Source: Aromatoleum anaerobium (GTDB lineage Bacteria > Pseudomonadota > Gammaproteobacteria > Burkholderiales > Rhodocyclaceae). Taken from it: DNA of 64,000 nt. Location: the NCBI RefSeq assembly GCF_012910705.2, contig NZ_WTVG02000039.1:124001-188000 (forward strand), in the 5' to 3' direction. The translations under genes were made by a program, and so were the position numbers. A model generated the notes under the pieces. That model was given only the letters and a program-made list of their open reading frames with translations. It had not been told where the DNA came from and made no database searches. Below, piece after piece: positions 1-64,000 of the stretch (within the stretch, counting starts at the first letter, position 1; each line of letters begins with the position of its first letter).

Positions 1-614
1 GAACGCTCATCCGAATAGCGGCTGCGCGTGTGTTCCGCACCAACGAGAAAAGACCAGTCGGGATGCCACCAGTAGTCCGCGTCGGCCCCGATTCTGCGCA
101 GCGTGTTGATGCTGCGGATGCGCCGGTCGGTGTCGGCGAAGCTTCGCGGCGCCTGGCGCTGCAGCAGCGTCGCCGTCCCTGTCCATTGCCGTCCCGCCGC
201 CCAGTCCCAGCGCAGCGCGCCGCTGGCGGTCGTGCGGTCGAGCTGATTGTGCCGATCGTAGTTGCGGTGTGTCATCTCCACTCCTGCAATGACGCGCTGC
301 AGGCTGTAGGTGTGTTCGAATCCCAGCGCGGCCGTCGTGCGGCTGATGCGATCGCTCCTCGATCCCCCTTCCGGGGGCCGGACGTCGTCGGGCAGCCGGA
401 ACAGATTGTCTTCCCGAGAGACGGAGTGCCCCAGCCCCACCGTGAAACCTTCCTCCGGCTCCCCGTCGTCCGCCGCGGCTGCGGCAGCGAAACCGTGGAG
501 CGCCCAGCTCGCGGCGAGCACGTGCAAGACATGGCGTGCGGCCCGGCGGCGCGAGCCGAGAACCCGGCAGGAAGTCCACCCCCGGGCACGATAAAGAATT
601 GTTACATCCGTCAT
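1..614 (-). CDS. epsL: EpsL-type outer-membrane beta-barrel protein (C-terminus outside the window)
   Basis: Read on the minus strand from an ATG at 614-612, this frame stays open to the window edge, so only the first about 204 residues are visible. The N-terminus has a basic stretch followed by a hydrophobic, Ala-rich segment ending near residue 48, which looks like a Sec signal peptide. The mature part starts with acidic residues and carries the motif REDNLFRLPDD, then alternating aromatic/charged strands (GFEHTYSLQRV, YWWHPDWSFLVGAEH) as expected of a beta-barrel. This opening is typical of EpsL proteins of methylotroph/Rhodocyclales exopolysaccharide operons, thought to be outer-membrane porins for polymer export. 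It is divergent from a priming sugar transferase, which supports the exopolysaccharide role. The family name is from motif memory; the porin function is inferred. Confidence 0.7.
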   Translation of the reverse strand, partial: MTDVTILYRARGWTSCRVLGSRRRAARHVLHVLAASWALHGFAAAAAADDGEPEEGFTVGLGHSVSREDNLFRLPDDVRPPEGGSRSDRISRTTAALGFEHTYSLQRVIAGVEMTHRNYDRHNQLDRTTASGALRWDWAAGRQWTGTATLLQRQAPRSFADTDRRIRSINTLRRIGADADYWWHPDWSFLVGAEHTRSRYSDER

Positions 615-701
615 GACTCGCAAGCTCCCCTGGCTGGTGGGTGATGCTATGAATAATCCACTCGGAGGCGCGTCCGCCCCGGCCTGTGTCAGGAGCAAGC
701 C

Positions 702-2132
702 GTGCCGAACTCGTCGATCTTCACTCATCCTCCCGAATCGGCTCCCGTCGCGGAGACGAATGCCGCGTTTTTCTACGGGAGTTTTTCGACGGCAAGCATA
801 ATCGAATCGGTCGTCGACCCGTTCATCGCGGTCGGTCTGCTATTTGCTTCGGCATATTTCTACGAGGTCGTTCCCGACAGCCACTATGTGATTCTCGCGC
901 TGCTGACGTTTTCACTGACGTTTCCCGGAGACAGTCACCTGCGCGACGGAAGGCGGGTGATGGTGCGCAAGACGGCGCTGAACTGGCTGCTGATCGCAGG
1001 CGCGCTGGTGCTGTTCGGGTATGTCACCGGCTATATCCATTATTTTGCGGTGCCGGTGCTGGCGATGTGGCTCGCCGGCACGCCGCTTGCCCTCATCGCG
1101 GCGCACGCGGTGTCGCGCGTTGCGCTGCCGCGGCTCATGTCGAGGGCCGGGACGCAACGCCGCGCAGTGATCGTCGGCTCGAACGACATCGCGATGCAAC
1201 TCGCGCGCGGCATCGAGGAAAACCCTTTTCTCGGTGTGCATCTGCTCGGATTCTTCGACGACCGAACCCCTGCACGCCTGTCCGGGACGACCGCGGGCGT
1301 GCGCCTCGGCCATCTTCGCGAGCTTGCCGCCTATGCGAAGGAGCAGGCCGTCGACCATATCTACATCGCGCTGCCGATGGTGAGCCAGCCGCGCATCCTG
1401 CGGATCCTCGACGATCTGAAGGACACTACCGCGTCGATCTTCTTCGTGCCCGACATGTTCGTGACCGACCTGATCCAGGGCCGCGTCGATCATGTTGCCG
1501 GCACACCGGTCGTCGCGGTCTGCGAGACGCCCTTCACCGGCGTCAACCGCCTCGTCAAGCGACTGTCCGACATCGTCCTCGCGACCGCCATCCTGATCCT
1601 CATCGCACCGCTGATGGTGCTGATCGCGATCGGCGTGAAGCTCGGTTCGCCGGGGCCGGTCATCTTCAAGCAGAACCGCTACGGGCTCGACGGGCGCAAG
1701 ATCCTGGTCTACAAGTTCCGCTCGATGACGGTCTGCGAGGACGGCCCGCAGATCGTCCAGGCCGTCAGGGAAGACACGCGCGTAACGCGTTTCGGCGCCT
1801 GGCTGCGGCGCACCTCGATGGACGAGCTGCCGCAGTTCATCAACGTGCTGCAGGGCCGCATGAGCATCGTCGGGCCGCGTCCGCACGCGGTGGCGCACAA
1901 CGAGACCTACCGGCAAGTCATCAAAGGCTACATGATCCGCCACAAGGTCAAACCCGGCATCACCGGCTGGGCGCAAGTAAACGGCTGCAGGGGCGAAACC
2001 GACACCGTGGAAAAAATGGCGCGGCGGATCGAATACGACCTCGATTACCTGCGTCACTGGTCGCTGTCACTGGACCTGAAGATCATCCTGATGACGATCC
2101 GGCTGGTGATTCGAGACGCGCACGCGTACTAG
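702..2132 (+). CDS. Undecaprenyl-phosphate sugar phosphotransferase (EPS priming enzyme)
   Basis: 476 residues, the usual size of the WcaJ/polyprenyl glycosylphosphotransferase family. It transfers a sugar-1-phosphate (often glucose) from the UDP-sugar to undecaprenyl phosphate on the inner membrane, the first committed step of exopolysaccharide synthesis. Several membrane segments fill the first about 150 residues, followed by a CoA-binding-like Rossmann region (AVIVGSNDIAMQLARGIE). The C-terminal bacterial sugar transferase domain starts near residue 285 with KRLSDIVLATAILIL and has GSPGPVIFKQNRYG, the acidic pair in TSMDELPQFINVL, and SIVGPRPHA. The start is a GTG preceded by AGGAG at 691-695. 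It diverges from epsL across an 87-bp gap. The group II intron lies just beyond its stop. The sugar donor cannot be told from sequence. Confidence 0.88.
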   Translation: MPNSSIFTHPPESAPVAETNAAFFYGSFSTASIIESVVDPFIAVGLLFASAYFYEVVPDSHYVILALLTFSLTFPGDSHLRDGRRVMVRKTALNWLLIAGALVLFGYVTGYIHYFAVPVLAMWLAGTPLALIAAHAVSRVALPRLMSRAGTQRRAVIVGSNDIAMQLARGIEENPFLGVHLLGFFDDRTPARLSGTTAGVRLGHLRELAAYAKEQAVDHIYIALPMVSQPRILRILDDLKDTTASIFFVPDMFVTDLIQGRVDHVAGTPVVAVCETPFTGVNRLVKRLSDIVLATAILILIAPLMVLIAIGVKLGSPGPVIFKQNRYGLDGRKILVYKFRSMTVCEDGPQIVQAVREDTRVTRFGAWLRRTSMDELPQFINVLQGRMSIVGPRPHAVAHNETYRQVIKGYMIRHKVKPGITGWAQVNGCRGETDTVEKMARRIEYDLDYLRHWSLSLDLKIILMTIRLVIRDAHAY

Positions 2133-2221
2133 CCGTACCGCGCGATACGTCAAGAGGCAGATACGTAAGGACGTAGAATCGGGATAGGGGCGGCCAGAGT
2201 ACCTGACCGTTCCCCTCCCAC

Positions 2222-2255
2222 ACCACCCGGCATGCGGGTCCGCACCGGGCGGTTC
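2222..2255 (-). ncRNA. Group II intron domain V catalytic hairpin
   Basis: On the minus strand GAACCGCCCGGTGCGG pairs with CCGCATGCCGGGTGGT to form the conserved domain V stem-loop, followed by GTGTGGGAGG linking to domain VI. Its place just after the maturase stop codon fits all bacterial group II introns. Confidence 0.75.
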
Positions 2256-2267
2256 GAGCAGTTGAGG

Positions 2268-3626
2268 TCATGAGAGCCGGGGTACGCCGAGCCGGTCGAA
2301 GTAGGCAATCGGCATCACACGATTGAGCGCGAGGCGGCTGTTATGCCACCATCGGCGACTGTTTGCGGCGATCCGCTGAGCGTCCGTCTTCGAGGCGCCC
2401 AGCGCCAACAACTCCCGATACATCGTTGTCCCCCGACGCCAGTGCTTGAGCTGCAGCGCACGCAGCCGATGACGTAACCACTCGTCGAGTTCGCGGAACA
2501 CCTTGGGCGTCTGCGCAAGCTGGAAGTATGTCTTCCAGCCCGGCATGTAAGTCCGCAGTCGTTCGGCGACCTCCGGCAGGCTGCGCCCGCCCGAGCGTCG
2601 CGTCATTTCTCGGATGCGTTGCTTGAAGGTTTCCAAAGCCTTTCTTGCGACGGCGCATTTGATTCGATCACCCGCACTGCGCCACAGCTCGTAGCCCAGA
2701 AACTTGCGACCGGTCGCCTGCGCGACCGCCGTCTTGGCTTCGTTGACCTTCAAGTGGAGCCGACGTAGTCCATCAAGCACCCGCTCGCCCGCGCGGCGAC
2801 TGCGCACATACACGTTGCAGTCGTCGGCATAGCGCACGAACCGATGGCCACGCTTTTCCAGTTCCCGATCCACCTCGTCGAGCAGCACGTTGGCCAGCAA
2901 CGGCGATAGCGGACCGCCTTGCGGCGTGCCCTCATACCGCTGCGTAACCACCCCGCCATCCATGATGCCGGCCACGAGGTAGCGACGGATCAGCCGCAGC
3001 ACGGCGCGGTCCGAGACTCGCCTCGATAGCCGATCCATCAGGATGTCGTGATTGACCCGGTCGAAAAATTTCTCCAGATCCACATCGACCACCATCCGGT
3101 AGCCGTCCTGCACATAGCGCTGTGCCATTAGCACTGCGTCATGCGCTCGGCGGTATGGCCGGAAGCCGTAGCTGTGTTCGGAGAACGTTGGATCAATCTT
3201 CGGCTGCAGGACCTGTAGCAGGGCTTGTTGAATCAGCCGATCCGTCACCGTCGGTATCCCCAACTCACGCACCCCGCCACCGGGCTTCGGGATCTGGACG
3301 CGCCGCACGGCTTGAGGCCGGTAACTGCCGTCCAGTAACGCTTCCCGAAGCCGGGGCCAGTGCGTCTTCAGGTACGCCGCCGTCTCGGCAATCGACAACC
3401 CATCCACCCCGGCACTGCCGCGATTGGCTTTGACGCGTTTCCACGCCAGCACCATGTTCTCTCTCGCGAGCGCCTGCGCGAGCAGGTCGTCTCGCCCTGA
3501 GCCTTCGGTTTCATGCCGCGCCGGACGTGCTTCATCACGCATCGCTTCGGGTCTGGCTTCACCTCGCCCTCCCGCGTTGCGCCCCGGTTGCCCGGGCTTC
3601 TGATGCACTGCACTTCCGAGCGACAT
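2268..3626 (-). CDS. ltrA: Group II intron reverse transcriptase/maturase
   Basis: 452 residues from the ATG at 3626, chosen because AGGAGG lies about 10 nt upstream; the frame is open further back to 3776 but without such a site. Reverse-transcriptase blocks are complete: VRELGIPTVTDRLIQQA, YGFRPYRRAHDA, DVDLEKFFDRVNHD, GTPQGGPLSPLLANVL, and the catalytic box RYADDCNVYV. The C-terminal maturase X domain follows (residues about 330-450, including GWKTYFQLAQ). No HNH endonuclease module is present, as usual in class C introns, which prime differently. The protein aids splicing of its own intron and reverse transcription at new sites. It ends 13 bp before domain V. Confidence 0.93.
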   Translation of the reverse strand: MSLGSAVHQKPGQPGRNAGGRGEARPEAMRDEARPARHETEGSGRDDLLAQALARENMVLAWKRVKANRGSAGVDGLSIAETAAYLKTHWPRLREALLDGSYRPQAVRRVQIPKPGGGVRELGIPTVTDRLIQQALLQVLQPKIDPTFSEHSYGFRPYRRAHDAVLMAQRYVQDGYRMVVDVDLEKFFDRVNHDILMDRLSRRVSDRAVLRLIRRYLVAGIMDGGVVTQRYEGTPQGGPLSPLLANVLLDEVDRELEKRGHRFVRYADDCNVYVRSRRAGERVLDGLRRLHLKVNEAKTAVAQATGRKFLGYELWRSAGDRIKCAVARKALETFKQRIREMTRRSGGRSLPEVAERLRTYMPGWKTYFQLAQTPKVFRELDEWLRHRLRALQLKHWRRGTTMYRELLALGASKTDAQRIAANSRRWWHNSRLALNRVMPIAYFDRLGVPRLS

Positions 3627-4005
3627 GGCCTTCGGCCCTCCTACTCGTTCGGCCCTTCGCCCCGTACCGGCAGCTAATACGGCCTCTGCTGACTTCTCGC
3701 TCCGGCTTGTCACCGTCGGCCTTTCAGCCACAAGGCGAGATCTCCCCAGGTAAGAACGCACTCCTTCGCTGCACAACCGCCGGATCTACGCCACTTCGCC
3801 TTGATCACGAGAGCTTCGCGGTTTTCGGCCCGCTCGCCCTGCTCGGCAGCGCCTTTTATCCGATTCTTGTCCATCGGCTCGCAGCTTCGATCCACGCTTC
3901 CTTCCCACACTCGGTCGCCCTCATGCAGTTGCGCTTCACTTCGTTCGCTGTGATCAACTTACGGCGGGACTTGCACCCGCAAGAGTGCGCCCATGCTGGG
4001 CGCAC
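3627..4005 (-). other. Intron 5' region without a gene (RNA domains I-III)
   Basis: About 380 bases with no supportable protein. It begins with GTGCGCCC, continues with a local palindrome (GTGCGCCCAGCATGGGCGCAC), and should fold as the scaffold domains of the intron RNA. Exon-binding sequences were not assigned by eye. Confidence 0.55.
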
Positions 4006-4007
4006 CG

Positions 4008-4036
4008 AAAAAAGCGCTGCCGAAGCAGCGCTTTTT
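4008..4036 (-). terminator. Rho-independent terminator of typA; intron target
   Basis: On the minus strand GCGCTGC, a TTCG tetraloop and GCAGCGC make a perfect 7-bp stem flanked by A- and T-runs, the T-run ending at 4008. It lies 35 bp after the typA stop. The group II intron starts 3 bases beyond it. The A- and T-flanks make it plausible in both directions. Confidence 0.88.
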
Positions 4037-4070
4037 CGTGGCTCGACGGTATCCGGGCGCGGGATGCGCG

Positions 4071-5888
<1,818 letters not shown>

Positions 5889-6038
5889 TTGGGTCCAGAA
5901 GTCTTTGAAAAGTTTTTAATTTTAGCACGGACGCCGCATTGCAGCATCGCGCCCTTCACCCTTTTCATGCGGGGCCGCGAACGAGGGGGCGGCGGGGCTC
6001 ATGCTAGAATCGGCGCCGTTTTTCTGGAGACCGACCCG

Positions 6039-6776
6039 ATGCTCGCAATCATTGGCGGTAGCGGACTCACGCAGCTTTCGACGCTCGAGATCGCCCGCCG
6101 CGAAGTGGTACGCACCCCTTACGGAGAACCGTCCGGAGCGCTGACGTTCGGCCGCTTGCGCGAGCGGCCGGTGGTCTTTCTCGCGCGCCACGGCTATGGA
6201 CACACGATCCCGCCGCATCTGGTCAATTACCGCGCAAATTTGTGGGCGCTGAAGCATGTCAAGGCGACCGGCGTGATCTCGGTGGCCTCGGTCGGCGGCA
6301 TCCGCGACGATTTCGGCCCCGGCGCACTGGTCGTGCCTCACCAGATCATCGACTACACGTGGGGACGCAAGAGCACGTTCTTCGAAGGTGGCGACGAGGG
6401 GGTGCATCACATCGATTTCACCCATCCGTACGACGAGCCGTTGCGCCAGCGGATTCTCGCCGCGGGCATGGTGACGGGGGAGCACATCGTCAATGGCGGC
6501 GTGTACGCCGCGACGCAGGGGCCGCGCCTTGAGACGGCGGCGGAGGTCAACCGGCTCGAGCGCGATGGCGCCGAACTGGTCGGCATGACCGGGATGCCCG
6601 AAGCCGCGCTCGCGCGCGAAATCGGTCTGCCCTATGCCGCGATCAATGTCATCGCGAACTACGCCGCCGGGCGCGGCGCGAGCGAGCGGGGCATCCTCTT
6701 CGACAGCATCGAAGTGGTGCTGCAGGATGCGATGGTGCGCGTGCGCCGCGTCCTCGAGGAAGTCTGCAAGTCCTGA
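6039..6776 (+). CDS. mtiP: S-methyl-5'-thioinosine phosphorylase
   Basis: 245 residues of the MTAP/PNP type II phosphorylase family, starting at an ATG with GGAGA 9 nt upstream. It opens with LAIIGGSGL, the phosphate-binding loop, followed by FLARHGYGHTIPPHLVNYRANLW-type residues (RHG and the NYRAN region), and NGGVYAATQGPRLET. The base pocket reads TGMPEAALA and NVIANYAAG; the position that is Asp in adenosine-type MTAPs is not acidic here, which suggests 6-oxopurine substrates, as in the Pseudomonas methylthioinosine enzyme. The role would be salvage of the methylthio group and purine after polyamine synthesis. Substrate assignment rests on pocket residues only; MTAP remains the alternative name. 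Confidence 0.8.
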   Translation: MLAIIGGSGLTQLSTLEIARREVVRTPYGEPSGALTFGRLRERPVVFLARHGYGHTIPPHLVNYRANLWALKHVKATGVISVASVGGIRDDFGPGALVVPHQIIDYTWGRKSTFFEGGDEGVHHIDFTHPYDEPLRQRILAAGMVTGEHIVNGGVYAATQGPRLETAAEVNRLERDGAELVGMTGMPEAALAREIGLPYAAINVIANYAAGRGASERGILFDSIEVVLQDAMVRVRRVLEEVCKS

Positions 6777-6817
6777 CGACGGCGCGTGCCCGCCCGGGCG
6801 CGCCGGCAATGTCCGGG

Positions 6818-7234
6818 CTACCAGTAGAAGGTCAGCGATCGCTGTCCGGTGCGCGCCACGCTGGCGTTCCGGGTTTGCTCGCGTCCGTTCGCCATCGCCG
6901 TGACGCGGTAGTTGCCGGGAGGCAGTTGCACCAGCATGAGCGGACCGTCGGCTCTCGCTTCGAGAACCTTGCGGCCCGTCGAATCGGCGATCGCGACGTT
7001 GATGTCAGCGAGATAATCGCCTGATTTTTCGGCGAAAACGAGTTTCATGTTGAAGTCCTGCGCGGACGCGAGAAGCTGGTTGCGCTCCTCCTCGCCGACC
7101 CCGCCGGTCATGTAGCGCACGCCCCCGAACTCCCGCACGTCGAGTGCCGGACCCGCTTCCTGCGCCGTTGCGGCGCCGCCCCACAACCCGGTGGCGAGAA
7201 CCAACAGACCGGCGGCGATGTTGTGTTTGTTCAT
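6818..7234 (-). CDS. Small secreted protein with carboxypeptidase-regulatory-like fold
   Basis: 138 residues. A clear signal peptide covers residues 1-24 (MNKHNIAAGLLVLATGLWGG, then ATAQ). The mature protein has two parts: a short GVRYMTGGVGEEERNQL segment near residues 37-55 and a C-terminal beta-rich part with DINVAIADSTGRKVLEARAD and VQLPPGNYRVTAMANG. The latter resembles the Ig-like carboxypeptidase regulatory domain of periplasmic proteins. No catalytic residues are visible. It is the last gene of the minus-strand run pncA-pncB-ybhB, 114 bp after ybhB, and convergent with mtiP. Function is not known. Confidence 0.75.
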   Translation of the reverse strand: MNKHNIAAGLLVLATGLWGGAATAQEAGPALDVREFGGVRYMTGGVGEEERNQLLASAQDFNMKLVFAEKSGDYLADINVAIADSTGRKVLEARADGPLMLVQLPPGNYRVTAMANGREQTRNASVARTGQRSLTFYW

Positions 7235-7348
7235 CGGGATACCTCCTGTGGTGGAAATCGCCCTTCATGCGACTGGCGGACCGAAGACGAGTTCCGGTCC
7301 GCTCGCTTTCGACTTTGCCCGCGCCGCGTGGCCCGCGGCTTTCCGGGC

Positions 7349-7822
7349 TCACGGCCGCTGGTACGTGCCGACCAGTTCCGCCTGGGCAAGAATGTGGCCC
7401 TGCATTGCGCGTTCCAGTTCGGTCTTCGTCGGTGCGCCGAGGGGGGCGAGGACGACGTCGAGGGCGTAGAGCTTGTGGAAGTAGCGGTGCCGGCCGATCG
7501 GCGGGCAAGGGCCGCCGTAGCCGGTGCGCTTCCAGTCGTTCGTCCCTTCGCGCGTGCCGGGCGGCAGGTCGGCCATGGCGACGGCTTCGGGCAGGCCGGC
7601 CGTTGTCGGCGAGAGGTTGTACAGCACCCAATGCACCCACGTCCGCTGGGGGGCGGCCGGATCCGGCGCATCGGGGTCATCGACGATCAGCGCCAGGCTG
7701 CGAGTGTTTTCGGGGATGCCGGACCAGCCCAGGGGCGGGGACACGTCACGCCCGTCGCAAGTGTAGGTGGCGGGAATCGCGCCGCCGTGGGCAAACGCCG
7801 TGGAACTCAGATTCAGGCTCAT
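7349..7822 (-). CDS. YbhB/YbcL-family Raf-kinase-inhibitor-like protein
   Basis: 157 residues, standard for bacterial PEBP-like proteins. It has the family's ligand-pocket signatures YTCDGRDVSPPLGW (residues about 21-34), DDPDAPDPAAP, WVHWVLYNL and the C-terminal GGPCPPIGRHRYFHKLYALD. The eukaryotic relatives bind phospholipid or inhibit kinases; the bacterial role is not settled. No signal peptide is evident, so it is probably cytoplasmic. It lies 48 bp downstream of pncB on the same strand. Confidence 0.92.
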   Translation of the reverse strand: MSLNLSSTAFAHGGAIPATYTCDGRDVSPPLGWSGIPENTRSLALIVDDPDAPDPAAPQRTWVHWVLYNLSPTTAGLPEAVAMADLPPGTREGTNDWKRTGYGGPCPPIGRHRYFHKLYALDVVLAPLGAPTKTELERAMQGHILAQAELVGTYQRP

Positions 7823-7870
7823 GTTCGTGGCTCCGGTTGTGGGTTAGGGGACCGGTTTGCGCCTCGCCCG

Positions 7871-9274
7871 TCAGGGGTGATCCGGTGCGTCGGGAGCGGG
7901 GGACGGGAATGGCGATCCCTGTTGTTGCCCACGGCGCATGCGCCGGTCGACGGCGTCGGCAAGGGCGCGCAGCCGGTCGGCCACTGTGACCGGATAGGGC
8001 GCTGCCGGATCGAGCCCGCGCAGCGCGTCGGGCAGCGCCGCGACCTGGGCGGCAGCGTGCCGGCGCAATGCGGCCAGCGCAGGCGCCGCCTCCAGCCGGC
8101 TGCCCGCGCGCATCATCGGCCGCAACAACGGTTCGCCGGAAGCGGGCTCATCCACGGTGGTCAGCAGATCGCCGCTGAAACGGCCCTGCGCGTCATGGCT
8201 GCGGTAGACCTGCTTGCGTCCCGGCCACGTGGCCTTGCCTTCGGAGCGCTTGCGTCGCGGCTGCCCCGCGTATTCCTGCAGTTTGTAGGCGCAGTCGAGA
8301 TACGGATAATCGGCCGAGGTGTTCATCCGCGTGCCGACGCCGAAGCCGTCGATCGGCGCCTGCGCGGCGACGAGGTCGCGCACCGCATGCTCGTCGAGAT
8401 TGCCGCTGACGAAAATCCGTACGCCGTCCAGTCCGCCGGCATCGAGAATCACGCGCACGCGCCGTGCCAGTTCCGCGAGGTCTCCGCTGTCGATGCGCAC
8501 CGCCTGGATCGCAATGCCATCCGGCCGCAGCCGTTGGGCCAACGCCACGAGCTGGCGGGCCGCCGCCTCGGTGTCGTAGGTGTCGATCAGCATCGTGTTC
8601 GCGCGTGGCTGCGAGCGCGCGAAGTGTTCGAATGCGGACACTTCGTCCTCGTGCGCCTGGATGAAGGAATGGGCCATCGTGCCGTACAGCGGAATGTCCC
8701 ATTTGACGCCGGCGAGCACCGTCGCGGTGCCGCTGAAACCGGCGAGGTAGCTCGCGCGCGCCGACAGCAGCCCGGCTTCGGCGCCATGCGCGCGGCGCAG
8801 CCCGAAGTCGACGAGCAGCCGGCCTCCGGCGGCGATCGCGCAGCGCACCGCCTTCGACGCGACCATGCTCTGGTACTGCAGCAGGTTGATGATCCGCGTT
8901 TCGACGAGCTGCGCCTGCGGCAGCGGGGCGGTCACGCGCAGGATCGGCTCGTCGGCGAAGAACACCGTGCCTTCGGCCATCGCGTCGACGTCGCCGGTGA
9001 AGCGCAGCGCCGCGAGCCGATCGATGAACTCCTGCCGGAAGCGGCCGCAGGCGGCAAGCCACTCGAGTTCGGCGTCGGAAAAGCGCAGCGTTTCGAGGTA
9101 GTCGAGCACCTGCTCGAGGCCGGCCGCGACGAGGAAATTGCGCTGCGGGGGCAGCTTGCGGACGAAGAACTCGAACGCCGCGGTGTGCGTCATGCCGCCG
9201 TCGAAATAGGCCTGCAGCATCGTCAGCTGATAGAGATCGGTGAGCAGGGCGGGCGCGGGAGGCAGGTCGGTCAT
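7871..9274 (-). CDS. pncB: Nicotinate phosphoribosyltransferase
   Basis: 467 residues from the ATG at 9274, which gives the canonical N-terminus LLTDLYQLTMLQAYFDGGM; the longer open frame to 9376 runs into pncA and is ignored. The enzyme makes nicotinate mononucleotide from nicotinate and PRPP, with ATP hydrolysis, in NAD salvage. Seen motifs are FEFFVRKLPPQRNFLVAAGL, DTYDTEAAARQLVAL, the phosphoribosyl-binding RIDSGDLAELARRVR and FVSGNLDE. It follows pncA with a 4-bp gap, so the two consecutive salvage steps are almost certainly co-transcribed. Confidence 0.95.
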   Translation of the reverse strand: MTDLPPAPALLTDLYQLTMLQAYFDGGMTHTAAFEFFVRKLPPQRNFLVAAGLEQVLDYLETLRFSDAELEWLAACGRFRQEFIDRLAALRFTGDVDAMAEGTVFFADEPILRVTAPLPQAQLVETRIINLLQYQSMVASKAVRCAIAAGGRLLVDFGLRRAHGAEAGLLSARASYLAGFSGTATVLAGVKWDIPLYGTMAHSFIQAHEDEVSAFEHFARSQPRANTMLIDTYDTEAAARQLVALAQRLRPDGIAIQAVRIDSGDLAELARRVRVILDAGGLDGVRIFVSGNLDEHAVRDLVAAQAPIDGFGVGTRMNTSADYPYLDCAYKLQEYAGQPRRKRSEGKATWPGRKQVYRSHDAQGRFSGDLLTTVDEPASGEPLLRPMMRAGSRLEAAPALAALRRHAAAQVAALPDALRGLDPAAPYPVTVADRLRALADAVDRRMRRGQQQGSPFPSPAPDAPDHP

Positions 9275-9278
9275 GGCA

Positions 9279-9878
9279 TCAAACAGCCACAGCGCCGCTC
9301 GCGACAGGAAGGGCGCCGAGCCGCAGCATCTGCGCGACCGCCTTCGCGCCGTCCCCGGGCGCAGCGTCGACGGCACGGATCGCGTCGGTCAGCAACATCA
9401 CCGCGTATCCCTTTGCGAGCCCGTCCCTGACGGTGTTGAGCACGCAGTAGTCGGTCGCCAGCCCGCCGACGAAAAGGCGCTGCACGCCCGCGGCGCGCAG
9501 GCGTTCGTCGAGGTCGGTGCGGTCGAAGCCGGAATACGCATCGGCGTCCGCGGTGGTCGCTTTCGACACGATCACCGCCGACGCCGGCAGCGCGAGTCCG
9601 GGCGGAAACGTGGCGCCGGGAGTGCCGGCGACACAATGGGACGGCCACGGGCCGCCGCGGTCGCGGAACGAGCAGTGATCGGGCGGATGCCAGTCGCGCG
9701 TCGCGAAGACCGGCAACCCCCGGTCGGTGAAAGCAACGATCAGCCGGTTCAATGGCGGCACGACTTGATCTGCGCCGGATACGGCGAGGCTGCCGCCGGG
9801 AAGGAAATCCTGCTGCACGTCGACCACGACCAGCGCATCGCCGGCCGTCAGGCCGATCGGTCCGTCGCTGCCTTGCAT
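9279..9878 (-). CDS. pncA: Nicotinamidase
   Basis: 199 residues from the ATG at 9878, preceded by GGAGG about 6 nt away. It deamidates nicotinamide to nicotinate, feeding pncB next to it. The catalytic triad of the isochorismatase fold is visible: Asp in VVDVQQDF (residue about 20), Lys in VSKATT, and Cys in GGLATDYCVLNT. Metal-site residues appear in TRDWHPPDHCSF. The frame is open upstream for 76 more codons, but that stretch has no family resemblance. It is divergent from sufB across 212 bp. Confidence 0.95.
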   Translation of the reverse strand: MQGSDGPIGLTAGDALVVVDVQQDFLPGGSLAVSGADQVVPPLNRLIVAFTDRGLPVFATRDWHPPDHCSFRDRGGPWPSHCVAGTPGATFPPGLALPASAVIVSKATTADADAYSGFDRTDLDERLRAAGVQRLFVGGLATDYCVLNTVRDGLAKGYAVMLLTDAIRAVDAAPGDGAKAVAQMLRLGALPVASGAVAV

Positions 9879-10090
9879 CGGAGCCTCCGATTGGTTAACC
9901 CTTCTTACTGTAGACCGTCGCCCGGCTCCTGCCGGCGCGACCGGGTGATCCGGAACGGGCAGCGAGGGGAATTTCAGCGCCGGAGGCGGCGTCGAAGCGG
10001 TGAAGTTGCAGCGTTTGCGCACCCGGCGTGAGTCACGTACGGCCTCTTGCCGGCACGGCGAGGAAACACCGGCAGAACGGGGGTGGAGCG

Positions 10091-11539
10091 ATGGGAAACC
10101 AGGCATCTCGACTCGACGAACTGATCAGCCACGATTACCGGCACGGTTTCTACACGCCGATGGAAGTCGACAGCGCGCCGGCCGGACTGTCGGAAGACGT
10201 GATCCGCCTGATCTCGGCGAAGAAGAACGAGCCCGATTTCATGCTCGACTGGCGGCTCAAGGCTTTTCGCCACTGGCTGACGATGACCGAACCCCGCTGG
10301 GCGACGGTCCGTCACCCGCCGATCGACTACCAGGCCATCGTCTATTACTCGGCACCGAAGTCGAGGACGGACGGGCCGAAAAGCCTCGCGGAGGTCGATC
10401 CGGAGCTGCTGCGGACCTACGAGAAACTCGGCGTGCCGCTGGAGGAGCGCGAACTCCTCGCGGGCGTCGCGGTGGATGCGGTGTTCGACAGCGTGTCGGT
10501 CGCGACGACGTTCAAGGAAAAGCTCGGCGAGCTGGGCATCATCTTCTGCTCGTTCTCGGAAGCGGTGCAGCACCACCCGGAGCTCGTGCGGCAGTATCTC
10601 GGCTCGGTCGTGCCCTACACCGACAACTTCTTCGCGACGCTCAATTCGGCGGTGTTCTCGGACGGCTCGTTCTGCTACATCCCGCCGGGCGTGCGCTGCC
10701 CGATGGAGCTGTCGACATACTTCCGCATCAACGCGAAGAACACCGGGCAGTTCGAGCGCACGCTGATCATCGCCGACCGCGGCGCGTACGTGAGCTACCT
10801 CGAAGGCTGCACCGCGCCGATGCGCGACGAAAACCAGCTGCACGCGGCGGTCGTCGAGCTGGTCGCGCTCGAAGGGGCGCAGATCAAGTATTCGACGGTG
10901 CAGAACTGGTATCCCGGCGACAAGGACGGCAAGGGCGGCATCTACAATTTCGTCACGAAGCGCGGCGACTGTCGCGAGGCGAATTCGAAGATCTCGTGGA
11001 CCCAGGTCGAGACCGGCTCGGCGATCACGTGGAAGTATCCGAGCGTGATCCTGCAGGGCGACAATTCGGTCGGCGAATTCCATTCGGTCGCGCTGACGAA
11101 CCACTGGCAGCAGGCCGACACCGGCACGAAGATGATCCACCTCGGCCGCAACACGAAGAGCACGATCCTGTCGAAAGGCATTTCGGCGGGCCACGGCAGC
11201 AACGCCTATCGCGGCCTCGTGAAGGTCGCGAAGAGCGCGGCGAACGCGCGCAACTACACGCAGTGCGACTCGCTGCTGCTCGGCGACCGCTGCGCGGCGC
11301 ACACTTTCCCGTACATCGAAGTGAAGAACGCGAGCGCGCGCGTCGAGCATGAAGCCTCGACGTCGCGCATCGGCGAGGACCAGCTGTTCTACTGCCAGAG
11401 CCGCGGTGTCAGCGCCGAGGATGCGGTGTCGCTGATCGTTTCCGGTTTCTGCAGGGAAGTGTTCAAGGAACTGCCGATGGAGTTCGCGGTGGAAGCGCAG
11501 AAGCTCCTCGGCGTGAGCCTCGAAGGCAGCATCGGGTAA
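10091..11539 (+). CDS. sufB: Fe-S cluster assembly scaffold SufB
   Basis: 482 residues from an ATG preceded by GGAG. SufB is the core scaffold subunit of the SufBCD complex, where clusters form from SufS-derived sulfur. The whole beta-helix is recognisable, with NAVFSDGSF-like ([16 protein letters not shown]), [44 protein letters not shown] and the C-terminal [18 protein letters not shown]. Cys residues are retained at positions expected to take up sulfur. It opens a suf operon divergent from pncA. No SufR or IscR gene is adjacent, and no regulator box was recognised upstream. Confidence 0.97.
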
Positions 11540-11559
11540 TCACCGGAGGAAGGCGGGAC

Positions 11560-12345
11560 ATGCTGGAGATCCGCAACCTGCACGTGACGGTCGACGAGGG
11601 AACGACAAAGCGGCCGATCCTGCGCGGCCTCGACCTGGCGGTCGGCGCGGGCGAAGTGCACGCGATCATGGGCCCCAACGGCTCCGGCAAGAGCACGCTC
11701 GCGCATGTGCTCGCAGGGCGGGAAGGCTACGTCGTGACCGCGGGCGAAGTGCTTTACCGCGGCGCGAACCTGCTCGATCTGCCGCCCGAGACGCGCGCCC
11801 GCGAAGGGATCTTCCTCGCGTTCCAGTACCCGGTCGAGATTCCCGGCGTCGCGAACATCTATCTGCTGAAGGCGGCACTCAACGCCGCGCGCAAGCACCG
11901 CGGCGAAGCGGAGCTCGATGCGTTGGATTTCCTCGCGCTCGTGAAGGCGAAGCTGCGCCTGATGCAGATGGACGAGAGCCTGCTGTACCGCGCGGTCAAC
12001 GAAGGCTTTTCGGGCGGCGAGAAAAAGCGCAACGAGATCCTGCAGATGGCGGTACTCGAACCGCAGCTGGCGATCCTCGACGAGACCGACTCCGGGCTCG
12101 ACATCGACGCGCTGAAAGTCGTCGCGAACGGCGTCAATGCGATGCGCAGCCCCGAGCGCGCGATGATCCTCGTGACGCATTACCAGCGTTTGCTCGACCA
12201 CATCCGGCCGGACCGCGTACACGTGCTGGCGCACGGGCGCATCGCGCTGTCCGGCGGGCCGGAACTCGCGCTCGAACTGGAGCGGCGCGGCTACGGCTGG
12301 GTCGAGGCGAAAGCGCTGGAGACGGCCGCGGGAGCCCGGCCATGA
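11560..12345 (+). CDS. sufC: Fe-S cluster assembly ATPase SufC
   Basis: 261 residues, an ABC-type ATPase without membrane domain. Walker A is GPNGSGKST (residues 44-52), the Q-loop FLAFQYPVEIPGV, the signature FSGGEKKRNEILQM, Walker B LAILDETDSGLDID, and the switch His VTHYQRLL. ATP binding drives the shape change of SufBCD. It lies 20 bp after sufB with an AGGAAGG-type ribosome site and overlaps sufD by 4 bp (ATGA). Confidence 0.97.
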   Translation: MLEIRNLHVTVDEGTTKRPILRGLDLAVGAGEVHAIMGPNGSGKSTLAHVLAGREGYVVTAGEVLYRGANLLDLPPETRAREGIFLAFQYPVEIPGVANIYLLKAALNAARKHRGEAELDALDFLALVKAKLRLMQMDESLLYRAVNEGFSGGEKKRNEILQMAVLEPQLAILDETDSGLDIDALKVVANGVNAMRSPERAMILVTHYQRLLDHIRPDRVHVLAHGRIALSGGPELALELERRGYGWVEAKALETAAGARP

Positions 12346-13700
12346 CGACCGGCGCGCGCGAGCACTATCTCGGCCGGTTCGCCGCGCACCGGGCGCGGCT
12401 TGCGGGCGCGTCGCTGCCCTGGCTGCAGCGCCTGCGCGACGCGGCGATCGAGCGCTTCGCCGGGCTCGGCCTGCCGACGACCCGCGAGGAAGACTGGAAA
12501 TACACGAACCTGTCGGCGCTCGAGCGGCGGCTGTTCGACGTCGTGGCCGACGGCGCGCAGTTTTCAGGCTTCCGCAATGACGTCGCCGAGCGCGAACTTG
12601 CGCGTCACGCGCTCGACGACACGCACCGGCTGGTGTTCGTCGATGGCCGCTATGCGCCGGGGCTGTCGCATGTCGCCTCGCTGCCGCGTGGTGCGGAAAT
12701 CGGCAGCCTCGCGGAACTGGTCGCGACTCGCCCGGAGGTCGCGGCCGAGCTTCTCGACACCGATCCGGAAGCCGAGGCGAACGGTCTTGCGGCGCTGAAT
12801 GCGGCGTTCTGGACGGACGGCGCGTATATCGACCTTGCACCCGGCGTCGCGATCGACGCGCCGGTCCATCTGCTGTTCGTCGCCACCCGCATGGATCTCG
12901 CGAGCTTCCCGCGTATCGTCGTCCGCACCGGGGCGGGCGCCGAAGCAACGGTGATCGAGCATTACGCGGGCAGCGACGACGCGGTCTACCTCACCGACGC
13001 AGTGACGCGGATCGACGCCGGCGCGGGCGCGCGCGTCACGCATGTCAAAGTGCAACAGGAGAGCCGGCGGGGTTTCCATATTGCCGGCATCCACACCTTG
13101 CAGGCGGCGGACAGTCGCTTCGCGTCGCATTCGTTCGCGTTCGGCGGCCAGCTCGCGCGCAACGACATCGCGACCCGGCTCGAGGCCGAAGGCTGCAACG
13201 CGAAGCTCGCCGGGCTGTATGTCGGCAGCGGGCGCCAGCATCACGATCACCACACCTGCATCGACCACGCCCGCCCGCGCGGCACGAGCCGCGAGCTCTA
13301 CAAGGGCGTGCTCGACGACGCGTCGCGCGCGGTTTTCAACGGCCGCGTCATCGTGCGCCCCGGCGCCCAGCGCACCGACGCGCAGCAGTCGAACCACAAC
13401 TTGCTGTTGTCGGATGGCGCCGAGGTCAACACCAAGCCGCAACTGGAAATCTGGGCTGACGATGTCCAATGCGCGCATGGCGCGACCGTCGGACAGCTCG
13501 ACGCCGACCGGCTGCACTACCTGCGCGCGCGTGGCCTCGACGCTGCGACGGCGCGCGGATTGCTGATTCACGCGTTCGCGGCCGACGTGCTTCGTGATAT
13601 TACTCACGCCGGGCTGCGGGCGCGGCTGTCCACGCTCCTGCCCGGACAACTGCCTGAGGACATGGGGGAACTGGAATGCGAACTTCTGCCAACGAGTTGA
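12342..13700 (+). CDS. sufD: Fe-S cluster assembly protein SufD
   Basis: 452 residues. SufD pairs with SufB through a shared beta-helix and is needed for iron entry. The N-terminus has the family mark TTREEDWKYTNLSALE (residues about 46-61). The C-terminal core shows HDHHTCIDHARP, SRELYKGVLDDASRAVFNG and QSNHNLLLSDGAEVNTKPQL, where the conserved His used in cluster building is retained. The start overlaps the sufC stop, and the end overlaps the start of sufS by 25 bp, so translation is coupled along the operon. Confidence 0.96.
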   Translation: MTTGAREHYLGRFAAHRARLAGASLPWLQRLRDAAIERFAGLGLPTTREEDWKYTNLSALERRLFDVVADGAQFSGFRNDVAERELARHALDDTHRLVFVDGRYAPGLSHVASLPRGAEIGSLAELVATRPEVAAELLDTDPEAEANGLAALNAAFWTDGAYIDLAPGVAIDAPVHLLFVATRMDLASFPRIVVRTGAGAEATVIEHYAGSDDAVYLTDAVTRIDAGAGARVTHVKVQQESRRGFHIAGIHTLQAADSRFASHSFAFGGQLARNDIATRLEAEGCNAKLAGLYVGSGRQHHDHHTCIDHARPRGTSRELYKGVLDDASRAVFNGRVIVRPGAQRTDAQQSNHNLLLSDGAEVNTKPQLEIWADDVQCAHGATVGQLDADRLHYLRARGLDAATARGLLIHAFAADVLRDITHAGLRARLSTLLPGQLPEDMGELECELLPTS

Positions 13701-14962
13701 ACGCGCTGCGTGTCGCGGCACCCGCTGCGGGCGGGATCGCCCCGCCGCTCGATGTCGCTCGGCTGCGCGCCGACTTCCCGATCCTCGCCCGCGAGGTCAA
13801 TGGCAAGCCGCTCGTCTATCTCGACAACGCCGCGACGAGCCAGAAACCGCGTTGCGTGATCGACGCGCAAGCGCATTACTACGCCCAACTCAACGCGAAC
13901 GTGCACCGCGGCGTGCATCGCCTGAGCCAGGAGGCGACCGACGCTTTCGAGGCCACGCGCGACACGGTGCAGCGCTTTGTGAACGCCGCGCGGCGCGAGG
14001 AGATCGTCTTCGTGCGCGGCACGACCGAAGCGATCAACCTCGTCGCGAACAGTTTCGGCGGACGTTTCCGCCCGGGCGACGAGATCCTCATCACCGCCAT
14101 GGAGCACCATTCGAACATCGTGCCGTGGCAACTCGCCTGCGAGCGGAGCGGCGCGGTGCTGAAAGTCGCGCCCGTCAATGACGAGGGTGAACTGCTCGTC
14201 GCGGAGTTCGAGCGTCTGCTCGGGAACCGCACGCGGATCGTCGCGCTGGCGCATGTGTCGAACGCGCTCGGCACGATCAACCCGGTGCGCGAGCTCATCG
14301 ACATGGCGCACGCGCGCGGCGTGCCGGTGCTGCTCGACGGCGCCCAGGCGGTGCCGCATGTCGCGGTCGACGTGCAGGCGCTCGACTGCGACTTCTACGC
14401 GTTCTCGGCGCACAAGCTCTATGGGCCGACCGGCATCGGCGTGCTGTACGGCAAGGCTGCGCTGCTCGACGCGATGCCGCCGTGGCAGGGCGGCGGCGAC
14501 ATGATCCGGCAGGTGAGCTTCGCGGGCACGACGTACAACGAGCTGCCGTACAAGTTCGAAGCGGGCACGCCGGACATCGCCGGCGCGGTCGCGCTCGGCG
14601 CGGCGATCCGTTACGTCGAAGCGACAGGAATCGCCGCGATCGCCGCGCACGAACACGCGCTGCTCGAGCACGCCACCCGGCAGGCGCGCGCGATGCCAGG
14701 CCTGCGCCTCGTCGGCACCGCGCGCAACAAGGCCGCGATCCTGTCGTTCGTGTTCGACGACATCCATGCGCACGACGTCGGCACGATCCTCGACCACGAA
14801 GGGGTCGCGGTCCGCACCGGGCACCACTGCGCGATGCCGCTGATGGAACGCTTCGGCGTGCCGGCGACGGTGCGCGCGTCGTTCGCGATGTACAACACGC
14901 ACGACGAGGTCGACGCGCTGTTTGCCGCATTGCGCCGCGTGCGGGAGGTGTTCGATGGGTGA
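13676..14962 (+). CDS. sufS: Cysteine desulfurase SufS
   Basis: 428 residues, class V aminotransferase fold using PLP. It strips sulfur from cysteine as a persulfide for SufU/SufB. Visible marks are VYLDNAATSQKP, NVHRGVHRLSQEATD, EHHSNIVPWQ, the PLP lysine in FSAHKLYGPTGIG, and the active-site cysteine loop RTGHHCAMPLM near residue 385. The ATG at 13676 lies inside the end of sufD with GGGGGAA in front. The N-terminal about 25 residues precede the usual LRADFPIL start and look like a variable leader. Confidence 0.96.
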   Translation: MRTSANELNALRVAAPAAGGIAPPLDVARLRADFPILAREVNGKPLVYLDNAATSQKPRCVIDAQAHYYAQLNANVHRGVHRLSQEATDAFEATRDTVQRFVNAARREEIVFVRGTTEAINLVANSFGGRFRPGDEILITAMEHHSNIVPWQLACERSGAVLKVAPVNDEGELLVAEFERLLGNRTRIVALAHVSNALGTINPVRELIDMAHARGVPVLLDGAQAVPHVAVDVQALDCDFYAFSAHKLYGPTGIGVLYGKAALLDAMPPWQGGGDMIRQVSFAGTTYNELPYKFEAGTPDIAGAVALGAAIRYVEATGIAAIAAHEHALLEHATRQARAMPGLRLVGTARNKAAILSFVFDDIHAHDVGTILDHEGVAVRTGHHCAMPLMERFGVPATVRASFAMYNTHDEVDALFAALRRVREVFDG

Positions 14963-15407
14963 GCTGCGCGACCTGTACCAGGAAGTGATCCTCGATCACG
15001 GCCGGCGCCCGCGCAATTTCGGTCCGCTGCCGGACGCCGACCGGCACGCGGAAGGCTTCAACCCGCTGTGCGGCGACAGGATCACGCTGCACCTGAAAAC
15101 GCGCGACGGGGTCATCGAGGACGTGCATTTCGAAGGCGCCGGCTGCGCGATATCGATCGCGTCGGCGTCGCTGATGAGCGAAGCCCTGAAAGGCAAGACG
15201 CCAGCGCAGGCGGCGGCGATGTTCGACGCCTTCCATGCGCTCGTGACCGGCCATGCCGCGGAGCAGGGCGGGCCTGCGCTGGGCAAGCTCGAAGTGCTCG
15301 GCGGCGTCGCGGAGTTCCCGATGCGGGTCAAATGCGCAACCCTCGCTTGGCATACCTTGCAGGCGGCGCTGCGCGGCGACACGCAGCCGGTGTCGACGGA
15401 GGCGTGA
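14955..15407 (+). CDS. sufU: SufU-type sulfurtransferase/scaffold
   Basis: 150 residues, related to IscU but of the SufU branch. The three zinc/sulfur cysteines are present in NPLCGDRITL, GAGCAISIAS and RVKCATLAW. The segment between the second and third (AAEQGGPALGKLEVLGGVAE) is the extra loop that separates SufU from IscU. SufU takes the persulfide from SufS by zinc-ligand swapping and so replaces SufE, which is absent. The chosen ATG overlaps the sufS stop by 8 bp; an in-frame upstream ATG at 14922 lies deep in sufS. Confidence 0.93.
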   Translation: MGELRDLYQEVILDHGRRPRNFGPLPDADRHAEGFNPLCGDRITLHLKTRDGVIEDVHFEGAGCAISIASASLMSEALKGKTPAQAAAMFDAFHALVTGHAAEQGGPALGKLEVLGGVAEFPMRVKCATLAWHTLQAALRGDTQPVSTEA

Positions 15408-15410
15408 GCG

Positions 15411-15782
15411 ATGAGCGTGTTCGACTGGCTGCACCAGGGCGAAAAGCAGACGGCAGGCGAGGGCAGCGCGCCGGGCGAAGCACTGCGCACCGATGTCATC
15501 GCTGCGCTGCGCACCGTGTACGACCCGGAAATCCCGGTCAACATCTACGACCTCGGGCTGATCTACGGCCTCGATATCGACGACGCGAGCGGCAGGGTCG
15601 ACATCCGCATGACGCTCACCGCGCCGGGCTGCCCGGTCGCAGCGACTTTTCCCGGCACCGTCGAGGAGGCGGTGAAGGCCGTCGAAGGGGTGCGGGAAGC
15701 GCATGTCGAACTCGTCTGGGATCCGCCGTGGTCGCGCGAATTGATGAGCGAGATCGCGCTTTTCGAACTCGGGCTGCTTTGA
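15411..15782 (+). CDS. sufT: Fe-S assembly protein SufT (MIP18/DUF59)
   Basis: 123 residues. The DUF59 core reads YDPEIPVNIYDLGLIYGLDID (residues about 37-57), then TLTAPGCPVAATFPGTVEEA, with the conserved Cys, and a C-terminal LVWDPPWSRELMSE. SufT proteins help mature Fe-S enzymes when demand is high. It follows sufU with a 3-bp gap and closes the assembly part of the operon. Confidence 0.93.
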   Translation: MSVFDWLHQGEKQTAGEGSAPGEALRTDVIAALRTVYDPEIPVNIYDLGLIYGLDIDDASGRVDIRMTLTAPGCPVAATFPGTVEEAVKAVEGVREAHVELVWDPPWSRELMSEIALFELGLL

Positions 15783-15795
15783 GCGCGAACGCGAC

Positions 15796-16119
15796 ATGGC
15801 ACTCTGGCTCGACGTCGCCGCGGTCGACGATTTCCCGCAAGGTTCCGCCCGGGTGGTCATGCTCGATGACGGCCGGCAGGTCGCGGTGTTCAATGCCGGC
15901 GGGCAGTTCCACGCGCTCGAGGACCGCTGCAGCCACGAGGACGAGAACCTGTCGTGGGGCGTCATCGAAGGCGAGGAGGTCATCTGCCCGCGCCACGGCG
16001 CGCACTTCTCGCTGCGGACCGGCGCGGCGCTGTCGCCCCCGGCTTACGAGCCGGTCGCGACTTTCGCGGTCCGCGTCGTACGCGGCATCGTCCAGATCGA
16101 CGCCGACAGCGGAACGTGA
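15796..16119 (+). CDS. Rieske-type [2Fe-2S] ferredoxin
   Basis: 107 residues, a stand-alone soluble Rieske domain. The ligands are CSH at about residues 45-47 and CPRHG at about 64-68, a C-X-H-X16-C-X2-H pattern. The enclosing residues (EDRCSHED, GEEVICPRHGAHFSL) match NirD/BphF-like ferredoxins. It lies 13 bp after sufT, so it is probably the last suf-operon gene. It may be an electron donor for cluster assembly or simply a co-regulated Fe-S client; the partner is unknown. Confidence 0.9.
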   Translation: MALWLDVAAVDDFPQGSARVVMLDDGRQVAVFNAGGQFHALEDRCSHEDENLSWGVIEGEEVICPRHGAHFSLRTGAALSPPAYEPVATFAVRVVRGIVQIDADSGT

Positions 16120-16280
16120 ATGCCTTCGTCACCGGCGGCGAGATCCCTCGCCGCGGCACTTCGCCCGCCACGCATCGCCCGCAGCCCGTGCCCCCCGCAG
16201 CCGCCGGCAGGGGATGGTCCGCGGCAGTCAGTCCGGGGTATCCTCGCCCGTCCTTTCCGTTTCTCTTGCAGGAGCTCACT

Positions 16281-17408
16281 GTGCCAGGCTTGTTGCGCCA
16301 TCCCGACCCGGACGGGTTGCTCGAATATTCGGTGGTCTATACCGACCGCTCGCTCAATCACATGTCGCGGGCCTTCCAGCGTGTCATGAACGACATCTCG
16401 CGCATGCTCAAGGAAGTCTACAACGCGAAATCCGCGATCGTCGTCCCCGGCAGCGGCACCTTCGGCATGGAAGCCGTCGCCCGCCAGTTCGCCACCGGCC
16501 GCAAGTGCCTCGTCATCCGCAACGGCTGGTTCAGTTATCGCTGGACGCAGATCTTCGACATGGGGAACATCCCCGCCGAATCGATCGTCCTGAAGGCGCG
16601 CCCCGTCGAGGACAGACCGCAGGCCGCGTTCGCACCGGCTCCCGTCGAGGAAGTCGTCCGGACGATACGGGAGCAGAAGCCCAACGTCGTCTTCGCCCCG
16701 CACGTCGAGACCTCCAGCGGCATGATGCTGCCCGACACCTACCTGCGCGCCGTCGCCGACGCGGTGCATTCGGTCGGCGGCCTGTTCGTGCTCGACTGCA
16801 TCGCGTCCGGCACGATCTGGGTGGACATGCAGGCCACTGGCATCGACATCCTGATCAGCGCGCCGCAGAAAGGCTGGAGCGGTTCGCCGTGCTGCGCGCT
16901 CGTGATGCTGGGCGAAGGCGCCCGCGCGAAAATCGAGACCACCACGAGCACCAGCTTTGCGTGCGACCTGCGCAAGTGGCTGCAGATCATGGAGGCTTAC
17001 GAGAACGGCGGCCACATGTACCACGCGACGATGCCGACCGACGCGCTGACGACGCTGCGCGACGTGATGAAGGAGACGCGCGACTACGGTTTCGACAAGG
17101 TGCGCCGCGAGCAGCAGGAACTGGGCGACAGCGTGCGTGCGCTGCTGACCCGCAAAGGCTTCAGGAGCGTCGCCGCGGAAGGTTTCCAGGCGCCAGGCGT
17201 GGTCGTCAGCTACACCGACGACGGGGAAATGCAGTCCGGCCGGGCATTATCCGCACAGGGCCTGCAGATCGCCGCGGGCGTCCCGCTGCAGTGCGACGAA
17301 CCGGCGGACTTCCGCACGTTCCGCATCGGCCTCTTCGGCCTGGACAAGTTGCACGACGTCGAGCGCACCGTCCGCTACCTCGATGAGGCGCTGAACCGCG
17401 CCGGCTGA
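16281..17408 (+). CDS. Class V PLP aminotransferase (serine/alanine-glyoxylate type)
   Basis: 375 residues from a GTG with AGGAG at 16270-16274; the frame stays open upstream to 15954 inside the Rieske gene but that part has no meaning. The fold I pattern is clear: VVPGSGTFGMEAVARQF, VETSSGMMLPDTYL, FVLDCIASGTIWVDM, and the PLP lysine in SAPQKGWSGSP (near residue 195). Relatives transfer amino groups between serine or alanine and glyoxylate or pyruvate. An own promoter is possible in the 161 bp after the Rieske gene. The exact substrate cannot be read; the place next to suf genes may be accidental. Confidence 0.85.
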   Translation: MPGLLRHPDPDGLLEYSVVYTDRSLNHMSRAFQRVMNDISRMLKEVYNAKSAIVVPGSGTFGMEAVARQFATGRKCLVIRNGWFSYRWTQIFDMGNIPAESIVLKARPVEDRPQAAFAPAPVEEVVRTIREQKPNVVFAPHVETSSGMMLPDTYLRAVADAVHSVGGLFVLDCIASGTIWVDMQATGIDILISAPQKGWSGSPCCALVMLGEGARAKIETTTSTSFACDLRKWLQIMEAYENGGHMYHATMPTDALTTLRDVMKETRDYGFDKVRREQQELGDSVRALLTRKGFRSVAAEGFQAPGVVVSYTDDGEMQSGRALSAQGLQIAAGVPLQCDEPADFRTFRIGLFGLDKLHDVERTVRYLDEALNRAG

Positions 17409-17421
17409 CCGGCCTCGGTCC

Positions 17422-17550
17422 CCCGACGGCACGCTGGTCATGCCGTCGTGGACCGGCAGCGACGACGAACCCTTCAATCCGAAGCGCCCCCCGGCGACGA
17501 CCGATCTGGGCATCGTGCCGGAGACCTTCTGGCGGCCGCCCGGCTATCAG
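17422..17550 (+). pseudogene. Remnant of an AAC(3)-family (antibiotic N-acetyltransferase) gene
   Basis: A 43-codon open stretch reads PDGTLVMPSWTGSDDEPF followed by NPKRPPATTDLGIVPETFWR. This closely resembles the internal segment of aminoglycoside 3-N-acetyltransferase-like proteins (TLVMPSWTG..DEPFDP..., LG..PE.FWR). No start codon, N-terminal domain or the C-terminal catalytic half is present; the frame breaks near the end of the opposite-strand DUF3079 gene. It is thus a scrap left by deletion at the edge of the accessory island. Family recognition is by eye. Confidence 0.5.
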
Positions 17551-17759
17551 GACGAGCTGTCCTCCGGCTTCTTCGCTTCCTCGGCGGACTCCAGGTCCCA
17601 GTCGCCGTAGGTGTACCAGTCGTCGCCGAGCATCTCCGCCGGGTGCATCGTCCGCCCCGAGCCGTTCCCACACGCGAGCGAATCCGTCGGGCAATACTTG
17701 TCGCAACCCCAGCAGATGCGTTCGGGATGTTTGGGATGCAGCGGGAATTTCTTTGCCAT
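17547..17759 (-). CDS. DUF3079 small cysteine-rich protein
   Basis: 70 residues starting MAKKFPLHPKHPERICWGC, the invariant opening of DUF3079 proteins. Four cysteines in CWGCDKYCPTDSLACGNG suggest metal or redox binding. The middle HPAEMLGDDWY is also family-typical. The start at 17759 is chosen because upstream codons to 17852 do not match the family. It stands alone on the minus strand between the aminotransferase and the restriction gene. Function is unknown. Confidence 0.85.
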   Translation of the reverse strand: MAKKFPLHPKHPERICWGCDKYCPTDSLACGNGSGRTMHPAEMLGDDWYTYGDWDLESAEEAKKPEDSSS

Positions 17760-18220
17760 TCTCGGGGTGACAGGACGGGCAGGGCGGGATGTGGTGAGCA
17801 AGATACTCGGCCAAGCGGACAAGTACTTGAGACGCGTCAAGAAAGGCGGCATTGCCGTCCGATCGGCGCCCCAGGCAGTCCGCCCCGCCGTGACTTTGTG
17901 CTGTTCAAACTCGATTGCGGCTATGTACCATTCATCCCGTTTCTACAAAAAGTGATGCCGGACGGGTGAGCGATTCATCCTATGGCGCACCGAGGTTTCG
18001 GATGAGTTCGAAGTTCGGCCCCTGCTTCTTGTGGCCGGAGGATACGAGGTGCAGGAACGGGTAAGGGAATTTCGGGGGGTACGCGATAAACATTGGCATA
18101 ATTGCTGGCGCTGAACGAAGCGGACGCTGGTGTTCCATTCCGCAATGATCGCGAGATCCCCGTAAATGTGTCTCGCGAGGTAGAAACCTGCGAACGGATA
18201 ACCGCAAGCGCGCATGAAGC
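17760..18220. other. 460-bp gene-free stretch before the restriction-modification genes
   Basis: No supportable gene. Base composition drops visibly below that of the flanks from about 17890 on, consistent with the left border and promoter region of the acquired restriction system. No tRNA, integrase site or clear direct repeat was seen. Confidence 0.5.
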
Positions 18221-21200
18221 ATGAATAATCCATTCTTCGAACATCCCATCCTCAACTCGCCCTACGGCTATCCGGCAAGCCACTGGGAGTTGGACGAGCA
18301 GGGGCAGCCGACCCAACGAATCGTCGAAAGCCGGCGCCGGGCCGAGTTCATCACGCCGATACCCAAGCCCCGTAAGCAAAAAGGCGGTCAGCAGGCGGCG
18401 CTGCTGTTCGACGAGGGCAAGGGGCTTTCCTCCGAAACTCAGCAATACGACCACACTGCTACGATCAACGCAGTGCGTGCGGAAGTCGACAAGTGGCGCC
18501 AGCTACCCAATCCCAGTGATTGGCGCGTCACCCCCGAGACGGCTCGCCTCCTCCAACACTGGCGGCATCACCCCTTCAGCGGTATCCGCCCTTTTTTCTG
18601 CCAGATCGAGGCCGTCGAAACCGCCATCTGGCTGACCGAGGTCGCCCCGCAGATCGGCAAGAACGGGCAACGTTTCCTCGATCACCTCGCCAACGCCAAC
18701 GCCGAAGCCAACCCCGAGTTGATGCGCCTCGCGCTCAAGCTCGCCACCGGCGCCGGGAAGACCACAGTGATGGCCATGCTCATTGCCTGGCAGACGATCA
18801 ATGCGGTGCGTTACCCCGCTAGCCGCCGCTTCACCCGCGGCTTCCTGCTCGTCGCCCCCGGCTTGACCATCCGCGACCGTCTGCGAGTGCTGCAACCAAA
18901 CGATCCGGACAGCTACTACGCCAGTCGCGAGCTTCTGCCCAGCGACATGCTGGGTGAGCTGGACCGAGCCCGCATCGTCATCACCAACTACCACGCCTTC
19001 AAGCTGCGCGAGCGCATACCGCTGTCGAAGGGCGGTCGGCTGCTGCTGCAGGGCCGCGACGGTGCGCCGCTCGACACGCTGGAAACGGAAGGGCAAATGC
19101 TTCAGCGTGTCATGCCCGAACTGATGGGCATGAAGAACGTCATGGTCATCAACGACGAAGCGCACCATTGTTACCGCGAGAAGGCCGAGCCCCTCGGCGA
19201 CGATGACCTGAAGGGTGACGAGAAGAAGGAAGCCGAACAGAACAACGAGGCCGCCCGTTTGTGGATCTCAGGCCTCGAAGCGGTCAAGCGCAAGCTCGGC
19301 ATTGCCCGGGTGATGGACCTTTCCGCCACGCCGTTTTTCCTGCGCGGTTCGGGTTACGCCGAGGGCACCCTGTTCCCCTGGACCATGAGCGACTTCTCGC
19401 TGATGGACGCCATCGAATGCGGCATCGTCAAACTGCCCCGGGTGCCGGTCGCCGACAACATCCCCGGCGGCGAAATGCCCAAGTTTCGCAACCTGTGGGA
19501 ACACATCCGCAGCCGCATGCCGAAGAAGGGCCGCGGCAAGGCCAGGACGCTCGACCCGCTCAGCCTGCCGGTGGAACTGCAAACCGCGCTCGAAGCCCTC
19601 TACGGCCACTATCAGAAGACCTACGCGCTGTGGGAGCAGGCCGGCATCCGCGTGCCGCCGTGCTTCATCGTGGTCTGCAACAACACCTCCACGTCGAAGC
19701 TCGTCTACGACTACATCTCCGGGTTCCAGCGTGAGAACGACGACGGATCGAGTACGCTGGAGAATGGCCGCCTGCCGCTCTTCCGCAACTTCGACGAACA
19801 CGGCAACCCGCTCGCCCGCCCGCGCACGCTGCTCATCGACAGCGAACAGCTCGAATCCGGCGAGGCGCTCGACAGTAACTTCCGAGAGATGGCCGCCGAC
19901 GAGATCGAGCGATTCCGCCGCGAGATCATCGAGCGCACCGGCGACCGCCAGCGCGCCGAGAACATCACCGACCAGGACATGCTGCGCGAGGTGATGAACA
20001 CCGTCGGCAAGGAAGGCCGGCTCGGCGAGTCCATCCGCTGTGTGGTGTCCGTGTCGATGCTCACCGAAGGCTGGGACGCAAACACCGTCACCCACGTGCT
20101 GGGCGTACGCGCGTTCGGCACCCAGTTGTTGTGCGAGCAGGTCATCGGCCGCGCGTTGCGTCGCCAGTCCTACGACCTCAACGAAGAAGGCTTCTTCAAC
20201 ACCGAGTACGCCGACGTGCTCGGCATCCCCTTCGACTTCACCGCCAAGCCGGTCGTCGCACCCCCTCAGCCGCCGCGCGAAACCATCCAGGTGAAGGCCG
20301 TGCGCCCCGAGCGCGATGCGCTGGAGATCCGCTTTCCGCGCGTGCAGGGCTATCGCGTCGAGCTTCCCGAGGAGCGGCTCACCGCCGCCTTCAACGACGA
20401 CTCGGTGCTCGTGCTCACGCCCGATCTCGTCGGCCCCTCCATCACCAAGAACGCCGGCATCATCGGCGAGGTGATCGACCTCAGCCTCGAACACCTCGGC
20501 GACATGCGCCACTCGACGCTGCTGATGCATCTCACCAAGCGCCTGCTCTACAGCAAGTGGCGCGACCCCGGCGAGGAGCCCAAGCTGCACCTCTTCGGCC
20601 AGCTCAAGCGCATTACCAAGGAGTGGCTCGACACCTGCCTGCAGTGCAAGGGCGGCACCTATCCCGCCCAGCTCATGTACCAGGAGCTTGCCGACATGGC
20701 CTGCACGCGCATCACCGCCGGCATCACCCGCGCACTGGAAGGCGAGCGCCCGATCAAGGCCGTGCTCGACCCCTACAACCCCACCGGCTCCACCGCCCAC
20801 GTCAGCTTCAACACCTCGAAGACCGAGCGCTGGCAAACCGACCCGCGCCGCAGCCACCTCAACTGGGTGATCCTCGACAGCGACTGGGAGGCCGAATTCT
20901 GCCGCGTCGCCGAGGCGCACCCGAAGGTGCTGGCTTACGTCAAGAACCACAATCTCGGCCTCGAGGTGCCTTACCGCTACGGCTCCGAAACGCGCAAGTA
21001 CTTGCCGGACTTCGTCGTCCTCGTCGACGACGGCAGCGGCGAGAGTGGCCAGATGAGCGACCCGCTGCACCTCGTCGTCGAGATCAAGGGCTACCGTCGC
21101 GAGGACGCCAAGGAGAAGAAGGCCACCATGGATACCTACTGGGTGCCGGCCGTGAACAACCTCGCCAAGTACGGCCGCTGGGCCTTTGCCGAGTTCACCG

Positions 21201-21292
21201 ACGTCTGGCAAATGCAGGACGACTTCGCCAAGAAGGTGGAGGCGGAGTTCGATCGCATGCTCGACGAGGCCGCACCGGGGATGGGGGCGTGA
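18221..21292 (+). CDS. Type III-like restriction endonuclease subunit (helicase-nuclease)
   Basis: 1023 residues. A superfamily 2 helicase core carries Walker A LATGAGKTTVMAM (about residues 173-185), the DEAH box VINDEAHHCYRE (about 309-320), motif III LSATPFFLRGSG and motif VI-like LCEQVIGRALRRQSYD. The C-terminus has a PD-(D/E)XK nuclease: LPDFVVLVDD near 926-935 and HLVVEIKGYRRED near 947-959. This is the layout of type III Res proteins, which cut DNA after translocation when the partner methyltransferase has left sites unmodified. The N-terminus EHPILNSPYGYPASHW is typical of a BPTD_3080-like branch. No strong ribosome site precedes the ATG. It leads a three-gene set with DinD and a methyltransferase. 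Confidence 0.9.
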   Translation: MNNPFFEHPILNSPYGYPASHWELDEQGQPTQRIVESRRRAEFITPIPKPRKQKGGQQAALLFDEGKGLSSETQQYDHTATINAVRAEVDKWRQLPNPSDWRVTPETARLLQHWRHHPFSGIRPFFCQIEAVETAIWLTEVAPQIGKNGQRFLDHLANANAEANPELMRLALKLATGAGKTTVMAMLIAWQTINAVRYPASRRFTRGFLLVAPGLTIRDRLRVLQPNDPDSYYASRELLPSDMLGELDRARIVITNYHAFKLRERIPLSKGGRLLLQGRDGAPLDTLETEGQMLQRVMPELMGMKNVMVINDEAHHCYREKAEPLGDDDLKGDEKKEAEQNNEAARLWISGLEAVKRKLGIARVMDLSATPFFLRGSGYAEGTLFPWTMSDFSLMDAIECGIVKLPRVPVADNIPGGEMPKFRNLWEHIRSRMPKKGRGKARTLDPLSLPVELQTALEALYGHYQKTYALWEQAGIRVPPCFIVVCNNTSTSKLVYDYISGFQRENDDGSSTLENGRLPLFRNFDEHGNPLARPRTLLIDSEQLESGEALDSNFREMAADEIERFRREIIERTGDRQRAENITDQDMLREVMNTVGKEGRLGESIRCVVSVSMLTEGWDANTVTHVLGVRAFGTQLLCEQVIGRALRRQSYDLNEEGFFNTEYADVLGIPFDFTAKPVVAPPQPPRETIQVKAVRPERDALEIRFPRVQGYRVELPEERLTAAFNDDSVLVLTPDLVGPSITKNAGIIGEVIDLSLEHLGDMRHSTLLMHLTKRLLYSKWRDPGEEPKLHLFGQLKRITKEWLDTCLQCKGGTYPAQLMYQELADMACTRITAGITRALEGERPIKAVLDPYNPTGSTAHVSFNTSKTERWQTDPRRSHLNWVILDSDWEAEFCRVAEAHPKVLAYVKNHNLGLEVPYRYGSETRKYLPDFVVLVDDGSGESGQMSDPLHLVVEIKGYRREDAKEKKATMDTYWVPAVNNLAKYGRWAFAEFTDVWQMQDDFAKKVEAEFDRMLDEAAPGMGA

Positions 21293-21321
21293 GTTTGAAC
21301 GTGCGCAAGAATGGCCCATTG

Positions 21322-21398
21322 CTATGCATGTCTGGCGGGACGTGCATAGAAAAGCGCCCGTTTCTATACACGTCGCTCGTTGATGATCTGAACGAGCG
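21322..21398. repeat. Cluster of inverted repeats between res and dinD
   Basis: The same 11-mer occurs three times in alternating orientation: CTATGCATGTC (21322), GACGTGCATAG (21339), CTATACACGTC (21364). The last two extend to 14-base arms GACGTGCATAGAAA and TTTCTATACACGTC (one mismatch, 8-base loop). A further perfect pair CGCTCGTT / AACGAGCG lies at 21374-21398. They could act as attenuator, operator for dinD or a small mobile hairpin element. Confidence 0.7.
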
Positions 21399-21449
21399 GT
21401 GTCTTCCGCAAATGCGACCCACTCCATCAATGAAGTCTGAGGCCAAGAT

Positions 21450-22292
21450 ATGAAGACCGAGATCGTTCGATCCCTTACCGACACTTTCGAAGGTCACGCC
21501 CAGCGGACCGAAAACGGCGTCGAGTTTTGGCTGGCGCGGGATCTCCAGCACTTGTTGGGCTATACGGAGTGGCGCAACTTCACGGCTGTCGTGACCAAGG
21601 CCAAGACTGCTTGTGAGCTGTCGAATCACCCGGTTGCAGACCATTTTGTTGAGGTCACCAAAATGGTCGGTCTCGGCTCGGGCAGTCAGCGCGAAGTCGA
21701 TGACATCATGTTGACCCGCTATGCCTGCTACCTGATTGCTCAGAACGGCGATCCCAAAAAGCAGCAGATCGCCTTTGCCCAGACTTACTTCGCCATCCAA
21801 ACGCGCCGCGCCGAGCTGATCGAGCAACGCCTCCTGGAAGCGGAACGGGTGCAGGCGCGGAAGAAGCTCTCCGAGACCGAAAAGGAACTCTCCCAAGTCA
21901 TCTACGAGCAAACCGGGGGCAACCAGGATTTCGCCCTCATCCGCAGCAAAGGCGACCACGCCCTGTTCGGCAAGACCACGCAGGCGATGAAAGCGCAGTG
22001 GAACGTGCCCGACAGCCGTCCGCTGGCCGATTTCGCGCCGACGATCATCCTCAAGGCCAAGGACTTTGCGACCGAGATCACCATCTTCAATGCTCGCCAG
22101 CACCGAATGCACACCGAGGCGGCCATCTCCAGAGAACACGTCAGCAACAACAATGCGGTACGCAACACCCTGCTGGATCGCGGCATCCGTCCTGAACACC
22201 TGCCACCCGACGAGGACGTCAAGAAGGTCGAACGCCGACTGCAGGCCGAAGACAAGAAGGCGCTCAAGAAGCCCGATACGCTCGACTCCTGA
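21450..22292 (+). CDS. dinD: DinD-family DNA-damage-inducible protein (BRO-N domain)
   Basis: 280 residues, the length of E. coli DinD. The N-terminal BRO-like domain shows ENGVEFWLARDLQHLLGYTEWRNF (read in two parts) and CYLIAQNGDPKKQQIAFAQTYFA. The C-terminal half has the DinD marks KGDHALFGKTTQAMKAQW and TEAAISREHVSNNNAVRNT. DinD of E. coli inhibits RecA filaments. GAGG lies ahead of the ATG. It sits 157 bp after the restriction gene and 17 bp before the methyltransferase, so it is a built-in part of the cassette. A role in sparing or tuning the RM system is inference. Confidence 0.9.
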   Translation: MKTEIVRSLTDTFEGHAQRTENGVEFWLARDLQHLLGYTEWRNFTAVVTKAKTACELSNHPVADHFVEVTKMVGLGSGSQREVDDIMLTRYACYLIAQNGDPKKQQIAFAQTYFAIQTRRAELIEQRLLEAERVQARKKLSETEKELSQVIYEQTGGNQDFALIRSKGDHALFGKTTQAMKAQWNVPDSRPLADFAPTIILKAKDFATEITIFNARQHRMHTEAAISREHVSNNNAVRNTLLDRGIRPEHLPPDEDVKKVERRLQAEDKKALKKPDTLDS

Positions 22293-22309
22293 TACTTCCG
22301 CCGATCACC

Positions 22310-25126
22310 ATGGCCAAGAACAACGCAAGCCCGCTCGCCGTCGAAACACTCACTCACGAGGACGCGACGCGCAAGAACATCCCCACCGCCGAATACCAGT
22401 CGGTGATGCAGAAGGACGAGCGCTCGCCGGTGCGCGTCGCCTACGAGCGCCGCAACCGCGATCTCGACCCGCAGCTCGTGTGGCGCGGCAAGGACCAGCA
22501 GGACTGGTCCGACCTCGTCGTCAACGCTCCGCCGCTCTACATTCAGGAGAAGGTCCACCCCAAGGCGCTGATCGACGATCTGCGCAAGCAGAGCGAAACC
22601 CGCAGTGAAGGCACCGACACCCAGCCCGACCTCTTCGCAGATTTCAACGGCCTGCCCGACGACAACGCCAAGACCGAGTTCTACCGCCACGACGGCCACT
22701 GGTCCAACCGCATGATCCTCGGCGACAGCCTGCAGGTCATGGCCAGCCTCGCCGAGCGCGAAGGTCTGCGTGGGCGCGTGCAATGCATCTACTTCGATCC
22801 GCCCTACGGCATCAAATTCAACAGCAACTTCCAGTGGAGCACCACCAGCCGCGACGTCAAGGACGGCAATGCCGAGCACATCACCCGCGAGCCGGAGCAG
22901 GTCAAGGCGTTTCGCGATACCTGGCGCGACGGGATTCACTCATATCTCACCTATCTGCGCGACCGGCTGACGGTGGCGCGGGATTTGTTGACGGAGTCGG
23001 GGTCGATCTTCGTGCAGATTGGGGACGAGAACGTGCACCGTGTGCGGGCGGTGATGGATGAGGTCTTCGGGGAGGACAATCTAATATCAGAGATCTGCGT
23101 GCAGAAGACTGGGGGTCAAGAGACGTCGTATCTGCCAAACGTCGCTGACTACATCCTCTGGTACGGCAAGACATCGAAGAAGGCCAAATTCAGGCAACCG
23201 TATCAGCGAAAGGAGCTGGGCATAGGAGAAGGCAGCGGTCAGCGTTATGACAGGGTTCGAATCAACGTTGGTGAAACTCGCCCACTGACTACGGCTGAAC
23301 GAGAAGGTGCTGACAGCATCCCAAGTGGAGCATCGGCGTATCAACTGACAAGCCTGATTTCAAGTGGGGTGAGAGCAAACACCACTACAGAGTGGAAGTT
23401 CCAAGGAAAAAGGTTTCATCCTGGACTCACGTCGAACTGGAAAACGTCTTTGGACGGACTGGACACCCTGTCCAAAGCGGACAGGATCGAAGCGCGCAAG
23501 TCCACAATTGCATACGTCCGCTTCATCAACGATTTTCCTGCCTACCCCATCTCAAACATCTGGACCGATGTGGCGGGGGCAGCCGGTAAGGTCTATGTCG
23601 TGCAAACGAGCGCGACCATTGTTCAGCGCTGCATCCTCATGGCTACGGACCCCGGCGATCTAGTCCTCGACCCGACCTGCGGTAGTGGCACAACGGCTTA
23701 CGTTGCCGAACAATGGGGTCGCCGCTGGATCACCATCGACACCTCCCGCGTCGCCCTGGCCCTCGCCCGCGCCCGCATCATGGGTGCCCGCTATCCGTAT
23801 TACCTCCTCGCCGACAGCCGCGAAGGCCAGTTGAAGGAAGCCGAGCTCGCTCGCAGCGCCCCGTCGAGCCAGCCCACCCGCGGCAGCATCACCCACGGCT
23901 TCGTCTACGAGCGCGTCCCGCACATCACGCTGAAGTCCATCGCCAACAACGCCGAGATCGACGTCATCTGGGAGCAGTACCAGCAGACCCTCGAACCGCT
24001 GCGTCAGCAACTCAATCAGGCTCTCGGCAAGACTTGGGAAGAATGGGAAATCCCGCGCGAGGCCGACGCCAGGTGGCCGGATACGGCCAAACGGGCCCAC
24101 GCCGACTGGTGGCAGGCCCGCATCACCCGCCAGAAGGAAATCGACGCCTCGATCGCCGCCAAGGCGGACACTGAGTACCTGTACGACAAGCCCTACGAGG
24201 AAAGGAAGAAGGTCCGCGTCGCCGGCCCCTTCACCGTCGAGAGCCTTTCACCCCACCGCATGCTCGGCGTCGACGAGAACGGCGACATCATCGACGACCG
24301 CAATCGCGCCACCGAACCCGGTGCGGATTATGGCGACGGAGGCGAGGAACGCGACTTCACCCGCATGATCCTCGAAAACCTCAAGACCGCCGGTGTGCAA
24401 CAGGCGCACAAGGAAGACCGCATCGCCTTCACCTCCCTCGTTCCCTGGCCCGGCGAGCTGATCTGCGCCGAAGGCCGCTACATCGAAGGCGACCCCGAAT
24501 CGGGAAAGGAACGCCGCGCAGCCATCTTCATCGGCCCCGAGTTCGGCACCGTCTCCCGCCCCGACCTCGTCGAAGCCGCCCGCGAAGCCGGCGACGCCGA
24601 CTTCGACGTCCTCATCGCCTGCGCCTTCAACTACGACGCCCACTCCAGCGAGTTCGAAAAGCTCGGCCGCATTCCCGTCCTCAAGGCGCGCATGAACGCC
24701 GACCTCCACATGGCCGACGACCTCAAGAACACCGGCAAGGGCAACCTCTTCGTCATCTTCGGCGAACCCGACATCGACATCCTCGAAGCCGACGGCGGCA
24801 AGCTGCAGGTCAAGGTCAACGGCGTCGACGTCTTCCACCCCAACACCGGCGAAGTCCGCAGCGACGGTCCCGCAGGGATCGCCTGCTGGTTCATCGACAC
24901 CGACTACAACATGGAATCCTTCTTCGTCCGCCACGCCTACTTCCTCGGCGCCAACGATCCGTACAAGGCACTGAAGACGACGTTGAAGGCGGAAATCGAC
25001 GCGGAGGCCTGGGCCACCCTGAACAACGACACCTCACGACCGTTTGACAAGCCGAAGTCGGGGCGGATCGCGGTGAAGGTGATCAATCACCTCGGGGACG
25101 AAGTGATGAAGGTGTTTCGGGTGTAG
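22310..25126 (+). CDS. Type III-like site-specific DNA methyltransferase
   Basis: 938 residues, larger than usual Mod subunits (about 550-700). It is a beta-class amino-methyltransferase: catalytic motif [11 protein letters not shown] near residues 162-170 comes before the SAM motif [19 protein letters not shown] near 450-467. The target recognition domain should lie between them (about residues 260-445), and the DNA coding it (23080-23650) is visibly poorer in GC than the rest of the gene. After motif I come about 470 residues without a motif I know, including [20 protein letters not shown] and [18 protein letters not shown]. It modifies the site cut by the helicase-nuclease upstream; the base and the site are unknown. 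Confidence 0.9.
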
Positions 25127-25202
25127 CCTCGTCCATAACCAGTGCACTTCGAGTCATCTTTACAGGACAGAGAGGCCTCCATGTCCCATACCGTTTTCAT
25201 TC

Positions 25203-25412
25203 GGCGCGTCAGCCTTGCCGGTCTTGTTGCGAAGATTGGCTACCGAGCGCGGTCCTGTCGCACTGGTCAATCCTCTGCAGCCAATTCGGATCCGACGCGA
25301 CAAGTTCTTGAACAAGGAAGAAGAGTTCCGCAGGCAGTTGCTTCTAGCTGCGGCCAAGTGCGCTGGCGATGGTTGGATCCTAATCGTGCTGGACGCCGAT
25401 GACGACTGCCCG
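25203..25412 (+). pseudogene. DUF4276 gene remnant, 5' and 3' truncated
   Basis: The frame [17 protein letters not shown], then [13 protein letters not shown] and [15 protein letters not shown] matches the centre of DUF4276 proteins (PVLLRR..., R..K...., [12 protein letters not shown]). The usual VEGHGE start is missing, and after DDDCPW the sequence jumps in frame to a helicase-like segment. So it is one half of a chimeric remnant, with no obvious start codon apart from TTG at 25215. Confidence 0.55.
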
Positions 25413-25590
25413 TGGGACAAGTGGATGCTGTTCCTGCATCCGGCGCAGCGCCAGTGGGTGGAACGCGACTATGCCGGCCCGGCGCGGATCGCCGGTTCGG
25501 CCGGGACGGGCAAGACCATTGTGGCCCTGCATCGGGCGGTGTTCCTCGCCCGCTCCAACCCGGAGGCACGGGTGCTGGCACGCTCGCTGT
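25413..25590 (+). pseudogene. UvrD/Rep-type helicase gene fragment
   Basis: Directly fused to the DUF4276 remnant, about 58 codons read [18 protein letters not shown], then [19 protein letters not shown] and [13 protein letters not shown]. This is the start of a superfamily 1 helicase core with a complete Walker A (GSAGTGKT). The expected TTFS motif Ia after ARVL is lost, and the frame then encodes nonsense up to about 25793. A second frame near 25715-25800 ([17 protein letters not shown]) may be another small leftover. The stretch is decayed. Confidence 0.55.
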
Positions 25591-25810
25591 CGAACGGGCG
25601 CTCCATCTCTTCCGGTCACCCGATGGAGGTGCCCTTCACCCCGGGCCGCACCGACGCCACGCAGGCGCAGACCGACGTGGAGTCGCTCGCCGTGCTGGAA
25701 CCCAGGCCGACGGTTTCCGCAACTCCCAGCGGCAGCCCTACGCCGTGTCTGCCGAGGAAATGCTGGTGGACACCGTCAAGCACATTGCAATGATTCACGC
25801 TCAGCGATAG

Positions 25811-25827
25811 AGTAAGGAAACCTTACT
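25811..25827. promoter_or_regulatory. Palindrome upstream of the toxin-antitoxin pair
   Basis: AGTAAGG-AAA-CCTTACT is a perfect 7-bp inverted repeat with a 3-bp centre, 16 bp before the antitoxin ATG. Place and symmetry suit an operator bound by the AbrB-type antitoxin. Confidence 0.55.
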
Positions 25828-25842
25828 TACAGGGTTGCCGAG

Positions 25843-26088
25843 ATGCTTGCCAAGATGACTTCCAAGAACCAGCTCACTCTTCCGAAGAGCGTGACCGAGG
25901 CGGTCGGGGCTGGCCCTTACTTCGAGGTTGAAGCCCGCAATGGCCAGATCATCCTCACGCCTGTACGCATTCAGCGTGCCGACGCGGTGCGCGCCAAGCT
26001 CGCCGAGCTCGACCTTACGGAGCAGGATGTGGCCGATGCCGTCGCGTGGGCGCGCGCGAGCGTCGATTCGCCGCGCGGCAAGCAGTGA
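25843..26088 (+). CDS. AbrB/MazE-type antitoxin
   Basis: 81 residues. The N-terminal swapped-hairpin DNA-binding domain is clear: MTSKNQLTLPKSVTEAVG (residues 5-22), followed by YFEVEARNGQIILTPVR. The C-terminal 35 residues (RADAVRAKLAELDLTEQDVA, DAVAWARAS) form the helix that would wrap the toxin. The PIN toxin starts 2 bp after its stop. It likely represses the pair through the palindrome just upstream. Confidence 0.9.
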   Translation: MLAKMTSKNQLTLPKSVTEAVGAGPYFEVEARNGQIILTPVRIQRADAVRAKLAELDLTEQDVADAVAWARASVDSPRGKQ

Positions 26089-26090
26089 CG

Positions 26091-26552
26091 ATGGGGCAGG
26101 TCGAGGGGCGGGACTCGGCGGCCGCCGTGCCGCGCGCGGTGCTCGATACCAACGTGGTGCTGTCTGCGCTGGTTTTCGGCGGCGGGGTTCCCGGTGCGCT
26201 GCGAAGGGCGTGGCAGAGTGGGGACTTCCTGCCGCTGGTCTCGCGCGTCACCGCGGCCGAGCTCGTGCGGGTGCTGACCTACCCCAAGTTCAAACTGGGC
26301 GCCGCCGAGCAGGAAGAACTGCTCGCCGATTATCTGCCGTTCTGCGAGACGGTCACCATCCCCGATCCGCCGCCACGCACGCCGGCCTGTCGTGACGCGC
26401 ATGACCTGCCCTTTCTCGAGTTGGCGATTGCCGGCGAAGCGGCTTGGCTCGTGACAGGCGATGCGGACCTGCATGCCGTGGCGGCGGGTTTCATCTGTCC
26501 GATCGTCAAAGCGGCGTCCTTCCTCGAGCATCTGAGACGACCCGACGCGTAA
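26091..26552 (+). CDS. PIN-domain toxin
   Basis: 153 residues of the COG1569/TIGR00305 group of PIN ribonucleases. The acidic active-site residues are present: Asp in AVLDTNVVLSALVF, Glu in AAELVRVL, and Asp in CRDAHDLPFLELA and VTGDADL. A short GLNP-like family tail (FICPIVKAASFLEHL) ends the protein. It would cleave RNA unless held by the antitoxin encoded 2 bp upstream. The ATG at 26091 is chosen over an in-frame one at 26046 inside the antitoxin gene. Confidence 0.9.
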   Translation: MGQVEGRDSAAAVPRAVLDTNVVLSALVFGGGVPGALRRAWQSGDFLPLVSRVTAAELVRVLTYPKFKLGAAEQEELLADYLPFCETVTIPDPPPRTPACRDAHDLPFLELAIAGEAAWLVTGDADLHAVAAGFICPIVKAASFLEHLRRPDA

Positions 26553-26586
26553 CGGCGGCGGCATGGCGCGTCATCGAGGATCAGGA

Positions 26587-26627
26587 CGCATCGGGCGCAA
26601 TAGGCGACGCGCATTGCGCCCGATGCG
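26587..26627. repeat. Perfect 15-bp inverted repeat between convergent genes
   Basis: CGCATCGGGCGCAAT and ATTGCGCCCGATGCG flank an 11-base centre. It lies between the PIN toxin and the convergent SEC-C gene and could end transcription from both sides. There is no T-run, so it may instead be a dispersed repeat. Confidence 0.55.
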
Positions 26628-26661
26628 CTTCGCTTCTGGCGCGGCAAGCATTCGGGCAGGA

Positions 26662-26701
26662 TTTCGAGCGCCTGAGGCCGCGCATCCTCGCGCGCTCGAA
26701 A
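26662..26701. terminator. Inverted repeat at the 3' end of the SEC-C gene
   Basis: TTTCGAGCGC (26662-26671) and GCGCTCGAAA (26692-26701) form a perfect 10-bp stem around 20 bases, ending 2 bp before the stop of the minus-strand gene. A terminator role is inferred from position. Confidence 0.4.
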
Positions 26702-26702
26702 C

Positions 26703-28235
26703 TTAGATGCGCCGGAACAGCGACGCCACGTCCTTGCGAACGCTCGCGAGGCTGAACGCGTCCGGCTTGTAGTCGCCCAGCCACTCGAGCGTTTCGCGGT
26801 TTTCTTCGCTGTCCGGCCTGGCGAGGGCATTGAGGAGCCGGTAATAGCCCCGCACGCCGCCGCAGTCTTCCGGCGGGCAGGCGCGCTTGCCGGCGAGGAG
26901 GACGGCGGGCCGCTCGGTTGGCGTCGATGGCAGGCGCTGTTCGATGGTGATGCGGTGGCTCCAGCCGTCGCCGAAATCGTACAGGTAGCGGAAGGACTTT
27001 TTGCGGCCGATCACCTGGCCAAGCTCGACCTCTTCGCCGGGCAAGGCCGGCTCGTCCCACTCGGCTTCGAACGCGGGCCCGATGCGGTACTCGCCGACGA
27101 TGAACTCGTGAAGATGCGCGTCGTCCCAGCCCATCGCCGTTTGCAGGATGTCGTGCAGTTCGGCGAAAGTCAGGCTGTTCTCGACTTCCAGGCGGCGCCA
27201 GATCGGCGGCTCGATGCCTTCGATCTCGACGTGCAGCAGCAGGCGCCGTTCCGGGTAGTCTTCGGGCAGCGCGGCAAGGCGCTCGTCGACCCGGCCGAGG
27301 TCGAGCATCTGGTGGAGCAGGCCGATGAGCTCCGAATGGTCGAACTCGGGGTCGCGGGAGAGTTTCGCGGTCCAGAAATCGACCCGCGCCCGCGCTTCGG
27401 CCTCCCGCCCATCGGCGAGCAGCAGCAGGACTTCGAGGTGCGCGAGCGTCGGGTTGTTCGGTGTCAGGCGTTGAGCCTGCCCGAAGGCGGCCCACGCGGC
27501 CGGGAAGTCGCCGCGGTCGCAGTTCAGCGTGGCCTCGCGTTGAAATGCAGCACTCTTCAGCGTCTTGTCCGGCGCACGCTTCAACGTGGCGATGAGCTCA
27601 AGCCGCCGGGCTTCGTCGCCGAGGGCGAGCCAGGCGTTGCCCAGCACGTCGGCGGCCAGTTCGGCGCGTTCGTCGAGCCCGCGCACATCCTTGAACACGG
27701 GTTCGAGCAAGGCGACGACGTCGTCGAATCGTTCCTGCTCGAACCAGGCCTGCGCCACCATGCCGAGCGTGTGCACCGGCACGCCGAGGGCGCCGATCTC
27801 GCCGATACGCTCCTTCGGCAGGCGCTTGAGCACCCGCGCGGCCATCTCGTCCGGGGGCAGCGTGAGGCTCGGCGAGTCGACCGCGCCGCAACACTGCTTG
27901 TACTTGCGCTGCGAGCCGCATGGGCACGGCGCGTTGCGCTCCGGCTTGTCCATCTTGTACGGCCGGAAGTGGTTGTCGGGAATCGGCGTGTGGTTCCACA
28001 GGTCGAGTGCGGCGCGCGTGGCGATTGCGCGGGCGGCCTGATCCACCTGGCTGTCGTCGGCGTCCTCGCCCGCCTCGCTGACGATGGCCTGGGCCAACGG
28101 CCGCATCAACTCGCGCAGGCGGACGTGCAGGGCGTCGAAGGAGTGTGTGTCGAGGATGACCCCGACGCCTTCGTCGATGATGTGGTCGAAGAGTTGATGG
28201 AGCGCGTCGATGTCGTTGGTGTCGTCTTGATGCAT
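26703..28235 (-). CDS. SEC-C motif / pRiA4b ORF-3-like protein
   Basis: 510 residues from the ATG at 28235. Residues about 102-117 hold a SEC-C zinc motif, NAPCPCGSQRKYKQCC. Residues about 130-320 look like helical repeats (AWFEQERFDDVVALLEPVF, AAWAAFGQAQRLTPNNPTLA), TPR-like. The C-terminal part from about 325 is the pRiA4b ORF-3 domain: VEIEGIEPPIWRRLEV, FAELHDILQTAMGW, YLYDFGDGWSHRI and CPPEDCGGVRGY. That domain is common on plasmids and next to mobile DNA; its activity is not established. A much longer open frame upstream on this strand is a shadow of the gene at 28629. No clear ribosome site was seen. Confidence 0.85.
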   Translation of the reverse strand: MHQDDTNDIDALHQLFDHIIDEGVGVILDTHSFDALHVRLRELMRPLAQAIVSEAGEDADDSQVDQAARAIATRAALDLWNHTPIPDNHFRPYKMDKPERNAPCPCGSQRKYKQCCGAVDSPSLTLPPDEMAARVLKRLPKERIGEIGALGVPVHTLGMVAQAWFEQERFDDVVALLEPVFKDVRGLDERAELAADVLGNAWLALGDEARRLELIATLKRAPDKTLKSAAFQREATLNCDRGDFPAAWAAFGQAQRLTPNNPTLAHLEVLLLLADGREAEARARVDFWTAKLSRDPEFDHSELIGLLHQMLDLGRVDERLAALPEDYPERRLLLHVEIEGIEPPIWRRLEVENSLTFAELHDILQTAMGWDDAHLHEFIVGEYRIGPAFEAEWDEPALPGEEVELGQVIGRKKSFRYLYDFGDGWSHRITIEQRLPSTPTERPAVLLAGKRACPPEDCGGVRGYYRLLNALARPDSEENRETLEWLGDYKPDAFSLASVRKDVASLFRRI

Positions 28236-28628
28236 GAGGATCGGTTCGTATCGAGTCGGAGGTCTGCGAAGAGAGGTTCGCTGGAACGGCTGGCGCCGAA
28301 CCGAGTCCGTTCCGCACAGGTGTCTGCGGGCGGTATGGCTGCTCGGCACGGACGGGAAGTTTACCGCAAGCGAGCGGATCGAAGGCGAAGGCTGCGGCGT
28401 GCCGCGGTGGATATTGCGCGGGAACTGGGCGGTAAGGAGGATCAGCGCGAGCCGGCCGGGCGGCGAGATTCGCGGACAGCTCAGATAGACCCGCCCGACG
28501 GTGCACGGCGGCGGCGAATCGGCGCCGCCGCGACGGGCGTCCGGTGCGTGACGACGGGGTATAATCGCGCCCCACAGCCCGGCCCGGAAGCCTCCGCGAC
28601 GAGGCGGGCGATACACACAGCGAATCCG
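28236..28628. other. Divergent promoter region, no gene
   Basis: 393 bp between the minus-strand SEC-C gene and the plus-strand response regulator. No supportable ORF, RNA or clear operator was seen; GC-rich throughout. It must hold both promoters. Confidence 0.45.
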
Positions 28629-29939
28629 ATGATCGAGATCACTGACAGCGCACCAAGCCTGCTGCTCGTCGACGACGAGGCAAGCATCCTTTCTTCGCTC
28701 CGGCGATTGCTGCGGCCAGCCGGCTACAAAGTGCATCTTGCCGAGAGTGGCAAGGCGGGGCTCGAGATTCTCGAGCGGGAACACATCGACCTCGTGATCT
28801 CCGACATGCGCATGCCCGAAATGGACGGCGCCAAGTTCCTCGAACACGTGCGCAACCGCTGGCCGCAGGTCACGCGCGTGCTGCTCACCGGCTATGCGGA
28901 TGTCGGCTCGACGATCGACGCAATCAACCGCGGCGAGATCTACCGTTACATTGCCAAGCCGTGGGACGACAACGATCTCACGCTGATCATTCGCGATGCG
29001 CTCGACCGGCAGCGGCTGCAGGCGGAAAACACGCGGCTGCAGACACTGACGCAGCAGCAGAACGATGAATTGAAGGAACTCAACACCGATCTCGAACACA
29101 AGGTCCAGGAACGCACCGCCGCCCTCGAACAGACGAACGACTCGCTCAAGCAGGCCAACGAGCGGCTCAAGCAGAATTTCATGGTCTCGATCAAGACCTT
29201 CTCCGGCCTGATGGAATTGCGCGGAGGCGGGGTCGCGGGTCATTCGCGGCGAGTCGCCGATCTCGCCCGCAAGCTTGCCGCCCGCCTCGACATCGACACC
29301 AAGAGCCAGCAGGACATCTTCCTTGCCGGCCTGCTGCACGACATCGGCAAGATCGGTTTCTCCGACACGCTGCTCGCCAAGCCTGTCTCGAAAATGAACG
29401 GCGACGAGATGGGGTACTACCGCAAGCATGCGATCGCCGGCGAATCCGCGCTGATGCCGCTCGACGAATTGAAGGAAGCCGCGCGCATCGTGCGCTCGCA
29501 CCATGAACGTTTCGACGGACAGGGTTTTCCCGACGGTCTGCGGGGGCTTGCGATTCCGCTGGGCGCGCGCATCCTGTCGGTCGTCAATGACTTCGATGGG
29601 TTGCAGGTCGGCACGCTGGCCGAGAACCGCCTGAGTGCGGATGAGGCGAAAGCGATGCTCGTGCAGTCGCGCAACCGGCGCTACGATCCGCAGGTGGTGG
29701 ACGCGCTCGTCGAGATGCTGGGCGGAGTGGCGCAGGAACCGCCTGCACGGGATGTCGCTGTGTCGGCGCTCAACCTCCAGGCGGGGATGGTCCTCGCGCG
29801 CGATCTCGTCGGCCGCGACGGCACACTGCTGCTCGCCGCCGAATATATCCTCGACGCCTCTCTGGTGCGGCAGATCCAGGACTACGCCCGCCGCGAAGGC
29901 ATCGCCCTGACGCTGCACGTCCGTCGCGACAAACTGTGA
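28629..29939 (+). CDS. Response regulator with HD-GYP c-di-GMP phosphodiesterase domain
   Basis: 436 residues. An N-terminal receiver (about 10-125) has LLLVDDEASILSSL, the phospho-acceptor Asp in VISDMRMPEMDG, and the conserved Lys in IAKPWDD. A coiled coil (about 130-185, LTQQQNDELKELNTDLEHK) links it to an HD-GYP domain with HDIGKIGF and HHERFDGQGFPDGLRG, all key residues intact. After that a PilZ-like or wing tail of about 70 residues follows. RpfG-type proteins degrade c-di-GMP on phosphorylation. The histidine kinase gene 88 bp downstream is the likely partner. Confidence 0.93.
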   Translation: MIEITDSAPSLLLVDDEASILSSLRRLLRPAGYKVHLAESGKAGLEILEREHIDLVISDMRMPEMDGAKFLEHVRNRWPQVTRVLLTGYADVGSTIDAINRGEIYRYIAKPWDDNDLTLIIRDALDRQRLQAENTRLQTLTQQQNDELKELNTDLEHKVQERTAALEQTNDSLKQANERLKQNFMVSIKTFSGLMELRGGGVAGHSRRVADLARKLAARLDIDTKSQQDIFLAGLLHDIGKIGFSDTLLAKPVSKMNGDEMGYYRKHAIAGESALMPLDELKEAARIVRSHHERFDGQGFPDGLRGLAIPLGARILSVVNDFDGLQVGTLAENRLSADEAKAMLVQSRNRRYDPQVVDALVEMLGGVAQEPPARDVAVSALNLQAGMVLARDLVGRDGTLLLAAEYILDASLVRQIQDYARREGIALTLHVRRDKL

Positions 29940-30027
29940 TGTCGCTGCCGAATGCGACTGACGCTGCGCGAACTGACGCTGGAGAGGCAATCCTGATGCT
30001 CGAGTCCGGGCGGGAGGAACAGGGCGA

Positions 30028-31161
30028 ATGACAGCGGGTGCATGGTGTGAAGAGCTGGGCGCAATTGCCCGGACGGACGAGCGGATCAGCGAGGCGATCG
30101 GCCGGATCAATGCCTTCGCACTGCAGCGCGGCCGGGGCGCGGTCGATGCCCAGGGCGAAAACCCGGCCGAAACCGGAATCGAAGCGCATTTGACGGAGCT
30201 CGTCGGCCTGCTCGCCGAACGATGCGGGGCACTTGCCGTGGCCAACGAGCGGCTCGGCGCGCAGCTTGCGGAGCAGGCGTGCGAACGCGAGCGCGAGCGT
30301 CGGGTGCTGGCGGAAGCGGCGGCACGCGTCGAACGGACGCAGAACCAGTTGCTGCAGTCGGAGAAGCTGGCTGCGGTGGGACAGCTGGCTGCAGGAGTTG
30401 CCCACGAGATCAACAATCCGGTCGGATTCGTGAGTTCCAATCTCGGTTCGCTGACCTCGTACGTGGATCGCCTGTTCAGCGTCATCGAGGCCTACGAGCG
30501 TCTCGAAAGCGAACTGCCCGCGGATCACCCGGCGCGTACTGCGGCGCAAAAAGCGCGCACGATCGCGGAGATCGACTACTTGCGCGCCGACATCCCGGAT
30601 CTGCTGCGCGAATCGGTCGACGGGCTTGCGCGGATCAAGCACATCGTCGCCGACCTCAAGGATTTTTCGCACGCCGACGAAGGCGAGTGGCAGGACGCGA
30701 ATCTCAACCGCGGCCTCGAGAGCACGCTCAATATCGTGTGGAACGAAATCAAGTACAAGGCGGAGGTGGTGCGGGAGTTGGGCGACTTGCCGCCGGTGCG
30801 CTGCATTCCCGCGCAGATGAACCAGGTGTTCATGAATCTGCTGGTAAACGCCGCGCAGGCCATCGAAACCTCCGGGACGATCACCTTGCGCAGCGGAACG
30901 ATGGACGAGCATGCATGGGTGGAGATTGCGGACACCGGCAAGGGGATGCCACCCGAAGTGCAGCAGCGCATTTTCGAACCGTTCTTCACGACCAAGCCGA
31001 TCGGCAAGGGGACCGGGCTAGGGCTGTCGATTTCGGCCGATATCGTGAAGCGGCATAACGGCCGCATCGAGATTCGCAGTCAATCCGGCCGGGGCACCAC
31101 GTTCCGCATCCTGCTGCCGCTACACGTCCGCGACGCTGGCGGCGCAGGTTGCAAAACCTGA
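30028..31161 (+). CDS. Soluble sensor histidine kinase
   Basis: 377 residues, no membrane segment. The first about 110 residues are helical and end in a coiled coil (LTELVGLLAERCGALA, ANERLGAQLAEQACERER). The kinase core has the H-box GVAHEINNPVGFVSSN near residue 127, the N-box NLLVNAAQAIE, G1 IADTGKGMPPEVQ, the F-box IFEPFFTTKPIG and G2 GKGTGLGLSIS. GGAGGA stands 9 nt before the ATG. It belongs with the HD-GYP regulator upstream and may also serve the C-terminal receiver of the protein at 31779. The signal is unknown; with no input domain recognised, it may hear another protein. Confidence 0.93.
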   Translation: MTAGAWCEELGAIARTDERISEAIGRINAFALQRGRGAVDAQGENPAETGIEAHLTELVGLLAERCGALAVANERLGAQLAEQACERERERRVLAEAAARVERTQNQLLQSEKLAAVGQLAAGVAHEINNPVGFVSSNLGSLTSYVDRLFSVIEAYERLESELPADHPARTAAQKARTIAEIDYLRADIPDLLRESVDGLARIKHIVADLKDFSHADEGEWQDANLNRGLESTLNIVWNEIKYKAEVVRELGDLPPVRCIPAQMNQVFMNLLVNAAQAIETSGTITLRSGTMDEHAWVEIADTGKGMPPEVQQRIFEPFFTTKPIGKGTGLGLSISADIVKRHNGRIEIRSQSGRGTTFRILLPLHVRDAGGAGCKT

Positions 31162-31299
31162 GCGACGCGTACGGTTTTCGGCGTATCCGGATATTTCCGC
31201 CGCGCGGCCTGACCCGCTGCACAGCCGATTCGCTCTTGCGAAGCACGAATCGTTGTTCATAATATGTCGCCGAAAACAACCACCACATTCGGGGCAAAC

Positions 31300-31746
31300 A
31301 TGACGCAACAGCTGGATTCGCGCGACGTTGCCGCTGTCGATGCCGAGCTTTACGCCGGTCTGCAGGCGGTCGCCGCGGGTGCGTTTCCGAAGCACTGCGC
31401 CGTATGCGGCCGAAGCTACCGGGACGCCGACGATTACGTCGCCCAAACGCAGCGCGTCGGCTCTGGGCGGAGCGGCCTCAGGCAGACGAAGGACGACAAC
31501 GGGCAGGTGATCCTGGAACTCTTCCGCAATTGCGTCTGCGGCTCGACATTGATGGACTGTTTCAACAATCGCCGCGACACCAGCGAGGCGGGGCTGCGGC
31601 GGCGCGCGCGTTTCAACGAGCTGGTCGACTCGCTGGTGGCCAAGGGGCTCGAACGCGAACGGGCGCGTGCGGAACTGCTCAACATCCTGCGGGGCAAACC
31701 GAGTGCGCTCCTGTGCGCCGCGGCATGCCCCCTGGTGAAATCGTAG
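31300..31746 (+). CDS. Conserved cysteine-containing protein of unknown function
   Basis: 148 residues from the ATG at 31300 (GGGGC upstream); an in-frame ATG at 31264 would add 12. Two cysteine groups, HCAVCGRSY and RNCVCGSTLMDCFNNRRD, look like a zinc ribbon. The C-terminal half is helical (RRRARFNELVDSLVAKGLER) and ends with CAAACPLVKS. I do not recognise the family. It sits between the histidine kinase and the convergent GGDEF-EAL gene, so a place in c-di-GMP signalling is possible but unproven. Confidence 0.7.
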   Translation: MTQQLDSRDVAAVDAELYAGLQAVAAGAFPKHCAVCGRSYRDADDYVAQTQRVGSGRSGLRQTKDDNGQVILELFRNCVCGSTLMDCFNNRRDTSEAGLRRRARFNELVDSLVAKGLERERARAELLNILRGKPSALLCAAACPLVKS

Positions 31747-31778
31747 CCGGATTCCGATTCCGCAGCCGGCTTTGCCGC

Positions 31779-34700
31779 TCAACCGGCCAGCGTATTCCTG
31801 CGGCGGTCGAAACGCTCGAACGCGTCGCGCACCGACTGCAGCAGTTCGCGGTCGTCCCACGGTTTGTGCAGGAAGCGGAAAATCGAGCTGCGGTTGATCG
31901 CGTTGGTGATGGTTCCGATATCGGCATAACCGGAAAGGACCAGGCGCACGGTGTCCGGATACAGGGTTTTGACCTTGTCGAGCAGCTGGATGCCATCCAT
32001 GCCCGGCATGCGGAAATCCGACATGACCACCCCGACGGCGTGCTTTGCGAGCAGATCGAGGGCTTCGGCCGCGTTGCCGGCGAACAGCAGGATGTAGCCT
32101 TCGCTGCGCAGGATACGGCGCAGCGCCGACTGGATGGACGGCTCGTCATCGACCAGCAGCAACGTGCGGTCGGGCCGATCGATCTGCATCGGGAAAACCA
32201 GCCGCTGGTGGTCCCGGATCATCGAGGCCAGCACCTCGGGCGCGACCGGCGGGGAAAAATGGTAGCCCTGCATCTCGTCACAGGTGCGACCGCGCAGGTA
32301 GACCACCTGCCCTTCGGTTTCGACCCCTTCCGCGATCACGCGCAAGTTGAGACTGTGGGCGAGAGAGATGATCGACACGGCGATCGCCGCATCGCTCGCA
32401 TTGGTGGTGATGTCGGTGACGAAGGCGCGGTCGATTTTCAGATAATCGATGGGGAAGCGCTGGAGCGCGCTGAGCGACGAATAGCCGGTGCCGAAATCGT
32501 CGATCGCCAGCTTCACACCAATCGCCTTCAGCTGCTGCATCATCACGATGGCCCGCGCAGGGTTGCCCATGAGCGCGCTTTCGGTGATCTCGAGCATCAG
32601 CGACGCCGGTTCGAGGCGATAGCGGGACAGTAATGCCGCGACGTCGGCCACGAGATCGTCGCGGAAGAACTGCAGCGGCGAGACGTTCACCGCGACGCTG
32701 CGGTAGTCGATGCCGTCGTCGATCCAGCGACGGGCCTGGGCGCAGGCGGTTTCCAGCACCCAGCGGCCGATCGGCAGGATGAGTCCGCTTTCTTCGGCGA
32801 TCGGGATGAATTCGCCCGGCGACACCAGTCCCAGTTCAGGATGCCGCCAGCGGCACAGCGCCTCGCTGCCCACCACTTCGCCGGTCAGCAGATCGACCTT
32901 CGGCTGGTAGGCAAGAAACAGCTCGTCCTGCTCGATGGCGCGCCGCAGCGCGAGTTCGAGGCGCAGCCGCGGCGCGGCCCGCGCGTTCAGGTCGGTCTCG
33001 TAGAAGCAGAATGTGTCGCGCCCCATTTCCTTGGCACGGAACAGGGCCACGCTGGCGTTGCGCAGCAGCGCATCGACGTCCAGGTTGGTCCCTGCCATCG
33101 CCGCGACGCCGATGCTGCCGGTGAGCCACAGTTCCTCGCCGCCGGCCGAAATCGGCGCTCGCAAGGCGTCGAGAAGCCGGGTGGCGAGCGACACCACGGC
33201 CTGCTGGCTCGGCAGCTCCTCGGTGATCAGGACGAATTCGTCGCTGGCCACGCGCGCGACGGTGCTGCAACCGGCTGCCGCGGCGACCAGGCGCTGGCTG
33301 ATGACGACCAGCGTGGCGTTGGCAATTTCGTTGCCGAAGCTGTCATGGACGACCTGGAAGCGGTCGATATCGACCCACAGCACGAAACAGGCGCTCTGGT
33401 TGCGTGCCGTGAGCGCGAGCGACTGCTGCAGGCGATCGCCGAGCAGGTTGCGGTTCGGCAAGCCGGTCAGCGCGTCGTGGTTGGCCTGGTAAGCCAGCTG
33501 TTCCTGGTAGCGGTGTCTTTCGGTGACATCGCGGAATTCGATGACCGCGTGGTCGACGCTGGTCACGTCGTCGCCGACCAGCGTCACGCCGGCGTCGAGC
33601 CAAGCCACCTCCTGGGGGCCGCGTGACAGATTCAGCGACACCTCGCCAGCGCGCCGGGCGGTGACCAGCGCGTCGAGCTGTTCCCAGCCGCCGGCGTCGA
33701 AACCCTGTCGTCCGAGCGCCGGCAAATCCGTGGCGATGAGCTGTTCTTCGTCCATCCCCAGCAGCCGGAGGAGCGCCGGGTTGGCGCTGACGATGCCGGC
33801 CGGCGGCCCATAGCGGTAGATGAGCAGACCGCTGTGGCTCGCCTGGATCGCGCGGTTGCGCAGCTGCACCGCGGCTTCGGCCCTCTCGTGCGCGGCCCGC
33901 CTGCGCAGCATGACGATGCCGAACGCCAGTTCGCGCGCGGCATTTTCCAGCAGACGCGTTTCCTCCGCGTCGAAAGCCTCCGCTTCATCGGCCAGCACCG
34001 TGAGCACGCCGAACGCTTCGTCGGCCACCAGCGGGACGCTGATTGCGGAGACATACCCGCGCCGCAGCGCCTCGTCCCGCCAGCCGGCGAAGCGGCAGTC
34101 GGTGGCAACATTCCTGACGATGCAGGGCCGGCCGGTGCCGATGGCGATCGACGACGGACACAGGGCGCTTTCGCTATCGTTCAGGAGTTCCTTCACCACC
34201 TCGAGGAAACCCGCTTCATGTCCCGCCCACGCCACCGGTCGCACGGATTTTCCGGCATCCTGCGCGGCCAGGCCAGCCCAGGTCATGCGATAACCACCCG
34301 CCCCCACGGCCGCGTTGCAGATCAGCCCCATCAGCTGTACTTCGTCGTCGGCCTGCGCGACCGCGCGGGTGACTTCATTGAGCACCCGCAACGCGCGGTT
34401 GCTGCGGCGCAGTTCCCGCTCCGCAGTCTCGATCCGCGCTATTGACTGTCCGATGCCGTCCGCCATCCGGTCCAGCGTCCGCGCGAGGTCCCCCAGTTCG
34501 CCGCTCCCCGGAGGCAGGCGGGTGCGAGCCTGCAGATCCCCCTCGCCCAGGCGTCTTGCGGTCTCGGTGAGATCCTGCAGCGGCCGCAGCACGAGCCGCT
34601 GCGCGACGAACCAGCCGAACAGCAGCAGCGGAACGGTGGCGCCGGCGAGGAGCAGGAGGTTGTGCCGGGCGACAACCGCCCCTGCGTTCTCGACGATCGC

Positions 34701-35516
34701 CGTGGGAATGCCGACACGCACGTAGAGGTCGCCGAATCTGCTCAGCACCGGCGCGATCGCCCCGATCCGCGACACCCCGTCGAGCCATACCGACTTCACC
34801 AGCAGATCGCCGGCACCGGCGAGCGCAGCCTGGAACTGACTCAGTTCGGGAATCGTGCTCCCCGCCAGGCCCGTCGGATCGGGGAGGCGGGCGAGGATGA
34901 CGCCCTGCTTGTCGACGATCGTCACCACCGAGCCGTCGGGCAGGGACATCTCGCGCAGCAGCGCGGCGAACGCGGCCGGGGTGACGCCGACTCCCACCAC
35001 CGCCGCGACCTTGCCGTTGCCGTCGAACACCGGGTGCGCCGAGATGACGACCGGTTGGCCGTCGAAACGGCTGGTCTGGTAATCGCCCATGGCGAAATCC
35101 CGCCGCTCCAGAGCGCGGCGGAAATAGCTGCGATCGGAGACGTCGACCGTATGGCTGAAGGACCGCGAGCGGCAGGTGATCCTGCCGTCGAGTCCGGCGA
35201 CGAAAACTTCCGCATACAGTTCGTGGAGCTTGGCCAGTTCGGCGAGCCAGGCGCTGCATTCTTCGGCGGAATGGAGCTGCCGCACTTCCGCAGACTGGGC
35301 GAGCCCTTCGAGCAACTGGTGGATGTGGCTCACCATGTCCCGCTGGCGGGTGGCGATCTGCCGCGCGGTGAGCAGCACCGTTTTCTCGGCGGCGGCGCTT
35401 GCCTCCCTGCGTTGTTCGAGACCCGTATTGACGATGATCGCAAGGGCAGGGAGCGCCGTGACGAAGATCAGCAGCAGCAGGCGGGCGTGCATTCTGGAAA
35501 GCCATTTGCTGATCAT
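31779..35516 (-). CDS. Membrane Cache-HAMP-GAF-PAS-GGDEF-EAL-REC hybrid protein
   Basis: 1245 residues. Order: membrane helix about 12-30, a periplasmic Cache-like sensor to about 285 (AVFDGNG-type VFDGNGKVAAVVGVGV), second helix LLLLAGATVPLLLFGWFVA, HAMP, GAF (about 385-550), PAS (about 560-690), GGDEF-like, EAL and a C-terminal receiver. The cyclase site reads VARVASDEFVLI: ASDEF in place of GGDEF, so synthesis is probably lost. The EAL domain is complete with SEALCRWRHP, NVSPLQFF, LEITESAL, AIDDFGTGYSSL and AEGVET, so it should degrade c-di-GMP. The receiver keeps its Asp (VVMSDFRMPGMDG) and Lys (LHKPWDD). A receiver at the C-terminus is unusual and closely resembles that of the HD-GYP protein at 28629. 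Confidence 0.93.
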   Translation of the reverse strand: MISKWLSRMHARLLLLIFVTALPALAIIVNTGLEQRREASAAAEKTVLLTARQIATRQRDMVSHIHQLLEGLAQSAEVRQLHSAEECSAWLAELAKLHELYAEVFVAGLDGRITCRSRSFSHTVDVSDRSYFRRALERRDFAMGDYQTSRFDGQPVVISAHPVFDGNGKVAAVVGVGVTPAAFAALLREMSLPDGSVVTIVDKQGVILARLPDPTGLAGSTIPELSQFQAALAGAGDLLVKSVWLDGVSRIGAIAPVLSRFGDLYVRVGIPTAIVENAGAVVARHNLLLLAGATVPLLLFGWFVAQRLVLRPLQDLTETARRLGEGDLQARTRLPPGSGELGDLARTLDRMADGIGQSIARIETAERELRRSNRALRVLNEVTRAVAQADDEVQLMGLICNAAVGAGGYRMTWAGLAAQDAGKSVRPVAWAGHEAGFLEVVKELLNDSESALCPSSIAIGTGRPCIVRNVATDCRFAGWRDEALRRGYVSAISVPLVADEAFGVLTVLADEAEAFDAEETRLLENAARELAFGIVMLRRRAAHERAEAAVQLRNRAIQASHSGLLIYRYGPPAGIVSANPALLRLLGMDEEQLIATDLPALGRQGFDAGGWEQLDALVTARRAGEVSLNLSRGPQEVAWLDAGVTLVGDDVTSVDHAVIEFRDVTERHRYQEQLAYQANHDALTGLPNRNLLGDRLQQSLALTARNQSACFVLWVDIDRFQVVHDSFGNEIANATLVVISQRLVAAAAGCSTVARVASDEFVLITEELPSQQAVVSLATRLLDALRAPISAGGEELWLTGSIGVAAMAGTNLDVDALLRNASVALFRAKEMGRDTFCFYETDLNARAAPRLRLELALRRAIEQDELFLAYQPKVDLLTGEVVGSEALCRWRHPELGLVSPGEFIPIAEESGLILPIGRWVLETACAQARRWIDDGIDYRSVAVNVSPLQFFRDDLVADVAALLSRYRLEPASLMLEITESALMGNPARAIVMMQQLKAIGVKLAIDDFGTGYSSLSALQRFPIDYLKIDRAFVTDITTNASDAAIAVSIISLAHSLNLRVIAEGVETEGQVVYLRGRTCDEMQGYHFSPPVAPEVLASMIRDHQRLVFPMQIDRPDRTLLLVDDEPSIQSALRRILRSEGYILLFAGNAAEALDLLAKHAVGVVMSDFRMPGMDGIQLLDKVKTLYPDTVRLVLSGYADIGTITNAINRSSIFRFLHKPWDDRELLQSVRDAFERFDRRRNTLAG

Positions 35517-35976
35517 GCTCTTTCCACGTCCTTTGCATTCCGGTTCAGGGTAGCGGCTCCGTTTTCAAGGGGGTGCCGGTCAGGGCGACAGGGCAGGGGG
35601 CTCCAGGAAGCACGCCTTGCGTGTGCCGCAGGTCGGCGCATTCGTGCGTCCAGCCTGCGAGGACGCCAATATATGCTACTGCCTTGGTGGTAGTTGTGAA
35701 CTCCTGCACGGCGCGCCCGACAATTCCTCCTGCATCAACTTCGGCTCGGCTACGATTGTCCGCGTCGGTCAATCCCGGGAGGCAGCGAAGGGCCGTCCCG
35801 CCGGTCCCTGGCACCAGCGGTTCCGTATCCGGAAATGCACCCAAGATTATTTATTTCGCTTACTCTGATGTTCGGCCTGGCTTCATTGCCCGCGATTTCA
35901 ACCGCCTGCCTCGCGCCTGCGGATTCCGGCCAGAATTTTTTCCCGGACTGCTGTCTGTCAGGATCTGTCTAAGCGG
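35517..35976. other. 460-bp gene-free divergent region
   Basis: Separates the minus-strand hybrid protein from the plus-strand diguanylate cyclase. No convincing ORF. The last about 150 bases are AT-richer (CAAGATTATTTATTTCGC near 35844) and probably contain the promoter of the cyclase gene. A GGAGGCAGCGAAGGGCC stretch near 35779 was examined as a riboswitch and not accepted. Confidence 0.45.
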
Positions 35977-38694
35977 ATGAAATATCTCCTCGCTGTCCTC
36001 GTGTTCTTGGTTTCGGCACTGCCTGCCGCAGCAGGCGAAACCCTGACACTCGGGGTATTGGCCTATCGCCCCAAACCCCTCGTCGAAGCGAGCTACCAGC
36101 CGCTGGCCGAATACCTGAGCACCGAATTGCGGGACACCCGGGTCGTCCTCACGGTGCTCGACGGACACGAAATGAAAGCGGCGATGGCGAACAATCGTCT
36201 CGACCTCGCTTTCACAACTCCGAGCCACTATCTCGTCCTGCGCGCCCAGAACGCGCTCACCGGCGCATTGGCCACCGTGGTCAGCCGCAGGGAGGGCGAG
36301 GCGGCGGATTCACTGGGAGGCGTGATCGTTACCGCCTCGGGACGAAAGTACATCCAGGGTCTCGACGACCTGGAGGGCCGCAAGATCGCGATCCCCAGCC
36401 AGGAATACCTGGCAGGCCATCAGGCACAGGCCTACGAACTCCTGCAGCGCGGCATCCGCCTGCCGAGGGATGCCGAAATCCTCGAAGTCGGCAACCACGA
36501 CGCAGTGATCGACGCGGTGTTGTCCGGCACGGCCGAGGTGGGTTTCATCCGCTCCGGCATTCTCGAGTCGCTGGCTGCAGCGGGCAGAATCGATTCCGCG
36601 GATTTCAAGATCATCAACCGTCAGTATCTCCCGGGCTTTCCCTATCAAGTATCGACCCGCCTGTACCCGGAATGGCCGCTGGTCGCGTTGCCTCATGTCG
36701 ACGCCCGCACGACCCGACGCATTGCCCGCGCGCTGCTCGCCCTGGAGCACAACCATCCCGCTGCGCGTGCCGCCGGCATCGCAGGTTTCACGATCGCCGC
36801 CGATTACCTGTCGGTCGAGAAGCTGGCCAAGGCGTTGCATTTGCCTCCTTTCGACGCCACGCCAGACGTCACGGTCATCGACCTGTGGCAAAACTACCAG
36901 GCCTGGATCCTCGCGCTGTCGGCGCTCCTGCTGCTGCTGACGGGGATGACGATCCGCATGGCTCGTGGCGAGCGCAGGTTGCGCGAACAGAGCCAGCGCC
37001 TCGCGGAAGTGATCTGGGGCACAAATATCGGTACCTGGGAATGGGAGGTCGACACCGGCCTCGCCACGTTCAACGAGCGCTGGGCGGAAATCAGCGGGTA
37101 CACGCTCGGCGAAATCTCGCCGGTCGACATCAACACCGGCAGGAATCTTTCGCATCCCGACGATCTCGAACGCTCGAACGCTCTGCTGGAGCGCTGTTTC
37201 AGGCGTGAAAATGAAACCTACGAGTGCGAAATCCGCACACGCCACAAGAACGGCAGCTGGGTCTGGGTGCTCGATCGAGGCCGCGTCGTGGAATGGACGC
37301 ACGACGGCCGGCCGCGCCGGATGTCGGGGACTCGCCAGGACATCAGCGCGCAAAAAAAGGCCGCGGCGCTCGTCGCCGGCGACAAGGAGCGGCTGCACAC
37401 GATCTTCGAGATCATCCCTGTCGGCATCATGCTGACCGATCGCGAGGGGCGGATCGTCGAGTGCAATTCCGCCTCCGAACGGATGCTCGGAATCGGCAAG
37501 TCGCAATTGCTCACGCAGTCGGTCGGCGGGGCCGGATGGGACGTTTTCAAGGCGGACGGCACCCCGATGGCAGCGGCCGAGTATGCGGGCGCGCGGGCGC
37601 TCGCCGAGCAGCGTCCGATCCATTACAGCAGCATGGAAGTGCGCACGCCCTGCAGCAGCACCTGGCTGCGCGTCAGCGCGACGCCGCTGAACCACCCACT
37701 CTACGGAGTGGTCATCGCGCACATCGACGTCACCGACAAGCGCAAGACCGAAGCCCGCCTGCGGCTCGCCGCCAGCGTGTTCACGCACGCCCGGGAGGGC
37801 ATCATCATCACCGACGCACAGGCCAGGATCATCGAGGTCAACGAAGCCTTCACCGCCGTCACGGGGTATCGACGCGACGAGGTGTCGGGCCAGTCGCTGC
37901 AGGCCCTCCAGTCCGGGCTCCATCCGGAGAAGTATTACAAAGCGATATGGCGCGCGCTCCTTGAAAGCGGGCACTGGCACGGCGAGATGTGGAACCGGCG
38001 CAAGAATGGCGAGGTGTATGCCGAAATGCTGAACATCAGCGCAGTGCGCGATTCCCACGGGCGCACGCAGAACTACGTTTTGCTATTTACCGACATCACG
38101 CCGCTGAAGGACCACCAGAAGCAGCTGGAGCACATCGCCTACCATGATCCGCTGACGAACCTGCCCAACCGCGCGCTGTACTCGGACCGCCTGCAACAAG
38201 CGATGGCCCAGTGCAGCCGGCGCAGTCAGCACGTGGCAATAGCCTATATCGATCTGGATGGCTTCAAGGCAGTGAACGACAACCATGGCCACCCCGTTGG
38301 CGACCAGTTGCTGGTCAACATCGCCCTGCGGCTGAGGGAAGTGCTGCGGGAAGGGGATACGTTGGCGCGCCTCGGCGGGGACGAGTTCGCGGCCGTGCTC
38401 GTCGACCTCGACAATCCCGCGGACTGCCAGCCGGTGCTCGAGCGTCTGCTCCACGCAGCGGCCGATCCGGTTCCGGTCGGCACGCTCATGCTGGGCGTTT
38501 CCGCCAGCATCGGGGTGACGCTTTTCCCTCAGGACAAGGTCGATGCGGACCAGCTTGTACGCCACGCCGACACGGCGATGTACCGGGCGAAGAGGGCGGG
38601 CAAGAACACTTACCGGTTCTTCGACACGCTGCGGGACTCATCTCAAGAGGCGCGCAGCAGCACGGCGGTTTCCGCCACGGCCTTGCCGGACTGA
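35977..38694 (+). CDS. Diguanylate cyclase with PhnD-like periplasmic and PAS sensor domains
   Basis: 905 residues. A signal peptide (residues 1-19, ending PAAAG) leads to a phosphonate-binding-protein-like domain (about 20-280: LTLGVLAYRPKPLVEASY, NNRLDLAFTTPSHYLVL, LEGRKIAIPSQEYLAGHQ). A membrane helix near 310-327 follows, then three PAS domains (about 345-465, 475-595, 605-730; e.g. WEWEVDTGLATFNERWAEI) and a C-terminal GGDEF domain. The active site LARLGGDEFAAVL is intact, and RxxD (REGD) lies five residues before it, so product inhibition at the I-site is likely. It should make c-di-GMP in response to a periplasmic ligand and internal cues. Ligand identity cannot be read. Confidence 0.93.
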   Translation: MKYLLAVLVFLVSALPAAAGETLTLGVLAYRPKPLVEASYQPLAEYLSTELRDTRVVLTVLDGHEMKAAMANNRLDLAFTTPSHYLVLRAQNALTGALATVVSRREGEAADSLGGVIVTASGRKYIQGLDDLEGRKIAIPSQEYLAGHQAQAYELLQRGIRLPRDAEILEVGNHDAVIDAVLSGTAEVGFIRSGILESLAAAGRIDSADFKIINRQYLPGFPYQVSTRLYPEWPLVALPHVDARTTRRIARALLALEHNHPAARAAGIAGFTIAADYLSVEKLAKALHLPPFDATPDVTVIDLWQNYQAWILALSALLLLLTGMTIRMARGERRLREQSQRLAEVIWGTNIGTWEWEVDTGLATFNERWAEISGYTLGEISPVDINTGRNLSHPDDLERSNALLERCFRRENETYECEIRTRHKNGSWVWVLDRGRVVEWTHDGRPRRMSGTRQDISAQKKAAALVAGDKERLHTIFEIIPVGIMLTDREGRIVECNSASERMLGIGKSQLLTQSVGGAGWDVFKADGTPMAAAEYAGARALAEQRPIHYSSMEVRTPCSSTWLRVSATPLNHPLYGVVIAHIDVTDKRKTEARLRLAASVFTHAREGIIITDAQARIIEVNEAFTAVTGYRRDEVSGQSLQALQSGLHPEKYYKAIWRALLESGHWHGEMWNRRKNGEVYAEMLNISAVRDSHGRTQNYVLLFTDITPLKDHQKQLEHIAYHDPLTNLPNRALYSDRLQQAMAQCSRRSQHVAIAYIDLDGFKAVNDNHGHPVGDQLLVNIALRLREVLREGDTLARLGGDEFAAVLVDLDNPADCQPVLERLLHAAADPVPVGTLMLGVSASIGVTLFPQDKVDADQLVRHADTAMYRAKRAGKNTYRFFDTLRDSSQEARSSTAVSATALPD

Positions 38695-38721
38695 ATCGGG
38701 CCAAGACCGCCAAGACCTTAT

Positions 38722-39819
38722 CTACCCCGTCTTGTCACCCTCGTCGAAAAGCTTCGCCGCCTTGCTGGTGGTGACCGATCCCGCGCGGAAGTAGCGCATC
38801 ACCGACGGGATGCTGCGATGCCCGGTCAACGCCATGGTTTCTCCCAGGGGAATCTGCTGCTTCGCAGCCTCGGTCACGAACCCGGAACGCAGGGAGTGAG
38901 CACTGAAATCGCCGTCGAGGCCGGCAAGCAGGCACCGCTCCCGGACGATCGCGCGCACTGCGGAAGCGGACAGAGCTCCACGCAAATATCCGTCCTTGCC
39001 GATCTGGCGGAACAACGGCCCGGAAGCCAGACCGGTTGCCGCAAGCCAGTCGGCCACAGCGCTGCCGGCGGCGCCGACCACGGGCTTGAGGTCGTCTGCC
39101 TTGACGGTTCCCGACTGGTTCGTTTTCGATGCGCCGAGTTCAAAGATGAATTCATCGGCGCCGACCCTTTTCAGGTCTTCCACGCGAAGGCTCACGATTT
39201 CGGAGCGGCGGCGCCCACCTGAAGCCCATCCCAGCAGCAGGATCGCACGGTCCCGCAAGCCCTTGAGCGAGTCGTCGCACGTACCGACCAGCTGCTCAAG
39301 CAGTTCCCGGGTCAGGGCAGCCTTGCCTCGCGGGCGCTCGCCGCGTTTTGCGTAGGAACGCCGGGTGCGGGCAATGAGATCCCGCACTGCCGGGCTTCGG
39401 CACGGGTTCTCGAGTTCGGGGCTGCGCTTGTGCAGCGATGACAGGACCGACACCCGGTGATTGAGCGTGGATAGCGCCATCGGGCCGATTTTCGCCTTGT
39501 ATCCCTTTTCTACCAGGATCTCGTCGAGCGCATCGGGCAAGTCGCAGCGCAGCCCGCCGGACGTCGTTCGCTGCGCATGATCGACGATGAACTGGATCAC
39601 GGCGGGTACCGGCACCGGAAACTTGAGCGGCTTTCGATAGCGCAAGGCAAACCAGGCAGCCCAGTAGCGAAGTGCGGCACGGTAGCTGGCATCGGTGTTG
39701 GCGGATGTTCCCTCGGCGAGGATTTCATCGACAGCCTGTTGCGTCATCGGCGCCAAAGCGTCCGGATCCAGTACTGCAACAGTGTTTGCCAATGCGGGCA
39801 GAGTGTCGTCTAGGTCCAT
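38722..39819 (-). CDS. tnpS: Tyrosine recombinase, TnpS-like cointegrate resolvase
   Basis: 365 residues from the ATG at 39819 (open back to 39900, but that part overlaps the palindrome region). A SAM-like N-terminal domain (about 25-130) precedes the catalytic domain. Active-site residues are visible: Arg in ASGGRRRSEIVSLRVED, His-x-x-Arg in FSAHSLRSGFV, His in LTGHRSIPSVMRYF and the nucleophile Tyr in RYFRAGS. It is divergent from a KfrA-like coiled-coil gene with a perfect 13-7-13 palindrome between them. Exactly this layout (recombinase, site, DNA-binding helper) is known from TnpS/rst/TnpT of Tn4651-type transposons. No transposase is nearby, so it is an orphan module. If not TnpS, it is a chromosomal integrase of unknown target. 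Confidence 0.8.
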   Translation of the reverse strand: MDLDDTLPALANTVAVLDPDALAPMTQQAVDEILAEGTSANTDASYRAALRYWAAWFALRYRKPLKFPVPVPAVIQFIVDHAQRTTSGGLRCDLPDALDEILVEKGYKAKIGPMALSTLNHRVSVLSSLHKRSPELENPCRSPAVRDLIARTRRSYAKRGERPRGKAALTRELLEQLVGTCDDSLKGLRDRAILLLGWASGGRRRSEIVSLRVEDLKRVGADEFIFELGASKTNQSGTVKADDLKPVVGAAGSAVADWLAATGLASGPLFRQIGKDGYLRGALSASAVRAIVRERCLLAGLDGDFSAHSLRSGFVTEAAKQQIPLGETMALTGHRSIPSVMRYFRAGSVTTSKAAKLFDEGDKTG

Positions 39820-39850
39820 GTCGTGCTCTTCGTGTTTTTGTATGCTGTAA

Positions 39851-39870
39851 TGTGTAGTGTATTTTACACA
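39851..39870. promoter_or_regulatory. 20-bp imperfect palindrome, possible helper-protein site
   Basis: TGTGTA and TACACA flank an 8-base centre (GTGTATTT). It lies 11 bp from the 33-bp palindrome, inside the divergent region. In Tn4651-type systems the helper protein binds an accessory inverted repeat beside the crossover site; this is the best candidate. It may equally be part of the tnpS promoter. Confidence 0.5.
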
Positions 39871-39880
39871 AATGTGGCTG

Positions 39881-39913
39881 TTACCTACGATAACTTTCAA
39901 TTATCGTAGGTAA
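39881..39913. other. Perfect 13-7-13 palindrome, probable recombination core site
   Basis: TTACCTACGATAA (39881-39893) and TTATCGTAGGTAA (39901-39913) are exact reverse complements with a 7-base spacer CTTTCAA. Arm length, perfect symmetry and asymmetric short spacer are those of tyrosine-recombinase core sites such as lox and dif. It sits between the divergent recombinase and helper genes. No second copy was seen in this window. An operator role for the KfrA-like protein is the alternative. Confidence 0.75.
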
Positions 39914-39947
39914 TAATCAATGCGAGAAAGAGGGGAGGTCAAGCGAA

Positions 39948-41039
39948 ATGCTCGAAAGTGGGAAGCGTGGCGGCGTCGGCCAACGGGACGTTTGGGAAGC
40001 CGCGGACGCGTTGTTGCTGAAGGGATTCCGGCCCACCGTCGAACGTATCCGGGCCGAGATCGGACGAGGTTCGCCGAACACGGTCGGACCCCATCTGGAT
40101 TCGTGGTTCAAGGCGCTCGGTGGCCGAATCCAGGATCCTTCGGCCTTTTGTGCACCGTCCGAGGCGCCCGATGCGATCAGCCAGGCCGCCCGGACGTTTT
40201 GGCATGCGGCCTTGACGACGGCGCGCCAGGTGTGCACGGATGAATTGACCCTGGATCGCGAGGCCCTTGCGCAGGAAGCCGCCCGCATCGAGAAGGAACG
40301 TGCCGATTTGGCTGGGCAACGGATTCGCCTCGCCGACGCAGCCGAAACACAACAGACGCTTATCGACACGCTGAAGACGCAAGTGGAGGATGCCAAAGCC
40401 GCCCTCAACGCCACCGTTGCGGAACGCGTGTCCCTTATTGCAAGCCATGAACGGCAAATTGCGCAACTCGACGCGGAGCGGGAAACGCTCAAAGACAGGC
40501 TCGAAGCAGCCGGCGAAAAGCTGATCGCCCTGCAAAACGAGATCGGCGCCGTCAAGGCGGGTTGCGACCGCGATATCAAGGAGGCGCTCCTTCGTTTCGA
40601 TCAGGCGCGCAGCGAAGCCCGGGTGGCGCAAAACGCGCTGGCGGAACTTCGCCAACACGTTTCTGCGCAAGACACCGCCCTGGCTTCGATGACGAAGCAG
40701 CTTGCGACGGTGGACGCAGAGCGGAAAATCGCCCTTCAGGCAAATGTCACGCTGGAGGACGCTCTGGCAGCCGGAAAGGCGCAGGCGCTGGAAGCCAGAA
40801 GCAAGGTGCACACCCTCGAGACCGAACTCCGCCAGGCCGACGCGGTTCAGGCAACCCTGCAGGCTGCGCTCGACGCCGAGCGCTCACGCGCCCATGAACT
40901 CGCCCTCCTCCTCACCACCAGCCAAGGGGAAATCGTTCAGGCTCTGCGTTCCCTGGAGCAGTCGAAAAAAGACTCGCCGGCCGGACTTGATCCCCGTCGC
41001 CGAACGACCATAAGAAAGCGTGGAGTCCCGCTGCGATGA
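39948..41039 (+). CDS. tnpT: KfrA-like coiled-coil DNA-binding protein (TnpT-like helper)
   Basis: 363 residues. The N-terminal about 60 residues are a KfrA_N-type helix-turn-helix: DVWEAADALLLKGFRPTVER and RGSPNTVGPHLDSWFKAL. Residues about 95-345 form one long coiled coil rich in Ala, Glu, Gln and Arg (ERETLKDRLEAAGEKLIAL, LETELRQADAVQATLQAAL). GGGGAGG precedes the ATG by about 8 nt. In Tn4651 the equivalent TnpT binds the resolution site and boosts TnpS; in plasmids KfrA binds its own promoter. Both ideas fit the palindromes just upstream. Convergence with the signalling block is not implied; it is a separate module. Confidence 0.8.
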   Translation: MLESGKRGGVGQRDVWEAADALLLKGFRPTVERIRAEIGRGSPNTVGPHLDSWFKALGGRIQDPSAFCAPSEAPDAISQAARTFWHAALTTARQVCTDELTLDREALAQEAARIEKERADLAGQRIRLADAAETQQTLIDTLKTQVEDAKAALNATVAERVSLIASHERQIAQLDAERETLKDRLEAAGEKLIALQNEIGAVKAGCDRDIKEALLRFDQARSEARVAQNALAELRQHVSAQDTALASMTKQLATVDAERKIALQANVTLEDALAAGKAQALEARSKVHTLETELRQADAVQATLQAALDAERSRAHELALLLTTSQGEIVQALRSLEQSKKDSPAGLDPRRRTTIRKRGVPLR

Positions 41040-41180
41040 AAGGAGAGCAGTCTCCCGACGCAGTGCCGGAGAGGCGCGCGTGCCGCACGCGGAACTGGAT
41101 CCGCCGGGCCGGCTGGTATGTAGATGGTTCTTTTGGCTAAACTCCGCCTTCTTCCGCAACCGACCGGGAACCCCCGCTCG

Positions 41181-42572
41181 ATGTCCGCCCCGGTCCTTTT
41201 ACCATTGAGCGCTCCCGAGTCGTCGCTCACCCTCGCCTACCGCCTGTTTCATCACGCCTGGCCGGTGCTCGTTGCACAGCTGCTGTCGATGAGCATGCTG
41301 ATCGCCGACACCCTCATCACCGGACGCTACGGCACCCTCGACTTGGCCGCGGTCGCGGTCGGCAGCGGCGTGTACATTTCGATCGTGATGCTGCTTGTCG
41401 GCGTGCTGCAGGCGGTCGCTCCGACCGTCGCCCATCATTTCGGCGCCCGCCGCGTCGATGCCATCGGCCCGGCGCTGCAGCAAGGATTCTGGCTGGCGCT
41501 GATGCTCGCGTTGCCCGGCATCGCGCTGCTCGCCTTCCCCGGTTTCCTGCTCGAATTCAGCAGCGTGCCCGCCGACGTGGCCGGGAAGACCCGCGATTAT
41601 TTGCTCGCGACCGCGTTCGGCCTGCCCGCGGTCCTGCTGTACCGCACTTTCTACGCTTTCAACAACGCGCTGGGCCGCCCCCGCGCGCTGATGATGATCA
41701 GCTTCATCGTCACCGCGACGCATGTTCCGCTTGCCTGGGCATTGGTGCACGGCGGCTTCGGCCTGCCACCCCTCGGCGTGCTCGGCTGCGGCATCTCGAC
41801 TGCAATCGTGAACTGGATCGCGTTTGCGTGCGGCGCAGGCTATCTCGCCCGCAATCGCGATTACCGTCCCTATCGGCTGTTTGCCAACTGGCAGCCGCCC
41901 CGCCGCGGCGACATCCTTGCCCTGCTGAAACTGGGCATCCCGATGGGCCTGTCGACGTTCATCGAAGTCTCGTCGTTCACGCTGATCGCGCTGTTCGCCG
42001 CCCGGCTCGGTGCCGAGGCGGTGGCCGGACACCGCGTCGTCGCAAACCTGGCCGCGCTGATCTACATGCTTCCGCTGGCGATATCGATCTCGATCCTGGT
42101 GCTCGTCGGGCAGGCTGCGGGCGCACGTGAGCCGGCGCGCGCGCGGACGACGGTCCGCGTCGGGATGGGCCTGACGGTCGCCCTCGTCGCCTTGATCGGC
42201 GTGCTGCTGTGGGTCGGACGCGAGCCGGTCGTCGCGCTGTTTTCCGCAGACCCGGCAGTGCGCGCAGTGGCGCTCGGGCTGGTGTTCTACATCTGCATCT
42301 ATCAGATCTTCGACGCCGTGCAGACGGTCGCGGCCCACGCGCTGCGCGGCTACAAGGTGACCTTCATGCCGATGCTGCTGCACGCGCTGTGTTTCTGGGG
42401 GATCGCGCTGGCCGGAGGCTACTGGCTCGCGTTCCACGCCCCCGGGCGCGAACAGTCGCCTACCGTGGCCGGCTTCTGGGAAGCCAGTGTCGTCGCAACG
42501 ATCCTCGCGTCCGTACTGTTCGGCTGGCTGCTGCGCGTCGTGATGCGGCGCCCGCGAGACGCGCGGGCCTGA
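41181..42572 (+). CDS. MATE-family multidrug/toxin exporter
   Basis: 463 residues from ATG 41181; an in-frame ATG at 41124 would add 19 polar residues with no family match. Twelve hydrophobic segments are apparent, in two similar halves of six. The first half begins AWPVLVAQLLSMSMLIADTL, with LQAVAPTVAHHFGARR; the second repeats it as LGIPMGLSTFIEVSSFT and LVLVGQAAGAREPAR. These are NorM-type MATE marks. It would export cationic compounds against Na+ or H+. It is convergent with the M61 peptidase gene, 4 bp apart. Confidence 0.92.
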   Translation: MSAPVLLPLSAPESSLTLAYRLFHHAWPVLVAQLLSMSMLIADTLITGRYGTLDLAAVAVGSGVYISIVMLLVGVLQAVAPTVAHHFGARRVDAIGPALQQGFWLALMLALPGIALLAFPGFLLEFSSVPADVAGKTRDYLLATAFGLPAVLLYRTFYAFNNALGRPRALMMISFIVTATHVPLAWALVHGGFGLPPLGVLGCGISTAIVNWIAFACGAGYLARNRDYRPYRLFANWQPPRRGDILALLKLGIPMGLSTFIEVSSFTLIALFAARLGAEAVAGHRVVANLAALIYMLPLAISISILVLVGQAAGAREPARARTTVRVGMGLTVALVALIGVLLWVGREPVVALFSADPAVRAVALGLVFYICIYQIFDAVQTVAAHALRGYKVTFMPMLLHALCFWGIALAGGYWLAFHAPGREQSPTVAGFWEASVVATILASVLFGWLLRVVMRRPRDARA

Positions 42573-42576
42573 GCGC

Positions 42577-44388
42577 TCAGCCGCCCAGCCAGCCTTTGCG
42601 CAGCGCGAGCGCCGCCACTACGGGCTTGGCGGCGAGCGACAGCTTTGCCGTGTCGGCCGGCGGCGCCGCCAGTTCGACATCGAAGCTCATCAGCTCGTCA
42701 CGGCGAAAAGCATGCATCTCGACCCGGTCGCCCGCCTTGCGCCGCGCCAGCTGCGCCTCGAGCGAGCTTCCCGTCACTTTCAAACCATCCATCGCGACGA
42801 GCACGTCACCGGCCGACAGTCCTGCCGCCTGTGCCGGCCCGTCGTCGTAGACGCTGGCGAGCTTCGCTTCGCCCGAATTCGGGGCGAGCTTCGCGCCGAG
42901 CGTCGGGCTTTTCGATGCCGCTTCGACGTCGCAGGCGACACCGAAAGGCTTCAGCAGGCGGGCGAGCGGCAGGTCTTCGGTCCCGTGCACGGCTTTCGCG
43001 AGCCAGCGTGCGAGTCGCCGCCCCGCGCCTTTCCGGCCGCGTTCGCCGACTTCCTCGACGAGCGCGAACAGCCCGTCCTCCTCGACCCCGACGCCGGTCC
43101 GGCCGTGCCGCTGCCACAGCAGGCGCATCACGTCATCAAGGCTGGCGCTGCCGGCACTCGCGGCACGCAGCTGCAGATCCAGCGCCAGCGCGATCAGCGC
43201 GCCTTTCGCGTAATAGCTGACGATCGCGTTCGGCGCGTTCTCGTCCTGCCGGTAGTACTTGATCCACGCATCGAACGACGACTCGGCGACGCTCTGCTTG
43301 AGCCGGCCGCTGCCGCGCAGCACGTTCGAGACTGTCTTGCCCAGCAGGCCGAGATAGTCCTCGATCGGAATCACGCCCGAACGGACGAGCGCGAGGTCGT
43401 CGTAATACGACGTGAAGCCTTCGAAGGCCCACAACAGGCGGGTGTAGTTCTCGCTCCGCAGGTCGTACGGCGTGAAAGCGGCCGGCCGGATCCGCTTCAC
43501 GTTCCAGGTGTGGAAATACTCGTGGCTGCACAGCCCGAGAAAAGTCTTGTAGCCGTCGGGCAGACCGTTCATGCCGGGGTACGGCAAGTCGTTGCGGCTC
43601 GCCAGCAAGGCGGTCGACGCGCGGTGTTCGAGACCGCCATAGCCGTCGCCGACAACCATCGTCAGGAACAGGTAGCGATCAACCGGCGCCGGCAAGCCGA
43701 AGAGTTCGATCTGCCAGGCGCAGATGCGCGCGAGGTCCGCGCACAGGCGCCGGGTGTCGCAGTCGTGGCGGCCGGTGAGCGCGATTTCGTGCGGCACGCC
43801 CGCCGCCTCGAACACCTCGTGGGTGAAGGTTCCCATCTCGACCGGATGATCGACGAGTTCGTCATAGCTGTCGGCGCGGTAGCACCCGAACCCCATCGGC
43901 ATCGCCGCGCCGATCTCGCCGACCGCCCGCGGCAACGTCGTCGCGACCTTCCAGCGCCGGGAAACGGGCGCTGGTGGTGGAAGGATTTCGACGAGGCAGC
44001 ACCGGTCCTCATGCCCTTCGACGGCGAGGAAGACGCTTGTGCCGTTGAAGAATCCGTGAGTCGGGTCGAGGTGCGCGGCCCGCACCGACAGATCCCACGC
44101 GTAGACGTCGTACGTCAGCGTCAGGGCACGGCCGGGCGCAACGCGCGCCGCGCGCCAGGTGTGTTTGTCGAGCTTGTCGACCGCGACCGCCCTGCCCTCG
44201 CATTCCGCCCGCAAGGTAACAATGTTGCGGGCAAATTCCCGAATCATGTAGCTGCCCGGAATCCACGCCGGCAGGCGGAACACCTGTCCGCCGGGGGCCG
44301 GATCGCTGACCGTGCACGTGACTTCGAACAGATGCGAGGCAGGCCGGATCGGCGCGATGGTGTAACGGACGGGCGGCAGACCGGTCAT
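42577..44388 (-). CDS. M61-family peptidase with PDZ domain
   Basis: 603 residues from the ATG at 44388, giving the family start TIAPIRPASHLFEV. The N-terminal beta domain covers about 1-160 (FRLPAWIPGSYMIREFARNI). The catalytic zinc site is HEYFHTWNVKRIRP (near residue 285), with the downstream Glu in LWAFEGFTSYYDDL. A PDZ domain follows near 505-590 (LASVYDDGPAQAAGLSAGD, LVAMDGLKVTG). Glycyl aminopeptidases of this family release N-terminal glycine or alanine. No signal peptide is apparent, so it is probably cytoplasmic. The open frame continues upstream to 44559 without family match. Confidence 0.93.
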   Translation of the reverse strand: MTGLPPVRYTIAPIRPASHLFEVTCTVSDPAPGGQVFRLPAWIPGSYMIREFARNIVTLRAECEGRAVAVDKLDKHTWRAARVAPGRALTLTYDVYAWDLSVRAAHLDPTHGFFNGTSVFLAVEGHEDRCCLVEILPPPAPVSRRWKVATTLPRAVGEIGAAMPMGFGCYRADSYDELVDHPVEMGTFTHEVFEAAGVPHEIALTGRHDCDTRRLCADLARICAWQIELFGLPAPVDRYLFLTMVVGDGYGGLEHRASTALLASRNDLPYPGMNGLPDGYKTFLGLCSHEYFHTWNVKRIRPAAFTPYDLRSENYTRLLWAFEGFTSYYDDLALVRSGVIPIEDYLGLLGKTVSNVLRGSGRLKQSVAESSFDAWIKYYRQDENAPNAIVSYYAKGALIALALDLQLRAASAGSASLDDVMRLLWQRHGRTGVGVEEDGLFALVEEVGERGRKGAGRRLARWLAKAVHGTEDLPLARLLKPFGVACDVEAASKSPTLGAKLAPNSGEAKLASVYDDGPAQAAGLSAGDVLVAMDGLKVTGSSLEAQLARRKAGDRVEMHAFRRDELMSFDVELAAPPADTAKLSLAAKPVVAALALRKGWLGG

Positions 44389-44617
44389 GTGCAATTCCGC
44401 GGAAAAAAGATGGCCCGGGATTCTAGCGCGGAGTGCGCCGGGGCCGCCCGCTTCGCCTTCCCGAGTGGATTGTGGCGCGAATGCCTCATTTTTGTGCAGA
44501 CGCAACATTTCCTTTGTGTTCAACGCCCTGCCCGGTATCCCCACAAGTTGTCCACACACCTGCCCACGGCGAGTGGGGATAAGCGACGACCGAAAAAACC
44601 GGCGCGCGCGCCGCGGC

Positions 44618-45070
44618 TCAGCGCGACCCGATGCGGGCGAGAAACTGGTCGAGACGGTTCGCGAACACCTGCCGGTCAGCTTGCGTCAGCGCCGCCGGAC
44701 CGCCGGTCTGTACGCCCGACGAGCGCAAGGTGTCCATGAAATCGCGCAGGTTCAGCAGCTCGCGGATGTTCTCGCTCGAATAGAATTCGCCCCGGGGGTT
44801 GAGTGCGTGGCCGCCGCACGCGATGACTTCGGCGGCCAGCGGAATGTCCGCAGTCACCACGAGGTCGCCCGCGGCGAGCCGCCGGACGATTTCATTGTCC
44901 GCGACGTCGAAGCCGGGTGGCACCTGCAGGGTCTTGATCCACAGCGAGCGTGGCGGGAACAGCGGCTGGTTGGCGACCAGCGTCAACAGCACGCCCGTCC
45001 GTTCGGCAGCACGGTAGAGGATTTCCTTGATCACTTTCGGACAGGCATCGGCATCGACCCAGATCTGCAT
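44618..45070 (-). CDS. yaiI: YaiI/YqxD family (DUF188) protein
   Basis: 150 residues from the ATG at 45070, preceded by GGGAG. It starts [20 protein letters not shown], the unmistakable DUF188 opening with conserved acidic residues, followed by [12 protein letters not shown] and [19 protein letters not shown]. The fold is PIN-like, so nuclease activity is suspected, but the role is unknown. The frame is open back to 45172 without match. It is divergent from the MFS carrier. The 229 bp downstream toward the M61 gene contain a few DnaA-box-like nonamers but no gene. Confidence 0.93.
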
Positions 45071-45282
45071 GTGCGTGCTCCCGACAGGATTTCCGTTGGC
45101 GGGCGCCGGTCCCGGCCCCGTGTTCCGAACCGGCGCAGGCGCCAGCCTAAGTCGATCCGTCCGGCAATCCAAGTGCTTTTGCGGCCCGTGACCGATGTCG
45201 CAAAGGCATTGGCTTTGCGCCGCAAGCTGGTTACTGTGCTGCGCTGGTGGTCAACCGGCTATGCCGCAACGGGATTTCCTTC

Positions 45283-46497
45283 ATGCTTCGTTCTCTGGCA
45301 AAACGCGATGTGCTGATCGTCACCCTGTCCGCGGCCGGCATCCTGATGGTGACGATGGGCGCACGGCAATCGATGGGGTTGTTCGTGTCGCCGCTCAACA
45401 CTTCGACGGGGCTCGGCATCGCGACGATCAGTCTCGCGCTCGCAATCGGGCAGTTCATGTGGGGCGCGATCCAGCCGCTGGCGGGCGCGGCTGCCGACCG
45501 TTACGGCCCGGCGAAAGTGCTGGTCGCCGGACTGCTGGTGCTGGCGCTGGGCAGCGCGGTGACGCCGTTCATGACTTCCGGGTTCGGCCTGATCGTCTCG
45601 CTCGGGCTCTTGTCGGCGATCGGCTCGGGTGCCGGCAGCTTCTCGGTGCTGATCGGCGCCGCTGCCCAGCGGCTGCCGCTGGAAGCGCGCGGCTCGGCGT
45701 CCGGCGTCATCAACGCCGGCGGCTCGTTCGGGCAGTTCGTGTTCGCGCCGGTCCTGCAAAAATTGATCCAAAGCATCGGCTGGATGGGGGCGATGTGGGC
45801 GCTCGCCGTCATGACGCTCGCCGCATTGCCGCTCGTCGGCAGGCTGACGACGTCCGGCAATGCGCCGGTCAGGCACGCGCATGACGATACCGGCTTGTGG
45901 AACAGCGTGTGCAGCGCGATGGGCGACCGCAGCTACCTGCTGCTGCACGCCGGTTTTTTCACCTGCGGCTTCCACATCGCCTTTCTCGTCACTCACCTGC
46001 CGGGCGAAGTCGATCTGTGCGGCCTGCCGCCGTCGGTGGCGAGCTGGTCGCTCGCGATCATCGGCCTTGCCAACATCGTCGGCAGCCTTTATGCGGGCGC
46101 CTGGGTGTCGCGCTATCGCAGCAAATACGTGCTCGCCGCGATGTATGGGTCACGCGCGCTGTTGGTCGGCGCCTACCTGCTGATGCCGAAAACCGACCTG
46201 ACGTTCTACCTGTTCGCCGCGGGTCTCGGTTTCACCTGGCTCGCGACCGTGCCGCCGACGGCCGCGCTCGTCGGCAAGCTGTTCGGCATTCGCTACCTGG
46301 GGACGCTGTTCGGCCTGACGCTGCTGTCGCACCAGATCGGCGGCTTCCTCGGCGCGTATCTCGGCGGGCTGGCGATCACGCAGCGCGGCGATTTCACGTG
46401 GATGTGGTATGCCGACATGGCGCTCGCGGCCGCGGCGGCGCTGGTGAACCTGCCGATCCGCGAAGAACGGTTGCGCCCTGTTGCCGTAACAGCCTGA
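45283..46497 (+). CDS. Major facilitator superfamily transporter
   Basis: 404 residues with about twelve membrane segments. The first loop motif is AADRYGPAKV, and the second half holds GLPPSVASWSLAIIGLANIV. The N-terminus ILMVTMGARQSMGLFVSPLN resembles OFA/monocarboxylate-type MFS carriers. ATG 45283 is chosen over 45247 because of membrane topology and a GGGA upstream. It is followed by pabBC 17 bp later, so the two may be co-transcribed, but nothing links them by function. The substrate is unknown. Confidence 0.88.
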   Translation: MLRSLAKRDVLIVTLSAAGILMVTMGARQSMGLFVSPLNTSTGLGIATISLALAIGQFMWGAIQPLAGAAADRYGPAKVLVAGLLVLALGSAVTPFMTSGFGLIVSLGLLSAIGSGAGSFSVLIGAAAQRLPLEARGSASGVINAGGSFGQFVFAPVLQKLIQSIGWMGAMWALAVMTLAALPLVGRLTTSGNAPVRHAHDDTGLWNSVCSAMGDRSYLLLHAGFFTCGFHIAFLVTHLPGEVDLCGLPPSVASWSLAIIGLANIVGSLYAGAWVSRYRSKYVLAAMYGSRALLVGAYLLMPKTDLTFYLFAAGLGFTWLATVPPTAALVGKLFGIRYLGTLFGLTLLSHQIGGFLGAYLGGLAITQRGDFTWMWYADMALAAAAALVNLPIREERLRPVAVTA

Positions 46498-46514
46498 ATC
46501 CGGCGGCTTTCCCG

Positions 46515-48299
46515 ATGTTGCCTGATTCCGCTCCCTTCGCGCTGTTCGACGACAACCTCGCCAACGCCGGTGACCTGCTGCTGTCGGAGCTTCGCGCGTG
46601 CATCACCTGCAGCGGTCCCGATGACGTCGCGCAGGCTTTCGAAGCGATCGACGAGGCGCGCTCGCGCGGGTGCTGGATCGCGCTCGCCGCGACCTACGAA
46701 CTCGGCTATGCCCTCGAGCCCCGGCTCACGCCGCTGCTGCCGCCGGCCCCCGATCCGCTGCTGAGCGCGTGGGTGTTCGGCCAGGCCGAGCGAAAAACGC
46801 CGGTGCAGACCGCCGCGTTGCTCGATCGCGCCGTCGCCGGCCTGGGTGAACACGAGCGTCTTGCCGGTGTCGCCGCAATCGCCAGCGATATCGCGCAGTC
46901 CGGACACCGCGCCGCGGTGACGCGCATCCGCGACCTCATCGATGCGGGGGACTGCTACCAGGTGAATTTCACCTTCGCGCTCCGCGGCGAGGCGTACGGC
47001 GACCCGCTCGCGCTCTACGGCAGACTGCGCGAGGCCCAGCCGGTCCGCTACGGCGCTTTCGTCCGCCACGCCGGCGGCGCGATCCTTTCGCGTTCGCCGG
47101 AACTGTTCGTGGAGCGCCAGGGTACGCGCCTGACGTGCCGGCCGATGAAGGGCACCGCGCCCCGCGATTCCGACCCCGCGCTGCTCGCCGCGTCGGAAAA
47201 GAACCGCGCCGAAAACGTCATGATCGTCGACCTGATCCGCAATGACCTCGGGCGCCTCGCGTCCCCCGGAGCGGTACGGGTGTCGGGGCTGTGTGCGATC
47301 GAGTCCTACCCCAGCGTCTGGCAGATGACCTCGACCGTCGTCGCCGAGCCGGTGCGTGCAACGCTGTCGACGATCTTTCGCGCGCTCTTCCCCTGCGGCT
47401 CGATCACCGGGGCGCCGAAAATCCGCGCCATGGAGATCATTCGCGAACTCGAAACCGGCCCGCGCGGGCTGTATTGCGGGGCGTTGGGATGGATCGCACC
47501 GGACGGGGATTTTCGCTTCAGTGTGCCGATCCGGACGATCGAGATCGGCAGCACCGGGGATGTCCGCCTCGGCCTCGGCAGCGGAATCGTTGCCGATTCG
47601 GATGCCGACGGCGAGTGGGACGAATCGTTGCTGAAAGGGCGTTTTCTCACCGACCTCGCGCCCCGCTTCAGCCTGATCGAGACCCTGCGCTGCGAGCCCG
47701 CCTCACCCGAGCCCTACCCGTTGCTCGCGCTGCACCTCGCGCGTCTCGCGGCATCGACCGCGCATTTCGGCTTTCGGCTCGACCACGAGGCGCTCCGTGA
47801 GGCACTGATGCACACCGCGGCATCACTCGTCGGAGTTCATCGCGTCCGTCTGGTGCTCGACCCGTCAGGGAGCTTCCGGATCGGCTCGGCCCGGCTGGAG
47901 GAGCCGGAAGCGGGGTCGAGGCCGAGTGTTGTCGTGTCTCCGATCCACATCTCGAGCCACGATCCCCTGACGCGGCACAAGACCACCGCGCGCGAGCTGT
48001 ACGACGCGGAACTCGAGCGCGTCGGCCGGCAGGGCCATTTCGACGCACTGTTTTTCAACGAACTCGGCGAGCTCGCGGAGGGCGCCCGCACGAACGTGTT
48101 CCTGGACCCGGGTGACGGGATGCTGCTGACGCCGCCTCTGGCGAGCGGCGCGCTCGATGGCGTCTATCGGCGCCAGCTGCTGATCGACGGCCGCACCAGG
48201 GAATGCCGCCTGAGGCGCCCGGATCTAGACGGCGCGAGCGCGATATATCTCGCGAATGCGGTGCGCGGGCTGTTCCGCGTGGACCTCGGCCGCGGATGA
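46515..48299 (+). CDS. pabB: Fused aminodeoxychorismate synthase I and lyase (PabBC)
   Basis: 594 residues in two parts. The first about 390 residues are the chorismate-binding PabB: GDCYQVNFTFALRGEAYG, the SRSPELFVER strand, CRPMKGTAPR, FPCGSITGAPKIRAMEI and GLGSGIVADS, all hallmark motifs. The rest is a PabC-like PLP lyase (LIETLRCEPASPEPYPLL, HKTTARELYDAEL, FFNELGELAEGARTNVFL). It turns chorismate and ammonia into 4-aminobenzoate for folate. Glutaminase PabA must be elsewhere. Such fusions are common in betaproteobacteria. The upstream open frame to 45897 lies in the MFS gene. Confidence 0.93.
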   Translation: MLPDSAPFALFDDNLANAGDLLLSELRACITCSGPDDVAQAFEAIDEARSRGCWIALAATYELGYALEPRLTPLLPPAPDPLLSAWVFGQAERKTPVQTAALLDRAVAGLGEHERLAGVAAIASDIAQSGHRAAVTRIRDLIDAGDCYQVNFTFALRGEAYGDPLALYGRLREAQPVRYGAFVRHAGGAILSRSPELFVERQGTRLTCRPMKGTAPRDSDPALLAASEKNRAENVMIVDLIRNDLGRLASPGAVRVSGLCAIESYPSVWQMTSTVVAEPVRATLSTIFRALFPCGSITGAPKIRAMEIIRELETGPRGLYCGALGWIAPDGDFRFSVPIRTIEIGSTGDVRLGLGSGIVADSDADGEWDESLLKGRFLTDLAPRFSLIETLRCEPASPEPYPLLALHLARLAASTAHFGFRLDHEALREALMHTAASLVGVHRVRLVLDPSGSFRIGSARLEEPEAGSRPSVVVSPIHISSHDPLTRHKTTARELYDAELERVGRQGHFDALFFNELGELAEGARTNVFLDPGDGMLLTPPLASGALDGVYRRQLLIDGRTRECRLRRPDLDGASAIYLANAVRGLFRVDLGRG

Positions 48300-48366
48300 A
48301 TAGTTGTTCCGGGTTCGAAACCGCGCTGGTTATACTTTTCCGGTCACCCACCCGAGGAACTCCCGA

Positions 48367-49638
48367 ATGAAGCTCGAAACGCTCGCCGTCCACGGCGGCT
48401 ACAGTCCGGACCCGACCACCAAGGCGGTCGCGGTGCCGATCTACCAGACCACCTCGTACGCGTTCGATGACACCCAGCACGGCGCCGACCTGTTCGACCT
48501 CAAGGTGCAAGGCAACATCTACACGCGCATCATGAACCCGACCCAGGACGTGCTGGAAAAGCGCGTCGCGGCGCTCGAAGGCGGGATCGCCGGCCTGGCG
48601 ATGGCCTCCGGCATGGCGGCGATCACCGCAGCGATCCAGACGATCGCCGAAGCCGGTGACAACATCGTCACGTCGAGCACGCTCTACGGCGGCACCTACA
48701 ATCTCTTCGCGCACACGCTGCCGCAATACGGCGTCGAAGTGCGCTTCGCCGATTACCGCGACCCGGAAGCGTTCGAGCGCCTGATCGACGGACGCACGAA
48801 AGCGGTGTTCTGCGAATCGGTCGGCAACCCGCTCGGCAACATCACCGACTTCGAGAAGCTCGCCGAGGTCGCGCACCGCAACGGCGTGCCGCTGATCGTC
48901 GACAACACCGTCCCGTCGCCATACCTGTGCCGCCCGTTCGAGCATGGCGCTGACATCGTCGTTCATGCGCTGACGAAATATCTCGGCGGGCACGGCAACT
49001 CGCTCGGCGGCATCATCGTCGATTCCGGCAAGTTCCCGTGGGCGGAGCACAAGGCGAGGTTCAGGCGGCTCAACGAGCCGGACGTCTCGTACCACGGTGT
49101 CGTGTATACCGAAGCGCTCGGCGCCGCCGCCTACATCGCCCGCGCGCGCGTCGTGCCGCTGCGCAACATGGGCGCGGCGATCTCGCCGTTCAACGCGTTC
49201 CTGATCCTGCAGGGCATCGAGACGCTCGCGCTGCGCATGGACCGCATCTGCGAAAACAGCGTCAGGATCGCGAGCTTCCTGAAGAACCATGCGAAAGTGA
49301 GCTGGGTGAACTACGCCGGCTTGCCGGATCACGAGGATCACGGACTGGTGCAGCGCTACATGGGCGGGCGCGCGTCGGGCATCCTCACGTTCGGCGTGCA
49401 GGGCGGAAGCGCCGCCGGCGCACGCTTCCAGGACGCACTGAAGCTCGTTACCCGCCTCGTCAACATCGGCGACTGCAAGACGCTCGCGTGCCACCCGGCA
49501 TCGACGACGCATCGCCAGCTGTCGGCCGACGAGATGGCGAAGGCCGGCGTTTCCGAAGACATGATCCGGCTGTCGGTCGGCATCGAGCATATCGACGACC
49601 TGATCGCCGACCTCGACGGGGCGCTCACGGCGGCCTGA
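48367..49638 (+). CDS. metY: O-acetylhomoserine sulfhydrylase
   Basis: 423 residues, PLP enzyme of the Cys/Met metabolism family. It makes homocysteine from O-acetylhomoserine and sulfide. Seen: ETLAVHGGYSPDPTTKA, the family start; SGMAAITAAIQTIAEAGD; FCESVGNPLGNITDFE; and the PLP-lysine loop VVHALTKYLGGHGNS near residue 205. ALTKYLGGHG and the C-terminal TTHRQLSADEMAKAGV separate it from MetB/MetC. GAGGAA lies about 8 nt before the ATG. It is convergent with the DUF748 gene. Confidence 0.95.
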   Translation: MKLETLAVHGGYSPDPTTKAVAVPIYQTTSYAFDDTQHGADLFDLKVQGNIYTRIMNPTQDVLEKRVAALEGGIAGLAMASGMAAITAAIQTIAEAGDNIVTSSTLYGGTYNLFAHTLPQYGVEVRFADYRDPEAFERLIDGRTKAVFCESVGNPLGNITDFEKLAEVAHRNGVPLIVDNTVPSPYLCRPFEHGADIVVHALTKYLGGHGNSLGGIIVDSGKFPWAEHKARFRRLNEPDVSYHGVVYTEALGAAAYIARARVVPLRNMGAAISPFNAFLILQGIETLALRMDRICENSVRIASFLKNHAKVSWVNYAGLPDHEDHGLVQRYMGGRASGILTFGVQGGSAAGARFQDALKLVTRLVNIGDCKTLACHPASTTHRQLSADEMAKAGVSEDMIRLSVGIEHIDDLIADLDGALTAA

Positions 49639-49677
49639 CCGACGCGCCGCGATCCGCACCGAGGGCGGAAAATTCCT

Positions 49678-52600
49678 TCAGCGCAGCGAGAAAACCGCGC
49701 TGCGCGCGCCGCCCTCCGCGTCCTGCGCCGGTTCGACTTTCGGCGCCAGCAGGAAGACCCGGTTCGCGGCGATCCCGCCTTTTTCGAGCAGGCGATTCTT
49801 GACCGACTGCGCCCGCTCCTGCGCGAGGTGGCGCAGCGCCTCGTCATCGACCGCGATGTTGGCGAGCATCAGCGCTTCCATCTCGGCTTGCGGCAGATCC
49901 TTGAGCAGACCGATGGCGTTGCGCGGCCGCTTGAAATCCGCGTCCCGATACACGCGCTCGAGCCATTTCGGATACTCCTCGGCGTCGATGACGACGTCGT
50001 CGAGCGCAGGCGCCTCGGCGCCACCCCGGACCGATTCCTTGAGCTTCGCCGCTTTCATCATTCGCAACAGGATCACTTTCTTCAGCCCCGCCGTGTCGCT
50101 CTCTCGATCGGCCTGGCCGGTGATTTCGAGCCGCAGCGCCGGCCGCTCGGTCAGCGCCTTTGCCAGCGTCTCGATCTTCTCTTCCGCCGCCGTGTCGAAG
50201 CCGCTGCGCCCGGGCGCAAAATCGAGCTGTGACAGCTCTTCCCCGCCACCGAACATCGAGCCCAGCAACGCGAAGGGTGCGGTGAAGGCCTTGCCGATCA
50301 GGTTCAGGATCGCCTTGACGACGAGCCCGCCGATACTGAACTGGGGGTCGTCGAGCGAACCGCTGATCGGCAGGTTGAGGTTGATCTCGCCGGCCCGGTT
50401 CTTGAGCAGCGACACGGCGAGCTGCACCGGCAGATTCGGCGCATCCGGGCTGTCCGCGCGGTCGCCGAACGTCAGCTGGTCGAGGAAGAGGCGATTCGTC
50501 GCGGTCAGTTTTCGGTCTTCGATCTTGTAAGTGAGGTCGGCCGACAGCTTGCCTTTCTCGATCCCGTAGCCCACGTACTTGCTCGAATAGGGCGAGACTC
50601 CGGTCAGCTCGAAATCCTTCACCGACGCGGCAATATCGAGGTAGCGATCCTCCCTGAACGGATTGAATTCGCCGCTGATCGTGACGGGCGCGTTGTCATC
50701 GACCTTGCCCTGCAGGTCGAGCCGCGCCAGTGTTGCCGGGTCGGACGACAGCCCGACCAGCTGGCCTTCCATTCCGGTCAGGTTCGCGTCGTAGTTGGGA
50801 CGGATGAAGCGGTCGCTGAACGCGATGTTGCCTTGCTCGATCAGGATCTTGCCGATCGAGATCGGCGGCGGCGCAGTCGCGGGAGGCGGAACTTCGATAC
50901 TCGTCGTACGGCCCGAGGATTCCGGTGCAGGTTTCGTTGCAGCTGTGGCAGGAGCTGCCTCCGGCTGCTGACGGATTTCGCGCAGATTGAGCTGGCCGGT
51001 CTCGTCGAGGATCAGGCGGGTATAGAAATCCGTCAGCGCGACTTCGCCGATCGAAACCGCCAGCGGCGCGGTCTGCACATCCACTTCTGCGAGCGCGAGG
51101 CTGCGCCAGCGCAGGAAATCGGTCGCATGGTTCTTGTCGATCGAAGAAAAGTCCGTGATATCCAGATTGCCGCGGAAGCCCCCTTTCACGTTGCCGTCGC
51201 GCGCGGACTCGAAAGCGAGCGTGCCGCGCGTGGTCACGGTGCCGCGCGAAATGGCAATGTTGAGCTGTTCGACGACGTAGGGCTGCAGCGGCAACAGGTC
51301 GACGCTGCGCAGATCGACACGAAAGTTAGCTTTCAACGGATCGAGCGCGATCGTCCCATCGACTGCCGCCCGTCCCTTTTTGTTGATGCCCGCGTCGAGC
51401 TCGAATTTCGTCGTGGTCCCCCTCGCGGTGCCGAACCCGTCCGCCTTCAGCTTGATCGCGGTGGCCTGCAACACGATCGGCGCATCCTGGGTGCGATCCT
51501 CGAAGCGGACCGCCCAGTCGTCGAGCGCGAGCCGTTCGAGCGCGAGCGACCACGGTTTTTCGGGCGCGGTCCCGTTCGCGCTCGCCGAACGGTCGCCAGC
51601 CTGTTCTTTTGCCCCGGCCGGATCGTCGAACAGCGCAAGCGCGTCCAGCTTGCCGTTGCGTGCCTTCACCAGCGCGAACGATGCACCTTTCGATTCGACC
51701 GCACCGATCGTCACCGTCCGTTGCGCCGGCGACACGGCGACCGCCTGGAGCGCAAGCCGCGGCAGCTTGACGAGCGGTTGCTTCCGGCCTTTCAGCGCCA
51801 GCTCGAACTGGCGCAGCACGACCGACTCGGCGAGCACGTCGATCACCGCGTCCTTCTCGCCGAGCCTCACTTTGTATCCGACGGTCGCGTCGAGGCGTCC
51901 GTCCCGGATCTCGCCACCCGGCAGCGCCGCCGCGTAGTACGGCGCATAGCGGCTGACCTGGAAGTTCTCCGCGACGACCCGGCCATCGAGTTCGAACGGC
52001 TTCAGGCGCAGGCGATCACGGTGACTGCTCTTTTCGCCCGCGTCGGTGACGAAATCCAGCGCGACCTCGGCGACGGCCTCCGGCGCCGAGCCGACACTCT
52101 TCGCTTCGAGGACGAGATCCTTCAGCTCGGTGCGAAATGGCGCCGCGGCGGCGCGGTCCTCGAAACGCACGGTCGCCCCGGAGATCTTCGCCTCGTCGAG
52201 CAGGAACACGGCAGGCGACTTCGCGTCGGCGTTTTTCGTTGCCTCGCCCGGTGGCGCGGGCGTTGCGCGGCTATCTGCCGGTTGCCCGGCCGCCATGGCG
52301 GGACCCGGACGGGGAATGATCTGCTGGAAGTTGATCTGGCCGTTGGCGAGGCGAACCACGTCGACCTCGGGCTGCGAGATTTCGAGGCGCGTGAAATGCC
52401 ACTTGCCCATCAGCGGCTGGACGTCGGCGAGGCTCAGCGCGAGCGCCGGAACGCTCAGCATCGGCTCCCCTTTCGCTCCCTGCAGCCGCAGGCCCGCGAG
52501 TTCCACCGAACCCGTGAGCGCGACTTCCGGCGCGGCCTCGGGCGGCTGCGAGAAAGCCAGCCGCAGGCGCGTCGTGAGCCGCCCCTCGGGCACCCTGAAC

Positions 52601-53358
52601 GCGGCTTCGAACGGCAGGTAGGCCAGATACGGCGTGAAATCGAAACCGTCCAGCACGATGTCGAGCGCGGTCTCGCGGTCCTTCGCGAACGGCCGGGACT
52701 GCCCGGCGACATGCAGCGGTCGGCCATTGATGAGCGCCGACAGGTCCGGCTCGACGAAGAGCTCGACTTTCGACGGCAGGTTCGACAGGAACGGCAAGCC
52801 GATATTGATTGCCGACAGTTCGTGTTCAAGTCCGACCGGACGATCCTCGACCAGCAGCTTCCCGTCGATGACGCGGATATTGTTGAGGGAGAAGCGCGCC
52901 TCACCCTTTTTCTCCTCCTGCTCTGCCGGCGGCTTGGCGAAGCGTTCGAGCACGTCGGACCAGTTGTTGCGCCCGGAATCGAGCCGCACGAAATGCGCCT
53001 GCGGGCGCTCGAGCCGCAGCTCGCGCAACACCGGGCCGCCCCTGAGCAGCGATTCGGCTTCGAGATTCGCGTACAGCGTACCGAACGAGAAGGCGCTGCC
53101 CTGCCCGTCGGCTTCGGCGATGTTGAAGCCGCTGACCGTCATCGACAGCGCAAAAGGATTGATGCGGACCTTCTCGATCGTCACGGTGCGCCCGATCGAG
53201 TCGCCAAGGAAGCGTGCGCCGAAGTGGCGCGCGGCCGGCGGCAGGATCAGGAATCCGAGGATCGCGATGGCCACGACGATACCGGCGATCCACTTGAGGG
53301 GCCGCCCGAGCTTTGCCGCCACTTTGTTCAGTCGTCCCGTCTCTTGCGCTTCCGCCAC
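49678..53358 (-). CDS. Giant AsmA-like DUF748 protein with OmpA-like tail
   Basis: 1226 residues. An N-terminal membrane anchor (about 22-42, WIAGIVVAIAILGFLILPPA) is followed by very long beta-rich repeats typical of AsmA/YhdP/TamB-like proteins (VTIEKVRINPFALSMTVSGF, ISGATVRFEDRAAAAPF, VALTDFYTRLILDETGQL). Near 1030-1110 is the DUF748 core (LDQLTFGDRADSPDAPNLP, SLDDPQFSIGG). The C-terminus has an OmpA-like peptidoglycan-type segment (LRLEITGQADRESDTAGLKK). Such proteins span the periplasm and are implicated in lipid transfer between membranes. The start at 53358 gives a clean anchor. Substrate and partners are not known. Confidence 0.88.
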   Translation of the reverse strand: MAEAQETGRLNKVAAKLGRPLKWIAGIVVAIAILGFLILPPAARHFGARFLGDSIGRTVTIEKVRINPFALSMTVSGFNIAEADGQGSAFSFGTLYANLEAESLLRGGPVLRELRLERPQAHFVRLDSGRNNWSDVLERFAKPPAEQEEKKGEARFSLNNIRVIDGKLLVEDRPVGLEHELSAINIGLPFLSNLPSKVELFVEPDLSALINGRPLHVAGQSRPFAKDRETALDIVLDGFDFTPYLAYLPFEAAFRVPEGRLTTRLRLAFSQPPEAAPEVALTGSVELAGLRLQGAKGEPMLSVPALALSLADVQPLMGKWHFTRLEISQPEVDVVRLANGQINFQQIIPRPGPAMAAGQPADSRATPAPPGEATKNADAKSPAVFLLDEAKISGATVRFEDRAAAAPFRTELKDLVLEAKSVGSAPEAVAEVALDFVTDAGEKSSHRDRLRLKPFELDGRVVAENFQVSRYAPYYAAALPGGEIRDGRLDATVGYKVRLGEKDAVIDVLAESVVLRQFELALKGRKQPLVKLPRLALQAVAVSPAQRTVTIGAVESKGASFALVKARNGKLDALALFDDPAGAKEQAGDRSASANGTAPEKPWSLALERLALDDWAVRFEDRTQDAPIVLQATAIKLKADGFGTARGTTTKFELDAGINKKGRAAVDGTIALDPLKANFRVDLRSVDLLPLQPYVVEQLNIAISRGTVTTRGTLAFESARDGNVKGGFRGNLDITDFSSIDKNHATDFLRWRSLALAEVDVQTAPLAVSIGEVALTDFYTRLILDETGQLNLREIRQQPEAAPATAATKPAPESSGRTTSIEVPPPATAPPPISIGKILIEQGNIAFSDRFIRPNYDANLTGMEGQLVGLSSDPATLARLDLQGKVDDNAPVTISGEFNPFREDRYLDIAASVKDFELTGVSPYSSKYVGYGIEKGKLSADLTYKIEDRKLTATNRLFLDQLTFGDRADSPDAPNLPVQLAVSLLKNRAGEINLNLPISGSLDDPQFSIGGLVVKAILNLIGKAFTAPFALLGSMFGGGEELSQLDFAPGRSGFDTAAEEKIETLAKALTERPALRLEITGQADRESDTAGLKKVILLRMMKAAKLKESVRGGAEAPALDDVVIDAEEYPKWLERVYRDADFKRPRNAIGLLKDLPQAEMEALMLANIAVDDEALRHLAQERAQSVKNRLLEKGGIAANRVFLLAPKVEPAQDAEGGARSAVFSLR

Positions 53359-53477
53359 AGCCTACCCCCATTGTCATGCCGGATCCGGGCCGTCAATGAC
53401 AACAATCTAGCAGGCGGAGCGTGGCCTGGGAATGTGAGCTGCCGGCCTGCGAATTGCCGCACCCGGCGCGGCGGCGT

Positions 53478-54722
53478 ATGCTGCGCCGCTTTTCCACGTG
53501 TCGAGCAACTGCGTTGGCCGAGCTGAATTTCGATGTGATCGTGATTGGCGCAGGAGCGGCCGGGATGATGTGCGCGGCCCAGGCGGGCCAGCGCGGGCGC
53601 AAGGTGCTGATCATCGATCACGCCGAAAAGCTCGCGGAAAAGATCCGCATCTCGGGCGGCGGGCGCTGCAACTTCACGAACCGCCGCGTCGGGCCGGAAA
53701 ACTTCCTGTCGCGCAATCCGCATTTCGCCCGTTCCGCGCTGGCGCGCTATGGCTCCGTCCAGTTCATCGAACTCGTCGAGCGCCACGGCATCCGCTATCA
53801 CGAGCGCAATCTCGGGCAACTCTTCTGCGACGAATCGGCGCAGCAGATCATCGACATGCTGCGGGCTGAATGCGAAGACGGCGGCGTGCGCTTCGCGATG
53901 CCGCTGCGGGTCGAGGCGGTCGCCCGTCAGGATGACGCCCTCGCCCGCTTCGCGGTCGATACGGCCCGGGGACGATATACGTGCACCAGCCTGGTGATCG
54001 CGTCCGGCGGGTTGTCGATTCCGAAGATCGGCGCCACGCCGTTCGGTTACCGCATCGCCGAACAATTCGGCATTCCGGTCGTGCCGCCGCGCCCGGCGCT
54101 GGTGCCGCTGACGCTGCCGCCCGAGACGCTGCAGCGCTTCGCGTCGCTTGCCGGCGCTTCGCTGGACATCGAAGCGCAATGCAACGGCGAACGCTTTCGC
54201 GAAGCCGCGCTGATCACCCACCGCGGGCTGTCCGGGCCGGTCGTGCTGCAGGTGTCGAGCTACTGGCAGGCGCAGGCGTACGACGACGAGGACTGGGCGC
54301 CGGTATGTTTCAACCTGCTGCCCGGAATCGACGCGCAGGCCTGGCTGGAGCAGCACGCCGGCGAGCGCGGGCTGCTCGCGAACCTCCTCGCCGAGCGCCT
54401 GCCGCGGCGCTTCGCACACGCATGGTGCGCCTTGCACGGCTGGGAGCGGCCATTGAACCAGTTCCGCCCAGCCGAGCTGAAGGTCGTCGCCACTGCATTG
54501 TCGGCATGGGAGATCATGCCGTCCGGCACGCAGGGCTACGCGAAGGCGGAAGTGACGCTGGGCGGCGTCGACACCCGCGCGCTGTCGTCGAAGACGATGG
54601 AGGCGAGCACGTGCAAGGGCCTTCATTTCATCGGCGAGGTGATGGATATCACCGGCCATCTCGGCGGTTTCAATTTCCAGTGGGCGTGGTCTTCCGGGCA
54701 CGCGGCCGGCCAGTTCGTGTGA
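53478..54722 (+). CDS. HI0933/BaiN-type FAD-dependent oxidoreductase
   Basis: 414 residues from ATG 53478, or 402 from TTG 53514. An N-terminal dinucleotide fold reads FDVIVIGAGAAGMMCAAQAG, followed by the family motif KIRISGGGRCNFTNR. A mid motif GGLSIPKIGATPFGY and the C-terminal FIGEVMDITGHLGGFNFQWA complete the TIGR00275 pattern. These flavoproteins are often called NAD(P)/FAD-dependent oxidoreductases; their substrate is unclear. Divergent from the DUF748 gene across about 120 bp. No good ribosome site settles the start. Confidence 0.9.
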   Translation: MLRRFSTCRATALAELNFDVIVIGAGAAGMMCAAQAGQRGRKVLIIDHAEKLAEKIRISGGGRCNFTNRRVGPENFLSRNPHFARSALARYGSVQFIELVERHGIRYHERNLGQLFCDESAQQIIDMLRAECEDGGVRFAMPLRVEAVARQDDALARFAVDTARGRYTCTSLVIASGGLSIPKIGATPFGYRIAEQFGIPVVPPRPALVPLTLPPETLQRFASLAGASLDIEAQCNGERFREAALITHRGLSGPVVLQVSSYWQAQAYDDEDWAPVCFNLLPGIDAQAWLEQHAGERGLLANLLAERLPRRFAHAWCALHGWERPLNQFRPAELKVVATALSAWEIMPSGTQGYAKAEVTLGGVDTRALSSKTMEASTCKGLHFIGEVMDITGHLGGFNFQWAWSSGHAAGQFV

Positions 54723-54813
54723 CGGCCAGACCCCCGGAGCGCCCGCGCGATAATCCCGCCTGCATTGCCGGGCCGCCGGCAACGTACGAATTAAAGTTGG
54801 TCTCCCGGATCAT

Positions 54814-54827
54814 TTGACTCTAATCAA
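54814..54827 (+). promoter_or_regulatory. FNR/ANR/DNR-type box upstream of hemerythrin
   Basis: TTGAC-TCTA-ATCAA matches the TTGAT-N4-ATCAA consensus with one mismatch and lies 54 bp before the hemerythrin ATG. It suggests control by oxygen limitation or NO, in keeping with the downstream genes. Confidence 0.65.
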
Positions 54828-54881
54828 GGTCGGCAGTGTGTGAATTCGGAGAATGGGCTCACCTTAAAGGAGACGCCGACC

Positions 54882-55331
54882 ATGAACGACATCACCACCC
54901 TTATGAGCCACGATCACCGCAGCTGCGACGAATCCTTCGCTCGTGCTGAAACCGCCATCTCGCGCGGCAAGTGGGATGAGGGGACTGCCGAACTGGAAAA
55001 ATTCATCGCCGAACTCGAGACGCATTTCACCGCCGAGGAATCGATCCTGTTTCCGCGTTTCGAATCCGTCACCGGGATGACCGAAGGTCCGACCAAAGTG
55101 ATGCGCGGCGAGCACGCGGACATGCGCGATGCGGTCGAGCGCATGCGCGACGCGGTCGCCCGGCGCGACAAGGACGACTACGCGGGCGAAGCCGAAACCC
55201 TGCTGATCCTGATGCAGCAGCACAACATGAAGGAAGAGAACGTTCTCTACCCGATGTGCGATGCGCAGCTTGCGGGGGAAAACCTCCCGCCCACGCTCAC
55301 CAAGCAGCTGGGCCGCGAACAGGCAGCATGA
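54882..55331 (+). CDS. Hemerythrin-domain protein
   Basis: 149 residues. The four-helix diiron ligands are visible: LMSHDHRSCDE, ELETHFTAEESILFP, RGEHADMRDAV and LMQQHNMKEENVLYPM. Such proteins bind O2 or NO or repair Fe-S centres (as in YtfE/DnrN types). AGGAGA precedes the ATG, and an FNR-type box lies upstream. The next gene overlaps the stop by 4 bp. Together with the downstream nar genes, this argues for a role in NO handling during nitrate respiration; that is inference. Confidence 0.92.
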   Translation: MNDITTLMSHDHRSCDESFARAETAISRGKWDEGTAELEKFIAELETHFTAEESILFPRFESVTGMTEGPTKVMRGEHADMRDAVERMRDAVARRDKDDYAGEAETLLILMQQHNMKEENVLYPMCDAQLAGENLPPTLTKQLGREQAA

Positions 55332-55543
55332 AGCCGGTCATCGATGCGCGGGGGCTGGAGCCCCCACAGCCTTTCGAACTCGTCATGGAGGCGATCGCCG
55401 ACCTGCGTCCGGGGGAAGGCGTAAAGTTGCTCCTCGATCGCATGCCCTATCCACTGTTCCGCATCCTCGACCGCGACCGCTATCGCTATGAGAGCCGGGT
55501 TCGCGACGACGGTGTGGTCGAAATCGACATCGTCGCCCCATGA
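55328..55543 (+). CDS. DUF2249 domain protein
   Basis: 71 residues: VIDARGLEPPQPFELVMEAI followed by GVKLLLDRMPYPLFRILDRD and a short beta end. This is the TusA-like DUF2249 fold that accompanies hemerythrin proteins and denitrification genes. Translationally coupled to the hemerythrin gene (ATGA) and to the membrane protein behind it (ATGA again). The expected CPxP cysteine of TusA is absent, so sulfur transfer is unlikely. Confidence 0.88.
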   Translation: MKPVIDARGLEPPQPFELVMEAIADLRPGEGVKLLLDRMPYPLFRILDRDRYRYESRVRDDGVVEIDIVAP

Positions 55544-56802
55544 CTGCCGCCGACCTCAGCCTCAGCTACGAAGCTGCGCCCACGTTTTCGACGCCGCTCA
55601 GGTTTTTCCTGACGGCGCCGCTGTTCGGAGCGCTTGCAGGGGGGGTGCTCCTCCTCGTTCCCGACCTGCTCGGGTCGCGATGGACTCCCGGGGCGCTCGC
55701 GCTGACCCATCTGATCGCCGTGGGGTTCATGCTGAACATCATGTTCGGCGCCCTGTTCCAGATACTGCCGGTGGTGGCCGGGGCGGCGATTCCGAACGCG
55801 CGGGTCGTCGCGGGAATCGTTCACGTCGGTCTCGCGACGGGTGCGGCAAGCCTGACGTGGGGGCTCGGAGCCGGCTCGCCGCCGTTCCTGACGGCCGCGG
55901 TCGTGCTGCTGGGGATCACGTTCGGGGTGTTTCTGGTGGCCGCGGGCTATGGATTGCGACGCACGCCGATCGCCCAGGCCACGCCCCGCGACCTGCGCTT
56001 CGCGTTGCTCGGCTTCGGCATCGCGGCCACGCTCGGAATGGCGCTGGCGATGATCCTGTCGGGCGGGCTGTCGCTGCCGCTGGCGACCGTCGTCAAGCTG
56101 CATGTCGGCTGGGCATGGCTTGGCGGGTCGGGCCTGCTGCTGGCGGCGACGAGCTGGGTCGTCGTGCCGATGTTCCAGATCACGCCGAATTATCCGGCCC
56201 GGCTCACGCGTTACTGGGCGCTGCTGACCTGCGCGGCGCTCGTCGCATGGAGCGCGGCCGTGCTCGCCGGGTTTTCGTTGCTCGAATTCATTCTGGCGAT
56301 CGCGCTGGCCGCCCTGTCCGGCGCGTTTGCGATCACGACGCTGCGCCTGCAGAGCCGCTCCCGCCGTTCGGTTCCGGACAACACGACGCGAGCGTTCCAG
56401 CTCGCGATGTCGTGCATGATCGCCGGACTTCTGTGCATCGTCGCCGCGCACCGCTTCGATCATGATGCGTGGCCGGTGCTCGCCGGCATCCTGATCCTGC
56501 ACGGCGGTTTCGTCACCGCGATCGTCGGCATGCTCTACAAGATCGTCCCGTTCCTCGCGTGGCTGCATCTTTCGCAAGCGGGGATGAAGGCACCGAACAT
56601 GAAGAAGCTGCAACCGGACGGGCCGGTCCGCAAGCATCTCATCGCCCACGCGGTGGCTCTCACGGTGCTCCTGATCGCTGCGCTCAGCGGCAGCACGCTC
56701 GTAGTCCGGGCCGCAGGGGTGCTGGTGATGCTCGAGTTCGGCCTGCTGTTTGCCAACCTGTTGCGCGTCCTCGGCGCCTACCGCATCGCCCGCAACGCCT
56801 GA
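55540..56802 (+). CDS. Polytopic membrane protein of the hemerythrin/DUF2249 operon
   Basis: 420 residues with about twelve hydrophobic helices. Conserved-looking histidines occur at helix ends: LALTHLIAVGFMLNIMFG, VVKLHVGWAWLGGSGLL, VAAHRFDHDAWPVLAGI and FLAWLHLSQAGM. The pattern recalls haem-copper-oxidase-like or NnrS-like membrane proteins seen next to nitrogen-oxide genes, but I cannot assign a family with certainty. It is the last gene of a tightly coupled three-gene operon under an FNR-type box. A possible role is a haem or NO-related sensor or reductase-like protein. Confidence 0.75.
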   Translation: MTAADLSLSYEAAPTFSTPLRFFLTAPLFGALAGGVLLLVPDLLGSRWTPGALALTHLIAVGFMLNIMFGALFQILPVVAGAAIPNARVVAGIVHVGLATGAASLTWGLGAGSPPFLTAAVVLLGITFGVFLVAAGYGLRRTPIAQATPRDLRFALLGFGIAATLGMALAMILSGGLSLPLATVVKLHVGWAWLGGSGLLLAATSWVVVPMFQITPNYPARLTRYWALLTCAALVAWSAAVLAGFSLLEFILAIALAALSGAFAITTLRLQSRSRRSVPDNTTRAFQLAMSCMIAGLLCIVAAHRFDHDAWPVLAGILILHGGFVTAIVGMLYKIVPFLAWLHLSQAGMKAPNMKKLQPDGPVRKHLIAHAVALTVLLIAALSGSTLVVRAAGVLVMLEFGLLFANLLRVLGAYRIARNA

Positions 56803-56826
56803 ACGGGAACGTTTGGCAGAACTTCT

Positions 56827-56853
56827 CGAAGGCCGCCGTCCTGGCGGCCTTCG
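56827..56853 (+). terminator. Hairpin terminator after the hemerythrin operon
   Basis: CGAAGGCCGCC and GGCGGCCTTCG form a perfect 11-bp stem with loop GTCCT, 25 bp after the membrane-protein stop. There is no long T-run, but position and strength favour a terminator. Confidence 0.65.
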
Positions 56854-56933
56854 CCATTCCGGCGCCCGGATCGCCGCGGGCCGTCCGGTTTTCCTCTTCC
56901 TGATCGGTTGCCTCACGCCGGGGAGCGCTCAAG

Positions 56934-56957
56934 GACTAGCTCTAAATGACTAGTTCT
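56934..56957. repeat. Short direct repeats upstream of narK1
   Basis: GACTAGCTCT and GACTAGTTCT lie 14 bp apart (56934, 56948), and GACTACCCCC follows at 56968. They sit about 120-140 bp before narK1 and could be activator sites for a nitrate or NO regulator. No classical FNR box was found in this gap. Confidence 0.4.
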
Positions 56958-57075
56958 CGGGACGAAGGACTACCCCCTTCCCATGCTTTTGGCGAATGGC
57001 GGGTAGCTCACGCAAGGCATACGCTTCCTCCCAGCCTGGAGCGACCTCCGCTCCGCATTCGAGGATGGAAGGAAC

Positions 57076-58359
57076 ATGCCCTCACAACGTCAAAAACAGG
57101 TCTCTGTTCTGGTGATGAGCACCACGGCATTCACGATGTGCTTTGCCGCCTGGATGCTGTTCGCCGTAATCGGAATCCCGATCAAGGCGCAGTTGGGCCT
57201 TAACGAAACCCAGTTCGGCCTGCTCGCGGCGACCCCCGTGCTGACCGGATCGCTGGTGCGTCTGCCACTGGGGCTGCTGACCGACAAGTTCGGCGGCAGG
57301 GTGGTGTTTTTCCTGCTGATGCTGTCGACGGTGGTGCCGATCTACCTGATCGGCGAGGCGACGCAATACTGGCAGTTCCTGGTCGCCGGCCTCTTCGTCG
57401 GACTCATTGGCGGTTCGTTCTCGGTCGGTATCGCGTACTGCGCGCGCTGGTTCGAACGCCAGAACCAAGGCTTCGCAATGGGTGTGTTCGGCGCCGGCAA
57501 CTCAGGGGCCGCGCTGACGAAGTTCGTCGCCCCGGTGCTGGTCGTCGCCTACGGCTGGCAGTTCGTGCCGAAGGCGTTCGCTGTGGCGATGCTGATCATC
57601 GCGCTGGCGTTCTGGTTCTTCACGTACGACGATCCGAAGCACCGCGTCTCGTCAAGCGTGAAATTCTCCGACCAGTTGCGCGTGCTGAAGAATCCGCGCG
57701 TGTGGAAATACTGCCAGTACTACTCGATCGTTTTCGGCGGTTATGTCGCGCTGGCGCTGTGGATGACGAAGTACTACGTCGCGGAATTCGGCCTCGGCCT
57801 CGAGACCGCGGCGCTGCTCGCGGCATGTTTCTCGTTGCCCGGTGGCGTGCTGCGCGCGGTCGGCGGCTGGTTCTCGGACCGCTTCGGCGCGCACAAGGTC
57901 ACCTGGTGGGTGATGTGGGTGTCCTGGGTGTGCCTGTTCCTGCTGTCCTACCCGCACACCGAATTCACGGTCATGACGGTCGCCGGCCCGAAGACGTTCG
58001 CGATCCACCACAACATCTGGTTCTTCACCGTGCTGATGTTCACCGTCGGCGTGGCCTGGGCGTTCGGCAAGGCATCGGTGTTCAAGTACATCTCGGACGA
58101 GTTCCCGCAAGACATCGGCGCGGTGTCGGGAATCGTCGGCCTCGTCGGCGGGCTGGGCGGCTTCCTGCTGCCGATCATGTTCGGCGCGCTGCTCGACCTG
58201 ACCGGCGTGCGCTCGAGCGCGTTCATGCTGCTCTACGGCGTCACCTGGGTTTCGCTGATCTGGATGTACTGGACCGAAGTGCGCCGCACCGACGTGATGC
58301 ACGGCGGCGAGGCGGATGTGCTGCACGGCGGCACGGCGGCCGTGGCTGCAACGAAGTGA
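57076..58359 (+). CDS. narK1: Nitrate/nitrite transporter NarK, type 1
   Basis: 427 residues, twelve membrane segments. NNP-family marks are present: RLPLGLLTDKFGGRVVFF in the first cytoplasmic loop and the nitrate signature FGAGNSGAALTKFVAP in helix 5. A second signature-like GIVGLVGGLGGFLLP lies in helix 11. NarK1-type proteins are thought to be nitrate/proton symporters that start respiration. AAGGAA lies 6 nt before the ATG. narK2 follows 27 bp later, so both are co-transcribed. Confidence 0.95.
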   Translation: MPSQRQKQVSVLVMSTTAFTMCFAAWMLFAVIGIPIKAQLGLNETQFGLLAATPVLTGSLVRLPLGLLTDKFGGRVVFFLLMLSTVVPIYLIGEATQYWQFLVAGLFVGLIGGSFSVGIAYCARWFERQNQGFAMGVFGAGNSGAALTKFVAPVLVVAYGWQFVPKAFAVAMLIIALAFWFFTYDDPKHRVSSSVKFSDQLRVLKNPRVWKYCQYYSIVFGGYVALALWMTKYYVAEFGLGLETAALLAACFSLPGGVLRAVGGWFSDRFGAHKVTWWVMWVSWVCLFLLSYPHTEFTVMTVAGPKTFAIHHNIWFFTVLMFTVGVAWAFGKASVFKYISDEFPQDIGAVSGIVGLVGGLGGFLLPIMFGALLDLTGVRSSAFMLLYGVTWVSLIWMYWTEVRRTDVMHGGEADVLHGGTAAVAATK

Positions 58360-58386
58360 ACGAACCCCTGAAACAGGAGTAATTCC

Positions 58387-60090
58387 ATGTCACCTGCAAA
58401 ACTGCGTCCGATTACCGCGACTCCGGGAGCCGCCGGCGGCACCGCGGGCGTACGTCCGGGAGAGCGCCAGCGCGGTCCCGACATCGCCGAATGGCATCCC
58501 GAGGACGCGCAGTTCTGGGCACGCGAAGGCAGCCGCATTGCGAACCGCAACCTGTGGATCTCGATCCCCAGCCTGCTCTGTGGCTTCGCCGTCTGGCTGA
58601 TGTGGGGCATCATCACGGTGCAGATGGCCAACGCGGGCTTCCCCTTCACACCCGACCAGCTGTTCTCGATAGCAGCAATCTCGGGCCTGTCCGGCGCGAC
58701 GCTGCGCATCCCGGCCTCCTTTTTCATCCGCCTCTGCGGCGGCCGCAACACGGTGTGGCTGACGACCACGCTGCTGCTCATCCCGGCCCTTGGCACGGGC
58801 ATCGCGCTGCAGGACAAGAGCACGCCGCTGTGGGTCTTCCAGCTGATGGCGCTGCTGTCGGGCATCGGCGGCGGCAACTTCGCCTGCTCGATGGCGAACA
58901 TCAGCACGTTCTTCCCGAAGCGCCTGCAGGGCACGGCGCTGGGGCTGAACGCCGGCCTCGGCAACTTCGGCGTGACGACCTCGCAGATCCTGATCCCCGC
59001 AGTGATGACGCTGGGCCTGTTCGGCGCGCTCGGCGGCGACGCGATTCCGCTCGCGAAGGATTCGGCGACGCTGATCGGCAAGATCGCCGCCGGCACGCCG
59101 ACTTTCGTTCAGAACGCCGGCTTCGTGTGGCTGCTGCTGCTCGTGCCGCTCGCGGTGATTGGCTGGTTCGGCCTGAACAACCTCAAGGTGGTGTCGCCGA
59201 ATATCGGCTCGACCGGCGCGGCGATGGGCCGGATCCTGCTGATGTACGGCATCGCGCTCGCCATCTCCGGCATCGGCCTGTACCTCTACCTGCCGGCCCC
59301 CAACGGCTCGGGGCTGCTCGCCGGCAACGGCATGTGGATCGTGCTGCCGCTGGTGATCTTCGGCACGCTGTTCGCGCTGAAAGCGGTCGCGACCGGCGAG
59401 ATGAAGACGAACCTGAACAAGCAGTTCGCGATCTTCGGCAACAAGCACACGTGGTCGATGACCGCGCTCTACGTCGTGACTTTCGGCTCGTTCATCGGCT
59501 TCTCGATGGCGCTGCCGCTGTCCATCACGGTGATCTTCGGCAACACGCACGTGTTCGATCCGGCGACGAACGTCTGGGTGCATGCGAAGAACCCGAATGC
59601 GCCCTCGGCCCTGATGTATGCGTGGATCGGCCCCTTCGTCGGCGCGCTGATCCGCCCGGTCGGCGGCTGGATCTCCGACAAGCTCGGCGGCTCGATCGTC
59701 ACTCAGGTGATCTCGGTCGTGCTGGTCGGCGCATCGGCGGTGACCGGCTACGTGATGCATCTCGCCTACCAGTCGGCGACGCCCGAGAGCTACTTCCTCG
59801 CCTTCATGCTGCTTTTCATCCTGTTGTTCGCCGCCTCCGGCATCGGCAACGGCTCGACCTTCCGCACCGTCGGCTTCGTCTTCGACCAGGACCAGCGCGG
59901 ACCGGTGCTCGGCTGGACCTCGGCGGTCGCGGCCTACGGTTCCTTCATCGCGCCGGTCGTCATCGGCGGGCAGATCAAGGCCGGCACGCCGGAAAACGCG
60001 ATGTACGGCTTCGCGGTGTTCTACGCGGCGTGCCTCGTCCTCAACTGGTGGTTCTATCTGCGGAAGAACGCCTACATCCGCAACCCCTGA
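58387..60090 (+). CDS. narK2: Nitrate/nitrite transporter NarK, type 2
   Basis: 567 residues, longer than narK1 because of a hydrophilic 50-residue N-terminus (GGTAGVRPGERQRGPDIAEW) and extended loops. The nitrate signatures are GLNAGLGNFGVTTSQ and the later GIGNGSTFRTVGFVF. NarK2-type proteins exchange nitrate for nitrite, keeping nitrite from building up. AGGAG precedes the ATG. It is followed by narG after 57 bp. In some denitrifiers the two proteins are fused; here they are separate adjacent genes. Confidence 0.95.
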   Translation: MSPAKLRPITATPGAAGGTAGVRPGERQRGPDIAEWHPEDAQFWAREGSRIANRNLWISIPSLLCGFAVWLMWGIITVQMANAGFPFTPDQLFSIAAISGLSGATLRIPASFFIRLCGGRNTVWLTTTLLLIPALGTGIALQDKSTPLWVFQLMALLSGIGGGNFACSMANISTFFPKRLQGTALGLNAGLGNFGVTTSQILIPAVMTLGLFGALGGDAIPLAKDSATLIGKIAAGTPTFVQNAGFVWLLLLVPLAVIGWFGLNNLKVVSPNIGSTGAAMGRILLMYGIALAISGIGLYLYLPAPNGSGLLAGNGMWIVLPLVIFGTLFALKAVATGEMKTNLNKQFAIFGNKHTWSMTALYVVTFGSFIGFSMALPLSITVIFGNTHVFDPATNVWVHAKNPNAPSALMYAWIGPFVGALIRPVGGWISDKLGGSIVTQVISVVLVGASAVTGYVMHLAYQSATPESYFLAFMLLFILLFAASGIGNGSTFRTVGFVFDQDQRGPVLGWTSAVAAYGSFIAPVVIGGQIKAGTPENAMYGFAVFYAACLVLNWWFYLRKNAYIRNP

Positions 60091-60147
60091 CCCCTTTCCT
60101 TCCAGAAAACCGACCGATTACGAATCGCAGAATCACAGGAGCAAGCA

Positions 60148-63100
60148 ATGAGTCATTTTCTCGACCGACTGAAGTTCTTCGACAAGGTGAAGGACACCTT
60201 CGCCGGCGGCCACGGCATCGTCACGAACGAAGATCGCAACTGGGAAGACGCCTACCGCAACCGGTGGCGTCACGACAAGGTCGTGCGCTCGACGCACGGC
60301 GTGAACTGCACCGGTGGCTGTTCGTGGAAGATCTTCGTCAAGAACGGCCTGGTGTCGTTCGAGATGCAGCAGACCGACTACCCGCGCACGCGTGAAGACC
60401 TGCCGAACCATGAACCCCGTGGTTGCCAGCGTGGCGCGTCGTTCTCGTGGTACCTCTATTCGCCGCACCGCATCAAGCACCCGATGATCCGCGCGCGGTT
60501 GCTCGATCTGTATCGTGCCGAGCGCAAGACCGGCAAGGATCCGGTCGAAGCCTGGGCCGCGATCCAGGCCGACAACGCCAAACGCGACAAGTACATCAAG
60601 GTGCGCGGTCTGGGCGGCTTCGTCCGCACCGACTGGCAGGAAGTCAACGAAATCATCGCCGCGGCGAACATCTACACGATCAAGAAGTGGGGCCCGGACC
60701 GCATCTACGGTTTCTCGCCGATCCCGGCGATGTCGATGATCTCGTATGCGGCGGGCGCGCGTTACCTGTCGCTGATCGGCGCCGCCTGCGGCTCGTTCTA
60801 CGACTGGTACTGTGACCTGCCGGCGGCGAGCCCGCAGACCTGGGGCGAGCAGACCGACGTGCCGGAAGCGGCCGACTGGTACAACTCGACGTATCTCATC
60901 ATCACCGGCGCAAACCTGCCGATGACGCGTACCCCGGACGCGCACTTCGCGACCGAAGTCCGCTACAAGGGCACGAAGATCGTGTCGATGGCGCCGGACT
61001 ACGCCGAATACGTGAAGTTCGCCGACCTGTGGATGCCCGTCAAGCAGGGCACCGACGCGGCCGCCTTCCTCGCGATGGGTCACGTCGCGCTGAAGGAATA
61101 CTTCATCGACCGCCAGGAGCCCTACTTCGCCGAATACGCGCGCAAGTACACCGACCTGCCGATGCAGGTGATCCTGCGTCCGCACGGCGAGGGCTACGTA
61201 TCGGACCGCAACCTGCGGGCGATCGACTTCGAAGGCAGTCTCGGCGAAGCGAACAACCCCGACTGGAAGACGATCGTCTTCGACGCGCGCACCAATGCCT
61301 TCGTCGCGCCGAACGGCTCGATCGGCTTCCGCTGGGGCGAGGAAGGCAAGTGGAACCTGCTGGCGAAGAACGCCGCGACGCAGGACGAGATCGAGGCCGA
61401 ACTGTCGTGCATCAATGCCAGCGACGCCGTCGTGTCGGTCGGTTTCCCGCACTTCCAGCCCGGCGAACCGGGCCTGCTGTACCGCAACGTCCCGGTGCGC
61501 AAGCTGACGCTCGCGTCCGGCGAGAGCGTCTATGTCACCTCCGTGTTCGACATGCAGGTGGCGCAGTACGGCATCGACCGCGGGCTGGGCGGCGCCAACG
61601 TCGCCCGTTCGTACGACGACGCGTCGGTTGCCTACACGCCCGCGTGGGCGGCGAAGGTCACCGGCGTCAAGGCGGCGGACATCGAGCGCACCGGTCGCGA
61701 ATTCGCCGACAACGCGTCGAAGACGCGCGGCAAGTCGATGATCATCATGGGCGCGGCGATCAACCACTGGTACCACAATGACATGCAGTACCGGTCGATC
61801 ATGAACCTGCTGCACATGTGCGGCTGCGTCGGCCAGAGCGGCGGCGGCTGGGCGCACTACGTCGGCCAGGAAAAGTTGCGGCCGCAGGCCGGCTGGGCGC
61901 CGATCGCGTTCGCGACCGACTGGCAGCGTCCGCCGCGCCACCAGAACTCGACGTCGTACTGGTACTTCCACACCGACCAGTGGCGCTACGAGACTGTCGA
62001 CGCCGACGAGCTGCTGCAGCCGGCTGCGAAGGGCAAGTACAAAGGCTACAAGCTTGCCGACTACAACGTCGTCGCCGCCCGTCTGGGCTGGCTGCCGTCG
62101 GCACCGCACTTCAACCGCAACCCGCTCGAACTCGTCGCCGCGGCCGAGAAGGCCGGCGCGAAGGATGAGGCCGGTGTCGCGCAGTACATCGTCGATGAGC
62201 TGAAATCCGGCAAGCTCGACGTTGCGTTCGCCGATCCGGACGCACCGGAAAACTGGCCGCGCAACCTCTTCGTCTGGCGCGCGAACCTCATCGGCTCGTC
62301 GGCGAAGGGTCACGAGTACTTCCTCAAGCACCTGCTGGGCGCGCAGAACGGCGTGCTGCAGGAAGGCGGCGACGGCGCCGGCACGAAGGAAGTGAAGTGG
62401 CACGGCGAAGCTCCGGTCGGCAAGCTCGACCTGATGGTGGACATCAACTTCCGCCTCAATTCGACCGGCGCCTACTCGGACATCATCCTGCCGACGGCGA
62501 CGTGGTACGAGAAGAACGACCTCAACACGACCGACATGCACCCCTTCATCCACCCGCTGTCGGAAGCCGTGACGCCGGGCTGGGAGTCGAAGTCCGACTG
62601 GCAGATATTCAGGACGATCGCGAAGACCTTCTCGGATCTCGCCGAAAAGCACCTGGGCGTCGTCAAGGACATCGTCGCGCTGCCAATGCAGCACGACTCG
62701 CCGTTCGAACTGGCGCAGCCGCTGGGCGGCATCAAGGACTGGAAGCGCGGCGAATGCGAGCCGGTTCCGGGCAAGACGCTGCCGCTGCTCAAGCTCGTCG
62801 AGCGCGATTTCGCCAACACCTACCGGAAATACATCGCGCTCGGCCCGCTGATGACCAAGATCGGCAACAACGTCAAGGGCATCGACTGGAACACCGAGCA
62901 GGAGTACGAAGAGCTCAAGAAGTGCAACTACACTGTGAAGCTGCCGGGTATCTCGTTCGGCATGCCGTCGCTCGAAGAAGACATTTCGGTGTGCGATGCG
63001 GTGATGCGCATGGCTCCCGAAACGAACGGTGAAGTCGCGCACAAGTCGTGGTCGGCGCTGTCGAAGAAGACCGGCATCGACCACCACCACCTGTACGCCG

Positions 63101-63903
63101 GCCGTCACGAGGACAAGATCACCTTCCGCGACATCCAGGCCCAGCCGCGCAAGATCATCACCGCGCCGACGTGGTCCGGGATCGAATCGGAGACGGTCAG
63201 CTATACCGCCGGCTACACGAACATCCACGAGCACATCCCGTTCCGCACGCTGACCGGCCGCGCGCATTTCTACCAGGATCACGAGTGGTTCCTCGACTTC
63301 GGCGAAGGTTTCTGCGCGTTCCGTCCGCCGGTCGACATGAAAGCGCAGAATGTGATCCCCGATTCGGTGCGCCGCAAACCGCACCTGACGCTGTCGTGGA
63401 TCACCCCGCACTCGAAGTGGGGCATCCACTCGTCGTACCAGGACAACCTGCGCATGCTGTCGCTGTTCCGTGGCGGCCCGTACGTGTGGGTGTCGGAAGA
63501 CGACGCGAAGGAAATCGGCCTCAAGGACAACGACTGGGTCGAGGCGATCAACGCGAACGGCGCGACGATGGCCCGGGCGGTGGTGTCGCAGCGCGTGCCG
63601 CGCGGCATGGCGCTGATGTACCACGCCCAGGAAAAGACGGTGAACGTGCCCGGCTCGCCTTCCACCGGCAAGCGCGGCGGCATCCTCAACTCCGTGACGC
63701 GCGTGATCGTCAAGCCGACCAACATGGTCGGCGGCTACGCGCAGCTCGCGTACAGCTTCAACTACTACGGCACCGTCGGTTGCCAGCGTGACGAGGTGGT
63801 GGTGCTGCACAAGGTCGCCGATCAGGACATCGACTGGCTCGAACGGCCGCTGACCGCCGAGCGGGAAGAACAACGCAATCCGGTCGGAGTCGGACCCCGG
63901 TGA
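60148..63903 (+). CDS. narG: Respiratory nitrate reductase alpha subunit
   Basis: 1251 residues, close to the E. coli length and co-linear with it throughout. It reduces nitrate to nitrite at a Mo-bis-MGD centre on the cytoplasmic side of the membrane. The N-terminal [4Fe-4S] ligands are HGVNCTGGCSW (His and two Cys, about residues 50-58) and GCQRGASFSWYLYSP. The Mo-ligand region reads TRTPDAHFATEVRYKGTK, with the Asp retained. Further on, YDWYCDLPAASPQTWGEQTD and GFNYYGTVG-like (FNYYGTVGCQRDEVVV) confirm a full-length protein. AGGAG lies 9 nt before the ATG. narH is not visible in the 97 bp left of the window. Confidence 0.98.
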   Translation: MSHFLDRLKFFDKVKDTFAGGHGIVTNEDRNWEDAYRNRWRHDKVVRSTHGVNCTGGCSWKIFVKNGLVSFEMQQTDYPRTREDLPNHEPRGCQRGASFSWYLYSPHRIKHPMIRARLLDLYRAERKTGKDPVEAWAAIQADNAKRDKYIKVRGLGGFVRTDWQEVNEIIAAANIYTIKKWGPDRIYGFSPIPAMSMISYAAGARYLSLIGAACGSFYDWYCDLPAASPQTWGEQTDVPEAADWYNSTYLIITGANLPMTRTPDAHFATEVRYKGTKIVSMAPDYAEYVKFADLWMPVKQGTDAAAFLAMGHVALKEYFIDRQEPYFAEYARKYTDLPMQVILRPHGEGYVSDRNLRAIDFEGSLGEANNPDWKTIVFDARTNAFVAPNGSIGFRWGEEGKWNLLAKNAATQDEIEAELSCINASDAVVSVGFPHFQPGEPGLLYRNVPVRKLTLASGESVYVTSVFDMQVAQYGIDRGLGGANVARSYDDASVAYTPAWAAKVTGVKAADIERTGREFADNASKTRGKSMIIMGAAINHWYHNDMQYRSIMNLLHMCGCVGQSGGGWAHYVGQEKLRPQAGWAPIAFATDWQRPPRHQNSTSYWYFHTDQWRYETVDADELLQPAAKGKYKGYKLADYNVVAARLGWLPSAPHFNRNPLELVAAAEKAGAKDEAGVAQYIVDELKSGKLDVAFADPDAPENWPRNLFVWRANLIGSSAKGHEYFLKHLLGAQNGVLQEGGDGAGTKEVKWHGEAPVGKLDLMVDINFRLNSTGAYSDIILPTATWYEKNDLNTTDMHPFIHPLSEAVTPGWESKSDWQIFRTIAKTFSDLAEKHLGVVKDIVALPMQHDSPFELAQPLGGIKDWKRGECEPVPGKTLPLLKLVERDFANTYRKYIALGPLMTKIGNNVKGIDWNTEQEYEELKKCNYTVKLPGISFGMPSLEEDISVCDAVMRMAPETNGEVAHKSWSALSKKTGIDHHHLYAGRHEDKITFRDIQAQPRKIITAPTWSGIESETVSYTAGYTNIHEHIPFRTLTGRAHFYQDHEWFLDFGEGFCAFRPPVDMKAQNVIPDSVRRKPHLTLSWITPHSKWGIHSSYQDNLRMLSLFRGGPYVWVSEDDAKEIGLKDNDWVEAINANGATMARAVVSQRVPRGMALMYHAQEKTVNVPGSPSTGKRGGILNSVTRVIVKPTNMVGGYAQLAYSFNYYGTVGCQRDEVVVLHKVADQDIDWLERPLTAEREEQRNPVGVGPR

Positions 63904-63917
63904 ATTCGTAGCTCTGG

Positions 63918-64000
63918 CGTAGGGCGGAAAAGCGAAGCGCCTTCCGCCGTACAGCGGTTGCGCCCCGATGGCGGATAACGCCGCGACGCGGCTCATCCGC
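63918..64000. repeat. Palindromic intergenic repeat behind narG (cut by window end)
   Basis: Two hairpins in a row: GGCGGAA...TTCCGCC (63923-63948) and GGCGGAT...ATCCGC (63970-64000). The left edge GTAGGGCGGAAAAGCGAAGC is like a widespread proteobacterial intergenic element of the form GTAGGGYGGAWWA...TWWTCCRCC. It starts 15 bp after the narG stop. Confidence 0.65.

Follow-up and report, generated by a model that had tools for sequence, protein, structure and literature searches.

In transposons of the Tn4651 group, a tyrosine recombinase, TnpS, is encoded beside a divergent KfrA_N-like helper, TnpT, with an A/T-rich repeat nearby. The core of their recombination site, rst, lies between the two genes and has a 7-bp spacer bordered by inner ATAA/TTAT (AATAA-N7-TTATT in Tn4651, GGATAA-N7-TTATCC in a Xanthomonas element), and a role in shaping the synapse has been proposed for TnpT at this site. 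The Cre/loxP system of P1 relies on one recombinase and a 34-bp site with an 8-bp spacer, and dif sites have an 11-6-11 layout. According to the excerpts of Carnoy & Roten (2009) available to us, Cre/loxP can replace dif in E. coli only when loxP is located at the terminus, and XerS is likewise linked to its site (PMC2731167). A 2025 study on Enterobacteriaceae states, in the portion at hand, that XerCD under FtsK control is a requirement of large replicons and that FtsK control is not readily acquired by other recombinases (PMC11724359).

The window (the whole 64-kb stretch of DNA that was analysed) holds a module with the same set of parts as the Tn4651 group. A Cre/TnpS-type tyrosine recombinase of 365 aa (38722-39819, minus strand) and a 363-aa TnpT-like helper with a KfrA_N DNA-binding domain and a coiled coil (39948-41039, plus strand) are encoded divergently, matching Pfam Phage_integrase (PF00589; 1.4e-15) and KfrA_N (PF11740; 2.4e-27), respectively. 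Between them lie an A/T-rich imperfect inverted repeat (39840-39870), which is presumed to serve the KfrA_N protein as operator or accessory site, and the presumed core recombination site (39881-39913), giving the order recombinase (S), operator, core, KfrA_N gene (T). Outside the module, Pfam identified a PAS/GGDEF protein (35977-38694, plus strand) and a MATE exporter (41124-42572, plus strand). The Pfam matches and ORF coordinates agree with the earlier note, which had described a recombinase and a divergent KfrA_N protein between a c-di-GMP gene and a MATE exporter. The MATE exporter was found in all 17 Aromatoleum genomes, and in tblastn comparisons of its flanks its gene adjoins the module in 4/4 orthologs; the GGDEF gene lies on the same side in three of the four, genome G008 having no full copy. 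The interval between the GGDEF and recombinase genes varies among the orthologs, with an extra ORF and two transposase-like ORFs; this resembles ordinary gain and loss, and the idea of a cargo or hypervariable locus was rejected.

Counted from TTG, the recombinase ORF spans 38722-39900 on the minus strand. A gene of that length would run across the second repeat and into one half of the palindrome, and the start was therefore placed at ATG 39819 rather than at the upstream TTG. The whole catalytic set aligned from Cre is in place (R204, K232, H308, R311, H334 and Y343, of which H334 aligns with a Trp in Cre and TnpS), in keeping with the intact catalytic residues reported before. Cre or its variant Tre made up the first 17 of 18 matches in a PDB profile search (best 1.7e-17) and all of the top 33 matches listed in a fold search; Cre is the closest relative among solved structures. 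The recombinase scores far under the XerC, XerD and XerA cut-offs and falls outside the Xer branch in the tree (100/99). The module family forms its own branch, at 96/75 with the Rhizobiaceae sequences, and two TnpS sequences join Cre (97/80), long branches making this placement unsure. Ka/Ks values of 0.05-0.11 for the recombinase and 0.18-0.27 for the KfrA_N gene across the five Aromatoleum orthologs, with 0.11-0.21 for neighbour genes, place the pair under purifying selection.

The presumed core site, TTACCTACGATAA CTTTCAA TTATCGTAGGTAA, consists of two 13-nt arms (39881-39893 and 39901-39913) that are 100% complementary, with 7 nt between them as an asymmetric spacer, bearing out the perfect 13-7-13 palindrome described earlier. 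The 13-mer arm occurs in the 4.56-Mb genome at this site only, and CGATAA-N7-TTATCG was found once in the window, against 0.03 expected with at most one mismatch. The perfect 13-bp arms are particular to the window copy; the inner CGATAA/TTATCG is invariant in the other four orthologs, where the outer bases are incompletely paired. The palindrome check in orthologous pairs, on which the earlier note had staked its reading, finds the core in 4/4. Among 80 loci kept by one scan, mostly Burkholderiales, the exact core lies upstream at 73 (73 cores in 974 kb spanning the loci), a divergent KfrA_N-type partner was found at 71, and the recombinase has no detected partner at seven; no core was present in 2.43 Mb of DNA sampled from genomes. 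One core per module suits resolution, not inversion, and an inversion switch is unsupported, a single site having been found in the window and genome searches. The accompanying 20-bp inverted repeat (39851-39870) is indeed there, within a block that is nearly identical in 5/5 Aromatoleum orthologs apart from variable last bases, but it is imperfect, with about 7/10 bp paired per arm as judged by eye. Several plasmid copies also have A/T-rich repeats between recombinase and core.

The window recombinase shares 26% identity over 287 aa with Tn4651 TnpS (E 7e-20) and its KfrA_N partner 28% over 127 aa with TnpT (E 3e-7). These alignments, the divergent pair and the core with its 7-bp spacer uphold the likeness to TnpS, TnpT and rst that had been recognised from the letters, and such similarities are what a remnant of a Tn4651-group Tn3 transposon would leave behind. 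A Tn4651-type tnpA, however, lies within the fetched flanks at only 1/80 loci, and the pair and site occur without tnpA in many genomes. Tn3 tnpA gave no match on the window's contig, the tnpA pieces of its own genome sitting on another contig only, and no terminal inverted repeats flank the module within 38500-41300. Furthermore, the recombinase tree mostly tracks host genus, with TnpS apparently outside, and the order of operator and core is unlike that of Tn4651. The tnpA, terminal-repeat and part-order tests led us to reject the lost Tn3-family element of the earlier note, an origin that is now hardly credible; the label 'orphan' given to the module there is likewise unsupported.

Five of 17 Aromatoleum genomes, among them that of A. 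aromaticum EbN1, carry the module at one common location, and its flanks are common within genus in several genera. Across the order its occurrence is patchy (13 of 399 members searched, the window's own genome counted); A. buckelii (L083), one of the five carriers, is counted among the 80 loci as well. Most of these loci are on draft contigs, and chromosome or plasmid status was not always assignable per locus. Relatives with 51-56% identity are located on Comamonadaceae replicons of 320-938 kb, and the exact core is present at 7 of 9 such plasmid loci that were fetched. The copy in C. testosteroni NFYY023 has neither partner nor site. On the strength of the plasmid relatives, the module might be a retained plasmid or chromid stability module from an integrated large plasmid, which may recombine its own site without resolving chromosome dimers. 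This is an unlikely explanation, given that the adjoining genes examined are of chromosomal type, that the orthologs share one place in five genomes and are under purifying selection, that a terminus position recurs in several families, and that XerC/XerD are missing.

With regard to replication, 7/12 genomes have the module within the sampled + to - GC-skew interval and four have it about 0.1-0.6 Mb off the skew switch, the remaining genome being unreadable. Finer sampling of EbN1 put the switch 31-53 kb from the module, and on a 938-kb Variovorax replicon the skew changes beside the module copy. In six of 17 carriers searched from other genera, a close dif match was found on the module contig, at distances of 6, 26, 44, 116, 157 and 166 kb. 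The motif GGGNAGGG, which we take to be a KOPS-like motif as in E. coli, occurs 27 to 3 on one arm in the sampled G011 DNA and 9 to 17 on the other, the turn falling between 3.86 and 4.06 Mb and the module at 3.979 Mb. A Fisher combination over five single-contig chromosomes gave p ~2e-5, a guide only, as it is post hoc, combines two kinds of position (skew midpoints and dif sites) and draws on a pair of sister genomes. Among integrases this placement covers module copies only, and these are at or near the replication terminus. Some individual replicons fit less well: the skew beyond the switch is weak in G138, G061:C1 shows two + to - switches as well as another dif-like site at 1.7 Mb from its module, and G064 has a weak 2-mismatch dif match about 0.96 Mb away.

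A location near ter, together with a coiled-coil DNA-binding protein of KfrA type, would also be expected of a terminus organiser or regulator, in which the shaping or tethering of ter DNA by the KfrA_N protein is what matters, with the recombinase of minor importance. Selection is nevertheless stronger on the recombinase than on its partner, the catalytic residues are kept, and the recombinase occurs without a detected partner at the seven loci mentioned above, which makes this very unlikely. Alternatively, location could be accidental: ter regions tolerate insertions, so that modules gather there, and Aromatoleum would resolve dimers by an unseen system. The patchy occurrence and the restriction of the placement data to module copies are compatible with such an accident, as is the statement, in the excerpts of Carnoy & Roten, that terminus regions favour DNA mobility (PMC2731167). 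It is highly improbable all the same, considering the tree largely by host genus, the flanks common within several genera, the purifying selection and the loss of XerC/XerD.

This loss was assessed in nine of the 17 Aromatoleum genomes (five carriers and four module-free). The XerD profile TIGR02225 detected no XerD in 5/5 carriers, two of which (G005 and G011) have their chromosomes in a single contig, and no second match of XerC strength, the best being 1e-42 to 1e-52. In contrast, XerD was found in all four module-free genomes (at 1e-109 or better), together with a second match near 1e-78, taken as XerC. In other genera both proteins are kept in 11/11 module-bearing genomes tested, a point against the reading given below. 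Dif-like sites were found in 7/12 module-free and 0/5 module-bearing Aromatoleum genomes with an insensitive pattern, which misses the other five module-free ones (among them the XerC/XerD-bearing G012) as well as G062, G063 and G067, all with XerC/XerD. As the loss of XerCD is a single event in one clade, its correlation with the module counts once. For EbN1, Carnoy & Roten (2009) report neither dif nor Xer in the excerpts available (PMC2731167), whereas Kono et al. 2011 state, in the part at hand, that a dif is predicted (PMC3025954); the module near ter is a concrete candidate where the former found none.

Taking together what was computed, namely the parts and how they are conserved, the selection on them, their position close to the terminus and the absence of XerC/XerD, we consider it probable that the module resolves chromosome dimers as a two-component system of Cre type and took the place of XerCD/dif in one Aromatoleum clade. 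Of the three readings in the earlier note, multimer resolution fits best, though of the chromosome itself and not of an integrated replicon; the position at the terminus and the missing XerC/XerD lay beyond what that note's sequence alone could reveal. An odd number of crossovers would join sister chromosomes into a dimer, which would carry the 33-bp site near ter twice. At division these copies would meet and be synapsed by four protomers of the recombinase, and cutting by Tyr343 at either border of the 7-bp spacer would restore two monomers. The KfrA_N protein is predicted to bind the neighbouring A/T-rich repeat, to govern the divergent promoters and probably to shape the synapse; a link to FtsK is conceivable. 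In the Aromatoleum clade that includes EbN1, the module would have taken over from XerC/XerD/dif. More tentatively, and with rather less than even confidence, the pair may constitute across Burkholderiales an ancient system, passed on mostly by vertical descent and bound to the terminus, that resolves dimers of chromosomes and of large secondary replicons. It would work beside XerCD in most hosts and be the sole replacement of XerC/XerD/dif in a single clade of Aromatoleum, and the KfrA_N protein would supply the terminus- or division-linked control missing in Cre/loxP. No account of such a Cre-type chromosome dimer resolution module was found in the open-access literature searched. If true, it would be a natural counterpart of the E. 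coli experiment, dimer resolution having passed to a Cre-type enzyme, and it bears on the conclusion about FtsK-controlled XerCD in the portion of the 2025 Enterobacteriaceae study cited above (PMC11724359).

Compared with the Tn4651 group, the window module has neither tnpA nor terminal repeats and stands alone near ter, and its order S-operator-core-T differs from the T-operator-core-S of Tn4651 and the Xanthomonas element. It resembles XerCD/dif, XerS/difSL, XerH/difH and XerL in having a single site, palindromic and low in GC, close to the GC-skew switch and replication terminus, and differs from them in its non-Xer recombinase, its 13-7-13 rather than 11-6-11 site and its KfrA_N partner. 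Rhizobiaceae plasmid integrases (Agrobacterium pA and R. leguminosarum pRL31b2) share 33-34% identity with the recombinase and have the CGATAA-N7-TTATCG palindrome upstream in 2/2 examined, with a short ORF between site and integrase gene in Agrobacterium, but no divergent KfrA_N-type gene is annotated alongside. Cre/loxP has the fold, catalytic residues, 13-bp arms and single recombinase in common with the module (25.5% identity over 333 aa to P1-type Cre). The window system departs from it in a 33-bp site with a 7-bp spacer, in His334 at the position of Cre Trp315, in its KfrA_N partner and in its chromosomal home; it would add a new pair of enzyme and site to those of Cre type.

The tyrosine recombinase (365 aa; 38722-39819, minus strand) and the KfrA_N coiled-coil protein (363 aa; 39948-41039, plus strand) were confirmed as a divergent pair with a perfect palindrome of 13-7-13 layout between them (39881-39913), and the catalytic residues of the recombinase, read as intact in the earlier note, are present. 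The inverted repeat reported beside the palindrome, at 39851-39870, likewise exists, but this A/T-rich sequence is imperfect; the block holding it is nearly identical across all five orthologs. The motif CGATAA-N7-TTATCG occurs once in the window versus 0.03 copies expected with up to one mismatch allowed, and the genome-wide site search suggested in the earlier note placed the 13-mer palindrome arm at no second location in the 4.56-Mb genome beyond the module site.

Within Aromatoleum, the pair was found in five of 17 genus members (counting the window's genome), adjoining a MATE gene each time, while the remaining 12 have the MATE gene and lack the pair. Genome G005, among the five carriers, belongs to A. 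aromaticum EbN1: 2 kb taken from its third contig show full identity to EbN1 plasmid NC_006824.1. Over 10 genome pairs, Ka/Ks was 0.05-0.11 for the recombinase and 0.18-0.27 for the KfrA_N helper, with 0.11-0.21 for three neighbour genes (10 pairs per gene; six for the GGDEF gene). The GGDEF-recombinase interval varies among these orthologs (L043-L046): genome G007 carries an additional 426-aa ORF and G011 two IS3-like transposase ORFs, judged by eye, and in G008 the GGDEF gene persists as fragments only, beside the recombinase. The window's genome also holds four equal-scoring copies of a 402-aa tyrosine recombinase (contigs C2, C8 and C13), probably a mobile element.

In Aromatoleum, XerC/XerD are gone where the module stands alone. 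An XerD profile search detected neither XerD nor a second match of XerC strength in the five module-bearing genomes, and both in all four module-free congeners tested; the same profile also found XerC and XerD in all 11 carriers tested from other genera. Dif-like sites were recognised in seven of 12 module-free versus none of five module-bearing Aromatoleum genomes, a contrast that is weaker evidence because the pattern misses several genomes having XerCD. EbN1 was independently reported to be without dif/Xer by Carnoy & Roten 2009 (PMC2731167); a statement in Kono et al. 2011 (PMC3025954) has a dif predicted for EbN1. Passages in Carnoy & Roten (PMC2731167) also recall that Cre/loxP replaces dif in E. 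coli only if loxP lies at the terminus, and state that there is no evidence for Cre/loxP-like stand-ins in dif/Xer-deficient proteobacteria.

The module sits near the replication terminus. When GC skew was sampled at points in 12 module-bearing genomes, the module fell within the sampled plus-to-minus interval in seven (G062, G138, G394, G005, G067, G068 and G069), with the sampling points set around the module in the last three and a weak skew beyond the switch in G138. It lay approximately 0.1-0.6 Mb off the switch in four (G011, G061, G063 and G064), G061:C1 having two such switches, and the skew of G066 was unreadable. Finer sampling narrowed the switch of EbN1 to 3.778-3.800 Mb, with the module at 3.746-3.747 Mb. 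Close dif-like matches were present in eight of 17 module-bearing genomes of other genera, six of them on the contig of the module at distances of 6, 26, 44, 116, 157 and 166 kb; a second site on G061:C1 is 1.7 Mb away, and a weak two-mismatch match in G064 is 0.96 Mb away. On a 938-kb Variovorax replicon the skew was positive at the module (481 kb), negative at 527 kb and weakly positive at 647 kb, and in G011 the strand bias of KOPS-like motifs flips, on small counts, between 3.86 and 4.06 Mb, with the module at 3.979 Mb. Distances from the MATE gene to the dif-like site were 38, 254 and 564 kb in three congeners without the module.

A single scan across genomes of bacteria and archaea yielded 385 relatives, and the best 80 loci kept from these were nearly all named Burkholderiales (one being A. 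buckelii), the majority on draft contigs. A divergent helper within 1.5 kb was detected in 71 of the 80, none was detected in seven, and two were too short to tell. The exact core preceded the recombinase in 73 loci, differed by one base in four and was missing from three, one of which is cut by a contig end; the 974 kb of these loci held no other exact core, and 2.43 Mb of sampled genome DNA held none. The core spacer (positions 14-20) is non-random over the 73 loci, the fourth base being T in 68 and the fifth C in 57. Rows of the recombinase tree group mostly by host genus, with Curvibacter, Acidovorax and Variovorax rows split and plasmid rows intermixed with chromosomal ones, and members of several genera share flanks, chiefly on the recombinase side. 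Among nine fetched plasmid loci, seven have the exact core and only four an annotated intact divergent KfrA-like gene. Comamonadaceae megaplasmid copies often adjoin the toxin-antitoxin genes VapBC, BrnTA and MazEF (L011, L075, L077, L078), and plasmid 3 of Variovorax RA8 (L008) bears at least two integrase/KfrA-like pairs. The Comamonas testosteroni NFYY023 copy (L116:1-13047) is at the terminus, with neither a KfrA_N partner nor a core site detected in the locus; the JL40 and ATCC 11996 copies have both.

The likeness to TnpS, TnpT and rst proposed in the earlier note was upheld: Tn4651 TnpS matches the recombinase at 26% over 287 aa and TnpT the helper at 28% over 127 aa, and the 7-bp spacer between ATAA and TTAT recurs in the cores of Tn4651 and a Xanthomonas Tn3-family element. 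The suggestion that the module is a Tn3-family remnant did not hold, and a Tn4651-group transposon was rejected on three failed tests, those of tnpA, terminal repeats and order. The Tn3 tnpA pieces of the window's genome lie on another contig, terminal repeats were sought around the module within 38500-41300 and none flank it, a Tn4651-type tnpA was detected in one of the 80 loci, and the order is helper-operator-core-recombinase in Tn4651 but recombinase-operator-core-helper in the window. Several Tn3-family transposase pieces are gathered in approximately 15 kb of contig C1 of the window's genome, three of five with an in-frame stop (L003-L007).

Against solved structures, Cre or its variant Tre made up the first 17 of 18 matches of the recombinase profile (best E 1.7e-17), as well as the top 33 fold matches of a model predicted from 14 sequences (mean pLDDT 75, pTM 0.56). 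A 61-row tree split the module family, TnpS and Cre from XerC, XerD and an IncC recombinase (100/99), with finer placement unsure owing to long branches. Rhizobiaceae plasmid integrases of 33-34% identity also have a CGATAA-N7-TTATCG palindrome upstream (L079:3562-3594, L080:3758-3790) and no annotated divergent KfrA_N-type gene; on Agrobacterium pA a short ORF separates site and integrase.

We infer that the recombinase probably resolves chromosome dimers at the palindrome, as Cre does at loxP. A single site suits resolution rather than inversion, and the asymmetric spacer would give recombination a direction. TnpT has a proposed role in expression control and perhaps synapse, and the KfrA_N helper would similarly control expression and perhaps also contribute to the synapse. 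In Burkholderiales hosts other than Aromatoleum the role is less clear, since the module coexists there with XerCD; it might be a stability module retained close to ter, or else act as a second system for resolution. The module makes the published open question of EbN1, reported as dif/Xer-deficient, directly testable. The module would work like chromosome dimer resolution, yet it is no Xer system; its recombinase is Cre-like, yet it has a 7-bp spacer and a partner protein; and its parts are of the TnpS/TnpT/rst type, yet it is not a Tn4651-group transposon.
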